64,000 nucleotides of DNA from the NCBI RefSeq assembly GCF_037975245.1, contig NC_092567.1:16235876-16299875 (forward strand), read 5' to 3'. Below, one piece after another: positions 1-64,000 of the stretch. Source of the stretch: Apostichopus japonicus (taxonomy: Eukaryota > Echinodermata > Holothuroidea > Aspidochirotida > Stichopodidae). How positions within the stretch are numbered: the first letter of the stretch is position 1; every line of letters starts with the position of its first letter. The translations under genes were made by a program, and so were the position numbers. The notes under the pieces are model-generated. The model did no database searches. It worked only from the letters and a program-made list of their open reading frames with translations, and had not been told where the DNA came from.

Positions 1-795
1 TGTATGTATATCTATGTAGCACTTACAGAATAGTGTTTTGCTTTCTATATTGTGATATTAACGAGTATGGGAAGAAATAAATATTATGGTACGAACGTCC
101 TAGCGGTTCAAATTTCATTTCACTGCTATGGTCGAGTGCATAAAGGCATTATAACCAATAAAATATAGCATCAGGGAGATCAAAGGTTCAATTCCTGTCT
201 AGGCAAAGTAAGGTAGATTTTTGGCAACTAGGAGAAATCCAGGTTTTTCATGATCTGAAATGTTTTTTTAATAATGAAAAATCTCCTAAATAAGTTTAAG
301 CTGTATAAACTGGATAACCACCCTCCGTAATGTGTAAATTACAAGCCATTCGGCTCCTCTCGTTCTTCATGTGGCCTGCTAACTGTCTTAAAATAGCAGC
401 CATTTAGGCCGTCAGAAGAGATTCAAGGTAGTAAGGCTAAGAAATGATTTTCAAACTTGAACTACGAACTTTCAGTAATGGTGCAGATTTTAAACTGTGC
501 ACAAATTTAGAACCGTTACTTTGTACCAATGAGCGTTTCGCTCACACACAATAACTTGTTTTACAATAACACCATAACATCTTCTGAGGCTTTCCGTTCT
601 TTTGTATATGGTAATATATTTTAAACTAAGAAAAGTCAGTATCGTGGTGGATAAAGATTGTTTGCCTTGTAAAATATTTGAGTTATCCAGCCCTTATAGG
701 AAATGATTGCAAATACATATAACGTGTATTCGATGAGCCCTACGGTACCAGAGTTTTTTTGGGAGTTGAATGAATTACATTTTGCAAAAGAAGCA

Positions 796-796
<1 letters not shown>

Positions 797-841
<45 letters not shown>
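797..841. repeat. (TA)n microsatellite
   Basis: An uninterrupted TA dinucleotide run. It produces a spurious low-complexity Tyr/Ile reading frame on the minus strand. No gene is evident around it: positions 1-1990 hold no recognisable coding sequence. Confidence 0.95.
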
Positions 842-845
<4 letters not shown>

Positions 846-1989
846 CAAATTGGTATGAATATGCACTCCATTATGCTGATAAGAGAAACCGACGTTTTTC
901 CGAGTTAAGATGTTAAATTTTCCAAAAAAAAAAAAAATGCCCCGTAACTGATATTGATTTCTTGGTATCTACAAATGTAACATAGATATCTTTTAAAGAA
1001 AGCGACTCTAAAACCGCCAACGCCTCCATATCACTTTTTGAACGTTTTTTTCTTCTCGCCAATGAAGTTCATAACAATTACACACTACGACACAAACATA
1101 TACTCATATATTGACATTTCAATAACTGTGTCCATTCCACACCTTCAATTTTTATTGTCCGTTATCCATGATCTTACTACTTCCCGTTACTTAAGAATTT
1201 CGCTCAGTTGTCGTTTCTTGTATTGTAATTATTTTGATATTGATAAATAGAAACAAACCTGTTGGCATCTTGAAGAATCACGTCAAAAAAGGCAGCCTGC
1301 TTCAAATTCATGCATACATGCATCTGTTCGTGTTAAGCTCTGTACCTCCCGTTTTGTGTAACCGACTTGAAATGTTTGGCATTTGACTGTGAGCATGCGC
1401 ATGTTTTAAGGGTACCTCTTCATAAAACGAAACTGATTTTTACCAAACGATGGGATTTTCCAAGTCCCAAATTACACAATCGGTATATTTCCGTATTTGA
1501 TAGCGGTGTTGCTAAATTTGGGATTACCCTCCACTGTAAGAAAGTTTGTGAAACGGAAGGTGCTTTGTGCAAAATCGTGCTATATTTTTTTTCCCTATTG
1601 AAACAATGTTGAAGAGGCTTCGATTGTATATGTTGTATCTCTAAAACATGTTAAATGCTTATAAACTGTATTTCATGATTTTTTGAAATAGTCTCTCTAT
1701 CAGTGTGGGTGGGGTAGATGGGTGGTGAAGGGAGAAGACGATCCTCCCAATTTTTCCGGGGGTTTCATTCCCCAAAAAGTATACGTGGTTGCTCCCCTGC
1801 TTCATTGTCTGTCTCGATTTGGAGAAAGTTTTGAAGGGGACACGAAATTTGGATCACATCAGTTCTCAGAAATAGTCTGAGTGGTGTTATGTTTGTTATG
1901 ATTGGGTAATATGCCCTCAATGACAGTTATTCAAAGCCAATTTATTCGCTCTAACACACCAATAACATCACTGTGGTCGAGTTGTACCG

Positions 1990-3202
1990 ACTTCGGTTCC
2001 TCTGTGAGTCAAATGCAGAAAAGGTCATCAAGGCCTTTGCAGTCAAGATCACATGCACGGCTGAGCACACGAAATAGATATGAAACCAGACACGCAATTG
2101 TTAACTGACGCTGTAAATATTTCTCTTCAATCATCATTGTTCTCTTCTCGATATATTCTATTGTTTGTTATTGCCCAGCAGTAAACCAAGTGACTTCCCA
2201 TTGCATTTATACATATATAGAAGTAAACTATAGTACTGGAAAGTCCCGAGAAAATATCAGCTTATATAATTATACAATTCCAAAATGGCAATTGTTCACA
2301 GTGTTAATGTTATTTATTGGCTGAGTAATACTTAAATTATGACTGCATGCCACGAAACCTGTCACACATTTACTCTTAAAATATCCATTTTTTTCTTTTA
2401 AATATATGTTGTTTCCCTTCATCTCTGATCTTAGCATTTCTGTAAAGGCTCTGCTGTTACGTGTATTCAAACTTCAACTCTATTCCTGTCATGATTTCAA
2501 ATAAGGAGCAGCATAGAAACAAGAGGGGTAATACACGGAGTTCCATATCTCGTTGCAAAATCCTCTTTACGAACTATTAAGTGTGGGCTTCACGACAATC
2601 TTAAAATCTTAAATCTTAAAAACCACATCACGTTTGACCTCAGTCATCACGGAACTTTAAGTATACCTAATTTAGTAAGGTTGCAAGTCTATATTCGACA
2701 GTGTCATTGCACTCATAGCCAAAGTAAAATAATGTTAAATTTTCGTTCAATTGACCTTTGACGTCTGACCTTTCATTTCAAACGTCTTCAAGGCATAAGT
2801 CCCTAGCTCGGGGCACTTTCATACGAGAATTGAAAGAACTATCATCTTACAAATACGGACAAGCGACGATCAGCCAAATCAAATTAATTTGCTTCATCAT
2901 TTACCTAGATCATCATAGTTATCAAATAAGAGGACCTCAATTGACATACTCATTAATTCTAATAAGGAGTCTTTTCGATACTTTCTGTGGGAATTATAGC
3001 ATAGATTCCGATTCACTTAAACTGAACTTTTGAAATCTGACCGCTGTGTTGTAACCATAGCAATTATATGTTTTGAAATATCTTGACACACCTATTATAA
3101 ATGTGCGTGCATGAAGTCAAACACTTTTCCTTTATCTTTTCCTTCCTTTTGACTAATTCTACCTTTAATCTCTGATATCTGACTTTTGATATCATTTAAA
3201 AG
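1990..3202. repeat. Segmental duplication copy A, part 1
   Basis: About 1990-2270 and 2870-3202 match 12335-12580 and 12600-12935 with scattered mismatches and indels (shared blocks around the GTCATCAAGGCCTTTGCAGT string and the TGTTGTAACCATAGCAATTA string). Copy A is then broken by the hAT-like element at 3203. It contains no convincing gene. A further fragment of this repeat (2640-2765) recurs at 19010-19110. Confidence 0.75.
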
Positions 3203-3942
3203 TAGTGTTGCGCCGATAATCGTTTTCAATATCGGTATCGGCCGATATTTGCAATATCGGCAGCATATCGGTATCGGTAAAATTTTGCCTAATTGCCGAT
3301 AACAGCAAGCCGATATTGAACTTTTTTTTTCACAGCAGAGCTACTTATTTATACTTGCAATGATTTGTTAATCTGCCCAAGACGATCCATTTCTTTAGCG
3401 TCAGTTAAACTCTTATTCATTTTCGATTAATATCCATGGAAACCTGACCCTCCGTAACCTCTAAAACACGTCTACGGCCATAGGCGTACGGGACCATTTC
3501 AGTTTGGGGGGGCAGAAAATTTTTGGCAAACAATGCCTCTCAGATTGCCGGAAACGGCACTTCTGAGGCCTTGCAAGTTGCATCTAAACATTCTTTATTT
3601 TATAATCTCACGTTTTAGAAATTTACACTTCCCCAAAAATTTGGTAAATTAGAAGAAGAAAAACAGGTAACATCACTTTGAAGGGAAAAATGGGACAGTA
3701 TATTTTTTAAGCTCCTATTTAGTTACCTTATTTATTATTTTAACATAGTACTCAGCTACCTCCAGAAAAACATACATTGTTCAACGACACGTAGGCGGGA
3801 TAATGTCGCTGTGTCGGGTGAGACTGCAATTTGTCTCAGAAAAAAAGTATAAAATATAACAAAGAATATGATAAACCTGCACCCCCCCCCATCCATGAAA
3901 AAAAATGTTTCTTATTAACACTCATGTTGGGGATGTCCAGGT

Positions 3943-4548
3943 CAAGGGCGGCGGAAGCACTTTTAATCTGGGGGGGGGGGGCACCGACATCAATTCAAAG
4001 GGCACTTTGCAGAAATTCGATTGGACTGATGCAGCCTTATATTTAGTACCCTTTATAACTCTTATTGCATTATCATATTTGTGTATAAACATCACTCCAT
4101 CAACGCCCCCCCCCCCCAAGGAAAATATGCATACTAGCACCGCAATATCCAATTCGCAAATTGGGAAACCAAGAACAATTTTTCTTTTGAGACAAAATGA
4201 GGTGAAATCATGCTAGTTGCTAATGTAGGAATCTTCCGAATTAAAGTTTTTTTTCTTGTTAATATCTTAACAAATTTTTTCCATTCAAAATAGCTTTGAG
4301 TTTGCCCCACAGAAATTCATTAAAAGTCACGGGCTTAGCCAGGATTTGCAACGTTGTATGCACGACTATCTGAGCGGAGTGCCACCATCGGTTGGCGCGG
4401 AGCGTACTAGAAAATTTTTGGTTTAACAAACCCCTCAGATGGCCGGAAACGGCCCTTCCCGAGTGTTCATTCTGGTTCCCTGGCCTCTTGCTAACTTGAG
4501 GCACCTCAGGCACGTGCCCCCTGTGCCCCCCCGGTTCCGCCACCCTTT
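3943..4548. mobile_element. hAT-type MITE, 606 bp
   Basis: The termini CAAGGGCGGCGGAA and, inverted, AAAGGGTGGCGGAA are flanked by an exact 8-bp duplication GTCCAGGT (3935-3942 and 4549-4556). The interior shares the GCGGAGYGCCACCA...GGTTGGCGCGGAGCGTAC stretch with the elements at 23624-24016 and 63083-63882. Poly-G and poly-C tracts lie near the ends. Short reading frames here are low-complexity and not genes. Confidence 0.82.
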
Positions 4549-5914
4549 GTCCAGGTAAACAATTGACTAGTTAGAAAAAAATTGATCGAGCAAAAGCGTG
4601 GGAGCCCAGATGAACTGCGCTTACGGTGGTGTTACACGGAAATATTCGGGCATCATGATGCTAAATAAAGAAAATCATAGAATTGTCGGGCAAAAATTTG
4701 AAAAAGATTCGGGCAAGCTACTGCATATATATATTCATATTTCATATATATTCAATGTATGTGTGGCTAAATGTGTAAGACTGCATTGACTCCTTACATA
4801 AGTTCTCATTCTGGACACTCAAAGAGTAGACTTCAGAAATAAGAGATCTGCCAAGCAAGATGATATACCAAACTGGAATTGGTCTAAAGTCCGAGTGCAG
4901 AAAACTGGACTCGAATACTATAAACGTGTGGGTATTACACATTTCTTTGTGGGTATACTGTACGGGTGGGATCTACATTAAATACGTGTTTGTTGCCACA
5001 TTGTTCAGTTCAGTGGTGTTGTTATTGTTTGTTGTGTAGGGCAATCAATCTTGTAAAGCTTTATACAACAGACACATCCCTACCTGTGATTCATTGATTA
5101 ACGGTAAACTGTAACCGTAGGTGCTTTTTTGTTTTTTAAATTATGTGTTGCAACTTACCAGGTAGAAACAATTAAACACAAGAACCCTGTGATACAACAA
5201 ATTTGAACACATTGTTAGTAACAGATGATGAAGCCGCAAATGAAAGTATGAGTTCATGTATAAGAATTCAAAATAATAACAATTTTGGAAGCTAGGAAAG
5301 TTTTAAAGAAAATGGTTACACATCTCTAAAAGAGTAATGGCGTTCCGTTATAACAATTCCTCATTCATATAAACACTTAATAGACATGCCGTTTTACCTG
5401 CAACTTTAAACCAGGGAGTTGAAAAAAATATTCATCTGTTTGCACAAATCGTAGATACAACCCTCAGTGTCAACGTGTAAATTGTGTAAACAAGAGTACA
5501 ACGACACAGGATTCGGTATTTGAGCAGGTTTCCAATAACATGTTTTCGTACTTTTTGGAATAATATCTTTCTTTCTTTCTGTAAAAAAAACGCAACTTCT
5601 CAAAAGAACCAACATTTCTTCCAATCCTTTGTATATTGAATTTGTTTCAAAACAAGTAAATGATAACAATCAACAGCAAAGTAGAAGGTTAAAAACACTC
5701 CCCGGCGTTACAAAGAAGTTTCATGCTGAAAGCAGTCAATGATGCGTTTCCAAATTTCCTGTGATTTGTTTTGCTAATAGTCCTTACCATTGTCTGCAAA
5801 GATTTTTGCATTTATCGTGCTCAATTTACACAACGTATTTTGTTTAAATAACTTATTTATATAGCGCATTATACCGACGGTCTCAATGCAACTAATAATG
5901 TAACGTTGCTGTCA

Positions 5915-6171
5915 ATAGGCGTACGAGGCGGGGGGCAGACTGCCCCCCTAGACTGACCCCCCCCCCCCAAATTTCCAGAGGACAAGAAATTCGGGCAAAA
6001 GTCCTGAAAAATTCGGGCAGCCTAAGAGGAGAAAAATATATATATATATATATTTTTTTTTCTCCTCTTAGGCTGCCCGAATTTTTCAGGACTTTTGCCC
6101 GAATTTCTTGTCCTCTGGAAATATATATATATTATATATATATATATATAGATATATATATATATATTTAT

Positions 6172-6202
<31 letters not shown>

Positions 6203-6420
6203 ATATATATATATATATATTTCCAGAGGACAAGAAATTCGGGCAAAAGTCCTGAAAAATTCGGGCAGCCTAAGAGGAGAAAAAAAAAAAATATATATAT
6301 ATATTTTTTTTTTCTCCTCTTAGGCTGCCCGAATTTTTCAGGACTTTTGCCCGAATTTCTTGTCCTCTGGAAATTTGGGGGGGCAGTCTGCCCCCCTGCC
6401 CCCCCGCCTCGTACGCCTAT
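5915..6420. repeat. Four-arm palindrome with TA-rich cores
   Basis: A unit of about 60 bp beginning TTTCCAGAGGACAAGAAATT occurs four times in alternating orientation (about 5975-6035, 6058-6120, 6221-6283, 6312-6374). The copies are separated by TA-rich spacers. The whole is bounded by GGCGTACGAGGCGGGG at 5919 and its reverse complement near 6418. This gives two stacked hairpins. It forms the right end of the larger element that starts at 3478. Confidence 0.8.
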
Positions 6421-7964
6421 GTCTACGGCGCGCGAATATAACCAATGACCTTCGTGAACCTTGGCCTACACATAGCATTAGTGCAGCATGTATACACTGT
6501 ACTGTACTAACCATTCATTTTCTCAAAGGCCTCCGTGAAAACCTTGAACATGATGCATAACTGCACTTTTAATTTTCCGCGAACACACTGCCGATTTCCC
6601 GCCGGTGTTCGCCCAGCGAACACGCCGAGCACGCGAGCATAAAGGCGTAGTGTCCAGGGGCCCGCCTTAGGGCCTTGGTGGGGTCATGGGGTAGAACCCC
6701 TTGTGGGGATCCTGGGGGATAAAGCCCCGAAAAATTGGGGGTTTTTTTGCGTGTCTGGCGATAAAAAAAAAAATCGCAGTTGAGTATGCAAAATAATTTT
6801 CTTATTTAAATTGTCACGAAATAGATGAAAATTTTAAAATGACAAGTTAGAGTAGCTATATTATGTTATAAAATGAAAAGAGATTTAATCTGTCTTTCAA
6901 TCTTTAAAAAGTGCAACTTACAAAACTTCCGATATTATGAAACAAACAACGTTCAGCAAAGCCCTGTCTCTAGACTGCCTAACAATGAATAGCGTGCACA
7001 ATGCGTACATTTTTACAACTGCGGTGTTTAACCCTATACCCAACTACCGCCGTACATGTGCTGCGAATTTTCCCAGGTACCTTCCCAAACACACTGTAAG
7101 CTCATCCCCTGTGTAACACCTGTTTGTTAACATTTTTTGGCAAGTTGCCAGGGAACTTTTCAGTTACGTGAGATCCGTAACCGCCGAGGGTGGTTAGGCT
7201 ATTTGCTATACAATTAACTATGGTAGGATATTATTTTTTCCGTATTTTTGGAAATTCTAGAAAATACTTTCTTTTTTCCCCCGCTTAAAAACAGATGTGG
7301 TCTTACGGTATATTCATAAATGGATGCACTAGAGCCTTGTTTACATGACATTAGTTGCATTTAGTACGATATGCCAGTTTTGCGTGAATTTTTCGAAAGT
7401 GTTTTGTTCGATCTTTCGTAATATTTGAAAGGTGTACCACCTTACTTTCCGTACACAATTGGTCATTTCTCTACTGATTTTCAGTTTTTTTCTTCTCCAT
7501 ACGGTCAAGTGAATAAGTTGTACATTGAGTATAAACTCAATAAATTATCATTTTTACATTGTGATCGACAGTTCGTAACCTAATTAAGATGCAATTTTGC
7601 AAGCATACGTTAACACTATAGCTACTTGTAAGTCTTTACGATGTTAAGGCTCACATTTACTGCGTACATTTTATTATCGCGTGCAGCGCTGCAGTGAAAA
7701 AGATTCTGGTTGGATTTCAATTATAATTCTCTTTTTCAAAATCAGGAAAAAAGTCATTCTTTTCAACTTAGGACAAAAGGAAAACAAAACACCATATTTT
7801 GTTGTTTACTTGAAGATTTATTTGTGAATGTATGCATGACTAAAAGTACGATTTTGCCTTTATTTTGTCTGTTACAAAATATCGGTATCGGTATCGGACC
7901 GATATTGGGATGATAATATCGGATATCGGCCAAAAGCGATATTGGTAATATCGGCGCAACACTA

Positions 7965-8600
7965 TTTAAAAGTGATAACTGCATTTTCATATTACTTGAT
8001 ATACCTCTGTCAAGACCAGTGAATGGTGGTAGTTCGATTCTTCTCCTTGGAGTTATAGCAAAAGATCGAGTTTGCCCTCTTAAAACTATGATTAGTGACA
8101 TTTTGTTAACATTTGACCTCGATGAAAGTGTTAACCACATATTTTGATAAAGCATAACACGTCCATCAACCCATCCAATGTAAAAACATTTACCGAAAAT
8201 GTATTCTTTACTTTTCTTTTAATGTTCAAAATGCAATTAACACCTATCACTGTTTCAAGCTATATTAAATTAATATATACTGTATTTGAAGACGGAGAGC
8301 TACCTACCCTACCTACCCACTAGGTGAGAATAGGAAGTTTGTGGGAACGGAAAGGGAAGTCCCCATTAAAACACCGAGTTCCCGTAAGCTGTTGCAATGT
8401 TAGTTTGAAGTGGTCACGGCGCGATGACTAATTTGTGAGGAATGGGGTCCGTAGCCATAGTTTCAATTGTTAACTGAAATGCTGGCTGATATCCCCCATG
8501 GCTGGGGTTTAAGTGTCAAAAAGGTGTTGGTGCCCATATCCATATGAGCATTTTGGGCGAGAATGAACAATCCATGAGTTTAATCAGTTTAGATTACTAC
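7965..8600. repeat. Segmental duplication copy A, part 2
   Basis: Positions 7973-8160 match 12938-13125 and 8290-8600 match 14695-15000. This segment is the continuation of copy A after the hAT-like insertion and before the LINE insertion. It has no gene of its own; the first about 19 residues of the open frame that begins at 8544 are host repeat, not reverse transcriptase. Confidence 0.75.
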
Positions 8601-9340
8601 TACGAATTATTGAACTGTATTCCATCACTGGACAAATACCAATTCGCATACCGCAGTGGCAGATCGACGGAGGATGCCTGCCTGCTTCTGGACACTATTC
8701 TACGTCAACATGTGGACACTCCTAGTAATTATGCAAGGATTTGTTTTATGGACTTCAGTTCTGCATTTAATACCATTTGCTGTTCTAAATTACTGGACAT
8801 TATGAAGGCGTATGTCAGTGACAATGTAATTATTCTACTTTATAATTTCCTGTTTAATCGTACACAGTTTGTTCACTGTAACAGTGTCAACAGTGATACT
8901 CTCGTAATTAACACTGGTGTTCCACAGGGTTGTTGCTTGTCCCCATTACTTTTTGAAATTTATACTGATTCATTAGTCTCTTGTTATGACAATGTTTATA
9001 TCTTGAAGTATGCAGACGATACTGCCATAATTGGGATGTGCACCGATAAAAACCCACAATGTCTAACAAATTATTTTGCAGCCATAGAGTATACTGTGAA
9101 TTGGTGCAAGGATAATTTTATGCTTATTAATGGTAAGAAAACCAAGGAAATGATTGTTGATTTTCGTGCAGTGCAAAGTCATGCCCCATTGTACATTGAC
9201 AATAATGTGGTTGAGGTTGTGTCAGATTTTAAATATCTTGGATTAACCTTCAACTGCTCGCTTACTTGGAATACCCACGTGAATAATTTGGCAGCAAAAG
9301 CTAAACAGAGATTATATTGTATTCGTAGGCTCGCCGGCTT
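8601..9340 (+). pseudogene. Reverse transcriptase fragment (5' block)
   Basis: Reverse transcriptase of a LINE-type retrotransposon, which copies its RNA into DNA at a nicked target. Visible motifs are FMDFSSAFNTI (finger/palm), GVPQGCCLSPLLF and the catalytic YADDT, followed by a WCKDNFMLINGKKTKE thumb region and FKYLGLTF. This order is normal for CR1/L2/Rex-type RTs. Endonuclease and N-terminal RT parts are absent. The open frame nominally starts at 8544, but sequence before 8601 belongs to the host repeat. The frame is cut after RRLAG by the element at 9341 and continues at 10356 with GFGLDFDKQLW. It has no intact start and is presumed non-functional. Confidence 0.9.
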
Positions 9341-10345
9341 GCGAATATTTTTTTCCCAAACTGAACTGACACTGAAATTATTTCCTCGATTTTGATTGGT
9401 TCTCAGCGAGCACGTGATATACTTTAGTTTTCAACATGGATCCTCCATAATCTGTCGATTTCAGTATGATCAACACGAACAAATTTAAGATATTCACATT
9501 AGCAACTTCCCAGAACTTTTGGTAGGTATATATGGCCGAAAGTATATAGTGAAGCAACTATTCCCAACTACTGCGCCCATTATAGGCAGTCCTCGATCGT
9601 TTGTTTACTCGCTTGACTCCGCTCTACACAGCACATACATGTAATGTAGCCTATTGTACTGTGCATAGTATACAACACAATAAAACAGTGCATATGTAAT
9701 TGTATATATGTAGCCGATGTAAATATGTACGAGGTGTTTGTGTACATTCGGGGTTGCGATACTTATAGTTTTATAATCATAAATTCAAAATGAACTCAGT
9801 CAATGAATCAAGATAGGCCTAGTCGAATATGTAGTGGCCATGAAGACGCGCGAGCGAGTGTCAGCCATTGAGTGTACACAAACACGGCATTTGACGATAT
9901 GTCTGTGTCTTTTGACTTGTTAACTAGTTGTGTATAGCCTTATAACCTATACTTACGAAACACATATGTTTACCGGCACCATTAGAAGTTCTTGTAGGCT
10001 GCATGGTGACCTAAGAGGCCTGCATTAACCGTATACGTATTAGTTCGAAATCTCAAATTCACCAATATAGGCCCTATCGCCCTTACAGTAGCTCTTGATA
10101 ACTGGACTAGCCTCACATTGTATCTACATGTAGGCACACTCAGGCCTACATACTTTAACTTAGCCTGTATACGGCCTACACACGTATTTTTGACATCATG
10201 CGGCTCATGAGGATTGGTATGATCAACACTAACAGTGTCACATACATTCATTGATAAACGCAGACTACCATTCCGGTTTTAATCAGCCAATCAGAATCGA
10301 GGAAATAATTTCAGTGTCAGTTCAGTTTGGGAAAAAAATATTCGC
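9341..10345. mobile_element. 1.0-kb DNA transposon (MULE- or hAT-like MITE) inside the LINE
   Basis: Long terminal inverted repeats: about 50 bp starting GCGAATATTTTTTTCCCAAA at 9341 recur inverted and almost perfectly at 10295-10345. The flanks CGCCGGCTT (9332-9340) and CGCCGGGCTT (10346-10355) look like a 9-bp target duplication with one later base gained. Removing the element and one flank restores the RT reading frame. No transposase is seen in the interior. A 9-bp duplication with long TIRs suggests Mutator-like; an 8-bp reading would suggest hAT. Confidence 0.82.
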
Positions 10346-10695
10346 CGCCGGGCTTTGGCTTAGATTTTGATAAGCAGCTTTGGCTTTTTCAGACAATGGT
10401 GCTGTCTTTCCTTGTGTACTGTGGCCCAGTTTGGCAGCTATCATCCTGTTCTAAAGGACAATTAGACTACTTGAATAAATCCGTCAAGTTGTATTCTACC
10501 ATCACGGATGATTTTATTGAACGTATCATATGTCTATGTGCTTCTTCTATAGTCGAGGATTCCGAACACCCTCTTTTTGATTTTTATATGAAACCACGTA
10601 GATTTTACACGATCCCACGTATGCGAACAGAACGGTTTAGGCGATCATTTTTACCTAGAAGTATTAAAACTTTGAATTGTATGATACATAGATAA
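10346..10695 (+). pseudogene. Reverse transcriptase fragment (3' block)
   Basis: Continuation of the LINE RT after the DNA-element insertion. It begins GFGLDFDKQLW, carries the FLVYCGPVW segment typical of the RT thumb/C-terminal region, and closes with FRRSFLPRSIKTLN just before a stop at about 10693-10695. That SFLPRSIKTLN-type ending is common at the C-terminus of LINE ORF2 proteins. The frame is compatible with the 8601-9340 block once the insertion and its duplicated flank are removed. Confidence 0.85.
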
Positions 10696-11069
10696 CTTTT
10701 TTAACCTATTTTTAAGATGCTGTAGTCCATTTTATTATATTGTCATTTTATGATGAATATCAATAAATTTTACTTTACTTTACTTTACTTTTACTACAAG
10801 TTTCCATTCTGAGCGTATCTTTTTAGATGTAAGCCATTGAAACAATGTTTTGTTTTTAAGGTGACAGGAGTGGGAAGGAAGTTGCCCCCTATGCTTCTTG
10901 ACTACTGCCAGGTGAGGAATATGCATTCACTGCATGTTTATATTGTATGTATGTCACGGCGCCTACGCCTCTTTTCGATGTTCTGGTAAGATAGGGCGGC
11001 GAACTTAGGGGCTCAATTGAACGTATAGCGAAACGAAAGAAAACATACGATATCCTACATTTAATTTTG

Positions 11070-11330
11070 TTCTCAATATACACAGTACCGTAGCAACTGG
11101 GGGAGTGGGAGACGTTTTCAATATTCACAGGGACGTCACCATTGGGGAGTGGGGACGTTCTCAATATTCAGAGGACCGTAGCCACTGTGTAGTAAGGGAC
11201 AGCCTCAATATACACAGGGCCGTCGCCACTGGGGAGTGGGGACGTTCTCAATATTCAATGGGCCGTACCCACTTGGGGAGGGAAGGATGTTCCTTAATTT
11301 ACATAGGGCCATAGCCACTTGGGAAATGGG
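11070..11330. repeat. Minisatellite, about 44-bp unit
   Basis: Around five diverged units built on a TCAATATTCACAGGGCCGTA-like core followed by CCACTGGGGAGTGGGGACG. The homologous array in copy B occupies about 15540-15785. Open frames here are repeat artefacts. Confidence 0.8.
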
Positions 11331-11687
11331 CGGGGCGGGATTCTTGTCTCCATTTCCTCCACCTTTCGTCCAATGGGCTTACATTTTATAACACATGCAC
11401 GTTATTATGTATACACTGTGCTTCTCGCAATGTAGTTAACATGATGAAAGTTATGGCACACTTTTGCATTTCTTCCCCTTATCGAATACAATATATCCCC
11501 AGAGCAGATGTCATCCAAATGTTTGGCCCCAACCCCGCCTTCTGTTAGAACAGAGGGTAGAGCTTATATTTTCTCATGGAGGCAAAATATGTCACCAAAA
11601 CAGAACTGGCATTGTTCGATACAGGTGGCAAATGCCTACAGTGGAATTACGACCGTCGCTACCGGTTTCGAACCTCTGGACACACAA

Positions 11688-11760
11688 TCAGCGTCCATAG
11701 TCTAGTTGGTTACGGTGCCCGCATATAAGGGGGGGGGGGGCACGGCTTCGGATCCCTGCG
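11688..11760 (+). repeat. tRNA-derived SINE head (degraded)
   Basis: Begins GTCCATAGTCTAGTTGGTTA, an A-box-like tRNA D-arm. The B box is damaged (CTTCGGATCC) and follows a poly-G expansion. The better-preserved copy at about 16152-16225 has GGTTCGAATCA. Confidence 0.55.
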
Positions 11761-11815
11761 GAGGCAGGCGGTTTTTTCACTGGTCTGGATTTTACAATAT
11801 CACAATAACAAATAC

Positions 11816-11816
<1 letters not shown>

Positions 11817-11862
<46 letters not shown>
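11817..11862. repeat. (TA)n microsatellite
   Basis: Uninterrupted TA run between copy A of the segmental duplication and the telomere-like block. Confidence 0.95.
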
Positions 11863-11863
<1 letters not shown>

Positions 11864-11867
11864 CTAT

Positions 11868-12098
11868 GGATCCTACCTTAGGTCGACAGTTACATTGACT
11901 TACACACTAAATTTAATCTAACCCTAACCCTTTTTTCTAACCCTAACCCTGAACCGACCCTAACCAAAACTTATAAATGAACGTTTTAGAAGACGGAGAA
12001 CATTATAAAGCTACTTGCGACAATAAAAAAGTGTCTTAAAATGGTAGTGAAAACATTAGGTACACTTTTTTACCATAAACTGTCGACCTAAGGTACAT
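11868..12098. repeat. Inverted-repeat block with interstitial telomere-like CCCTAA sequence
   Basis: TACCTTAGGTCGACAGT at about 11873-11889 is repeated inverted as ACTGTCGACCTAAGGTA at about 12079-12095. Between them lies a degenerate (CTAACC)n stretch (about 11918-11967) matching the metazoan TTAGGG telomere motif. TA microsatellites lie on both sides. It could be a small foldback element inserted in a TA array or a repaired break. Confidence 0.65.
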
Positions 12099-12106
12099 AT
12101 CATGAG

Positions 12107-12146
<40 letters not shown>

Positions 12147-12193
12147 CAAACATCCATACATATAAAGATATATATATATATATATATATATAG

Positions 12194-12262
<69 letters not shown>

Positions 12263-12298
12263 AACATCCATACATATAAAGATATATATCTATATATC
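12107..12298. repeat. TA-rich microsatellite with duplicated 24-bp insert
   Basis: Long TA/GATA tract. The segment ACACAAACATCCATACATA occurs twice (about 12144 and 12257) within it, so the array has a second-order duplication. Tyr/Ile-rich frames on both strands are artefacts. Confidence 0.9.
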
Positions 12299-12334
12299 TG
12301 TTTATGGATTTGTTGATTGTGCGTGTCTTTGAGG

Positions 12335-13130
12335 TTTGTCCTCTGTGAGTCAACAGCAGAATAGGTCATCAAGGCCTTTGCAGTGAAGATCGCATGCACG
12401 GTTGAGCACACGAAGTAGACATGAAGCTAGACACGCAATTGTTTACTGACGCTGGTAAATATTTCTGTTCAATCATCATTGTTCTCTTCTCGGTATATTC
12501 TATTGTTTGCAGTAAACCAAAATGACTTTACATTGCATGTATACATATATAGAAAGTAAACTATACTACTGGAAATTCCCAGGAAAATTTCAATCAGCCA
12601 AATAAAACGAATACGCCAGAGTACTCACACTAATTTGCTTTATCATTTACTTCGGTCTACATAGTTACCAAATAAGAGGACCTCAAATGACATACTAATT
12701 AATTTAACGTGGTAGTCTTTTCGATACTCCCCGTGGGAGTTATAGCATAGATTCCAATTTGTACTGAACTTTTGAAATCTGACCGCTGTGTTGTAACCAT
12801 AGCAATTATATGTTTTGAAATATCTTGACACACCTATTATAAATGTGCGTGCATGAAGTCAAACTCTTCTCCTTTTCCTTCAATTTGACTACTGCTACCT
12901 TTTACCTCTGACATCTGACTTTTGATATCATTTCAACGTGATAACTGCATTTTCATATTACTTGATATACCTCTGTCAAGACCAGTGAATTGTGGTAGTT
13001 CAGTTCTTCTCCTTGCAGTTATAGCACAAGATCGAGTTTGCCCTCTTAAAGCTATGATAAGTGACATTTCGTTGACATTTGACTTCGATGACCATGTAAA
13101 CTACATATTTTAATAGAACATAACACCGTG
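12335..13130. repeat. Segmental duplication copy B, part 1
   Basis: Paralogue of 1990-3202 plus 7973-8160. It runs uninterrupted through the position where copy A carries the 4.76-kb hAT-like element (empty site about 12930-12939). No convincing coding sequence. From 13130 to about 14580 no gene or clear repeat is recognised beyond poly-C tracts and a short (GTATA)n at about 14271. Confidence 0.75.
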
Positions 13131-14579
13131 ATAAAACATCAACCGTCCGAGGCTTGCCCTTTGAGTTACAGTAAAACGTCATTCTTTTTCAAAACACATT
13201 CAAAATTTGACCAATGACATTTGTTTGACTTGTTTTCTGAGTAAATTTTTGACAAACATTTGCACTGAAAATATACATTTTATCTGCAACCTTGTGACTT
13301 CTGGCCTCACTAACCATGTCGGCAAATACTTTCATAGTACTTGATATTTCCAATAAACCCGCTAAGGGTGCATGTCAACTCAATATATTCAATATAACAA
13401 AACAATACTTTTCGATCAATTTTACTTTTGACTTCTGAACTTTGACTCTTCATTTCCGAAGTTCAACGAGATAAAATTTCCCATCACACGGAGTACCTTC
13501 CTACCAAGTTTGATGATATTCGACAGAGCTGTTCGTGTGGGCTTTTTGCCTCAAAATTGCCGATGTAACTGCCCCACCCCCCCCCCAATACACGCGCGCG
13601 CACGGACAGCTTATATATCTCTCCCTGAGAGGCCAACCTCTGGTGACTCTCGGCCACCCCACCATGGGTGCCTCTACTAACCAAGGCTCGCTGCTCAAGA
13701 ACATTAAAGGATGACTATAGTTAGATTGCTAGTCTTGGTATATGTTAAAGTCCAAGAGAAAAGATTAATTTCAGCGCTCGTATTATTTTAATAGCTATTT
13801 TGGTTTCACACATTCAAGCAACTTTGGATGAAATTATAGCAACATCTGTCATTGATAAATTTTTAGCATATTCAAAACATGTCATTTGAGACCACACAAG
13901 TGTTATGTTTGCCCATTGTGTTTTGACTGCATCTGAAGAAGTGAACTAAATGATCTTTGTTATAGACGTCATATAGCTCTAATTAAGGAACCTTCCCCCC
14001 TCCGTTCAAAGTTTATTTATCAAAAATGCTATGTGTTGTAAAGAAAAAAAACTGGTTTCAATAAGGTTTTAAACAGTCTGCATCATAAAGAAATTTAATT
14101 ATGAGTCTAAAGTTATCCTTAACTACTACGACCAACCGATTACAATATAGTAAACTCCAAATATCAAGGAACAAAAAGATCTGTTTACAATCATCCATAA
14201 ATGAACTTGAGTTACAATTCTAAAGGTATAGCACATACATTTAGATAACTCTGTTGGTTGCATTGAAGTACCATAGTATAGTATAGTATAGATTCAGGAT
14301 ACCGTAACCTGAGCTCGAAATTGAGGGGTATAGATTGGGTACAACAATTGACTGACCCCCGTTAGCCAATGAAGGAACTTTTGTTTCGGTAAGGCGGCCT
14401 ATATGTGAAATGGTGGTATCTTTTAAATACTTTAATTGCACATGCAGTGACAAATTTAAAATGTTAACAGTGAAAAACGACTTTTCGTGCTGTGTGTTTA
14501 TGTGTATTATCCCATACCACCGGTGCGTGCAGTCCTATAAAGATAAACGATATCGGGCTTATAAGACTGATTTTTATCA

Positions 14580-16260
14580 TTAATTAATTTGATTTCATAT
14601 TAAAAACATTCAACGAAAATGTATTCTTTACTTTTATTTTAATTTTCCAAAAGCAAGAAACTTTTAAATTAATATATAAAATATTTTAAGTCGGATAGCT
14701 ACCTACCCACTAGATGAGAAAAGGAAGTTTGTGGGAACGGAAAGGGAAGTCCCCTTTAAAACACCGAGTTCCCGTAAGCTGTTGCAATGTTAGTTTGAAG
14801 TGGTCACAGCGCGATGACTAGTTTGTGAGGAATGGGGTCCGTAGCCATAGTTTCAATTGTTAACTGAAATGCTGGCTGCTACCCCCCCCCCCCATGGCTG
14901 GGGTTTAAGTGTCAAAAAGGTGGTTTGGTGCCCATATCCATATGAGCATTTTGGGTGAGAATGAACAATCCATGAGTTTAATCAGTTTAGATTACTACAA
15001 GTTTCCATTCTGAGCGTATCTTCTTGGATGTAAGAGTTCCCGTAAGCTGTTGCAATGTAATGTTAGTTTGAAGTGGTCACAGCGCGATGAATAATTTGTG
15101 AGGAATGGGGTCCGTAGCCAGAGTTTCATTTGTTAACTCAAATGCTGGCTGATTTCCCCCCATGGCTGGGGTGTAAGTGTCGAAAAGGTGCTTTGGGATC
15201 CCACGTCCATATGAGCAAATTATCTTTGGGTGAGAATGAATAATCCATGATTTTAATCAGTTTGATTACTACAAGTCTCCATTCTGAGCGTACCGGTATC
15301 TTCTTAAATATAAACAATGTTTTGTTTTTATGGTTGCTGGAATGGCGAGTTGCCCCTTATGATCCTTGTCTACTGCCAGGTGAAGAATGTGCATTCATTA
15401 CATGTTTATAATATATATGTATGTCCCGGCCCCTCCCCCTCTTTCCGATGTTCTTGTAATGTAGGGCGAATTTAGGGGTCTCAATTGAATGTATAGCGAT
15501 ACGAAAGAAAACATAGCAATATCCTACATTAAGTTTTGTTCTCAATATACACAGGACCGTAGCAACTGGGGGTTCCTCAATATACATAGGATAGTAGTCA
15601 CTGGGGAATGTGGACGTTCTCGATATACACAGTGCCGTAGCCACTGTAAAGTGAGGGACAGCTTCAATATACACGGGGTTGTAGCCACTTGGGAGAGGGG
15701 ACGTTCTCAATATTCACAGGGCCGTAGCCGCTGGGGGAGGGAGGGACGTACTCAACATACACAGGGCCGTAGCCACTTGGGAAATTGTCGGGGCGTGGCT
15801 CTTGTCTTCATTTCCTCCACCTTTCATCCAATGGGCTAACATTTTACAACACATGCACGTTATTATGTATACACTGTGCTTCTCACAATCTAGTTAACAT
15901 GATGAAAGTTATGGCACACTTTTGCATTTACTTCCCCCTACCAAATAAAAAAAACATCCCCATAGCAGACGTCCCACAAATATTTGGCCCCAACCCTGCC
16001 TTGAGTTTGAACAGAGTGTATAGCTTATATTTTCTCATGGAGGCGAAATATTTCACCAAAACAGAACTGCATGGCATTGTCCAATACAGGTGGCAATTGC
16101 ATACAGTGGAACTACGACCTTCCTTACCGGTTTCGAACCTCTGGACACACAATCAGCGTCCATAGTCTTGTTGGTTACGGTGTCCGCATATAAATCGGGA
16201 GGTCCGGGTTCGAATCACGTTGGAGGCTGGGTCCCACAGGTCTGGATTTTACAACTTATT
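14580..16260. repeat. Segmental duplication copy B, part 2
   Basis: Paralogue of 8162-8600 plus 10797-11800, without the LINE. It also has an internal tandem duplication of its own: 14770-15010 and 15030-15290 share the GTTGCAATGT...TTAGTTTGAAGTGGTCACAG block. It includes a minisatellite (15540-15785) and a SINE head (about 16152-16225). Confidence 0.75.
16152..16225 (+). repeat. tRNA-derived SINE head
   Basis: A tRNA-like stretch with A-box-like TAGTCTTGTTGGTTA and B box GGTTCGAATCA. The ends GCGTCCA and TGGAGGC can pair at six of seven positions. The anticodon stem is imperfect, and a sibling copy exists in copy A, so this reads as a SINE head or tRNA pseudogene rather than a working tRNA gene. 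Confidence 0.6.
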
Positions 16261-16280
16261 ACAATATCACATAAATAAAT

Positions 16281-16409
<129 letters not shown>

Positions 16410-18651
16410 CTTTTGTCGGCTATACTGCCCTCAACTATATATATTGATCTTCTATTAGACTTAGTGTATAATTTGTTACAATTTTACAAAGTTGGCAATT
16501 TTCACAGCAAAAGCGCTAAGTCATTTGATTATTGCATACTCGCTTACACCGAAACTGAAACAGATCTGCAGATATGTCTTCATAGTGAATTCCTGGAACA
16601 GAAGAAAGAGCTCGAAAAACAATCGTTGTTTTCTGTAAAAAAAAAATAGAGTATAGAGTTGTTGCTGTAAACAACAATTATTCGGTACCAACTGAAGCAT
16701 TACGAAATAGAGATGCTATCATTGGAATGGTAGACGTTTTAGTTGCAACCCACCGACAAACTGTGTAACCCCGTTATTTTCAATGACGACTTGTTCAAGA
16801 CGATGCATGTAAAAACCGCTTCCGATCCCAATAATTTTGATCAGCAATAATATAGTTATTAAACATTGTGCTTCCATAATACAGATCGGTTTCACATGGG
16901 ATCTACCACCCTAGTTTGGCATTCTACAATAGTTTTGAGGATACTTGTACATAAACAGCGTAAGCATCACTTTGGCTGTAATCAAGTGATGCGCATTGAT
17001 CCCCAATTGCATGGGCCGTCTCTAATGCCAGTGGTTTTTGCTGCTTGACTCACTCAGATTAAAACTGCCTACCAGGCTAATCGTGAATACCATGGTCTTC
17101 ATGTACCCCTGGCATTAAACAAATTAGAACATGTCTCTGCCATCTTGTGAGTAGTTTTAATTTTAATATGTAACGTCAGCGAAATGATGTTTTTCCGACT
17201 AGATTGCACTGGGATGGCTTTAGTCCGCTACTGCCCTCAATTTATACACGCGGGACTCGAAAAAGAGCAACCAGTTCCGTACAAAGTTAACAATTCATTG
17301 GAACTATACAGTTAACTTCATATGTTAGCAACGTGTAGTCATGCTATACGATGTGTCCTTACAATACTTATGCCATATGTTTTACAACGTATGCCATTGA
17401 AGCAACACCGAAATCTTGTAAGCGAACCCTAACTCAGCTATTTTATGAAGACTGAGTTTCACTTGAGGCAGAATATATTCCTTGCGCCCCATCTTGTGGG
17501 CACTATGGAGTAGCAATGGTCAGTAATGCTCAGGCCAATGTAGACTTTGACAAATTTCTCAAAAGAGTTAATAACCCACATTTCTCCCATTAAACTTAGG
17601 AACAAATTATTCGTGTACGCTCAATGAACACAGACCCATGGCTTAACTTTTGGGCCTTTGAAATTTTAAACGTCTCCATCTCTTTTACTATACTGGCGTC
17701 TTGAACGCCGTGCTTTATCGAATAAAATATTAAAATAGAATAAAATATTGGAACTACTTCACGTTTATTTTATCCTTTATAGCAGCATGTATACAATATG
17801 GGTACCTTTTGAGAAAATCACATAGGATATAACCTGGGAACGAAAACCGAACTACTTCATAGAAACTGTAATCGTTTGGATACGGGTAACCACGTTAACT
17901 TTCCAGAAACAGACACCCAAGAAAAAAACCGGGAACGAAAACCAAGTGACCGAACATACCACTTTTAACCATTGTCACCTAATATCGATACATCGAACCT
18001 GTGATCACGATATTATGTCAAATGTGTAGGGCCTATAACGAGTCCCTTGGAGAGGGAATAGATACTGTGCGTCATCGTAATCCAAATGGCCGAGAATCGA
18101 TATCACATGTTTTAGGGACGGGTGTTGTCTTTGCAGAAGTTAGCTCAATGATGATGTTTGCGATGGAACCGTTTATCCATTCTGATTCAGAAGAGAAAAG
18201 TTGTAGTGTAGAATTACTTAAATCTTCCTGTATGGTCAATATCTGCTGAACAAATGTGACTGTTGGGTGCTATAAAATATATTCCAATGCAAGTTTAAAC
18301 GGGTGCACCTAGAAACAAGACAAAATTAATCTTATCTGCTTTACATCATCATTGGGAAACAGAGGGCGCCCATGGAAATTAAGTTTTTCTACAATATCAT
18401 ACCCAGATGGAAAAATGTTAAAGGCTTCATGGTGCCCACCTATACGTATATCAGCCAATTTGAACTGAATGATTGGGATCAACACATGGCTGTAAAGTAT
18501 TTAGCTTCTGCATTGTCTTCTTGTTGAAGCTGCAGGTTTTTCTATCAGATCTTTGCTCTGTGACTTAAAATGGAATAGTAAGAAAGAAAATATGCATCTG
18601 TTTTATTCTGAAATCCATTTATATCTGGAAATATGCTATACTTCCAAGTTT

Positions 18652-18998
18652 AGACTAAATGTAATTTGCATGGGTCTTATGAATCATGTCAGAGCATTGT
18701 CTTGTAATATTTTCCGGGAATTAAAAGCATTTTTGGAAATGGTTGTGAAAGGAAATGACATCATTATACCATAGAGATAAATTTGGATCAAAGCGAATTA
18801 AATATAAACTAAATATTAATATTTCAATGATTTGGGGTAAAGAAAAATACCAGCAATAATTTCTAGATGCTTTTGCCAACCCCGGTTTGGGCTTCATGAA
18901 GAACTTAGTTATAATTATTGTAAAACATGATAATTTCTTTTCCAGCAATCAAACCAGGAATACGTTGTCCTACCAAATACAATACGGAAAGTTCTTTC
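18652..18998 (+). pseudogene. Decayed duplicate of the last BAX-like intron end and terminal exon
   Basis: Matches 32484-32844 of the BAX-like gene: a shared CTAAATGTAATTT.CATGGGTC block, the TGTAATATTTTCCGGGAATTA string, and the acceptor (TTTTCCAG at about 18938-18945). It is followed by an exon-5-like sequence starting at 18946. That would read QSNQEYVVLPNTIRK against QSIQEYFGTPNTIWK in the gene. The YFGTP signature is lost and the membrane anchor is missing, because similarity stops at about 18998 where another dispersed repeat begins. No other BAX exons are seen nearby. It is a partial gene copy that includes intron sequence, so it is DNA-level duplication and not retroposition. Confidence 0.8.
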
Positions 18999-18999
18999 A

Positions 19000-19115
19000 C
19001 CACTTGACGTTGGGCCTCAGTCATCACGGAACTCTTTGACAGTGTCATTGCATTCAAAGCCAAAAAAAAAAAAAAATAGTAGTAAATTTTCGTTCAATTG
19101 ACCTTTGACGTCTTA
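19000..19115. repeat. Fragment of the 2.64-2.77 kb repeat
   Basis: CCTCAGTCATCACGGAACT and the TTTCGTTCAATTGACCTTTG string recur in the same order as at 2638-2765. A poly-A tract (about 19061-19075) sits inside. It abuts the BAX-exon duplicate directly. Confidence 0.65.
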
Positions 19116-19747
19116 GTTTAAGTCATTGATTAACATTTAAGCATTTTTTTTATAAAGATGGAAAGATGTAACGTGTGCCTGTCTACTATATATGTATGTA
19201 CCTTTAGCGATGTGCTTTATTGGCTCCACTTTTTATAGCAAGCTGTAACTAGGAACGTTTTGTGATTACGTAATCGACCTGCCACGGTCATAAATCGACC
19301 TCTGGCTGTACAATTATCCTGCATTGCTTCTTAACATCATTAATTAGCTCTTTGTGTATTGTGTGGAAATATGTTCATGTCTACAGGGTAGTTGATCATA
19401 CAGCGTTCACACAAAGACTCTAATATAAGAAAGGAAAAAATATGTGGCAGGCGTTGCAGACTAATTGGTAAAAAGAGGTCATTAACGACCAAGGCAGGTC
19501 GACGACTAAAAGCGTTTCCATGATAGCGTGCTATTTTTGGTTTCAATACAGCAGACCTTTAAGTTTACACAATGTGCGACACTGTACGAATTTGTGATTC
19601 AGTGCACCCACCATGCTCATTTATGTTATGAATCTATAATATATACTGAAACTAGAAATCGTTGTTTTGCTTTCATTTAGCAGTTTGTGAGTACAAATTG
19701 TAACAATTGTAAGATATATTTAGACTGTATAATTCACTATTGGCTGA

Positions 19748-20225
19748 CCACACCTTGAATACTGTTGTCAGGCTTGGCGCCCTTATCTCCAGAAAGATAT
19801 AGATAAAATTGAAAAGGTACACCGTCGACTGAGCTACAAATATGCTACCAGAACTATCCACATTTAGTTACGAAGAACGACTTGAGAGGACTGGTATATT
19901 TTCACTAGAGATGTGTAGACTAAGAGCAGACTTCCTTGAAGTTTTTAAAATTGTGCAGGGACTTGAAAGTACTGATCAGTCAGTCTTTTTCGAATTGTCA
20001 GAAGATAATAGAACCAGACGCCATCAGCTTAAGTCCAAGATGCATCACTGTCGACTAATTGATGTTAGAAAGTGCTTTTTCAGCCAACGCATTATTTCTG
20101 AATGGAATAACCTGCCAAAGGAAGCGATGTGTGATACAACAGTTAATAGCTTTGAAAGTAAAATCGACCCTGTCCTATGGAAAAGAAGGGGGCTCTACAT
20201 AAACCAGAAACGTCTGCCTGCCCCA
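19748..20225 (+). pseudogene. LINE reverse transcriptase C-terminal remnant
   Basis: A frame shift near 19840 separates a short EYCCQAWRPYLQKDIDKIEK segment from a longer frame starting at 19842. The longer frame carries the usual LINE ORF2 tail: YEERLERTGIFSLEMCRLRADF, then tRRHqLKSK-like, FFSQRIISEWNNLP, and a final NSFESKIDPVLW. It is 5'-truncated with no catalytic YADD. The 3' flank to about 20695 is probably its 3' UTR, ending at an A-rich run. Confidence 0.75.
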
Positions 20226-21078
20226 GTTTTCACGACCTCATCAACAGTTTCTGCCGGTGGGCTTCGGTGGGCTCCGGTGAGTTATCGTGGTGTGTTATTA
20301 TTTGGTTCCGCTACCTTTCGTTCGCCTGCCCCGTGCGCCGGTTTAACATTTACAGTGTACGAGTGTAGTGAAGAAGTGTGACTAATTATTCATTGCCAGA
20401 CTCCTTTTTAAGACATTTTATGATTGGTATTCGGGAATTGCCACGTACGTGTCGTTGGTTTAAGTTGTTAATCAGGCCGTACTCACGTCTTGTTGATCAA
20501 CACCCAAAGTTCGCCAATTAATCGCCATAACCCTATGTGATTTTATGTATATATATTTATACACATATATATATATATTGTTTTGTTTTTTTCCTTCTCT
20601 TTTCTTTCTTCAGGGAGTCTTCCACATTGTTAAGCTTTTAAGCTTCATGGAAGACTTTCCTCCATTCTGTACTTTTGTGGCGAAAAAAAAAAATGTAATC
20701 TAAACACTGAGTCAGGCTGTCAATACAGAAAAAGCCCCAGTCGGCCTCAGTCAGTAATTACTCGAAAAGTGTTCTTCTAGTTTTATAGCCTAGTAGGCGG
20801 CCTAGTAGTACGTTATTTTAAAATGTGAGAACAGTAAACCTATCGGTAACGTATCGCTTCTCTTTACACGTTCTGTGTGTAATATATGCTGTCAACGTTA
20901 GTCATAACACATCATGTGCTACTGGGTCATAAGTTCAAGGTGACAGGGCAGGATATTTACTGCCACTGGACCGGCCGAAACTCTTCCCCATAATCCAAGC
21001 TCTCAAAAGTTTGGTACACCAGCGATTCCTCTTAACCAACCAACATCCAACCCCTGTTCCCTGTACCAGCCCCACGGC

Positions 21079-21490
21079 CACCACAGGTCTATGGCAAGCC
21101 ATGTGGGACAAACACTGCATAATATATCCTCGTATTAATTCGAATATACATGTGTTGTAGCCTACATGTGTAAAGTTTCGCGTTTTGAAGCGATCTCATT
21201 TTCTCATTTATCTTTGGTACATGTACACAGCAAGAGCGGAAAATGTTTTTTCGTGTATATTCTAATTAATCCGTGCATATATTGGATTTAATCCCCATAT
21301 GTATTTTATTTAATACGTGCATATATTCGAATTAATACGTGTACATATTCGAATTTATACGTGGACATTTTTAAGCCATATGATTGGCTAATAATATATA
21401 CGCGTATATATTCCAATTATTACGCGTATAAATTCCAATTAATACGCGGATATATTATGCAATGTTTGTCCCACATGGCTTGCCATACAG
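21079..21490. repeat. Inverted-repeat (MITE-like) unit with TTCGAATTAATACG repeats
   Basis: GCAAGCCATGTGGGACAAAC at about 21087 and GTTTGTCCCACATGGCTTGC at about 21465 are inverted copies. They extend to ATGCAATGTTTGTCC-like inner arms. The spacer holds several short AATTAATACGTG/CGTATATATTC repeats. No gene is recognised from 20.7 to 22.6 kb otherwise. Confidence 0.7.
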
Positions 21491-22659
21491 GTCGGCTGTG
21501 TACACGACTTGCGTCCATTGGTCAAATTAGGGGTCGAAGCAGAACTTTCTACTAACATGCGCAATCATGGCAATGCGTGGCCTATAACGTGAGAAAACTT
21601 GATAGCATATTCCACATATATTTATTATATGCTGGTTAATACTTTTTTTTAATCATATTTGTTGTTTTTTTAGATTTTTAGATTTCATCAAATTTTCGGA
21701 TATTTCGACTTCTTTTGGTTAATACCATCTTCCCCTAATTGCTCGGCATTAGGTCAAGGGCGCATTACATACACAAGCTCTGTATATTATTATTATGCAA
21801 TTACACACTTTCGTGTTTTCCAGTACTAAAAATAGACATCTTAAACTATAAAAGGAGATGACGAATTGATTTTTTATCAATTGTTTGCTAATTCTGAATG
21901 ATACGTTACTAAAATATTCTCAGACCTTCGCAGTGACTAATATTAAGCCTAACATCGAGAATACGAGAACCCAGTAGAAAAGAGGCGTAGGTACGCCTAA
22001 GTAGTAAGTGTATGTTTTTTGGATATAAAAAGTATGACGTACTAAGGTAAGTAGTAAGTACAGTTACATACTTGTACTGCACAAAACAGTACCAACATTA
22101 TCGTAATTAACAATAAACCGTGCTTCATTTATTGTCCGGCAGAAACGTAACCATGTGAATGTTAAACAGGAATCCTGTTAAGGTAAAGTAGTGTGTGGCT
22201 CGTGATGCTTACTTCGCTGCCAATGTGCTTCTTAAAGAGCGATCATTTTAACGTATATCCTATGTGAGTCTAAGATAAACTGAGTGTTTATTATATATAG
22301 CACAGCCTAACGTCACTGTAACTATACAAGTATGATATACTGTAGGAACCCTTTACGCGAAATGTGATATTAGGGTTGTTGTGCAGTCGTCGCCGTAACG
22401 AAAATGCAGTAGGCCTACTTACTAATATAAGCCGCCATCAGCCTAGGCGCTATCAGCTTAAGTGGTTAGCTCACTCTTACTTCCAAAAACTTAAATGGGA
22501 ATCTTTTTGGTCTCTTTTTCACATTCCTGACCCCTTGTTCGCCCTCTACAGCCCCTAGGTCTCCTCCCCAGCAATTTGATAACATAAAGTAAAACTTCTA
22601 CTGTAAATTGGGCATAAAATATATGGTGTATCATATTGTTAAGTCTAGTTTAGTAGAAA

Positions 22660-23020
22660 AAAGGATCAGGAGGGACAATTCCCCATCAAGGACCCTATAG
22701 GAGAGAAACACTGAAGACACAAACACTCAGACTCGATTACAATGAGTAAAGTGCTTGTCCAAAGCATTCTTAAAGCCATTCACACTACTTGCAAACTTGT
22801 TCAACTTTCTCAGGCAAACTGTTCCACTCGTTCACAACCTTATTAGGAAAAAAGGAACGCCTAATATGAATCCTACTTTGTGACTTTTGGAATTTCAGAC
22901 AATGACCTCTGGTACAACTACTGTTAGCAAACATGAAAAAGTCAGTGGAGGATAAATTGTCCAAACCTGAATCAAGTCACCATGTAACCTCCTAAGTTCC
23001 AGTGTATTAACAGGGAACTT
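22660..23020 (-). pseudogene. LINE reverse transcriptase C-terminal remnant (minus strand)
   Basis: Reading the minus strand gives LELRRLHGDLIQVW, then in another frame RGHCLKFQKSQ, IRRSFFPNKVVNEWNSLPEKV, then after a stop VNGFKNALDKHF. These are the conserved C-terminal blocks of CR1/L2-type ORF2 proteins in the right order but broken by frameshifts and stops. Inactive remnant. Confidence 0.8.
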
Positions 23021-23623
23021 CACCAAAGAGGTTTGGTAAGAAAATTGAAAAAAATAAAAATTTTAGAGGGTATGTTAAAATATGTTTGTCAAGTACAGTA
23101 GTCATGTTAGTGTACAGTACCTTGGCAAGTTGACAACATGGACAAAAATGTAAGAAAATTGTTGTGATGTCATGTTATAACGAAGCAGTAAGTCTAAATT
23201 TTCTGTCGCTTCAGGACACCATAGTTCTCGTACTGGAAATCACTGTGCCTTATAATGTTAGCATACTATATAATCTGTAAATTGAGAGGCAGGGAAATTG
23301 GTAAAGCTTTTGGAAATTCATTTGACAATTGTTTTTCAGGTACCATGCATACAAACTATGCACCGTACATACAACTGCCTACACACATGATACAGTAACT
23401 GAATTTTACCATGCCTAGCACCAGACTCTGTGTTGTTTAGATCTGTATTGTAACATGTGTGCATTTTCAAACCATACATACAGCACTAAGTACATACAGA
23501 CTCCATCATAAGGTCAGACACTTACTGTAGATCATTTCTTCTGACCATGCACGTATAGTAGACTGATTCTTCCACCCCCCTCCCCCACCCCCCGCTCGGA
23601 TAACCTTTAACCGTAACCATAAG

Positions 23624-24016
23624 CAGTGTCGGAGCTAGGGGTATTGGTCAGAGGGGGCGTTAATGGTCTGTAGGGGCGCTTTTGACACTATCTAAGCGGA
23701 GCGCCACCACAGGTTGGCGCGGAGCGTACAGATTTTTATTTGAGTAATGATACTCCCTAGATCGCCGGAAATGACCCTTTCCAGGCCTTGCTAGTTTACA
23801 GATAAACGAAGAATAAATATAGCCGTTAGAGCATTTTGTCAGAAAATTACAGCAAGAAAATGTGACAAATGTCAATAGGTCTGAGCGCAATAAAAAAGTC
23901 AATAATCGCGAATAAGTAAAAAGTGGTAAAAAGCTGAAAAGGGCGCCAGCAGTCCATTTGAGTCGGTCAGGGGGGCGTTCGCCCCCCCCCCTGACTATAT
24001 GGACGCTCCGCCACTG
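23624..24016. mobile_element. hAT-type MITE, 393 bp
   Basis: Termini CAGTGTCGGAGC and, inverted, CAGTGGCGGAGC are flanked by an exact 8-bp duplication ACCATAAG (23616-23623 and 24017-24024). The interior has the GCGGAGCGCCACCACAGGTT motif followed by GGCGCGGAGCGTAC, shared with the elements at 3943-4548 and 63083-63882. It lies just upstream of the ATG-bearing exon of the BAX-like gene, probably in its first intron or promoter region. Confidence 0.88.
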
Positions 24017-24269
24017 ACCATAAGTATATTTAGCATCTAGTTGGTAAAACTGAGACCAGTACAGTACATTTACTGTTGTTACTGTAATGTAGAGGAAACT
24101 GCAGGTCTATTGTCAACTTTCAAATATATCTGACTTATTTCAATGTTGTCAATAAAAATAAACTAGTAAAACTGTTTCTTTAAAAAAATCTTATTGAGGG
24201 TTTGTGGAGTAATTAGCATGTTGACAATGATGAGGTTTTCATGTTGCCTTTTTTTCTCCTTCTTTCCAG

Positions 24270-24381
24270 TTGTAGATTTTTTACTTGAGAAATTGCTGTT
24301 TTACCAAAAGAAAAGAAAAGGAAACTTTCTCATTAGAGCAAAGATACAGTCATACAGTAATGGCTGATGATGATGATACAG
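24270..24381 (+). CDS. BAX-like: BAX-like exon with start codon (coding 24360-24381)
   Basis: A polypyrimidine tract and TTTCCAG end at 24269, so this exon starts within the 5' UTR and at least one upstream non-coding exon is expected. ATG at 24360 has G at -3 and G at +4. It encodes MADDDDT plus one base, ending at donor G|GTACAT (phase 1). Joining to 27696 gives the codon GAC. Confidence 0.75.
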
Positions 24382-27300
24382 GTACATGTGATTCAATATT
24401 TTTTCACTTTCCCATCTTGTCCAATATCATTTAAGATAACAAAAAACAAGGTTAATTAGGTTTTGTGTTCCTTGAATTATATCAATTGTTCCTATGACTG
24501 TCCGGTACCTGTACAGTAGGTTAAAGGGTGTGAAGACTCATGCAAAAGAACGTCTCATGCCGGTAATCTGACCTAGTTTCAAATGAGGTATAACAGAAGT
24601 AACACCACCATCGATCCCAGAAAATACACACACATCTTGCTACCATTGGTAATTAGACACTAGTGTACAGTCAATACATACAACTGCAGTCAATACCCAC
24701 AACACACTATACTAACTATACAGCGATGGACATCTCAGGTCCAGCTAAAGATAACAATTTAGGTATCACGTTTCATTAGTGTCTGAATTTTGTAGCAACA
24801 CAAACAAAACGTTACTTGCAAGCAACAGAAAGTTAACTTTTTCAGATGGCCGCACACGGTTTGGAGCGAGTCTTCAATGCCTTTAAATTTAAAAAAAAAA
24901 GAAGACAATTTTGGTTTCCTTTGAACGATATTTTGTATGCTATATGTACAGTAAGTATCTTTGACCCTCACTTGTTCCTTCATTCTTGCAATGTTGGAAG
25001 ATTAGTACCAGTATGGTTGGATTTGTTAGCTCCTTAGAAATGTCACTTCATAAAGTGTGTGTACACTAAGTACCATGAAGGGGTACCCTAATTACCATGT
25101 ACTCATTTTAACTCTGCATATACAGTATCCTTTACGGAAGAGCTTAAAATAATAATTGATCATCAAGTTCACAAAATTATGTCTTCTTTCTTTATGTTAC
25201 AAGTTAGCTGAAGTTAACAGACTCTCGTTTCGTTGAATCTTTATTCATGATTACTGCACATATTGCTGATTGCTCCTGTGGTAACTAGAATTTGCTTGGT
25301 TAAGTGTTGCCTGCAAGAGTACAGTACTTAATATTGTAGGTTTAAACACATCAAAGAGGAAAGTTTTTCAGAACCGTCACATGATCTCAATTACATGGAT
25401 TCTTTTAAGGAGGGAGAGATTTAATGTTAAAAACTGGATCATTTAACTATACTTCACTATTCAAATGGTGAATGTCAACTCCTTGTTAGATGGAAATTAA
25501 TTTTTTTGGGGGGAGGGAGGGTGGAGGTGAATGCAACGCAAAGGTATGTTAGGAAGGGAGAGATGTATAGTTAAAGAGTGGATCATCATTTAACCATATA
25601 TACTTCACTTTTCCATTACTGAATGTCAACTTCTGGTAAGATTGAAGTCTACTGTTGTGTGTTTTTCTTGGGGGCGGGGGGAAATAGGTGGGGTGGATGC
25701 AATGAAATGTTTGCGGGTTTTTTACATTCTCACATGTGTAGTTAGACCTTCCTATTGGATGAGTCAATGCTTGCAGGATGTTTTAGGGTGAAATATATGT
25801 CCCATTGGGTCTTGAGATATTTCTGCACATGGTGAAAAGTTTCTATGGGATATTCAATACGAAGGGTACTTTCCACAAGTATTTTGGAATGGGAAATACA
25901 GTCCCTTGGACATTTTCAACTTCCCACAGGGTGTTAAAGTTAGGGAATTTGGAACTTCCCATGGGGAAGTGACATTTCCTCTAGGATTTTGTGCCATTTA
26001 TTGTTGCGAAATACATTCCCCCAAGACTTTTTCAATTTTCCGCAGGGTGTTACTAGGGAATTGGTTACATCCCGTGGGGAAATGGAATTTCCTGTGGGAT
26101 TTTGTATCCTTTCCTGTAGGGAATAGCTATTTCCTATTGGAAAATATAATTCCCCAAGTCATTTTTTCAGTTTCCCACAGGAAATTTACTAGGGAATTTG
26201 TTACTTCACGTCGGGTATCGAAATTCCTGTGGGATTTTGTATTGTTTCCTGTAGGGTATAGCCATTTCCTGTTGGGAAATGCAGAATCTGGTAGGGTAAT
26301 GAAGGAATTGGCCATTTCTCTATGAATTATATATGGTTTTTTTTTTTTTTTTGTAAGGGGAAGCTATAGTTCCTTAGCCTGGAAGCAGGTCACATCGCCC
26401 AACAACCATTTCGCCCAACTGCCATTTCGCCCAACCTTACCATTTCGCCCAACCAGCCTGGTCATTTCGCCCAATCAGCATGGTCATTTCGCCCAACCAG
26501 CCTGGTCATTTCGCCCAACAAGCATGGTCATTTCGCCCAACCTTGATTAAATATGATACTTTAGTAAGGAAACGTTCGGGAATTGTTAACGTTACGGGAT
26601 ACAAACCGAATATTAAAGCAGCATTTTGCGTCCTTTTCTATGATTTTTCTCAACCTCACTGACTCCACTATGCCATAACGACATACATAACTAGCTTATC
26701 TATTTAAATCTTACTTCACATGGTGGCATAAAAGTCGAAAAATTTGCAACTTTCAACTTTGTTTTTCTCCAAGATATTTACCGTTAGAACCCAATAAACC
26801 TCGCCCATAATATGAATATTTAAACACTACGAACGTCATTGACCAATACAACACCATGCTTGATTTGTGTACAGTCTATATTGCAGTTGTACCAGGGAGT
26901 TCCATAACATCTCCCTGGTTGTACCAACGCAAAGTCTTGAATCTTTTTTTAGCAACGGCTCATAACTAAACCTGCATCTCTGATTGGTTGAATTCAAACT
27001 AGTGGGTTTGGCGGAACTGTATGCGATTAATTTTAAATGTGGAATTTGTGGAGGACACTCTTCTCATTATCTGCAAATATCCTTAATTACTCGCCAATTA
27101 ACGTTGTTGGCAGGAAAAAAACTTGTCTAATAACTTAGTTTGCTGTTTTGTGATTGACGTAAAAAAATCGATGGACATGTCAAAAAAGTAGAAAATGGCG
27201 ACCAAACGCAAAATGCTGCTTTAAGGAAACTTGAAGTCGTGGTTTAATGGATTACATACAGTACTGTATGTGGTTACATTGATACAGTGGTTACATTTAT

Positions 27301-30300
27301 TAAATATAGTACTTCAAAGTGACCAGAAAGCCTTAGCCTGACAACTTGTATTGCACTGCAACCCCAGTGACCCTCCCTAAAGTCATCCTCTCCCCTCCTC
27401 TCAACCCAATCCATCTTCCTTTAGTTGAGATGCCTATCACACATCATGTGGGAATAGTGGCAGCACGAGTTAAGTACCTTTGACAACTTTCAGCAAAATA
27501 TTTTGCATACTAACATTTTGGGACAACATATCAGTGATGAATTTTACATAATTTTTACTAGTTTACATGGTTGCTGCACTGCAAAAAGTGGATCAGAGGC
27601 GGCTGATACTCCTCGCAAACAAAATGAGTGTCTGTGTTAAACAGTACTGAATGTACACAGCTTTAAACATGTGAATGTCCTTGACCTTCTCACAGACCAG
27701 CCTGAAGGTGGGAACCATCGACAAGTACGCGGTGCTGGCCGTGGGACTGACTTTACAGATCAGGCAACGTACTTCTTGCAGTCTTTCATCGTAGAACGGT
27801 TTGAGAGCGAGCAGGTAACCAATGCACCCTCGTTGAGAGAACTACGAGATGGAGAAGAAGAAGTTGATGAGGAACTCGATGAGTCTTGGAGACAAGTGGG
27901 AGGAACATTCAGACAAATTGCCCAAAGTGTGGATCAGACAGCAGAATTTCAAAGGTAAAGTCATGTTGCTCAAGATGCACAATTACAGAATGGTGTCACA
28001 TTATCAAACCTATACAGTATGAAGAAATCACAACTATACTCTATAAACAAATCTTGAGCTATCTTTTTTGGTTATTTGCCATACGCAGGCAAGTGACATC
28101 AATTTGGTGTGTGTGTGTGTGTGTGCGATGCGCTACCTTCTGTGATATCTCAAGCTAGGTAACCTCTGCAATTCTCATATTTGGCATGTGGCTTTCCCAT
28201 AATTTGTACAAAAACCCCATTGTTTTGAAAGGAGGTCAAAGATCACTTGGGGTCAACAGAAGGCTAAATGTTAACATGTCAAAAACACTATCTCGGGAAT
28301 CTGAACATCAAAGGAGCACATATATGCATGGTAGGATAGCCTTTAGCAGTGTTAATTCTTAATACAATTTGGTGTATCTCAGAGTCACCAGGAACAAGGG
28401 TCAAATCTTGAAATCCTTGTAAACATGATACTGTATCTCCAGGTAGGATATATCAGATGCTCTCATATTTAGCATGTTGCTTTCCTATAATGAGTACAAG
28501 AACTCTTCATTGTGATTGGAGCTTATAGGTCATTTGGGGCCAATAGAGGGCAAAATGTGAAAATCTCAAAAATGCTGTACAGATCTCCAGAACCTGAACA
28601 TCAAAGGAGCTCATATATGCATGGTAGGATAGCCAATAGAGTGCATGGTAGGATAGCCTATTATCTATATATTTCACTTGATCAATAACCCTTTGCTCAC
28701 TCTACTCTATCTCCATTCCTTAAGCTCCATCCTTAGCATTATTTCATGTTCCGAGTCCTTAGGACTGTTTTTCTGTTTCCTTCGCAGTGTCGTTGCTACC
28801 ATTCCTAAAGATCCATCCATTGAGGATATCATGTGCTACGTCAGAGAATCTCTCAGTGATGGTGAAATCAACTGGGGGAGGATTGTCGCATTGTTCTGCT
28901 TTGCCTATCAAGTCTGTGCCAAGGTTATATTATATCTTTAACTTATTGTGCCAAGATATATTTGTATCCTTAACTAAATGTGCCAAGGTACCTGTACCTC
29001 TGTATCCTTAACTTACTGTGCCAAGGTAAGTCAGTATCCTTAACTAGATGTGCCAAGGTATGTCTGTATCCTTAATATTATATTCTTAGTTATCTTTTTG
29101 TGCCAAGATATATTTGTATCCTTAAATAAATGTGCCAAGGTATGTCTGTATCCTTAACTTCCTGTGCAAAGGTATGTCTGTAACCTTAACTAAATGTGCC
29201 AAGGTATGTCTGTATCCTTAACCTACTGTGCAAAGGTAAGTTTGTATCCTTAATTTACTATGCCAAGGTATGTCTGTATCCTTAACTAAACATGCCAAGG
29301 TATGTCTGTATCCTTAACTAACTATGCAAAGGTATGTCTATTTCCTTAACTTAATGTGCCAAGGTATGTCTGTAGCCTTAACTAAATGTACCAATGTACA
29401 GTATGTCTGTAGCCTTAACTTACTGTGCCAAGGTAAGTCAGTATCCTTAACCTACTGTGCCAAGATATGTCTGTATCATTAACTTACTCTGTCAAGGTTT
29501 ATCTGTATCTTTAACTTACTGTGCCAAGGTTTGTCCTTATCCTTAACTTACTGTGCCAAGGTATGTCTGTAGCCTTAACTAAATGTGCCAAGGTATGTCT
29601 ATATCCTTAACTTACTGTGCCAGGGTATATATCTGTAGCCTTACTGTGCAGCCAAGGTATGTCTGTATCATTAACTTACTGTGTCAAGGTTTATCTGTAT
29701 CCTTAACTTACTGTGCCAAGGTATGTCTGTAGCCTTAACTTACTGTGCCAAGGTAAGTCAGTATCCTTAACTAAATGTACCAATGTACAGTATGTCTGAA
29801 GCCTTAACTTACTATGCCAAGGTAAGTCAGTATCCTTAACCTACTGTGCCAAGATATGTCTGTATCATTAACTTACTCTGTCAAGGTTTATCTGTATCTT
29901 TAACTTACTGTGCCAAGGTATGTCTTTATCCTTAACTTACTGTGCCAAGGTATGTCTGTATCCTTAACTTAATGTACCAAGGTATGTCTGTAGCCTTAAT
30001 TTACTGTGCCAAGGTATGTCTGTAGCCTTAACTTACTGTGCCAAGGTAAGTCAGTATCCTTAACTAAATGTACCAATGTACAGTATGTCTGAAGCCTTAA
30101 CTTACTGTGCCAAGGTAAGTCAGTATCCTTAACCTACTGTGCCAAGATATGTCTGTAGCCTTAACTTACTGTGCCAAGGTAAGTCAGTATCCTTAACCTA
30201 CTGTGCCAAGATATGTCTGTATCCTTAACTTAATGTACCAAGGTAAGTCAGTATCCTTAACCTACTGTGCCAAGATATGTCTGTATCCTTAACTTAATGT

Positions 30301-32898
30301 ACCAAGGTATGTCTGTAGCCTTAACTTACTGTGCCAAGGTATGTCTGTAGCCTTAACTTACTGTGCCAAGGTAAGTCAGTATCCTTAACCTACTGTGCCA
30401 AGATATGTCTGTAGCCTTAACTTACTGTGCCAAGGTAAGTCAGTATCCTTAACCTACTGTGCCAAGATATGTCTGTATCCTTAACTTACTGTACCAAGGT
30501 AAGTCAGTATCCTTAACCTACTGTGCCAAGATATGTCTGTATCCTTAACTTAATGTACCAAGGTATGTCTGTAGCCTTAACTTACTGTGCCAAGGTATGT
30601 CTGTAGCCTTAACTTACTGTGCCAAGGTAAGTCAGTATCCTTAACCTACTGTGCCAAGATATGTCTGTAGCCTTAACTTACTGTGCCAAGGTAAGTCAGT
30701 ATCCTTAACCTACTGTGCCAAGATATGTCTGTATCCTTAACTTAATGTACCAAGGTATGTCTGTAGCCTTAACTTACTGTATCAAGGTATGTCTGTAGCC
30801 TTAACTTACTGTGTCAAGGTATGTCTGTTTCCTTAACCTACTGTGTCAAGGTATGTCTGAATCCTTAACCTACTGTGCCAAGGTATGTCAGTATCCTTAA
30901 CTAAATCTACCAAGGTATGTCTGTTTCCTTAACCTACTGTGTCAAGGTATGTCTGTATCCTTAAGTTACTGTGCCAAGGTATGTCTGTAGGGTTAACTTA
31001 CTGTGCAAAGGTATATTTTGTATCCTTAAAAAGTATGAAGAATGGATTCCAACTGCAAAAAATAGTCAGCTTCGTGTTATGGGGGGGGTAGGTAAAATAA
31101 TATCATACAGAAATACACTGTAAAACAGCACCAGTTTAGTGACCAACGATTTCCTTTCTCTAGTAAAATGTTATTAGCTTTTATTACAATTCATATTTTG
31201 GGGCAAGCTATGGAATTAAGACATTCAAACAGCATTGTGCAATTTTGTGTTCTCTCTCTTAAACCAGAAATTCGAAATGTATATGGAGAAAAGGTTTCCA
31301 AATTTCCCATCCTGGCTAACGAAGCTCATCACAGCAGTTGTGAAATTTCTACTTTATAAATTTGCCGATTGGATCGTTAACAGAGGTGGTTGGGTAAGTA
31401 TATGTCCTGAAATCTACAAACACATAAGTTAACAAAACAGACAAATCATGACTGATGACGGTGGTTACTCATATCCATGATTTCTTTTCTACCTCAAGGA
31501 CAAAAACTACTATCCTAACACACTGTAGCATATGCAAGCTGGAGCCTATACCGCAAATTTTGCAAAGTTCTGTGATTGTTTCTTTTACCCCAGGCTCATC
31601 CCTGATTTTAGGGATTAGTTTGACTTTAAGGGTTACTGTATGTTTGTTGGTATGAACAGAAGGAACTAGATGGAAAAATCACATATGCTCTGATCAGAAG
31701 GGAATGTGATGCAAGCTACAGTATGAAAAGAAAATTAATATTAATATAACTGAAATAATTCAGTGTTGGAAGTGTGATAGTTCTAACATTGGTTAGGTTT
31801 TGTACTTTCAATGAGGAATGTTCATGGTGAATATTTTGGCATGATTGGAGGTAAATTAAGGAAAGATTGGAAGGTCCAGTGTGACGTGCTATGACTTTTA
31901 GGTGTAGGCCTATGATATGATGGTATCATTGTGGCATTTAATATCACAGCAGCAAACCGCGAACATGTGATAAATTATATCTAGTAATTTAACATTAACT
32001 TTGCTCCTCGCGCACCTGTGTCCTCACAACCTTAGCATTACTTTTCGTAGTGCATGAAAATTAATATTAATATAACTGAAATAATTCAGTGTTGGAAGTG
32101 TGATAGTTCTAAAATTGGTTAGGTTTTGTACTTTCAATGAGGAATGTTCATGGTGAATATTTTGGCATGATTGGAGGTAAATTAAGGAAAGATTGGAAGG
32201 TCCAGTGTGACGTGCTATGACTTTTAGGTGTAGGCCTATGATATGATGGTATCATTGTGGCATTTAATATCACAGCAGCAAACCGCGAACATGTGATAAA
32301 TTATATCTAGTAATTTAACATTAACTTCGCTCCTCGCGCACCTGTGTCCTCACAACCTTAGCATTAGTTTTCGTAGTGGATAGTTAATATTATGGAAATG
32401 CTAAGGTTGTGAGGAGACAGGTAAGCTTGTCACTCGTAAATATTTAAACCAGTAACTAGTTTTATGATTCCCATGTTAGACTAAATGTAATTTACATGGG
32501 TCTCCTGAATCATGGCACAGCATTGTTTTGTAATATTTTCCGGGAATTAAAAGCATTTTGGAATTGGTGGACATCTCATTTGTTCTGCTCATGTGAAAGG
32601 TCATGACATTTTACCATTGTGAAAAATTGGGACGCAATCACAATTGAATATAAACTAATGATGTATATTTTATATGATTTGAGGTAACCAAAGAAAACAG
32701 GAATGATCCCTAAATGATATCGCCGACCCCAGTTTTGGCTTCTTGAAGAACTTCATTATAATTAACTGTAAAACATAATGATTTCTCTTCCAGCAATCAA
32801 TACAGGAATACTTTGGCACACCAAATACTATATGGAAAGGTTTGATAGTAGCATGCTTATTGACAATCGCTATCAGTATCTGGCAACTAAGAAAATGA
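24270..32898 (+). CDS. BAX-like: BAX/BAK-type BCL-2 family apoptosis effector (five coding exons, 215 aa)
   Basis: Joined coding exons 24360-24381, 27696-27954, 28788-28923, 31268-31393 and 32794-32898 give 215 residues; intron phases are 1, 2, 0, 0. Seen in the protein: a helix-1/BH4-like region (ATYFLQSFIVERF, residues 31-43); a BH3-like helix (VGGTFRQIAQSVD, 75-87); BH1 (DGEINWGRIVALFCFA, 118-133); BH2 (WIVNRGGW, 174-181); then YFGTP (187-191), a hydrophobic anchor (about 197-211) and a basic tail QLRK. The YFGTP plus tail anchor and overall length are BAX-like (vertebrate BAX about 192 aa, BAK about 211 aa). In known family members such proteins sit in or move to the mitochondrial outer membrane and oligomerise into pores that release cytochrome c. 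Oddities: the BH3 acidic position is Gln, and intron 3 is filled by donor-bearing repeats. 5' UTR exons upstream of 24270 were not located. Confidence 0.9.
24521..24886. mobile_element. TTAA-flanked MITE (piggyBac-type), copy 1
   Basis: The sequence between TTAA at 24521-24524 and TTAA at 24883-24886 has imperfect inverted ends (AGGGTGTGAAGACTC, and inverted AGGCATTGAAGACTC). The whole is a close copy of 59097-59465. It lies in intron 1 of the BAX-like gene. TTAA target duplication is the established mark of piggyBac-type elements; no transposase is encoded. Confidence 0.8.
25785..26310. repeat. Diverged tandem repeat, about 115-135 bp unit
   Basis: Three to four units each containing TTCCTGTGGGATTTTGT-like and ACTAGGGAATT-like blocks and a TTCCCCAAG-like block. 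Located in BAX-like intron 1. The 139-codon frame across it is a repeat artefact. Confidence 0.8.
26388..26545. repeat. Minisatellite, CATTTCGCCCAAC core
   Basis: Seven or so units of about 17-22 bp sharing ATTTCGCCCAAC, the later ones as CAGCCTGGTCATTTCGCCCA. Located in BAX-like intron 1. Confidence 0.9.
26613..27224. mobile_element. TTAA-flanked MITE (piggyBac-type), 0.6 kb
   Basis: TTAAAGCAGCATTTTGCGT at 26613 and the exact inverted copy ACGCAAAATGCTGCTTTAA ending at 27224. The TTAA at both edges is the likely target duplication. Non-coding interior. BAX-like intron 1. Confidence 0.82.
27696..27954 (+). CDS. BAX-like: BAX-like exon 2 (helix 1 and BH3 region)
   Basis: 259 nt between acceptor TCTCACAG and donor CAAAG|GTAAAG; enters in phase 1 and leaves in phase 2. 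It encodes residues 8-94: an acidic, low-hydrophobicity N-terminus, ATYFLQSFIVERF (helix 1), an acidic loop (DGEEEVDEELDE) and the BH3-like helix ending TAEFQ. An ungapped alignment of IAQSVDQTAEFQ to vertebrate BAX IGDELDSNMELQ puts Ala at the conserved Gly and Gln at the conserved Asp. Confidence 0.9.
28170..28650. repeat. Diverged tandem duplication, about 290 bp
   Basis: Two copies share the blocks CTCATATTTRGCATGT, AAATGTnAAnATnTCAAAAA, AACATCAAAGGAGC and ATATATGCATGGTAGGATAG. Located in BAX-like intron 2. Confidence 0.75.
28788..28923 (+). CDS. BAX-like: BAX-like exon 3 (BH1)
   Basis: 136 nt between acceptor TTTCCTTCGCAG and donor GCCAAG|GTTATA, phase 2 to phase 0, residues 94-139. It contains SDGEINWGRIVALFCFAYQV, the BH1 helix 5 core with the invariant NWGR. 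The donor GTTATA is weak, whereas the repeat array that starts at this boundary supplies many AAG|GTAAGT and AAG|GTATGT sites. Use of any array donor would read VILYL then stop. Confidence 0.92.
28912..31030 (+). repeat. Minisatellite of exon-3-end plus 5' splice site, about 32-bp unit
   Basis: The unit TGTGCCAAGGTATGTCTGTA followed by TCCTTAACTTAC is repeated over about 2.1 kb, so roughly 65 units by length. The first nine bases TGTGCCAAG are the last nine coding bases of exon 3, and the next bases mimic a 5' splice site (GTATGT, GTAAGT, some ATATGT). Higher-order blocks alternating GTAAGTCAGTATCC and ATATGTCTGTAGCC units occur from about 30040 to 30740. It is in BAX-like intron 3. Confidence 0.95.
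31268..31393 (+). CDS. BAX-like: BAX-like exon 4 (BH2)
   Basis: 126 nt between acceptor TTAAACCAG and donor TGG|GTAAGT, phase 0 to 0, residues 140-181. It encodes an amphipathic segment (WLTKLITAVVKFLLYKFADW) and BH2 WIVNRGGW. The BH2 match to vertebrate WIQDQGGW is strong. Confidence 0.93.
31731..32375. repeat. Near-identical tandem duplication, 326-bp period
   Basis: 31731-32054 and 32057-32375 differ at only a handful of positions (for example ACATT/AAATT, CTTTGC/CTTCGC). This implies a recent duplication. Located in BAX-like intron 4. A short inverted piece GCTAAGGTTGTGAGGA follows at about 32399. Confidence 0.92.
32794..32898 (+). CDS. BAX-like: BAX-like exon 5 (C-terminal anchor and stop)
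   Basis: Acceptor TCTCTTCCAG, then 34 codons and TGA at 32896-32898. It encodes QSIQEYFGTPNTIWK, a hydrophobic stretch GLIVACLLTIAISIW and tail QLRK, the tail-anchor expected of BAX/BAK. The possible polyadenylation signal AATAAA lies at 32975-32980. GTGAGT just after the stop (32908) could also be a donor for a 3'-UTR intron. Confidence 0.92.
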   Translation, partial: QSIQEYFGTPNTIWKGLIVACLLTIAISIWQLRK

Positions 32899-35061
32899 GT
32901 GACTAGGTGAGTGTAAATGATGAAGTTGACACTTTGAATCTGTTGGCTTACCAGTTAGTATTGTAACATCTTATAATAAAGACTGCTGGCCCACTATATT
33001 TTTTAATGAAAAAACAAACGACTGTATTCACTTGTAAGTTAACTCTCACCCTTAATCTTTATCCCTCATTTGTATATCCGAAATGCTAAGACGATATAGG
33101 AATTATGCCCTTTATTTTTGTAACAATAGTTTAGTCTTTATGTTCACTGATGCCTGTTAGCTGTCAGCGAGCCCTGGCTCCCTTGTGTAGTCTGGTTGAG
33201 TTGGCCACGAGGTGTTAGATAGTACATTTGATTAAATATATGTTATGCACGAATCAAGTGTTGTACATAGTACTTAATAAATATATGCTATACACAGTTC
33301 ATAGTGTTGTACATAGTACATTTTTGTATCCTTCCGAACTATACATTTACCGTAATCAGCCTGGCTAACAGTATCATACATTTAAAAACATTAATTAACT
33401 ACATGAAACAAAGTGTTTAATTTCTATTTCTGTCCCTCCCTCTCTCTTTTTTTTTCAAGCTTTGTGAGTCCTATTCTGTCAGAAAATAGCATCACTAATT
33501 TTAATTGTGAATCTCTTGCAGGTTCTTACCGAGATTTTTGCAGATATCGCTTTTTTTGATACCTCCGATAAATTTGTTTGTAGATGAAGACTTTTAATGA
33601 AACGTACTTGTCTCATATTTTATTCATTTCATTTATCTTTGTTCCTCTCATATTAGACTTCTACGCCAGTCATGATGATTTGAGGAACATACCGCCATGC
33701 TGCTACTCGAGGGTCTGTAACAGTGCCTTCTCTTTCAATGTACCAGAGAGATATTTCTTCACCATGAGACTCAGGATAAATATGATAAAAAGTTGGCTTT
33801 CAAACTTTTTTTCCTACCTTGATTTGAGATTGTGTCGTAGTATGAGAAGTATATGTTCCAACTTTCCTTTTGTATGAGATTACCATTCCCAAGGATTGTG
33901 TGGTGAATCATCCTTTCTTGCCTTTAAGAGGGACCGCTTCAAAGTAGTTTCAAGGGTTGATTTAAGAATGAGTTAGAATAGGCCATCCATGTTCATCTAA
34001 CATATGCAGTTGTTTTATGTTTATCTGAGTTAAAGTGATAAAGATATTGTGGTATATATTTAAAAGAGAAGGAACCAAGCCTTATCTTTTAATTTTAAAA
34101 TCAATTTTACTGGCTTGCATGGGTGAGTTGCCAAGTCTTTCTGTCCCAGAGTCTTTGGGGTAATGAAACATCATCGTCTGAGAGGGTTGAAATCTTGAGC
34201 GAACCAAAGTGGTTCTTTACTGAAATATGGCAATATAAAGCCTATGGACACTGATGCTGCATGTGTTACCTTAATTTGGACAAATAATAAAGGTTAATAT
34301 GAAATATTCATGTTTTCTGTTCACACAACTCCAATGAATTAAATGGGATTAAATTGGTAGCTGGTGTCACATGAGTCACATACTTGTGTAGTTTTCTTTC
34401 CTTGTTACAATGTTTCTATCAACTTGCTATCAAATATAGCAGTGTGGCATATCTTCTTGAGTCATCACCGTTGTTTGGGTATGGGGGGTTGGGGTGGCGA
34501 ATGGGGGTGGGGAACCAATCTAGCAAACCACTGTACAGTCTTTGACTGATTACACTATTAGGGTTGTAGATAACAGTTGGATATAGGTCCCTACATTTTT
34601 TGTAGCCTTAATATGTGGACATTTTAATTAACTGGGTGCTATATCATGTGTGCAAGTAAAGAGCTGTTTAGTGATCTGTATACTTTGTTGATATTCAAAT
34701 GAGTGTGAGAAATCGAAGTTAATTTCTTAAATTGTGACGTAATGACATTGCCAGTTTTGTTCAACGTACACACAAAATGCACTGAGTAGCTGCAATAATA
34801 ATAGTTTATCATAGTCAGTATTGCTTCTCCGACACAATTGTTAACTTTGAGAGAGGAACAAACTTTCCTGCTAATTTACCGATTGCCTCACCAATATTGT
34901 CAAGTACTACAGTATAATGAAGCACTTTGTGACAAAGGGATGTAGGTTTAAAGTTATGCTTTTAGTGACTTTGAATATGTTCCATTGAACATGGGAAAGT
35001 TACTTTATAGGGAAATCAATCAAATTAAGTAATTTAGCAGCTATTAAATTAAGTTTTGATA

Positions 35062-35084
35062 TTTATATATATATATATATATAT
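35062..35084. repeat. (TA)n microsatellite
   Basis: Short TA run. The surrounding 33.0-36.4 kb shows no recognisable gene. Confidence 0.9.
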
Positions 35085-36388
35085 GTGTTTTTCTTAAATC
35101 TTTTTGATACTAAATATCCCATCAAGATCATTAAATTAAGTAGTTAAGTTTGATTTAAAAACAAAATTCAGATAGTATCAGTCTATGGTGAAAAAAAACA
35201 ATATTTTTTAGAAGTTTTCTATCACATCTCATTGTAAGAATTTTGCAGCTACTTGTGTTTTGCAGCATATTAATTTCTCACATGGTTTAATTTCCGTGGA
35301 CAGGAATTCTTACTGGGCATGAAAAAGATGGGCATTATTGGGCTTCACCTGAAAATCATGTGTCAATTGCCTTTCCATATGTCGGAAATAGGTAATATCC
35401 TGAAAATTCTTTGCTAATTACTTTAGGGCCCTGGACTTCTAGGGAAAAAGTGTCAGGAAACTGGGAATTTTCTATTCCAGATATTTTTTTATTTCAATGA
35501 GTGGTTTTGAATGTATTTCTTTTCCTTTAGGCAATTATCCAGGGGAATTGGTTGGAGGGTGGGGGGAGGTGGTGGTTGTCCATTTACCTTGCTCCTATGC
35601 CCCTGATGATACAATGTTTATATGGATGGGTCCGTTTGGATAAAACATCAATTTAGCTAATTTTCCAAGATAAACTTGTATTCCTATTCTTGACATTTTC
35701 AATTGGAAGTTAGAGACGCAGTTTTCAAGAATACTCTACAATCCCCAAAACTAAAATAACAAATTGGAAGACCTAAAGGAAGTTAACCTTCTTGAATATA
35801 TCAGATTCATTGTTTTCAAATAACAATTGTGTCCATATCTCTACTATTAAAGGCCAGATTAGGCGAGATTACTCCGTTAAAGTGGCCGCATATTCATATG
35901 TGTGTTTTTATTTGGGGTGTTGGGGGGGGGGTGTGATGGCTGGAGGGAAGGTTATAAGAAAGCCTGTATCACAATGACACTTAAAATGTCCTGAATTCAC
36001 AAATTCTTTGGTCACAACATATAGATAACTCAAGTTGGTACTTTTGAAGTCATTCAAATGTGTTTTATTTCTACTGTAAGCGTCACATTTTTATTGTTAC
36101 CGCAGTAGTTGGTCTGTGTGTATCCCTAAACTTAATTTTTTTCTTTCCGCCTATCATCATCTGAATCGAGATCTTACCAGAAATTATTTTCTATTTATAA
36201 TATAGACGAGTCGTCTTCAACCTTTTCTTGTAATTTCAATACAGTATATATTGAAATGTAACGATTACATACTGAATTTGTTTTGTCTTTTAAAAATAAA
36301 ACTTGTCTTGCTATAATATTATTTTCATCGAGTGTATAACGCATGTAAGACAACGATGAACCCGACCAGGGAGCTGCTAATGTAATGA

Positions 36389-37440
36389 TGTTTACCACGG
36401 ATTCCCAGCACTCAGAAAACGCTTCTCTCTAGACAAAAGTAACATTCTAGGAAGTTTTAGTCCTGTTGATTGATATGAAATGACGTTAATATGTCATATT
36501 AAACTTGTATTTTTTCATCAAGTTCGAGTCACTTTAGTACTCCTTTCACCTCGGATCTAATCAAAATAGCGCAATCCATTGTATGTATGATTTTGGGAAG
36601 GATTAATGAAGTAATTTTGGCCAAAATTTAACAAAATTTAAATAATAAAAATATAAAATAAATAAAAATAACAACAATTTACAAAATTGTCCGTATACGG
36701 CCAAAAATGAATGTTTTCAAAACAATGTCAGGATGTATACCACGGATTCCCAGCACTCAGAAACGCTTCTCTCTAGACAAAAGTGACATTCTAGGAAGTT
36801 TTAGTCCTGTTAATTGATATGAAATGACATATTTACTATTCAAATTATATTTCTTCATAAATATCGAGTGACTTTAGTACTCTTTTCAGCTCGAATCGAA
36901 TCAATAGGGCGCCATCGATCGTAGGTATAATTTTGCGAAGGATTTAAAAAGTCATTTTGGCCAAAAATTAAAAAAATCATAAGCCTTACAAAATTGTTCA
37001 TTTTCGGCCAAAAATGAATGTTTTCAAAATAATGTCAGGATGTATACCACGGATTCCCAGCACTCAGATGACCACTCAAGACAATAGTGATATTCTATGA
37101 AGTTTTAGTCCTCTTAATTGATATGAAATGACATCAATATATCATGTTCAAAGTTTATTTTTTCATAAATATCGAGTGATTTTATTACTCTTTTTAGCTC
37201 GAATCGAATCAAAAGTGGGCCATCGATCGTAGGTATAATTTTGGGAAGGATTTAAAAAGTCGTCATTTTGGCCAAAAATTAACAAAATCATAAGGGTATA
37301 TATAGCCTTACAAAATTGTTCGTTTTCGGCCAAAAATTAATGTTTCCAAAATAATGTCAGGATGTATACAACGGATCCCTAGCACTCAGATGACCCTTCT
37401 CTCAAGACAATAGTGACATTTTAGGAAGTTTTAGTCCTCC
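36389..37440. repeat. Tandem repeat, about 310-340 bp unit
   Basis: The anchor ACCACGGATTCCCAGCACTC recurs at about 36397, 36739 and 37046, and in altered form at about 37368. Each is followed by TAGGAAGTTTTAGTCCT-like and GGCCAAAAATKAATGTTT-like blocks. Three full units and a partial. Non-coding; lies between the 3' ends of the two host genes. From 37440 to 38510 nothing else is recognised. Confidence 0.9.
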
Positions 37441-38514
37441 AAGTCTTCATTTTTTCCCGTCAACTTTTTACCGTTCGAAAGAAATCAACGCAAAAGAAAT
37501 CTTCAATAGTAAACCAAATTTTATTTACTTTGATGTTCTCGGTATGATTATGTTCACATGACTAAGATATGAAATGAAGTTTCTTAATCTAGTCATTTTT
37601 TTTTATTGAACTGCAATTCTCTGAAATTGCTTATGAATAAAAACAAATAAAAATTAGATTACATAATTAAATCTTAAAAAATGAAATAAAAGTCAATTAA
37701 TAAAAACTCGGTAAATTCAGTATCGGTTAATGTAGTGTCTCGAAGAATTCCAAGTTAAGAAAAAAATATTGAACAATTGTAAGAAAGAGGAGGATGTTGA
37801 AAAACGTTGAAAAAAAGAAGAAACACCAAGTTCAAGGGTTTCCTTGGTTGAGATAAAAAGCACAGGCAACTATGTAATTCATTAAAAGAAATGCGTTGCA
37901 CAATGTATATGACCACATATACTCATGTACATTAATATCATTATTACCGACCACGGCTGAATATTCAAGTAACCCTGTTTTACAGTATAACTGCATCTGA
38001 TAAATTTACAAAAAGAAAAAACACCTAAAGTTCTCTTCCAAAGTATTGACCCTTTGATCTTAATAAGTGAAAATTAGTATATCCGATAATATGATCCTGA
38101 ACAGCTATGAAACATTAATTTCAGTACTCTCTTGGATTGTAAATGATAACAACGATGATTAATAAAAAATTAAACTCTCAAACTGAATAGACCCGTATAG
38201 TGTAAAGCTGTTTGTATGTTAAATCATCGCATAGCTCTTGCATACGGTACACGTTTCAAAACCCTACTGACGACTACTTGATATATTGCTGAATGTTATT
38301 ATGTCGATATCTCACATCAACATAACCAGAAGGTTCGCCTTTTTTCTCAACTATATGTGAAGTTCTTCAACGTGGATTTACTTTGGCAGCGTTAATGAAA
38401 AGGTTGGTCTGCTTCCGCAAAAGCGTAAAAGGATAAAAACAAATAAGTCCAAATATCACCATGGTAATGCCGGCGTCCGGAAATATTAACTGTTAATGAC
38501 ATGTCACGTGGGTT

Positions 38515-38679
38515 TTATTCAGGTATTTCTGTGAAAAACCCATAAAAACCAGATCGCTTTACAATCTCATCTGTATGAAAGAGAATGATCACGTGATGAG
38601 TTATCGACTCCCAAGTAAATGGTTCACTCGTTCGGCCGCAAAATCTTCCCGAGCGGTCATTGGACACTCCATCCACAAA
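38515..38679 (-). CDS. CUB12 C-terminal half, last exon
   Basis: Acceptor TTCTCTTACAG, then FVDGVSNDRSGRFCG, the CUB strand core PFTWESITHHVIILF, and GFYGFFTEIPE before TAA. The stop comes exactly where earlier C halves end, so the protein ends with a CUB. AATAAA overlaps the stop codon (38514-38519), an unusually close potential polyadenylation signal. Confidence 0.9.
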   Translation of the reverse strand, partial: FVDGVSNDRSGRFCGRTSEPFTWESITHHVIILFHTDEIVKRSGFYGFFTEIPE

Positions 38680-41600
38680 CTGTAAGAGAACAGGGTACAA
38701 TGACGTCAAGAAAGGAGAGAGGAAGTGGGCCTTCAATTAGTACCAATTTGGGTATGATGGGTACGTATAATATTGTGGTGTATATATGTTGTTTGGAAGA
38801 CAGGTAAGCAAAGCGAAATAAATCTGTCCATAAAGAATAAGTAAGTAACCAAAGCATAACCAAAGCAACAGGATGTTCCATTCTTCTTGTCCATAAAGAA
38901 TAAGTAACTAAACATATCATAATCGATGTTGCAGTTTGTTCCATACTTCAAATTAATCAAGAATAGGTAACTGAACAAAACGCAATCAAACTTGCAAGAG
39001 TATCCATACTCCACGTTTATAAAGAATAAGTAATGGATTAAAGCATAATGAAACTTGCATGATGGTTCGTAATACACGTTAATAAAGAAAAAAGTAACTA
39101 ACCAAAACATAATCACACTTGCATGATGGTTCATGCTCCACGTCCATGAAGAATAAGTAACTTACCAGAACATAATCAAACTTGCATGATGATTCATACT
39201 CCACGTCCATGAAGAATAAGCAACTTACCAGAACATAATCAAACTTGCATGATGGTTAATTTTCCACGTCGATGAAGAATAAGTAACTTACCAGAACATA
39301 ATCAAACTTGCATGATGATTCATGCTCCACGTCCATGAAGAATAAGCAACTTACCAGAACATAATCAAACTTGCATGATGGTTAATTTTCCACGTCGATG
39401 AAGAATAACTAACTTACCAGAACATAATCAAACTTGCATGATGATTCATGCTCCACGTCCATGAAGAATAAGTAACTTACCAGAACATAATCAAACTTGC
39501 ATGATGATTCATACTCCACGTCCATGAAGAATAAGCAACTTACCAGAACATAATCAAACTTGCATGATGGTTAATTTTCCACGTCGATGAAGAATAACTA
39601 ACTTACCAGAACATAATCAAACTTGCATGATGATTCATACTCCACGTCCATGAAGAATAAGCAACTTACCAGAACATAATCAAACTTGCATGATGGTTAA
39701 TTTTCCACGTCGATGAAGAATAACTAACTTACCAGAACATAATCAAACTTGCATGATGATTCATGCTCCACGTCCATGAAGAATAAGTAACTTACCAGAA
39801 CATAATCAAACTTGCATGATGATTCATACTCCACGTCCATGAAGAATAAGCAACTTACCAGAACATAATCAAACTTGCATGATGGTTAATTTTCCACGTC
39901 GATGAAGAATAACTAACTTACCAGAACATAATCAAACTTGCATGATGATTCATACTCCACGTCCATGAAGAATAAGCAACTTACCAGAACATAATCAAAC
40001 TTGCATAATGGTTAATTTTCCACGTCGATGAAGAATAACTAACTTACCAGAACATAATCAAACTTGCATGATGATTCATACTCCACGTCCATGAAGAATA
40101 ACTAACTTACCAGAACATAATCAATCTTCCATGATGGTTCATACCCCACGTCCATGAAGAAGAATAAGTAACTTACCAGAACGTAATCAAACTTGCATGC
40201 TGGTTCATACTCCACGTCCATAAAGAATAAGTAACTTACTAGAACACAATCAATCTTCCATGATGGTCCATACTCCACGTCCATGAAGAATAATTAACTT
40301 ACCAGAACATAATCAATCTTCCATGATGGTTCATACCCCACGTCCATGAAGAAGAATAAGTAACTTACCGGAACGTAATCAAACTTGCATGCTGGTTCAT
40401 ACTCCACGTCCATAAAGAATAAGTAACTTACCAAAACGTAATCAAACTTGCATGATGGTTCATACTCCACGTCCATGAAGAATAAGTAAAGAATAAGTAA
40501 CTTACTAGAACACAATCAAACTTGCATGATGATTCATACCGCACGTCCATAAAGAATAAATAACTTACCAGAACGTAATCAAACTTGCATGCTGGTTCAT
40601 ACTCCACGTCCATGAAGAATAAGTAACTAACCAGAACATAATCAATCTTCCATGATGGTTCATACCCCACGTCCATGAAGAATAAGTAACTTACCAGGAC
40701 GTAATCAAACTTGCATGATGGTTCATACTCCACGTCCATGAAGAACAAGTTAATAGCGACTCTAGTACCCACAGGAGCCTTAAAGTCAATACGACAATCT
40801 TCATTGTTCAGATAAGGATCAGGGAAAGATGGTGACGAGAAAAACCCAGAATGTCCCTCAAGTTTTTCGTAGCAGGCTGGAACTAAAACATATAAATTTG
40901 AATCGAATTATCATAACCTATAAACTCGTTTGAAGCAGCTGTGTTGCTTTTCATTCTGTAGGCGATGCTTCAAAACCTACCTAGAATTTGTTACTATTGA
41001 ACACTTTGCAATTGATCTAACCAGGACACCAATCTGCATTTCCATTTTTATGAACGGAGGAAACAAAATTGATTATATAATGATTTAATGAATAGTAAAT
41101 GTATAGTATTCGATTTTAATTTTTCTGCTCCAAGACTCCTCTTCATATCATTTATATGACGAAGATTTGATTACAAACATTGCCAACTAACAAACCATTC
41201 TACACACAAATACACTTGTATTAATGAACACAAATTTGATAACATATATTTGCGCAAGACATATAGAAGTAATTATTCTGTAATATTAACCACTGCTCTG
41301 GAATTTATGTATCAACCCCCCTTCCAAAAAATGCACTCTGTGCAAATAATAAATAAAACGTAGCTAATAAAATGGTAGTGCGGTTACAGATTTTATCAGA
41401 TCTTAATTATCAGGCTGATTAAAAAGAATCAGGTGTCAGCATCGAGAGACTTTTGAAGACAAGTCAACCAAGATAGGGCCTAGGCACGAAAACCAAACAA
41501 CATGATTAACTCGACTACACCCCCCTCCCCTACTCCCCCCCTTACCCTCACATCGGGACAGCAAATTTGTGATCATGACGACGTTTCGACCAGTGCGTAT

Positions 41601-44600
41601 CAAAAGTCCCTTGGTAAGGGAACTAGTCACTGCGCGTGATCAGGTTTAAGTTTTAAGCTTAGCGGACAATCTACTGCGGCATGGTTTACTACACACGATT
41701 ACAAGACCTTAACCAAGAGGCCGATAAGTATCGAGATATCCTATAACTGATGAACACTTACCATCGACGTCGCTTACTCCAGGGGTAGTTGACGGCAGTA
41801 CTTCAGAATAATTCGCAGCGAAACCTGAGAAGGCGGAGCTACCGTCGCTGTGGAAGGTTAAGCTAACGTGATTGGTTGAAGCCGTCCAATTGAAAGGATT
41901 TAAGGACCCACAATATCGAACCATTCTACCGTCTGGTACTGCTTGTATCTAGTGAAAGTAAAGTTTTGTTCTTCGTTTTATCCGAGGTGATGTCACATTA
42001 TGTATTGAAATAGCAGAGAGGAAACAGTCCCTAAAAATACGATGACGGGGAGAGGGGGACGTGGGCATAGTACTAATATTGTTGTCCTACAAAGATTCGG
42101 TGTCGAGAGTAACAAGGTGACCATGAATCTACCCAACTGCCAGGATGTGTCACCAACAAGACGCAATGTTCCTGATTACTGGGTGTAGTTTCCTCGGCAG
42201 ACAGCATGAATTTCCCGACACTTCAACCGCAAGATTGACCGTCGCTCTGAAACGGTCTCCCCCGTCATATTTCGAAAACTAGAGACAACTCTGGGAACCT
42301 GGCAGTGTCAATCATTCGCAGACAATCATTCCGTAGGGGGAAGTTGGGGGGGGGGGGTAACGACAGGATTCAGTCTATACACCCTTCACATCACATGTTA
42401 TTCCCTCGTCAGAGAAAATACCAGTTAATAAATCAAAACGACTGTCAAAGTAGTTATCTTATGCTCAATGCACTGAAGACGAGATGAAGATGAGGAAAGC
42501 AATCAAAATATGATTGAGACGATATTAACTTCATAACGACGGTTTGCAGTACTAAAACGCATGATAGCCATAGAAAAAATGATACCGCAATTGCTATAAT
42601 AGTTAAACAATACACAATTTTGGATTTTCTTGTTTTGTTTTTTTTACTTTTCCTTTTTTATATTCAAACGATGGTGGAGATTGATAACGGAAAACCAACA
42701 TGTAATTTACTACAAAGACGCAAAGGCAGTTGTGTTTTCAATGTGAACAATATGAGGGATGTTACGTATCTAGTACGTTACGTACGTACTTACGTTACGT
42801 TACGTTAGTAGATGTTACGTACGTTATAGATCAATTGGAAGTAATCAATTGGAAGTAACAGCAAGGCAGCTATTAAAGTAAATATCGTTTCTTTATGGCG
42901 AGATATTTTTTGTGATGGTATATATTAGAGATGGACCATTTAAAAAATGGGAATAGAGCGATCATGTGGATTCAACCGAATTCATTATCTTTTGTAAGCT
43001 GGGTTGATTTGATTGCATACGTAGAAGTGAAGACAGGTCGGAGAGGCGTGGGGTAATTGTAGCCAAATTCAATGAAAAGTATTTCTTTTATTCACATCAT
43101 CCGTGACGTCGCATAAATTCGCATACAAATGAAACACAGAGACTGGGCTGTAAGAATATACTTAATCTGGTATATATATGCTAATCGTACGCAGAACAGA
43201 CGCATACCATAAAAAAATGTTCATAAATGTGTAGTACTAGTATATCCTAAATAGACGTTTCAAATGAAAACTTCAGAGTCAACGTACCTCTAAGTAATCG
43301 AATTTACATTCCTCGTCACTTTCCAGATCGAAATGATAGAAAGAGATCAGAACGACTTTTCCTTTTTCCACCCGAATCGAATAATAACAATCCTGGTTGT
43401 AACCATAGTTAGCTGGAAAACCTGGACTCGAAAGATTGCCATCTGGATCAGTTAACGTTTGGTTGCAAGCTTTCAGGAAGACAAAATGAATGGTAAAGAT
43501 AAAGTTTTTGACGTTTTTCCTTTTAATTAAATAAAGTTAAAAGTTGTAGGTTAATAGTCTCGATTGATTCCAAGGCCCAACACGACTTAACACGACTTTA
43601 CAACACTTGTCCCCTGGTCCTTGGAAACTTGTCACACCCACACACCAAAGAGTGCGCCATCCACACATCGCCCCCCCCCCCCTTGTGAGGCACGACAGTG
43701 CACCACAACTACGGTGACGGCAGCCACAAACCAATTAGGGTTATATTATACAAGGTACCTCGCAAGTCCCCAGTTATACACCTGAATGAAGAGAGGCAAT
43801 GGATATATAGTGCCTTGCCTCAGAACACAACGCAATGATCTGACCAAGACTCGAACCTGGAAACCTTAGATTACAAGTCCGCTGCCATAACCACTTTACC
43901 ACAACGCTCTCTAATAATTATCTGTAACTGGTAGGCGTTAAATTCCATACGCATATTCATTGAACAGTTTTTTTTTACCAACCAAATCAAAGAAATGTCA
44001 TGGTAATGCTATAATTTAGCGGTTAAGTCATCATGAAATTTTCTATAAGCATAACTCAAAAGGCCCAGAAAGAGTGTTGCGGAAACGTTGGCACTTTTGT
44101 GATGTGAGAATGAAACTGTCCAGTTTTTTATCTCCAAATCTTGAAAAGCAATTCTCAAACTTCCTACTTTTCTAGCAAAATTCTCTCAGCCTTAGAAATA
44201 ATTATAGTATATATTTTTTAACAATGTAAAGAATAGGATACTTTTCGATGACAATTTCTAAAAAGAGGAGATGTCGCAACGAAATATCTTTATAACTCTG
44301 GAGTGTCATAACTTCAACAACAAAAAAAGAGGTCGCTACTCACCTCGAACAGGTTTCATTTCTTCGGTGATGAATCGAAAATGAGCAGTGAAGCCTTTTC
44401 TGGTTATCACATGATCGCTATGAAAAACGATCTTCGCCAAGTTGTTGCTGGACAACCAACTAAACACAGTCTTCTTTCCACAAAATCTGTCCATTGGCTC
44501 CAAATTATTGTTTTGTACCTAGATGGTGAACGATTCGATAAAAATAGGGATAAGAAAAACCCAATGCACCATATAAAATGGCTGAAAACAACTCAAATTA

Positions 44601-47600
44601 TCTCTCCCATTGCCAAATGACTGGTATGTCAGTATTGGCATTTTCCACTGAGGAGTAGTTATAAAAAATACTATTCCTTTGTTTTCTATTCAACACACTT
44701 TGTTTCTGAATTTATGTAGGTTTTTGTCTTTATTGCATAAGACTTGCCTGTTAGTTACAAGTCGTCTACCGTTTATCTCCGAACTCGAAGACACTTTGCA
44801 TATCTATTATAGATAATAGTGCATGATTGAGTATTCCTTCTGGTTATAATTCATACTTTTATTCGTACTTCATACTCGTACAAATCTTTTGTTTCATACT
44901 CATACATATTTTACTTGTACTCATACTCATACATATTTTACTTGTACTCATCCTTTAGGTATTTGTTTTACAAGTCTGCCATTTGGAATATTTTACGATT
45001 TCTCTCCGTACGTGGAAGACACATTTTGATATATATTAGAAATAATAGTGCATGACTAAGTATTCATACTGGATACAATTCATACTCATACTTCATACAA
45101 GAGCCTTTTGCTCGTACAAGTCATGTGTTTCATACTTATATATTACTGTACTCATTCTTTAGGTATTTGTGTAACAAGTCTGCCATTTAGACTATCACAC
45201 AATTTATCTCCGAACTGGAAGACACTTTGGATATCTATTATAGATTAGTGTTTGATTAAGTATTCATACTTTATACTATTCATACTTCATAAAAAGCCTT
45301 GTACCCATGATAGTCCAGTATTTCATACTCATAGAGAGTCATATCTTACTAGTACTCGTACTCATAATTATGGTACATGTGTTACATATCTGCCTGCTAG
45401 AGTGATATATAAGTCTATGATAAGGTGATGAAAATATATTTCCCATAAGAGAGTCCACATTCGTTGTACATTAAAATGTCTCTCCTGACACTATAACTGA
45501 AACAAGGAAACACAATCTAAATATTGTTGGGGCTCGTTATTCTAAATTCACGTTTTAAGTCGTCATATTGTGCTTCATATTCACAGGGTGTCCGATGGCA
45601 TGGTGAATGAAGGGGGGGGGGTGGGGAGAGGTTAGGTGGGGTAGGGATGGTGGGTAACGTTTGTTTTCCAACATGAGTATGAAAATAACCTCCACATATA
45701 CAAACGTGAAGTGGATACTAACCTCAACATAATCATATTTACAGTTCTTGGAAAGTTCCAAATCAAAATGATCGAAGGTAATTTCTACGATTTGGTTCAT
45801 GCCGGCTTGTATGTAATATGTGCAGTCTTGATCGTTGGGGTAGTTGCCCTCATGAAACCCCTCCGAGGATATAATGGTAGATTCCATCGAAGAGAAGACA
45901 CGATCACAAGCTAAGGAAAGAAGGATAAAGACAATTAAAGCACAGGAAGGTGAACGGTGGTGGAGTTGAAATATCACTCTATCATATATATTAAAGATAG
46001 CCTTGGTGGGATCTATTTCGAATTTTAAATCACATTTTAAATCTCTAATGGCCAAGCAAAATAAGACCGACTTATCATTTTAATTGGCAATATAGCATAC
46101 TGCTATGTACAAATTGCACTGAGCTGTCAACTTTTAGTACAACATTATGTTACTGAGTAACATAACATGGTCCCTTATTGTGTTATTTCTAGCGCTATGC
46201 AGGTCTCTAAGCTTGATTCTTGGAACTGAATGAGAACTCCGGAATCCTGCTTTAAATTCTGTAATCTTTATCAAAGGTAAATAGTGACATGTTTTCACAC
46301 ATAATATTTTGTTCCATATGGAACAGAAACAGAAGATTTGTTTTACCAGAGAGTTGTTCCATATAAACTCCCTGGTTTTACTCACAAGATGGAGCAGGAC
46401 GAGAAATGAACGTATACGAGGCCGTCAGTCTTTGGTCTCGACTCGGTGCATCGGTCTGAAAATGTATCTCTACCTCATTGGCGATGGAGGTCCACTTGAA
46501 TGTCGCCAAATCTCCACACAGCGTCACAGATTTGGAACTCGTCACGTCAAATATCTGCAAAAACAGTTGTTCAAAAGGTTATCAAAACTGTTTTGTTTTG
46601 TAGCTGACAGAATTCTCGTGTTACCTAATGTAGTAACTCCCCTCTCCTAATCATCATTCATGCGGGCAGCCTAAATTTAAAATAGCAACGGAAAACGGAA
46701 GTCAAAACTTGCGCCAGGGACATGTATGATTACGTCAGTTTTGCTCGTCCATGTTGTTGCTTAGCTGGTGACAGCAAAGGACAATGCGCTTCAGTAAAGG
46801 GTTTACTTCTTGTCATAGCAATTAGCTAAGGTGATCCTCTAAATAAAGGTACCAAAGTTATGTTAAAATGCTTATTGTAATAACGAAAGTGCTCATCTTG
46901 GTTTTGTTTTATTTATGAAAGCTAGGGACAATCAGCTTTGGAATTGGGGTCTGTCCTTTTCATATCTTATGCTCTTATGCATATGTTATCCTCGATATAT
47001 ATTTGTGTATCAAATTTCATTAATTAGAGTTGCAGAGTTGCCCTGTGTTTTAATATAGGTTCTATACTTACCATAGCAAACGTATCTGTGCATTCTGCGT
47101 TTGCCGGTAGGTAAACTTGCTCAAAGGAAATTATTATTTGCTGAGATGGGTGAGCTTGTATTAAAAACAGACAAGTAACGAATGTAGCTGAATTCAGCCA
47201 CGCTTGGTTCGGAACTAGTTCAATTCTTCCAGGGTCTTCAATTAGAACCAGGTTGCAATCTATTGTCAAATGGCAAGACGGAAAACAATGACAAATGATA
47301 TGCAAATATTAGTTGAATATAAATGCAGGAACAAAACACCCGTTCCAAAGAGAGCAATTAATATTATATACTTCTCATATAGGTATTTATATGAATTTAA
47401 TCATCATAAATATAGGTTAAAATGGCGACCAAATTAGTGAAAAGAAAGAAACACGAGGAAAGCAAGTGAAATACGTTTTCTTTGGTATGATCGATCATGT
47501 CAATTTACTCTGAAGTAGGGTCAGGGGGTAGGAAGCTTCCAAAAAGTGGGGGCACAACATCAGAGGGGCACTTTCTCATTCCACAACCACCACTCGTTAT

Positions 47601-50600
47601 GCTATAAACCGATACACACCGGCCATATCACTTAAATATATATGATGTGTTAGTATGCTATCAATACTATTTATTGAGATTGTTTATTGTTAACCGTGCT
47701 TACATAAAGATATTGGATGCCATTTTAAGAATAGCATGTACAGACTAAACATAAATAATTAAAGTAAAATATTAAAATTAAGAAAGGCTTAAGGTATCAA
47801 AAAGACAGTTCTTTTTTCAAAGTGGCACATTTTAATTGCCAGTAGGGCACATTTGCTATTTTTTTAAAGGGGGGGAGGGCACCTTCCCCCCGGCTCCTAC
47901 CCTCTCTGTAGGGTGGTAATTAAGCTACCCTGTACTACTGTACACTCTCCTCACCTTGTACCAATGGTGACGCTCGTGTCAACGTTTCGTAAGTTCCATG
48001 GAAACCTTTCAGTTCCAGGTTCTCATCTGATTTGAAATCTATGAGTACTTCATTGCCGAACGAAGTCCAGGTAAATGGATGCAGATGTCCACACACAATA
48101 TGGCTGTTTAGACTCGACATATCTGTAAGCTGATAAATATTAAACACGAACTATTGCATAAATGTGATGAACATTCATGTTCATATCCCTCACTGAGTGA
48201 CACTACCCCATTGTTTTTTGAAATTTCATTCTCAAACAGTTGGTTTAACCGCTCATTAATGCAATCTGTATTAATTAAGATAGAACTCATCATCAGTGGT
48301 ACCAAACAGTCATTTGAAGCATACATTCGCTACAAATTGCGTCATGTAATCAATTTGCTGATGCTTTCAACCAAATTAAAAAAACTGCAACTATTCAAGA
48401 TTCTCTGCACTAAGTTAATATTTTTGTTACCGGTTTGAAATGATTTTCACCTTTTTTTCATTCGTGATGGACCCTTTTTGAAGTCAGGGAGAAGCTGAAT
48501 GCATTTAGTTTTGTCTACTATGAATCACTACTTCAGTATCCTTGTATTTTCAATGGTTTTGAATGCTTCTATCTTCCCTATCATGCTATTTTAGTAACAA
48601 GTTGTACTCACTGTTATAAAGTCTCCATTTTGGCAACTATAAATGGTACCATTTCCTTCCAGTACAAATTCTTGCATATTTATTCGAACTCGTCTTCCAT
48701 TTATCGCATGAATTAATACCGAACAGAACTGATTCGGTGGGTAATTATCAGGAAAATCGGTCGAGACTAAAACACCTTGGTCCGCTGTGAGAGTCTTAGA
48801 ACAATCTGTTGGTGATAAATAATTAAAGGATAAATCGAAGTGTGATATCTTTGTTGCGTGATAATTTTCTAATATATGTAACTAACTTGAGGATAAAATG
48901 CTTAGCGTGTCAACAAAGTTTATATATATTAATCAGAAAATTACTATAATCCATTACCATAATTAGACATAACTTGACAACCTTTATCATTTTTTTTTTC
49001 ACAAAACGACTAAACGTGCTTTTTTTCACCAAACGACGAAGAGATCAGTTTTTTTTGTTTTTTGTTTTTTTAAGACTAACATTTCAGTTTGTTGTTGTTT
49101 TTTGCAAACCGGCGTACAGTTCAGATTTTTTTTTTTTTTTTTGATCACAAAACAACTTATAGTTCAGTTTCGTTTTCACAAACGATTAACAGTTCAGATT
49201 TTTCACAAAACGACTAACGGTTCAGTCTTTTGTTGTTATTTCACAAAACGACTATCAGTTCAGATTTTTTGTTGTTTTTTACGAAACGGCTTATAGTTCA
49301 GTTTTATGTTTTGTTTGTATCACAAAACAACTTATAGTTCAGTTTCGTTTTCACAAAACGAATGGCAGTTCAGTTTTTTGTTGTTGTACAAAACAACTGA
49401 CAGTTCTGTTTCTTTTTTCACTAAACGATTAACACTTCATTGTTTTCATAAAAAAAAAGTAGCCTGCAACTTTGGTCCTATAACATTACGGACATTTGCA
49501 CCACTCAAATTCTTTCTTTTAGGTGAGTTTGACTACTTGTCTTCTTTTCACAAAACGACCAACAGTTCAGTTTTTTTGTTGTTTTTACAAAACGACTAAC
49601 AGTTCAGTTTTTTGTTTTGTTTGTATCACAAAACAATTTACAGTTCAGTTCCATTTTCACAAACGACTAACAGTATAGTTTTTACACAAAACGACTAACG
49701 GTTCAGTTTTTTTTTGGTTATTTCACCAAACGACTATCAGTTCATTTCTCTGTTAGTTTTTACAAAACGACTAACAGTTCTTTTTTTTAATCACAAAACA
49801 ACTTATAGTTCAGTTTCGTTGTTCACTAAACGATTAACACTTCATTGTTTTCATAACATACATAATAGCCTGCAACTTTGGTCTTATAACATTACGGACA
49901 TTTGCACCATTCGAATTCTTTCGTTAAGGTGAGTTCAAATACTTGTCTCTGTTTAGTTAATACGTTGACCACATCTTTATTATTTCTCTTATCTTATCTT
50001 ATTACTTCCTACCAAAAAAATGAGAATAGAAAACACTGTCTTGAGAAGCTTTGTGTGACAATGAAACGACTCTAAATTTACGACATCCACCATTTTTGAG
50101 AAAAAGGTATTGTGGAGTTACTATGTTGTCGGGGTTGTCTGCATGGCATTGGCTGATATGATGCTTTCGCTAACTGGTATACATGGGTTAAACATGTTAC
50201 TCTGTGTTTTCACTCACCAGAATACGGTGTTCTATAGATAGCGTTGAAGTATATCTTCGCTCCTTCTGCCAACCCACCATCAGCTGATTGTGTTATCGTC
50301 ACAACTGCCTCGTTACTGTCAGATGTCCAAGTGTACGGGAAAGATGAATTCACATCGCATAATCTGTCTAGCCTTCCAGTAACTGAATCCTCGATCTAAA
50401 ATAACAACAATAATTATACATGTAAATGTATGTGTACTATATAAAAACAAGGTTTATCACTGATTACGTGATGCTTCATAGAACACATAAGCTGCCTCGC
50501 AATTACTGTGATAAAATTATACCCATGAAAAATTCAAATCTCCACTGAAAATAATAATAATATAAAGCATAAAAATGCTAACAAAGATTTTTATAAACGA

Positions 50601-53600
50601 ATTAAATTCCACCTTTATGATTATTATGATTATTTTTTGAGTCGAAATTGCATGTTTTCACTCAAGGCTCCAATATTCTTATCCAAAAAAATGTTATTTC
50701 GGCTTTGCTATACGTAGTCAAATGAACACCCAACACCCATCAGTACACCCTTCACCCACCCCACACGCACCTCTCTGTCTCTCGCTGATACTCTTCATAC
50801 ACCATTTTTGGTTCACGTGAACTACTTGTCAACAACTTTACAAATCGGAACCAAAGAACCTGATAAGGGACAAATTATTGAGGGTTTTGTTTTTTGAAAT
50901 TTTCTCTGAAATGTGGAAAATTTTACGTAAACTTCAACAAGTTTCATATTATTTAAAAGGAAGATATTTCATCATCTTCAGTGTGATATTCTATCATCCA
51001 AGTTACAAAAGTGATAAAGATGCATAATCCTACTTGGCGTAAACGTAAATATGAAAATAATAAAAAATGCAATCACTTACCGTCAACTCAATTGAACAAT
51101 TTGTTGATGTGGTCATTGCTTCATGCAAAGAAATGATAATCCTTCTGTTTGGTCGAAAATTAACAACGATTTGGCATTTATTAGGTCTGTTTTGGAAAGA
51201 CTGAATATTTGACAGAAGTAACCAGGAATTTTCATCTCTCACTGTAGCAGTACAAACTGAAAGGGAAACAACACAATATGTCGCAATTATTGTTTATTCT
51301 AATTTGTTTGAAAGGGAATTTTTAACGAATAGCTTTATTCTTACGCTCATTAAAAATAATATAATTAAGTCACTCTTTAATATAAATGATATATATATAT
51401 ATATATCATATAATATATAATATCATATATCAGCTTATTTGTTTCATTAGTAAATTCCATATTTTCGAACAAACAAGCATGTTAATGTTTTTACCAACCT
51501 CTAGGTCTGGAACGATCGATAGATTTCCAGGTTAACGTGAATGGTGGCAGCCCTTGTTTATAGGTCAACAGATGAAGAAAAACCGCGTTAGAGTCAGAGG
51601 TCCAGGCAAATATGTTTTCAATTTGACAAATTTCAGTCGTCTGGTACGAGCCTAGATCTACAAACTGAAGAGAGAAAGAGATAGAAGTTGTTAAACATAT
51701 TGACATGTTAACGTTAGGAAGAATCTTTACATGAGATAACTGGGATCCCAATTTACCGGGCTTTACGTAATCTTCTTAAGTCGGCATTAAACTAAAACGA
51801 CTAAACACGACTCGAGCTTAGTCGTATATATATAGTATGACAACTAATCTCGCACCCTGAATAATTAATGAGGGCATAAAGTCTGTTTCTGTTCAACGAC
51901 AGTTGCCCCGTTAGTTCGCATTCCTTGAAACTATTCAGGGAAATGTGAGAGTTACGATAACATCTTCTACTTCTATTCGCAAACCGTCGCGCATTGATAG
52001 TTGGGGAAACACTACATGTTGAGCTTCTCCGAATCAATCTGTCAAAAAATGAATAATTCTAAAGTCTAAAGTACTATTACTGAATTATATTTTCCAAGTT
52101 TTTGTTCAGTCGGGCAGTGTGGGGTCCACTCAGTTTATACTGCATCTGTCACATCACATACCACATATGTCACATCACATACCACATATGTCACATAATA
52201 TTACATACCACATTTGTCACACAACACCACATACCACATGCGGCACATCACATACCATATGTCACATAATACCACATATGTCACATCACGCATGTAACAT
52301 CACATAATTGCATCTGTCACATCACATGTCACATCTGTTACATTACATCACATATCACATCACGTATGTCACATCACATATCACATTTGTCACATCACAT
52401 CATTGGACATATCACATATCTGTCATTTCATATCACTCAAGCAGTCCGTTATGTAAGTTTGTACACATACCACAATTTCTGCAGTATCACAATCTTGTAA
52501 AATAAGATCACTGATCTTAATCTGGAGTCGATATTCAGAGCCAGTTTCGATGATAAATTGACAAAATGCCCTCTCTTGTAATTGATTATGGAAATTAATA
52601 TCTTCCTTGTCAAAAATAAACTCTCCACTTATCTCGTTGAACCGATAGAGGCAATCTGGAAATAGAAATATATTAAAAAAAACAGAGAAACGATTACAAG
52701 TTCATTGTTTTGTTTGCTGGAATGCGAAATTATATTATAAGCATAACATTTGGTTGGTGTGTGTTAAATTTATTTTCAGCTACTATATATTATATATAAA
52801 TTCAGTAAAGTGAAATTTTGCTTTATAACATTAATTTGATAAGCTAATTGAAATAATATAGTTTGAAATCTGAAACTTTGGAACCCCTTCTCCCCCTTCC
52901 CCCCCCCCCCAAAAAAAAACAACATAATGCAAATTGCTTAAATTCAAGTTGCTTCACACATGTATAGCTCACAACGTTACGTCGGTGCTATACCACGTGC
53001 TGTAATTGCTGAAATAAGGAAGAAACAAAAGGAAAAACACTGAAATAGAGGGAGCGATAACAAAGATTTGTCAAATCAAGATAAATGCTTGTCAGTATTT
53101 ACCTCCTGTGTATCTGTCCGGGATAACTTCATAACCAAGACTGAAACCTTTCTTCTGTTCTTCTTTATCGGTTTCAAAAGTGACAAGTACTTCATTGGCA
53201 TCAGAGAGCCACACAAACTGTTGGTCTCCACAGATAATTAAACTCTTGCCTGAAACCTGGTCTTCAACCTGTCATTCAGAGTAAACAAAATTCCCTATCG
53301 ATCTTGTGTTTGTTTCCAATCTTTACATTAAACTCAATTAATGAAATAAATCATATTGATAAATATCATAATTATATATCAAGATTGTGGTTATGTCCTC
53401 CAGGCTATGAGAATTTAACCAAAGTCGAATAACTTTCAAAAACATATGAAGAGGCCGGGTGTGGTCTACATGATAAGACGATCGTTACAAACATGATACC
53501 TATCAACTCCCATCATCTCCCCACCCCCCCCCCCCTCTCCTACCATCCGCCCATCAACTCTCCTAGCGTAGCTAAAACTAGTAGGAACTGATAAATTACT

Positions 53601-56600
53601 GCATTGTAATTGTTAAATTTAGTCTTAATTATGACATCAATTCCTCCCCTCATTTGCAATTGATCGGTATTCCTGAGATATGAAACTTTACTTTTACAGA
53701 GTTGTTCATGCAGTTGCCTTTGTCTTAATTTGCCCCGCAATCATACCACCCCGACCCAACCGCTCAGCACCCACCGCTCCACGCCCACCGCTCCACACCC
53801 ACCGCTCCACACCCACCGCTCTATACCCACCGCTCCACGCCCACCGTTCATCGCCCTCACCCGGCCTCCTCAGATTAGAAGCTTACCCTGACAAAGTCTT
53901 TCATGCAATTGGTACTGTCTTGTAGAATAAATTCGTTGAATACCAATGAGATAATATCCCCCGGATTAGCGTGGATTAACCATTGATGTCGAACCATTGC
54001 CGGATAATCCAACGGGTAACCGATAGATTGCAAGGTACCCGTATCGTTTTTCAGTTCTAGAAAAGTGCCTGCATGTAGAATAATTCAATTCAGTTCAATT
54101 CATTTCATTTCACTTGACAATTACAAAAAGCTCCAAGTGGACCAAGTAAATGTACATAAAAAATAGAACAAGCATTTATGAGAGACAAATTTTAACTAGG
54201 AATTGTTAAGAAGTTTAACACCGAAATCTGATTTAATTGTGATCATCCCCTTAGGAAACGTTAAATATATTATTTGCTAGTCTACTTTACTCCCATTTCT
54301 TCCCTATACTAGTCTCCTTTGATTATTATGTTGCTAAGTTGCAGAAGTCGTGCTTCGTGCACCTCGATAAGGACCCCCACTCCACACCCACCGACCCCCA
54401 CTCCACACCCACCGACCCTGTCACTAGTTGGCGCATGTACGTAAGCATTTCATACCGTTATATCTTGATATTGCTGTGAAGCTAGCACGGAATGCCTGTT
54501 CATCCAAAGAAAGAGACATATTAAAGGAGACCTCTACTGTGTTACTATCGGATGTCCACGCGAAGGAATCTGCCAGATTACAAACCAACTCTTCTCGATT
54601 CGAAGTTAAATCATGAAACTGGAAAAAAAGTGGGAAAAGTAAAGCAAATCATTATTGTTCCGTTTTCATTAATAATCTTTTGTAAGTACCATATTTTTTT
54701 TCAATTAGTTTTTGAAAAATACGGAAGAACTTGGTAAGGCTACATATGTCATCTTGTTATAGCAAACACATCACACGTTGGCACAAGCTGTGGCAGTCGC
54801 TACTGAGTGTTTTATCTAAACGTGTAATCAACTAGGTCTGAAAATGAAGTTGAAATTTAATTTATTTATGGAAAAAACTTCCTAGTAATTGGAACACTGC
54901 AGGTATCACCTTTTCACGTTCTTATAGGATACACGACACAAGTCGAGGATTCTCGGAAAGTGGGTCATAGTGGGCATCTACAAACAGTACCCACACTGTG
55001 CACGTTCAGTAAATACGATATCGTATGAGTATCTTATAAGTCAACTAAGGGACGAATGTAATCAAGTACACGGTGTCCACAGGAGTGTTTGCTATACTAT
55101 TTCAGTTGACCTATCCTGAACTGTGCGACTCGCACATGCGCACGTGGAATTGCAATGTATCTTAGTGCTCTGATTTTATTTTGAATCTCGTACGTTTTCA
55201 ATGAGAATATTATTTCAAGAGAATCATGGGATAACGATAGACGAACTCTAGTATATTAATGTGAATCTTATGCAAATTTGATATATCCTTCCAGTACCTT
55301 TACACTGTCGTTACATCCACTGCCCTCTAATCTGTTTGTTAATTCTCCTTCGTCACTTTTCTCAACGGAAACGATATGTTTCAATCTGAGCAAAATCTTG
55401 TCGTCATGTTCAACTTGAATTATTACAATTGAATTTCGACTGGTGGGCTGCTTTCCAGTATATGACGTCACTGATGATGTAAGAGAGGTGAAGTCGCCTT
55501 TTTGTTGTTTTAGGAATTGATGATTATCGCTTGCCGGTGGCCTTGCTTGTATCACGTGACTGAAGCTGGCAGAAACCTGTCCGGGCTCAAATGATCCCTT
55601 GAAGCTTAGTAGCATTTCATTTCCAAATGACAATAGCGAGAAATTACTCGATGATGAACAAATATGCGTCACCTCATTGGAGTGAAAATCTGTTATCTGA
55701 ATGAAAGAAGAAAAGAAGAAATTAGACAGGGAAGAGTAATTTAAACGAGATTCAGATAGAAAAAAGTAATCAAAATCGACGCAAATGAAGTTAAAATTTG
55801 TATAGTGTTAGCTCAGGGGGTTAGCTCAGCAGAGTGTTAGCTCAGTGTTTAACGCCGGTGCCTTCCAATCTTAAGGTTCCCGGTTCGAGTCACTCCAAGA
55901 TTAATGTCACTCCAGTTACTCCAGTTACAGAGTTGTTGACAATTGAACATTCGTAATCATGGACGTTAAATACGAATGTAAGAGACTGACTTCAGTCAGC
56001 TTGCGGCTTTGATAAGCCAATTAGGCTTCTTCGCGAGTTCCTGCTTGCAGGAGGATCTAAAAAATACATACATACATACATACAATACATACAGTTTAGA
56101 GCTATAGGTGCACTTCAACCCGCCATATTCAGTACGTGTCACTAGGTGACGACCCATAGGGTTGCAGCTACAAACCGGGGACACACACTAACTATAGGTT
56201 ATAAATTGTCCTTGCAGAGCCACATTTATACACCTGAGTGAAGAGAAGCAATGAAGAAGAAGTGCCTTGTTCATTGAGGGGATGACAATACGTGAATGGC
56301 TAGCCAGAACTCGAATCTATAATCCTTTCAACGCAAGTCCATTACCTTTTCCTTTTGGAAAGCACAATATCCGCTTTAAGCATCTATTGTCATATTAATG
56401 CAATCCGGGAGTTTTTTTTATGATGCAACAAACCAGTCGATTCACACAGAGAATACTAATGTAAATCTGTAAATCTAACTACTGTAAGTTTTTGCCACAG
56501 TAGAAACTTGATCGTGCTAACAAATCTGATAAATCGGTAGCATGTGCTATTATGATTACAGTAAGAACTGAGGGTACGTGTAATTCCAACAAATCCCAAC

Positions 56601-59600
56601 AACTTAGTTTGTTGGAATTACACATATCCTCAGTTCTTACTGTAATCATAATAGCACATGCTACCGATTTATATCACGATCCAGTTTTTACTGTGGTACA
56701 AAAATTTAAAATTTAAAGTAGTAACTGTGTTCTCTGTGCATGTGTATCGGGTGAACAAACAGAGAGATAGAGAAAATGTTAGCAGTTTAAGCGCAATTTT
56801 ACATCACTCCTTAACTTACCTGTCTACTTAATATACGCATCTCCGATCTATCCTAGCTTAAGATAACTAGTAACATTCTTGCATTGCGCCCCCAATTATA
56901 AGGAAAAGCTTATACGCTGCCAATCGAAAGGAGGTTCATCAGTTGTAATTGTATACGGTACCTTTAACGAATTCATTCGGCAATCAGTCGTTGAAAAATT
57001 CACAAATCGAAAACGAATTAACACTCTTTCCTTTGGTGAGGCGTGGAATAACAGGTGACAGTCACGTGATGTTCGGAGACAATCCTCTGGAAGGGAATGC
57101 TCTCCCTGTCTGTCAGTAACGAACCTCAAGCTACCTTCATTTTCTAAGAGTTTAAAGATATTTTGTTATGTCGTTTTTAAAACATTTATGATTATTCCAA
57201 CTATTTAATTCATAAATATTCTATTTTCATTTTGGCTCATCAAGCTAAAATATATTGAAAACATACTGAAGACAAAAAGACTTTAGGTCTACAGTCTAGG
57301 AGTTGTTCTGAATTACCAATTGGTTTGTGACAGGTTGTTACATTTGCTTCACAATAAACTTAACATATCTTGTATTGTATTCAATGACAGTTGTCCGGAT
57401 AGCGAGATTTTGAGATTGGGGATGGGTACGAGTGGTGGGGGGTACATAACACATTTAGTAAGTTTAATATAAGTTTCATTATTAGTGCTTTGTTTACTGT
57501 AAATAATGGAAGACATTAGAAAAGTTCATTAACTTAATTAAGTAGTCCGCATTTACAGCGGTATTTAATCGAAACCTTAATTTTGTTTTCGTATCCGTAT
57601 ATCATTGACACGAAATAAGGCACAAGGATAAACAAAAACACAAATGCAAAATGAAAATGTCTCTTAAAATATATTTGGCTATTAGTTGACTAATTTGCAG
57701 CCATTTTGTTTTTCGTAAAAAGTTAGAGGAATATTAATCAAGAAATTATATTCCTACCTGATCAAATACATAACGCTTTTGCAAAATGAAATCATCATAA
57801 AGTCGTCTGTAAAATGTACGACTTCCAATGCATGTATTCAAATTATTTATAAATTATCTATCTATGAATATTTAGTATTTAAATAAGTAAATATACACGG
57901 CACTCACCATCCAGCTGTCGGATTTTGTACTCAGCGGAGAATCGGATATTCTGTTTCTGTTGTCTTTCGGTTACCCGAAGATGCAGTTCGTTTCGTTTAC
58001 TCGTCCATGAGAATCCCGGCTGACTGGTAACGAATGTATCGACAGCTGGGAATACATTCAATGCGGTGGGATCAAGAATCTATATCGAAATAACGGTACA
58101 AGAACTTAACAAACTTACATGCTGGATGTCGAAGAAGTATATCCTTATCATTTAGCAGCTAAAATAATCATTATACGTCTAACGGTTGCCTCTACATAGT
58201 ATGGATTAAAGAGGAATGGAAATAAACTTTAAATTGTCAACATTTAAGAGAATTGGAACGACTTAACATATTGTCACCAAGTTCTTAGTATAATATTAGT
58301 AGCCTAGTCAGAGACCTAGTTCTAATAAAGCAACGTTATTAGGTCTGGCCAGAGAGAGATTGTGAAGATGATCGAAGGTCTGTGATACCAAGTGTAGTAT
58401 TATGCGTGACCATAGGCTAGGTTTTGCCCACTTATGACTGTTGTCACTCGTCTGCTAGTCGCATCGATTATCAGTTGTTCTTCGAGCAAGGAGAGCTTGG
58501 TTGATGCTGAATATACATTACAGTGTGTTCTCTGATTGGCTTGTTTAAATCAAGAGGCATGAAGTATCAGAATACATGAATGAAATATGTCTTCAACGTA
58601 TAAATTTGTCGATATTTCTATCATTAATTAATAAAATAAATCATAAATTAATAAAAAAATAATCATAAATTAATGAAATATTTTTGGTAAAATTATCTTG
58701 GTTTAAACATTTTTCATGGTTCGTTAGATAAGCAGCTCCAACGAAGTTCCATTTTGTTTTACATGAACAGTTTTATGTATGTCCTTTTTCGAAACGCACG
58801 GAATCACTTTAACAATAGTATATAAGAATATGGAGTGCACGATTCAAAGTCAAGTGTATGGGCTGGTCAAAGGTCATTTGAGCCACAATGTGTACATATC
58901 TAGCAAGTTGAACAAACCTATGTTATTTTAACCTATGTTGCCACTTTACCTATGTTATTGCACTTGGCATTACTTAAAACACCAATTGCCATATCATAAA
59001 TCACCACCGTGTCACTGCTGCCACATTAATTTTGCGCCATTAAAAATTCCCATGGATTAACACTATCTGTATAATTGTCGCTATTCTGTTTTGACTTTAA
59101 ATGGTGTGAAGACTCGCGCAAAAAGAAACGTATAATGCCGGTAATCTGACCTAGTTTCGAATGAGGTGTAACATAAGTGTTAAACACCACCATCGACCAC
59201 AGAAAATACACACACAGCTTGCTACCGTCGGTAATTAGACACTAGTGTACAGTCGGTATATATACAGCTGCGGTCAATACCCACAGCACAGTGTACAAAC
59301 GATACAGCGATGGACATCTCAAGTCCAGCTAAAGATATCAAGGTATCACGTTTCATTACTGTCTGCATTTTGTAGCGGCACGAACAAAACTCACTTGCAA
59401 GCAACAGAAAGTTAACTTTTTCAGATGGCCGCACGCGGTTTGGGGCGAGTCTTCAATACCTTTAACTTTACCTGTATCATTCCTCTTGAATTGACGTCGC
59501 TGATTGGCTGTTCAATCAACAAATCATCAAAATTAACCGTGACGTAGGTGCCTGGAGTACCGTGTATAATGTACAAGCATTCCCGTGGATAAGTCCAATC

Positions 59601-62600
59601 CGAATCCGAGTTTGTATTTGGATAAGTTATGTGACCAGCCGACGTATCAAGGAAAAGGTTACACCCTCCTGCATAATTACAAAAAACAGTAAATAAAATC
59701 TGATTTAATATGGAATCTTCACTTGCATGTTTTTTTTTCAATTTAAACATATAAGCCTAACTCCTATTTCGGTTGAACTTTAACCGAAGAAACTGCTGAA
59801 GATAAATATAATCATGGAATTGTCTCAAAACAAATGAATTGCATTTACTTTGCGTGCACCAGCCCCTCTCACATAAAATATTACCTTGTCGATATGATCA
59901 TTTGACGAAAATAGGCAGAACTGCCTCTTTGATCCTGTGATTGCTTGAGGAATAGATGCCCACTGCTCATTTAATTTACCTCTGAAATCATTCTACCTTA
60001 TTTGAAGTTCAAATCAACAGTTCTTGCAGAGGTATTTTAACTATACGGTTCCATCGGTATGTTAGGATGTGTATAGGCCTTCACGGAAGCCATCTTCTAT
60101 GACTGTATAGTATGCAAAACGGATTAATTGAACTCTCTCATACAACATTACATCCATTATGCTTTATAAGATCATGTTTATTCAAAGCCTTTCCTTCCAT
60201 TACCTAATTGGTCAGTATGTCTACTTGGTAGAGGGAGTTTTTTGTACTTCAGGTAGAATCTTACACCGTTTTCAGTGGTCAAGAGATGTAGCTGTATCTC
60301 GTTACTGCTGGATGTCCACACAAACGGCGACAGCCTACCACAGATTGTCTCCACTCTTTGAGATGTGACGTCAGTAAGCTGTGTGAAAGATATATAATAA
60401 TAATGTGCAACTTATATAGTGCAATATGCAAAGGCTCAAAACGCTTTACAAAACATAATACATAAGAACAAAGTCGTAAATACAAAAATACAAAACCAAT
60501 ACAACTAACAAAGATAAAATTACACAATGTAAAGTAGAGGAAATGTTAAAAATACAGTGTAAAACTACATCAAATATGTGAAAAACTACTAAAATAACTA
60601 TAACTAATTTACAGAATCAATAAGAGCATAAAACACATAGCAATTATGTTGCACAAATATTGCAATGGAATTTATTTATGCAAAATGGTGACACTAAAAC
60701 AGCCATAAAATGAAAGATATATTTATGTGTCATAGAAATGCAGCCGGAAAAGGTGGGTTTTGAGTTTGGATTTGAAAATTCCCAAAGAAGGTGCATGGCG
60801 AATGTTAAACCGTATGTTAAACCGTATGTTAAACCGTATATAAGTTACGACGGTTTTTGGATTAAAATACTCCTACACGGATTAAAAATAATCCGAGTTT
60901 CCAAAACTTCTGCTAAGCCAGCAGAATTTAGTAAGTCACATTGAAATCACTTCCATGTCGACACTCTTCTTTATTAAATAGTTTCGATTCCTGCTACTCC
61001 TTGTCACTTTCCGTGATCATGCACTGAAGAAGAGCTAGTTTTGTTCTAAAGCTCTGCAAAAACCAAACATTGGCTGTTTTACTTCCAATCAATTACTTAA
61101 TTTTATGTTTGTATCTCACTCGAGGTCCAGCCTTTCTCTAAATGCAGCATAGTTGTTTAACAGTTTTTTTCCGCGTTTATGGCTCCCGATATAGCACTTG
61201 CCCACATGACGTCACACACCAAACAGCCTTAGCTCTACAAACGATGCTTTTAGTCAAAAGTATAGGTAGATGTCAAAACTGGATATCCATAATAAGGAAA
61301 TTAAATAGGACAACTTTGGTACGGTTGGATGGAAATAAAAAATGGAAACTACTAGGAAAAGGTACTGTCATCTCTCATCAAATCTCTTTTAAAAAGATAA
61401 AACAAGGAGCATCTAGAATTGTATTACAACATGTAATGCTATGGATAGGATGACAAACACTTTGAAACTACCTGCTATTTGGAGGTCTGCAAAAGATATT
61501 GCTTATGCATAAGTCTAATAGCACAACGTGGTTTCTGTTCATACAATATATATTTTTTGGGGTAGGTTTTTATTTATTTATATCTACATACTTGTAAATA
61601 TTGATGCTGACACGGATCATGTCCACCTAAGTCAAAGATGATGAATTCTAATATGAAATAATATCCAGGGTCTGCTTGTAAGAGGTGCCTACAGTCTTGG
61701 CCGGTAGGTTGAGAGGCAGGAAACCCAAGACTGGTGCTGAACGAATCCTCATCTAAGTCAAAGCAATCTGTTCAGATTTAAACAAACAAAAAACTCTTGT
61801 AAATGTAACACGGTAAAACGATAAAGAACTTGTTGCGTAACATAAACCGATACTAGATGATGTTTTGTTGTTTTGGTCGTAGAAATGTATATTTGAAAAT
61901 TACTGAAGATTGAAGATTCTTGAAATTATTTTGAAATGTGTCCGAAATGTATTACGGCGACCGTCATTTCAGTGTGGCAGCTGCAAAACTGTGGATCTCC
62001 ATACCGCAAACATGAGAGTCACCAAATATTTAACTAATTTCGTTGTAAAATTGATTATCGTCATCGTCAGCCTCAGCTGTCAGCCTCAGCTTTGGGTTAC
62101 TGACCTACGCTAGAGGGGTTTGTAGTATGAAGCAAAAGGCCTATTCAGATAACACTGGTCCTTACTTTATTTATGAAGTTTGTATAATTAACCACATACA
62201 TGCCGGTCTCATGGTCATATTGCTGCAGTGATATTTACATAAATCTTGACCGTTTAAGACAACTAGGAAAGGCGCCAATTAAACGTACCAACCACAGGGG
62301 ATCATGTGACGCGCTCCCAGTATCACTTAACGCTTATCATATACGACCCATATGTGCAGTGTATTGACAACCAATGTCATGGTCGAAGAGCTATCACAGT
62401 ACCGATGACATTAAGCGAACAGCGAGCTTTATTACATATAAAATTATCTATTTTGTGAGTTCTTAACTTACCGTTTCTCTCAAAGCGAGGCATGGTCGAG
62501 TAGCTAGCCTGGTAACCAAGGTTTGTTGAATATTCATTAGATGTAAATGTGACGAGAACCTCGTTAGTGTCGGAAGTCCATGTAAAAGGGGAAAACGTAC

Positions 62601-62640
62601 CACAGACCCTCGTCAACCTATCTGAGGCCAAATCTTTCAT
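38515..62640 (-). CDS. Poly-CUB protein (cubilin-like CUB array), 5'-incomplete, 24 exons
   Basis: Joined minus-strand exons give 1491 residues and a stop. They form one C-terminal CUB half, then 12 complete CUB domains of about 108-128 residues, and nothing else. CUB domains are extracellular beta-sandwich modules for protein binding, often calcium dependent. The best preserved domains (CUB10-12) show the four cysteines, the aromatic-acidic FDLE-type calcium region and C-K-Y/F-D-Y. Second halves carry a lineage signature CG...PFTWTS.SNEV. Domain structure is two exons each with phase 1 between domains and phase 0 within; one exon fuses a C half with the next N half. No EGF, signal peptide or membrane segment is visible, but the 5' end is outside the window. 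Cubilin, an endocytic receptor with 27 C-terminal CUBs, is the nearest architecture; function here is inference. Confidence 0.9.
38815..40745 (-). repeat. 63-bp tandem array of exon end plus 5' splice site (CUB12)
   Basis: About 30 units. Each unit consists of the last 51 bp of the CUB12 N-half exon (FFMDVEYEPSCKFDYVL on the minus strand) plus 12 bp of intron beginning GTAAGT/GTTAGT. The unit is 21 codons long. In the first units (donors after 40695, 40632, 40569 and 40506) the frame stays open and every donor is in phase 0. A 13-bp insertion near 40492 breaks the frame, and many later units carry stops (in GTTAGTTA and ...ATTAACC variants). Two main unit subtypes alternate from about 39160 to 40080. 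The unit nearest the real exon is the exon itself. Confidence 0.95.
40695..40882 (-). CDS. CUB12 N-terminal half exon
   Basis: 188 nt, phase 1 in, phase 0 out, acceptor TTTTAG, donor CTG|GTAAGT. It encodes VPACYEKLEGHSGFFSSPSF then PDPYLNNEDCRIDF and FFMDVEYEPSCKFDYVL: three cysteines and the E-D calcium-type acidic positions. Its 3' end is the parent of the 63-bp array. Confidence 0.92.
41762..41948 (-). CDS. CUB11 C-terminal half exon
   Basis: 187 nt, phase 0 to 1. It encodes RMVRYCGSLNPFNWTASTNH, then LTFHSDGSS and GFAANYSEV, plus a short Ser/Thr/Pro linker (LPSTTPGVSDVD). Donor GATG|GTAAGT. Confidence 0.92.
42767..42830. repeat. TACGTTACGT-type short tandem repeat
   Basis: Irregular iterations of ACGTTACG/ACGTACGT in the intron between the two exons of CUB11. 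Confidence 0.8.
43288..43469 (-). CDS. CUB11 N-terminal half exon
   Basis: 182 nt, phase 1 to 0. It encodes ACNQTLTDPDGNLSSPGFPA, NYGYNQDCYYSIRVEKGKVV and YHFDLESDEECKFDYLE. This is the most canonical CUB N half in the gene (G-x-SSPGFP-x-NY, C-Y-x-I, FDLE...CKFDY). Donor GAG|GTACGT. Confidence 0.95.
43738..43915 (-). repeat. tRNA-derived SINE, minus orientation
   Basis: On the minus strand from about 43915: GTGGTAAAGTGGTTATGGCA (A-box-like) and GGTTCGAGTCTTGG (B box) about 45 bp apart, then a tail with CACTATATATCCATTGC. A diverged copy is at about 56205-56345. Located in the CUB10/CUB11 intron. Confidence 0.7.
44344..44518 (-). CDS. CUB10 C-terminal half exon
   Basis: 175 nt, phase 0 to 1, acceptor CCATCTAG. 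It encodes VQNNNLEPMDRFCGKKTVFS, WLSSNNLAKIVFHSD and GFTAHFRFITEE. Here the usual WTSxSNEV signature is WLSSNNLAK. Donor CGAG|GTGAGT. Confidence 0.9.
44740..45400. repeat. Diverged tandem repeat, about 170-200 bp unit, with TCATAC subrepeats
   Basis: Four units each with ACAAGTCTGCC(A), TTTATCTCCGAACT-like, GAAGACACTTTG and ATAATAGTGCATGA blocks, then variable runs of TCATACTCATAC. Located in the intron of CUB10. Confidence 0.85.
45723..45910 (-). CDS. CUB10 N-terminal half exon
   Basis: 188 nt, phase 1 to 0, acceptor TTCCTTAG. It encodes CDRVFSSMESTIISSEGFHE, GNYPNDQDCTYYIQAGMNQI and DHFDLELSKNCKYDYVE. Three cysteines and the FDLE...CKYDYVE calcium-type segment are intact. Donor GAG|GTTAGT. 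Confidence 0.93.
46386..46554 (-). CDS. CUB9 C-terminal half exon
   Basis: 169 nt, phase 0 to 1. It encodes IFDVTSSKSVTLCGDLATFK, then WTSIANEVEIHFQTDAP and LTASYTFISRPAPS. Donor TCTT|GTGAGT chosen because it keeps the phase-1 rule of the gene. Confidence 0.9.
47072..47259 (-). CDS. CUB9 N-terminal half exon
   Basis: 188 nt, phase 1 to 0. It encodes DCNLVLIEDPGRIELVPNQA then CLFLIQAHPSQQIIISFEQV and NAECTDTFAM. Three cysteines are kept, but the acidic calcium pattern is gone. Donor ATG|GTAAGT. Confidence 0.88.
47955..48129 (-). CDS. CUB8 C-terminal half exon
   Basis: 175 nt, phase 0 to 1. It encodes LTDMSSLNSHIVCGHLHPFT, then WTSFGNEVLIDFKSDEN and GFHGTYETLTRAS. Donor CAAG|GTGAGG. Confidence 0.92.
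48612..48805 (-). CDS. CUB8 N-terminal half exon
   Basis: 194 nt, phase 1 to 0. It encodes DCSKTLTADQGVLVSTDFPD, NYPPNQFCSVLIHAINGRRV and GTIYSCQNGDFIT. Cysteines and the FPDNYPPN turn are kept. Donor ACA|GTGAGT. Confidence 0.92.
48985..49940. repeat. Tandem repeat, CACAAAACGACTAACAGTTC unit of about 37 bp with poly-T
   Basis: Some two dozen diverged units of CACAAAACGAC-TAACAGTTCAGTTTTTTGTTGTTT type. A larger block (about 49430-49540) is repeated at about 49830-49945 including GCCTGCAACTTTGGTC. Located in the intron between CUB7 and CUB8; unlike the 63-bp array it does not contain an exon boundary. Confidence 0.88.
50218..50395 (-). CDS. CUB7 C-terminal half exon
   Basis: 178 nt, phase 0 to 1, acceptor TTATTTTAG. 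It encodes IEDSVTGRLDRLCDVNSSFP, then YTWTSDSNEAVVTITQ and AKIYFNAIYRTPYS. Donor TCTG|GTGAGT. Confidence 0.92.
51081..51256 (-). CDS. CUB7 N-terminal half exon
   Basis: 176 nt, phase 1 to 0. It encodes CTATVRDENSWLLLSNIQSF, KCQIVVNFRPNRRIIISL and TNCSIELT. Three cysteines are at CUB spacing; otherwise divergent. Donor ACG|GTAAGT. Confidence 0.88.
51391..51430. repeat. TA-rich microsatellite
   Basis: TATATATA/ATCATATA run in the intron within CUB6-CUB7. Confidence 0.85.
51499..51664 (-). CDS. CUB6 C-terminal half exon
   Basis: 166 nt, phase 0 to 1. It encodes FVDLGSYQTTEICQIENIFA, then WTSDSNAVFLHLLTYKQG. Donor AGAG|GTTGGT fits phase 1; the nearby GTTG|GTAAAA would give phase 2 and was rejected. 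Confidence 0.88.
52125..52435. repeat. Minisatellite, TGTCACATCACAT units
   Basis: Irregular repeats of CACATCACATACCACATATG and shorter variants, located in the intron of CUB6. His/Thr/Tyr-rich frames are artefacts. Confidence 0.92.
52471..52655 (-). CDS. CUB6 N-terminal half exon
   Basis: 185 nt, phase 1 to 0. It encodes DCLYRFNEISGEFIFDKEDI, then FCQFIIETGSEYRLQIKISD and ILQDCDTAEIV. Three cysteines kept. Donor GTG|GTATGT. Confidence 0.88.
53103..53268 (-). CDS. CUB5 C-terminal half exon
   Basis: 166 nt, phase 0 to 1. It encodes VEDQVSGKSLIICGDQQFVW, LSDANEVLVTFETDKEE and GFSLGYEVIPDRYT. Donor GGAG|GTAAAT. Confidence 0.9.
53742..53858. repeat. Minisatellite, CCACCGCTCCACAC 15-bp unit
   Basis: About seven units of CCACCGCTCCACRCC. 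A related CCCACTCCACACCCACCGAC array lies at about 54366-54420. Both are in the CUB4-CUB5 intron region. Confidence 0.9.
53887..54068 (-). CDS. CUB5 N-terminal half exon
   Basis: 182 nt, phase 1 to 0. It encodes GTFLELKNDTGTLQSIGYPL, DYPAMVRHQWLIHANPGDII and TNCMKDFVR. The first two cysteines are replaced (TFLEL start; HQWLI), so the first disulfide is lost while the fold pattern remains. Donor AGG|GTAAGC. Confidence 0.88.
54456..54618 (-). CDS. CUB4 C-terminal half exon
   Basis: 163 nt, phase 0 to 1. It encodes FHDLTSNREELVCNLADSFA, then WTSDSNTVEVSFNMSLS and FRASFTAISRYN. Donor AACG|GTATGA. Confidence 0.9.
55298..55696 (-). CDS. Fused exon: CUB3 C half plus CUB4 N half
   Basis: 399 nt, phase 0 to 0, the only exon that carries both a C half (ITDFHSNEVTHICSSSSNFS, then GQVSASFSHVIQA) and the next N half (TSRNSIVIIQVEHDDKIL, ending GSGCNDSVK). 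Elsewhere a phase-1 intron lies at this point, so the intron has been lost or never gained here. CUB4 lacks the first cysteine pair. Donor AAG|GTACTG. Confidence 0.88.
55805..56093 (+). repeat. tRNA-derived SINE with (ACAT)n tail
   Basis: The A-box-like GTTAGCTCAG is iterated three times (about 55807, 55820, 55836) before GGTTCGAGTCA (55882-55892). A body follows containing TTAGGCTTCTTCGCGAGTTC and the hairpin CCTGCTTGCAGG, with an (ACAT)n tail at about 56068-56093. It is in the CUB3 internal intron, antisense to the gene. Confidence 0.75.
56205..56345 (-). repeat. Diverged copy of the 43.7-kb SINE
   Basis: Shares TATACACCTGARTGAAGAGA, then GTGCCTTG and CTCGAAYCT blocks in the same order as 43775-43860. 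The B box is degenerate. Confidence 0.65.
56495..56697. mobile_element. Foldback/MITE-like long hairpin
   Basis: Arms of about 95 bp: CCACAGTAGAAACTTGATCGTG to AATTCCAACAAA on the left, and their reverse complement on the right. They are separated by a 14-nt loop (56594-56607), with small gaps near the outer ends. Intronic in the CUB gene. Confidence 0.85.
56962..57143 (-). CDS. CUB3 N-terminal half exon
   Basis: 182 nt, phase 1 to 0, acceptor TAAACTCTTAG. It encodes NEGSLRFVTDRQGEHSLPED, CLRTSRDCHLLFHASPKE and TTDCRMNSLK. Divergent; the cysteine positions are displaced from the usual first position. Donor AAG|GTACCG is ordinary but not strong. Confidence 0.82.
57908..58079 (-). CDS. CUB2 C-terminal half exon
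   Basis: 172 nt, phase 0 to 1. It encodes ILDPTALNVFPAVDTFVTSQ, then PGFSWTSKRNELHLRV and RFSAEYKIRQLD. No cysteine is present, so the second CUB disulfide is missing in this domain. Donor GATG|GTGAGT. Confidence 0.87.
59097..59465. mobile_element. TTAA-flanked MITE (piggyBac-type), copy 2
   Basis: Same family as 24521-24886. TTAA is at both edges (59097-59100 and 59462-59465), with ends ATGGTGTGAAGACTCGC and, inverted, AGGTATTGAAGACTCGC. Its gene-proximal edge starts at intron position +7 behind the CUB2 N-half donor GTAAAG, so the splice site is just preserved. Confidence 0.85.
59472..59668 (-). CDS. CUB2 N-terminal half exon
   Basis: 197 nt, phase 1 to 0. It encodes GCNLFLDTSAGHITYPNTNS, then ECLYIIHGTPGTYVTVNFDD and QPISDVNSRGMIQ. 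The first cysteine pair is present, the third cysteine is absent, matching the cysteine-free C half. Donor CAG|GTAAAG with a MITE from +7. Confidence 0.9.
60225..60378 (-). CDS. CUB1 C-terminal half exon
   Basis: 154 nt, phase 0 to 1. It encodes LTDVTSQRVETICGRLSPFV, then WTSSSNEIQLHLLTTENG and RFYLKYKKLPLP. Donor CCAA|GTAGAC was chosen for phase 1; it is not a strong donor, so the end is the least certain boundary. Confidence 0.85.
60385..60560. repeat. Dispersed-repeat-like sequence with ATATAGTGC...AAACGCTTTACAAA
   Basis: Contains CTTATATAGTGCAATATGCA and CAAAACGCTTTACAAAACAT, a type of motif common in interspersed repeats of marine animals. A related TTATTTATATAGCGC piece is at about 5852. 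A 12-bp triplication (GTTAAACCGTAT) follows at about 60804-60840. Class not assigned. Confidence 0.4.
61592..61767 (-). CDS. CUB1 N-terminal half exon
   Basis: 176 nt, phase 1 to 0. It encodes CFDLDEDSFSTSLGFPASQP, then DCRHLLQADPGYYFILEFII and GGHDPCQHQYLQ. Three cysteines in CUB order. Donor CAA|GTATGT. Confidence 0.9.
62472..62640 (-). CDS. C-terminal half of an upstream CUB (first exon in window)
   Basis: 169 nt, phase 0 to 1, acceptor TACAG, donor AACG|GTAAGT. It encodes DLASDRLTRVCGTFSPFTWT, then SDTNEVLVTFTSNEYS and LGYQASYSTMPRFE. This phase-0 entry requires an N-half exon upstream; none is recognised up to 64000, so the gene continues beyond the window. Confidence 0.92.
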
Positions 62641-63082
62641 CTGTAATGATATAATGATGATAAAACAATACGGCATACAAGTTTTGAAAAGGTCATATCT
62701 AGCGTACCGTACAATGCTTTTCCATTAAAGAGTTACGATAACTGTCAAGTTAACATTCGTCTGAGACCGATTCAGCTAGTTGTACGTTCTATTATAGGCT
62801 GCCTTTACGCATTCCATCTTCCAAGCGTACATTTTTATTTTTGTTCAGAAATTTTAACAAGCCAAGTTTAGTAAAGGCTTACTTTCTCAACTTTCTATCG
62901 GAGTTAGAAAAAATTCCTGAACCTCCATGTATTAAGTCTACCTGGTTACTTTACTGTTTGTCAACAAATGCACTTAACGGGATTATTTATTAGTTAATTA
63001 TCCATATGTACTTAAGTAATAATCTGTATATCATGCGAGGGGCATGATCTTGTGATCCTTGTCGGATCTGCCTACCAAGGCA

Positions 63083-63882
63083 CATGGGCGTCAACAGGTG
63101 GGGGACGGGGGGACATGTCCCCCCCACTTTCAAAAGTGGAGGGGATATCATATCATTTGTCCCCCCCCCCCCCCACTTTTCAGAGCAGTTATTAAAAAAA
63201 TCACATGCATATGCGCGATTTTCTATCACAATTGCTGAGCTGATTCAAGTAGAATCTAACTTAAGAATCATTATCAATAAATTGCACTGGAAATTAGAAC
63301 AGTGCTTGGCCCTTTATCCCCCTTCCTCCGATATTCACCCTCCCCGCTTCGTCCGAGACCTCTGATAAAAGTTTGTGCGATGTTTGAACGATGTTTTAGA
63401 GTGTTTTGTGGAAGCACCCCTTCTCGCCAGAAATGGAATTCCCCCTTGCCCTACACTGTGAATCAGAGAAAACGACGCATTTCAACTTGAAAACAAGTCG
63501 AAGACCCCACCAGGAAGGTAATATCATATATTTTAGGCCCTACAGACAGTATTCTGCCTGTATGCAGGGTATTATATGATACCAAACTACCGAAAATATT
63601 TCGTTTGAGATGGACGCTGTGTAATTCGTTTCCCTTGGTGTCAGAACGGCATCTTTCTACCAGTACTTTCTGTCGGAATTTAGTTTTGTGAGACAAAATT
63701 TCTCCTCACAGATCTGGTTCTGATGTAACTAAAAACGACTCAGGAAGGCCGTCTCCTGCGATCTAGGGGGTCTTATGTACCCAAAATTTTCTGGTACGCT
63801 ACGCGCCAACCAATGGTGGCGCTCCGCTTAGATAGTATAGTGTCCCCCCCCCCCCACTTTCTGAAACCTGCTGACGCCCATG
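63083..63882. mobile_element. hAT-type element, 800 bp
   Basis: Terminal CATGGGCGTCAACAGGT and, inverted, CATGGGCGTCAGCAGGT are flanked by an exact 8-bp duplication CCAAGGCA (63075-63082 and 63883-63890). Poly-C/poly-G tracts lie inside both ends. The interior near 63790-63830 carries, inverted, the GGTTGGCGCG...GCGGAGCGCCACCA motif of 3943-4548 and 23624-24016. No transposase frame is seen. Confidence 0.88.
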
Positions 63883-64000
63883 CCAAGGCAGTATGAAACG
63901 AAATATTAAAACTGGTTAAAAAAAGCAGATGGCGCGGACACGATTATTGGAGCATTGGAAAATCAATATAGTAAAATAAGGCAAATGAAATGGCAATGAG

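Follow-up and report, generated by a model that had tools for sequence, protein, structure and literature searches.

The window, a stretch of 64,000 nucleotides from Apostichopus japonicus (contig NC_092567.1, positions 16,235,876 to 16,299,875), contains a poly-CUB gene on its minus strand and a BAX/BAK-like gene on its plus strand. A protein search with the assembled exons identified the poly-CUB gene as cubilin-like of A. japonicus (deposited protein P0001, 1864 residues), the sole protein of this species among the six matches. From residue 366 on, 1498 of 1499 residues of P0001 are found exactly in the window, distributed over 24 blocks. P0001, like the deposited BAX protein P0009 discussed below, may be a prediction.

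The last CUB domain of this gene is divided between two exons. The N-half exon (40695..40882, minus strand) matches residues 1748-1810 of P0001 exactly, the codon of residue 1748 being split by the intron at the start of the exon. Its 3' end reads ...TTTGATTACGTCCTG/GTAAGT, also given as ...GATTACGTCCTG/GTAAGT (here and below, a slash marks a splice boundary). The C-half exon (38518..38679, minus strand), which also encodes the end of the protein, is exact to residues 1811-1864; it starts at 38679, with the acceptor ...CTCTTACAG/TTTGTGGATGGA. Joined, the two halves are recognized by Pfam as a CUB domain (PF00431, E 2e-19). The intron position is common to the 11 N-half CUB exons examined, in phase 0 in all of them. 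In P0001 the junction is ...CKFDYVL/FVDGVSNDR.

The intron between 40695 and 38679, about 2 kb long, is nearly all tandem array. Parsed by consensus, the array consists of 30 units that run from 40745 to 38838 on the minus strand, and its TRF score of 2608 indicates that the repetition did not arise by chance. Each unit joins the 51 terminal bases of the exon to 12 intron bases with GTAAGT, the boundary of exon and intron lying inside the unit. The parse thus confirms what the sequence-only reading had described as the last 17 codons plus 12 intron bases. The unit length is exactly 63 bp in 26 of the 30 units; the inserts are of 11 bp in unit 5, 3 bp in units 7 and 10, and 1 bp in unit 27. A DNA search of the 671.6-Mb genome, of a kind that can miss repeats, listed the array at its own place only.

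Donor scores refer to a human 5' splice site matrix, applied here to a sea cucumber. Unit 1 (40683..40745) holds the native exon end, as indicated by the parse and by the intron position shared with the other CUB exons; its donor CTG/GTAAGT, with the last exon base at 40695, scores 6.6. This is the donor of the P0001 junction, which joins it to 38679 with zero added copies. Units 2-4 (40494..40682, minus strand) have their last exon bases at 40632, 40569 and 40506, and splicing from them would add one to three copies of 21 residues in frame. Donors 1-4 thus form a set of in-frame donors to the acceptor at 38679, all in phase 0 and without a stop; the sequence-only reading was right about these four exon ends, about the phase-0 argument and about the open frame. 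It also had each added copy end in SCKFDYVL. The actual ends are SWKIDYVL, ACKFDYVL and SCKFDCVL, none of them exact, and added copies 2 and 3 would put odd cysteines into the CUB domain. Donor 2 (GTTAGT, score 2.6) and donor 4 (CTA/GTAAGT, score 3.3) are weak, so that a ladder made of these donors would have two weak rungs.

Units 5-25 (39154..40493, minus strand) keep their donors; the 11-bp insert in unit 5 shifts their frame, and one type of unit contains a TAA. Units 26-30 (38838..39153, minus strand) make up the diverged distal end, where GT is missing from the donor place in units 27-29 and the donor is weak in units 26 and 30. Over the whole array, 27 of 30 units have GT where the donor is expected, and in 22 of 30 the donor scores at least 5.0. 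Splicing from any of units 5-30 would cost the protein its normal end. About 25 further donors had been expected past the fourth, many after a frame break or stops; those with GT number 23.

The mean identity is 0.91 in units 1-10, 0.94 in units 11-25 and 0.70 in units 26-30. Units 11-25 form a near-homogeneous core with a few alternating types; this is the picture of an ordinary minisatellite, with turnover in its core. Conservation in the donor columns does not exceed that of the rest of the unit: 21 of the 63 nine-column windows are conserved equally or better than the one that covers the donor. Coding constraint was also considered for the degenerate units 27-30, where the raw values (pS 0.44, pN 0.21) might suggest it. 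We rejected it, as randomly placed distinct events give P values of 0.09 and 0.13, with no third-position excess in these units.

The second array of the window, independent of the first, lies in the BAX/BAK-like gene and is longer. It has 66 units (28915..31035, plus strand) of the form TGTGCCAAG/GTATGT..., starting from the last 9 bases of an exon. The unit measures exactly 32 bp in 57 of 66 cases, a period not divisible by three. GT is kept in 53 of 66 units, the first G of the donor being lost in the other 13, and 42 of 66 units have a score of at least 4. The next exon (31268..31393, plus strand; KFEMYMEKRF...NRGGW) follows the acceptor TTAAACCAG/AAATTC. The joined piece matches the Bcl-2 family in Pfam (PF00452, E 2e-14), and P0007, the protein of a relative, is continuous across the junction. 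In the deposited A. japonicus BAX protein, P0009, the junction CAK/KFEMY corresponds to donor 1 of the array (AAG/GTTATA, last exon base 28923). The array is not in phase and a stop follows shortly behind donor 1, which is the sole productive, open-frame donor.

Donor 1 of the BAX/BAK-like array scores only -1.3 and has 42 better donors behind it, which is hard to square with simple tolerance of the extra donors. The donor window of this array ranks near the top in conservation: only 2 of 32 nine-column windows reach its level, itself included. That the deposited junction falls on one of the poorest donors is the observation that puzzles us most. Beyond the exon at 31268 there is a tandem duplication of 326 bp (31730-32378, 99% matches), which is probably recent.

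The window holds further arrays. A similar 43-bp unit, CACAGGGCCGTAGCCACTGGGGAGTG, is found in two separate ones, at 11069-11324 and 15576-15784. The arrays at 52143-52419, 53754-53846 and 54372-54418 on the minus strand, and at 28003-28053 on the plus strand (the last read by eye), start about 38-52 bases past donors of both genes. Among the 18 window arrays with a period of at least 12 and at least 2.5 copies, a donor scoring at least 5 inside the unit occurs at the CUB and BAX-like loci only. Random placement of 23 window arrays yields two or more boundary arrays in 7.6% of cases, and the window alone is therefore no proof of recurrence. A wider rule, which accepts array edges up to one unit upstream or 60 bases downstream of a donor, counts 6 of 23 arrays against a random mean of 1.05 (P 0.0005), although this rule was set post hoc, once the distances had been seen, and some BAX-like donor positions were read by eye. 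Near acceptors there are none (0 of 23, random mean 1.0). We take the clustering of arrays near donors in the window as a lead only.

We scanned the 671.6-Mb genome for three copies of AGGTAAGT spaced by 12-42 bases. There are 253 matches to this pattern and 411 to its reversed letters; by this count the donor motif is not enriched in tandem arrays genome-wide. Among the matches listed, 13 arrays on contigs C1-C5 could, by our count, be told apart, and all 13 were examined. Five of these motif-picked arrays start at the 3' end of a coding exon identified through Pfam and PDB searches: a TIL domain (L022), ceramide glucosyltransferase (L023), serine palmitoyltransferase 1 (L024), a tyrosine phosphatase (L025) and a GDA1/CD39 nucleotidase (L034). 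Four of them are Pfam matches; L024 comes from the PDB search only, which the control arrays did not get. The remaining eight arrays could be tied to no known exon, with no Pfam match at the array edge for L027, L029 and L031-L033 and no open frame of at least 25 codons there for L028 and L030. Two of the eight, L026 (C2:13554700-13556900, open frame RGGSILTNATAAAYESVQIVTK) and L028 (C3:232100-234200, ATGGCGGATGAAAG/GTAAGT), may start at exon ends.

As a control, we sampled 20 contigs, each at a single fixed position, for a total of 200 kb with 36 arrays. None of the 36 has a donor scoring at least 5 in its unit (1 of 36 with reversed letters), and the 50 open frames at their edges gave no Pfam match; these frames were taken from both strands and both edges, those of the donor set from the donor strand only. 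By Pfam alone, 4 of 13 donor arrays abut an exon, against 0 of 36 control arrays (Fisher P 0.0034). For L025 the first donor was manually chosen as the start, 18 bases ahead of the edge given by TRF; a frame begun at the TRF edge would, followed by eye, meet a TAA, and without L025 the figure is 3 of 13 (P 0.016). Boundary-spanning donor arrays thus recur at other exons of the A. japonicus genome. In the five exon-linked arrays the donor steps are 27/28, 42/48, mostly 37-40, mostly 45, and 47 bases. Together with the 32 bp of the BAX-like array, the steps of 27/28, 37-40 and 47 mean that a period divisible by three is no rule, even if 42/48 and mostly 45 also occur.

For such elements the sequence-only reading knew of no named class. 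In this it was mistaken: the "mirages" of amphioxus and the minisatellite of the human gene IFI6 are of the same kind. The unit of the IFI6 (6-16/G1P3) minisatellite is 12 bp long. The minisatellite contains multiple splice donors (Turri 1995, as cited in PMC2572611), and two downstream repeat units act as splice donors, so that three mRNA species arise (PMC4526556). Like the CUB array, it is a minisatellite that repeats the 5' splice site at an exon end; unlike IFI6, with its downstream repeat donors, the deposited cubilin-like model of A. japonicus uses donor 1 only. With downstream donors in use in IFI6, use of the array donors is possible in principle. In human segmental duplications, the expansion of internal tandem repeats at an exon-intron boundary alters gene structure (PMC2812944), but there the outcome is elongated exons or introns and new introns, unlike the donor arrays of A. 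japonicus.

Mirages are minisatellites that lie over exon-intron boundaries in amphioxus, described for Adh3 and for the globins BflGb6 and BflGb9 (PMC3087553, PMC3902484); a troponin C mirage and similar repeats in PGBD5 are also mentioned (PMC3902484). In an amphioxus mirage cluster the core is homogenised and the edges are not, and RT-PCR suggested that regular splicing was undisturbed (PMC3087553). Boundary-spanning tandem units, many with splice signals, are common to amphioxus mirages and the A. japonicus arrays, and the CUB array repeats the pattern of a homogenised core with a diverged edge (0.94 versus 0.70). The host differs, A. japonicus being an echinoderm, and so does array size: the two window arrays have 30 and 66 units, the two BflGb6 haplotypes of amphioxus 6 and 3. 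Amphioxus mirages occur at both 5' and 3' boundaries, whereas the seven cases in A. japonicus, five of which were picked by a donor motif, are all at 5' boundaries. In their structural features, as read here from sequence, the A. japonicus arrays correspond to mirages. Among the matches listed in the open-licence literature, the term is not used outside amphioxus, and no mirage-type array appears in the listed papers on A. japonicus.

We consider, with a probability of about 80%, that the CUB array is a recurrent mirage-type minisatellite, of which donor 1 is spliced and the other donors are tolerated. A short tandem duplication would by chance have spanned the 3' end of the exon and its 5' splice site, and the array would then have expanded inside the intron through unequal exchange or slippage. 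Selection would continue to act on unit 1, which supplies both coding sequence and the genuine donor; the remaining units would be intron and probably neutral. Most transcripts are expected to join donor 1 to 38679, in which case the extra donors are tolerated and not used. Since each unit carries a complete donor, the splice site outlasts any gain or loss of units; boundary-spanning arrays may persist, and appear again at other genes, for this reason. In favour of tolerance is the BAX-like array, whose period is not divisible by three and leads to an early stop, and where P0009 also uses donor 1. Against it count the intron-proximal donors of DOK7, able to win such a competition, the well-kept donor window of the BAX-like array, the 8 of 13 genomic arrays with no identified exon and the ratio of 253 to 411 triplets.

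The sequence-only reading had proposed a natural ladder, with donors 1-4 all in use and CUB proteins carrying zero to three extra 21-residue repeats, comparable to IFI6. The phase and open frame of these donors would permit it, as would the precedent of repeat units acting as donors (PMC4526556). However, donors 2 and 4 score 2.6 and 3.3 against 6.6, the deposited protein uses donor 1 and has no extra copy, a period divisible by three is not general, and the BAX-like array is out of phase and meets a stop. An extra strand with odd cysteines would also be expected to disturb the CUB fold. We find the ladder unsupported and unlikely. It is less probable still that the array acts as a decoy that binds U1 and tunes the output of the gene, by holding U1 snRNP, delaying splicing, guarding a long intron from early polyadenylation or feeding nonsense-mediated decay. 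The many good donors (22 of 30 CUB units at 5.0 or above, 42 of 66 BAX-like units at 4 or above) and the conservation of the BAX-like donor window speak for such a role, but the donor window of the CUB array is unremarkable (21 of 63 windows as conserved or more), its distal units have lost their donors and AGGTAAGT triplets are genome-wide no commoner than in the reversed control (253 versus 411). That the array length derives from one assembly, apparently that annotated for P0001, leaves an assembly artefact or a collapsed repeat to be considered. This we regard as very improbable: the units differ in an ordered way, in their types, inserts and diverged end, and like structures are present at six further loci.

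Returning to the mirage-type minisatellite, the arrays described here document mirage-type minisatellites in an echinoderm, which is new as far as the matches listed show; long arrays are among them, and at least seven genes of one genome are involved. A broader proposal is more tentative, and we hold it to be possible though rather doubtful: sea cucumbers, like amphioxus, may repeatedly form minisatellites of 5' splice sites, some of them in conserved housekeeping and apoptosis genes, with a spliceosome that picks the outermost donor although dozens of identical or superior donors follow at intervals of 30-60 bases. If this is true, nature would offer an experiment on donor competition in the choice of the outermost donor, and the BAX/BAK-like gene would have an array of variable length that could set the amount of functional protein. 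The choice of the spliceosome among many equal donors becomes testable on natural alleles, and these genes offer cases for the change of gene structure through boundary duplication.
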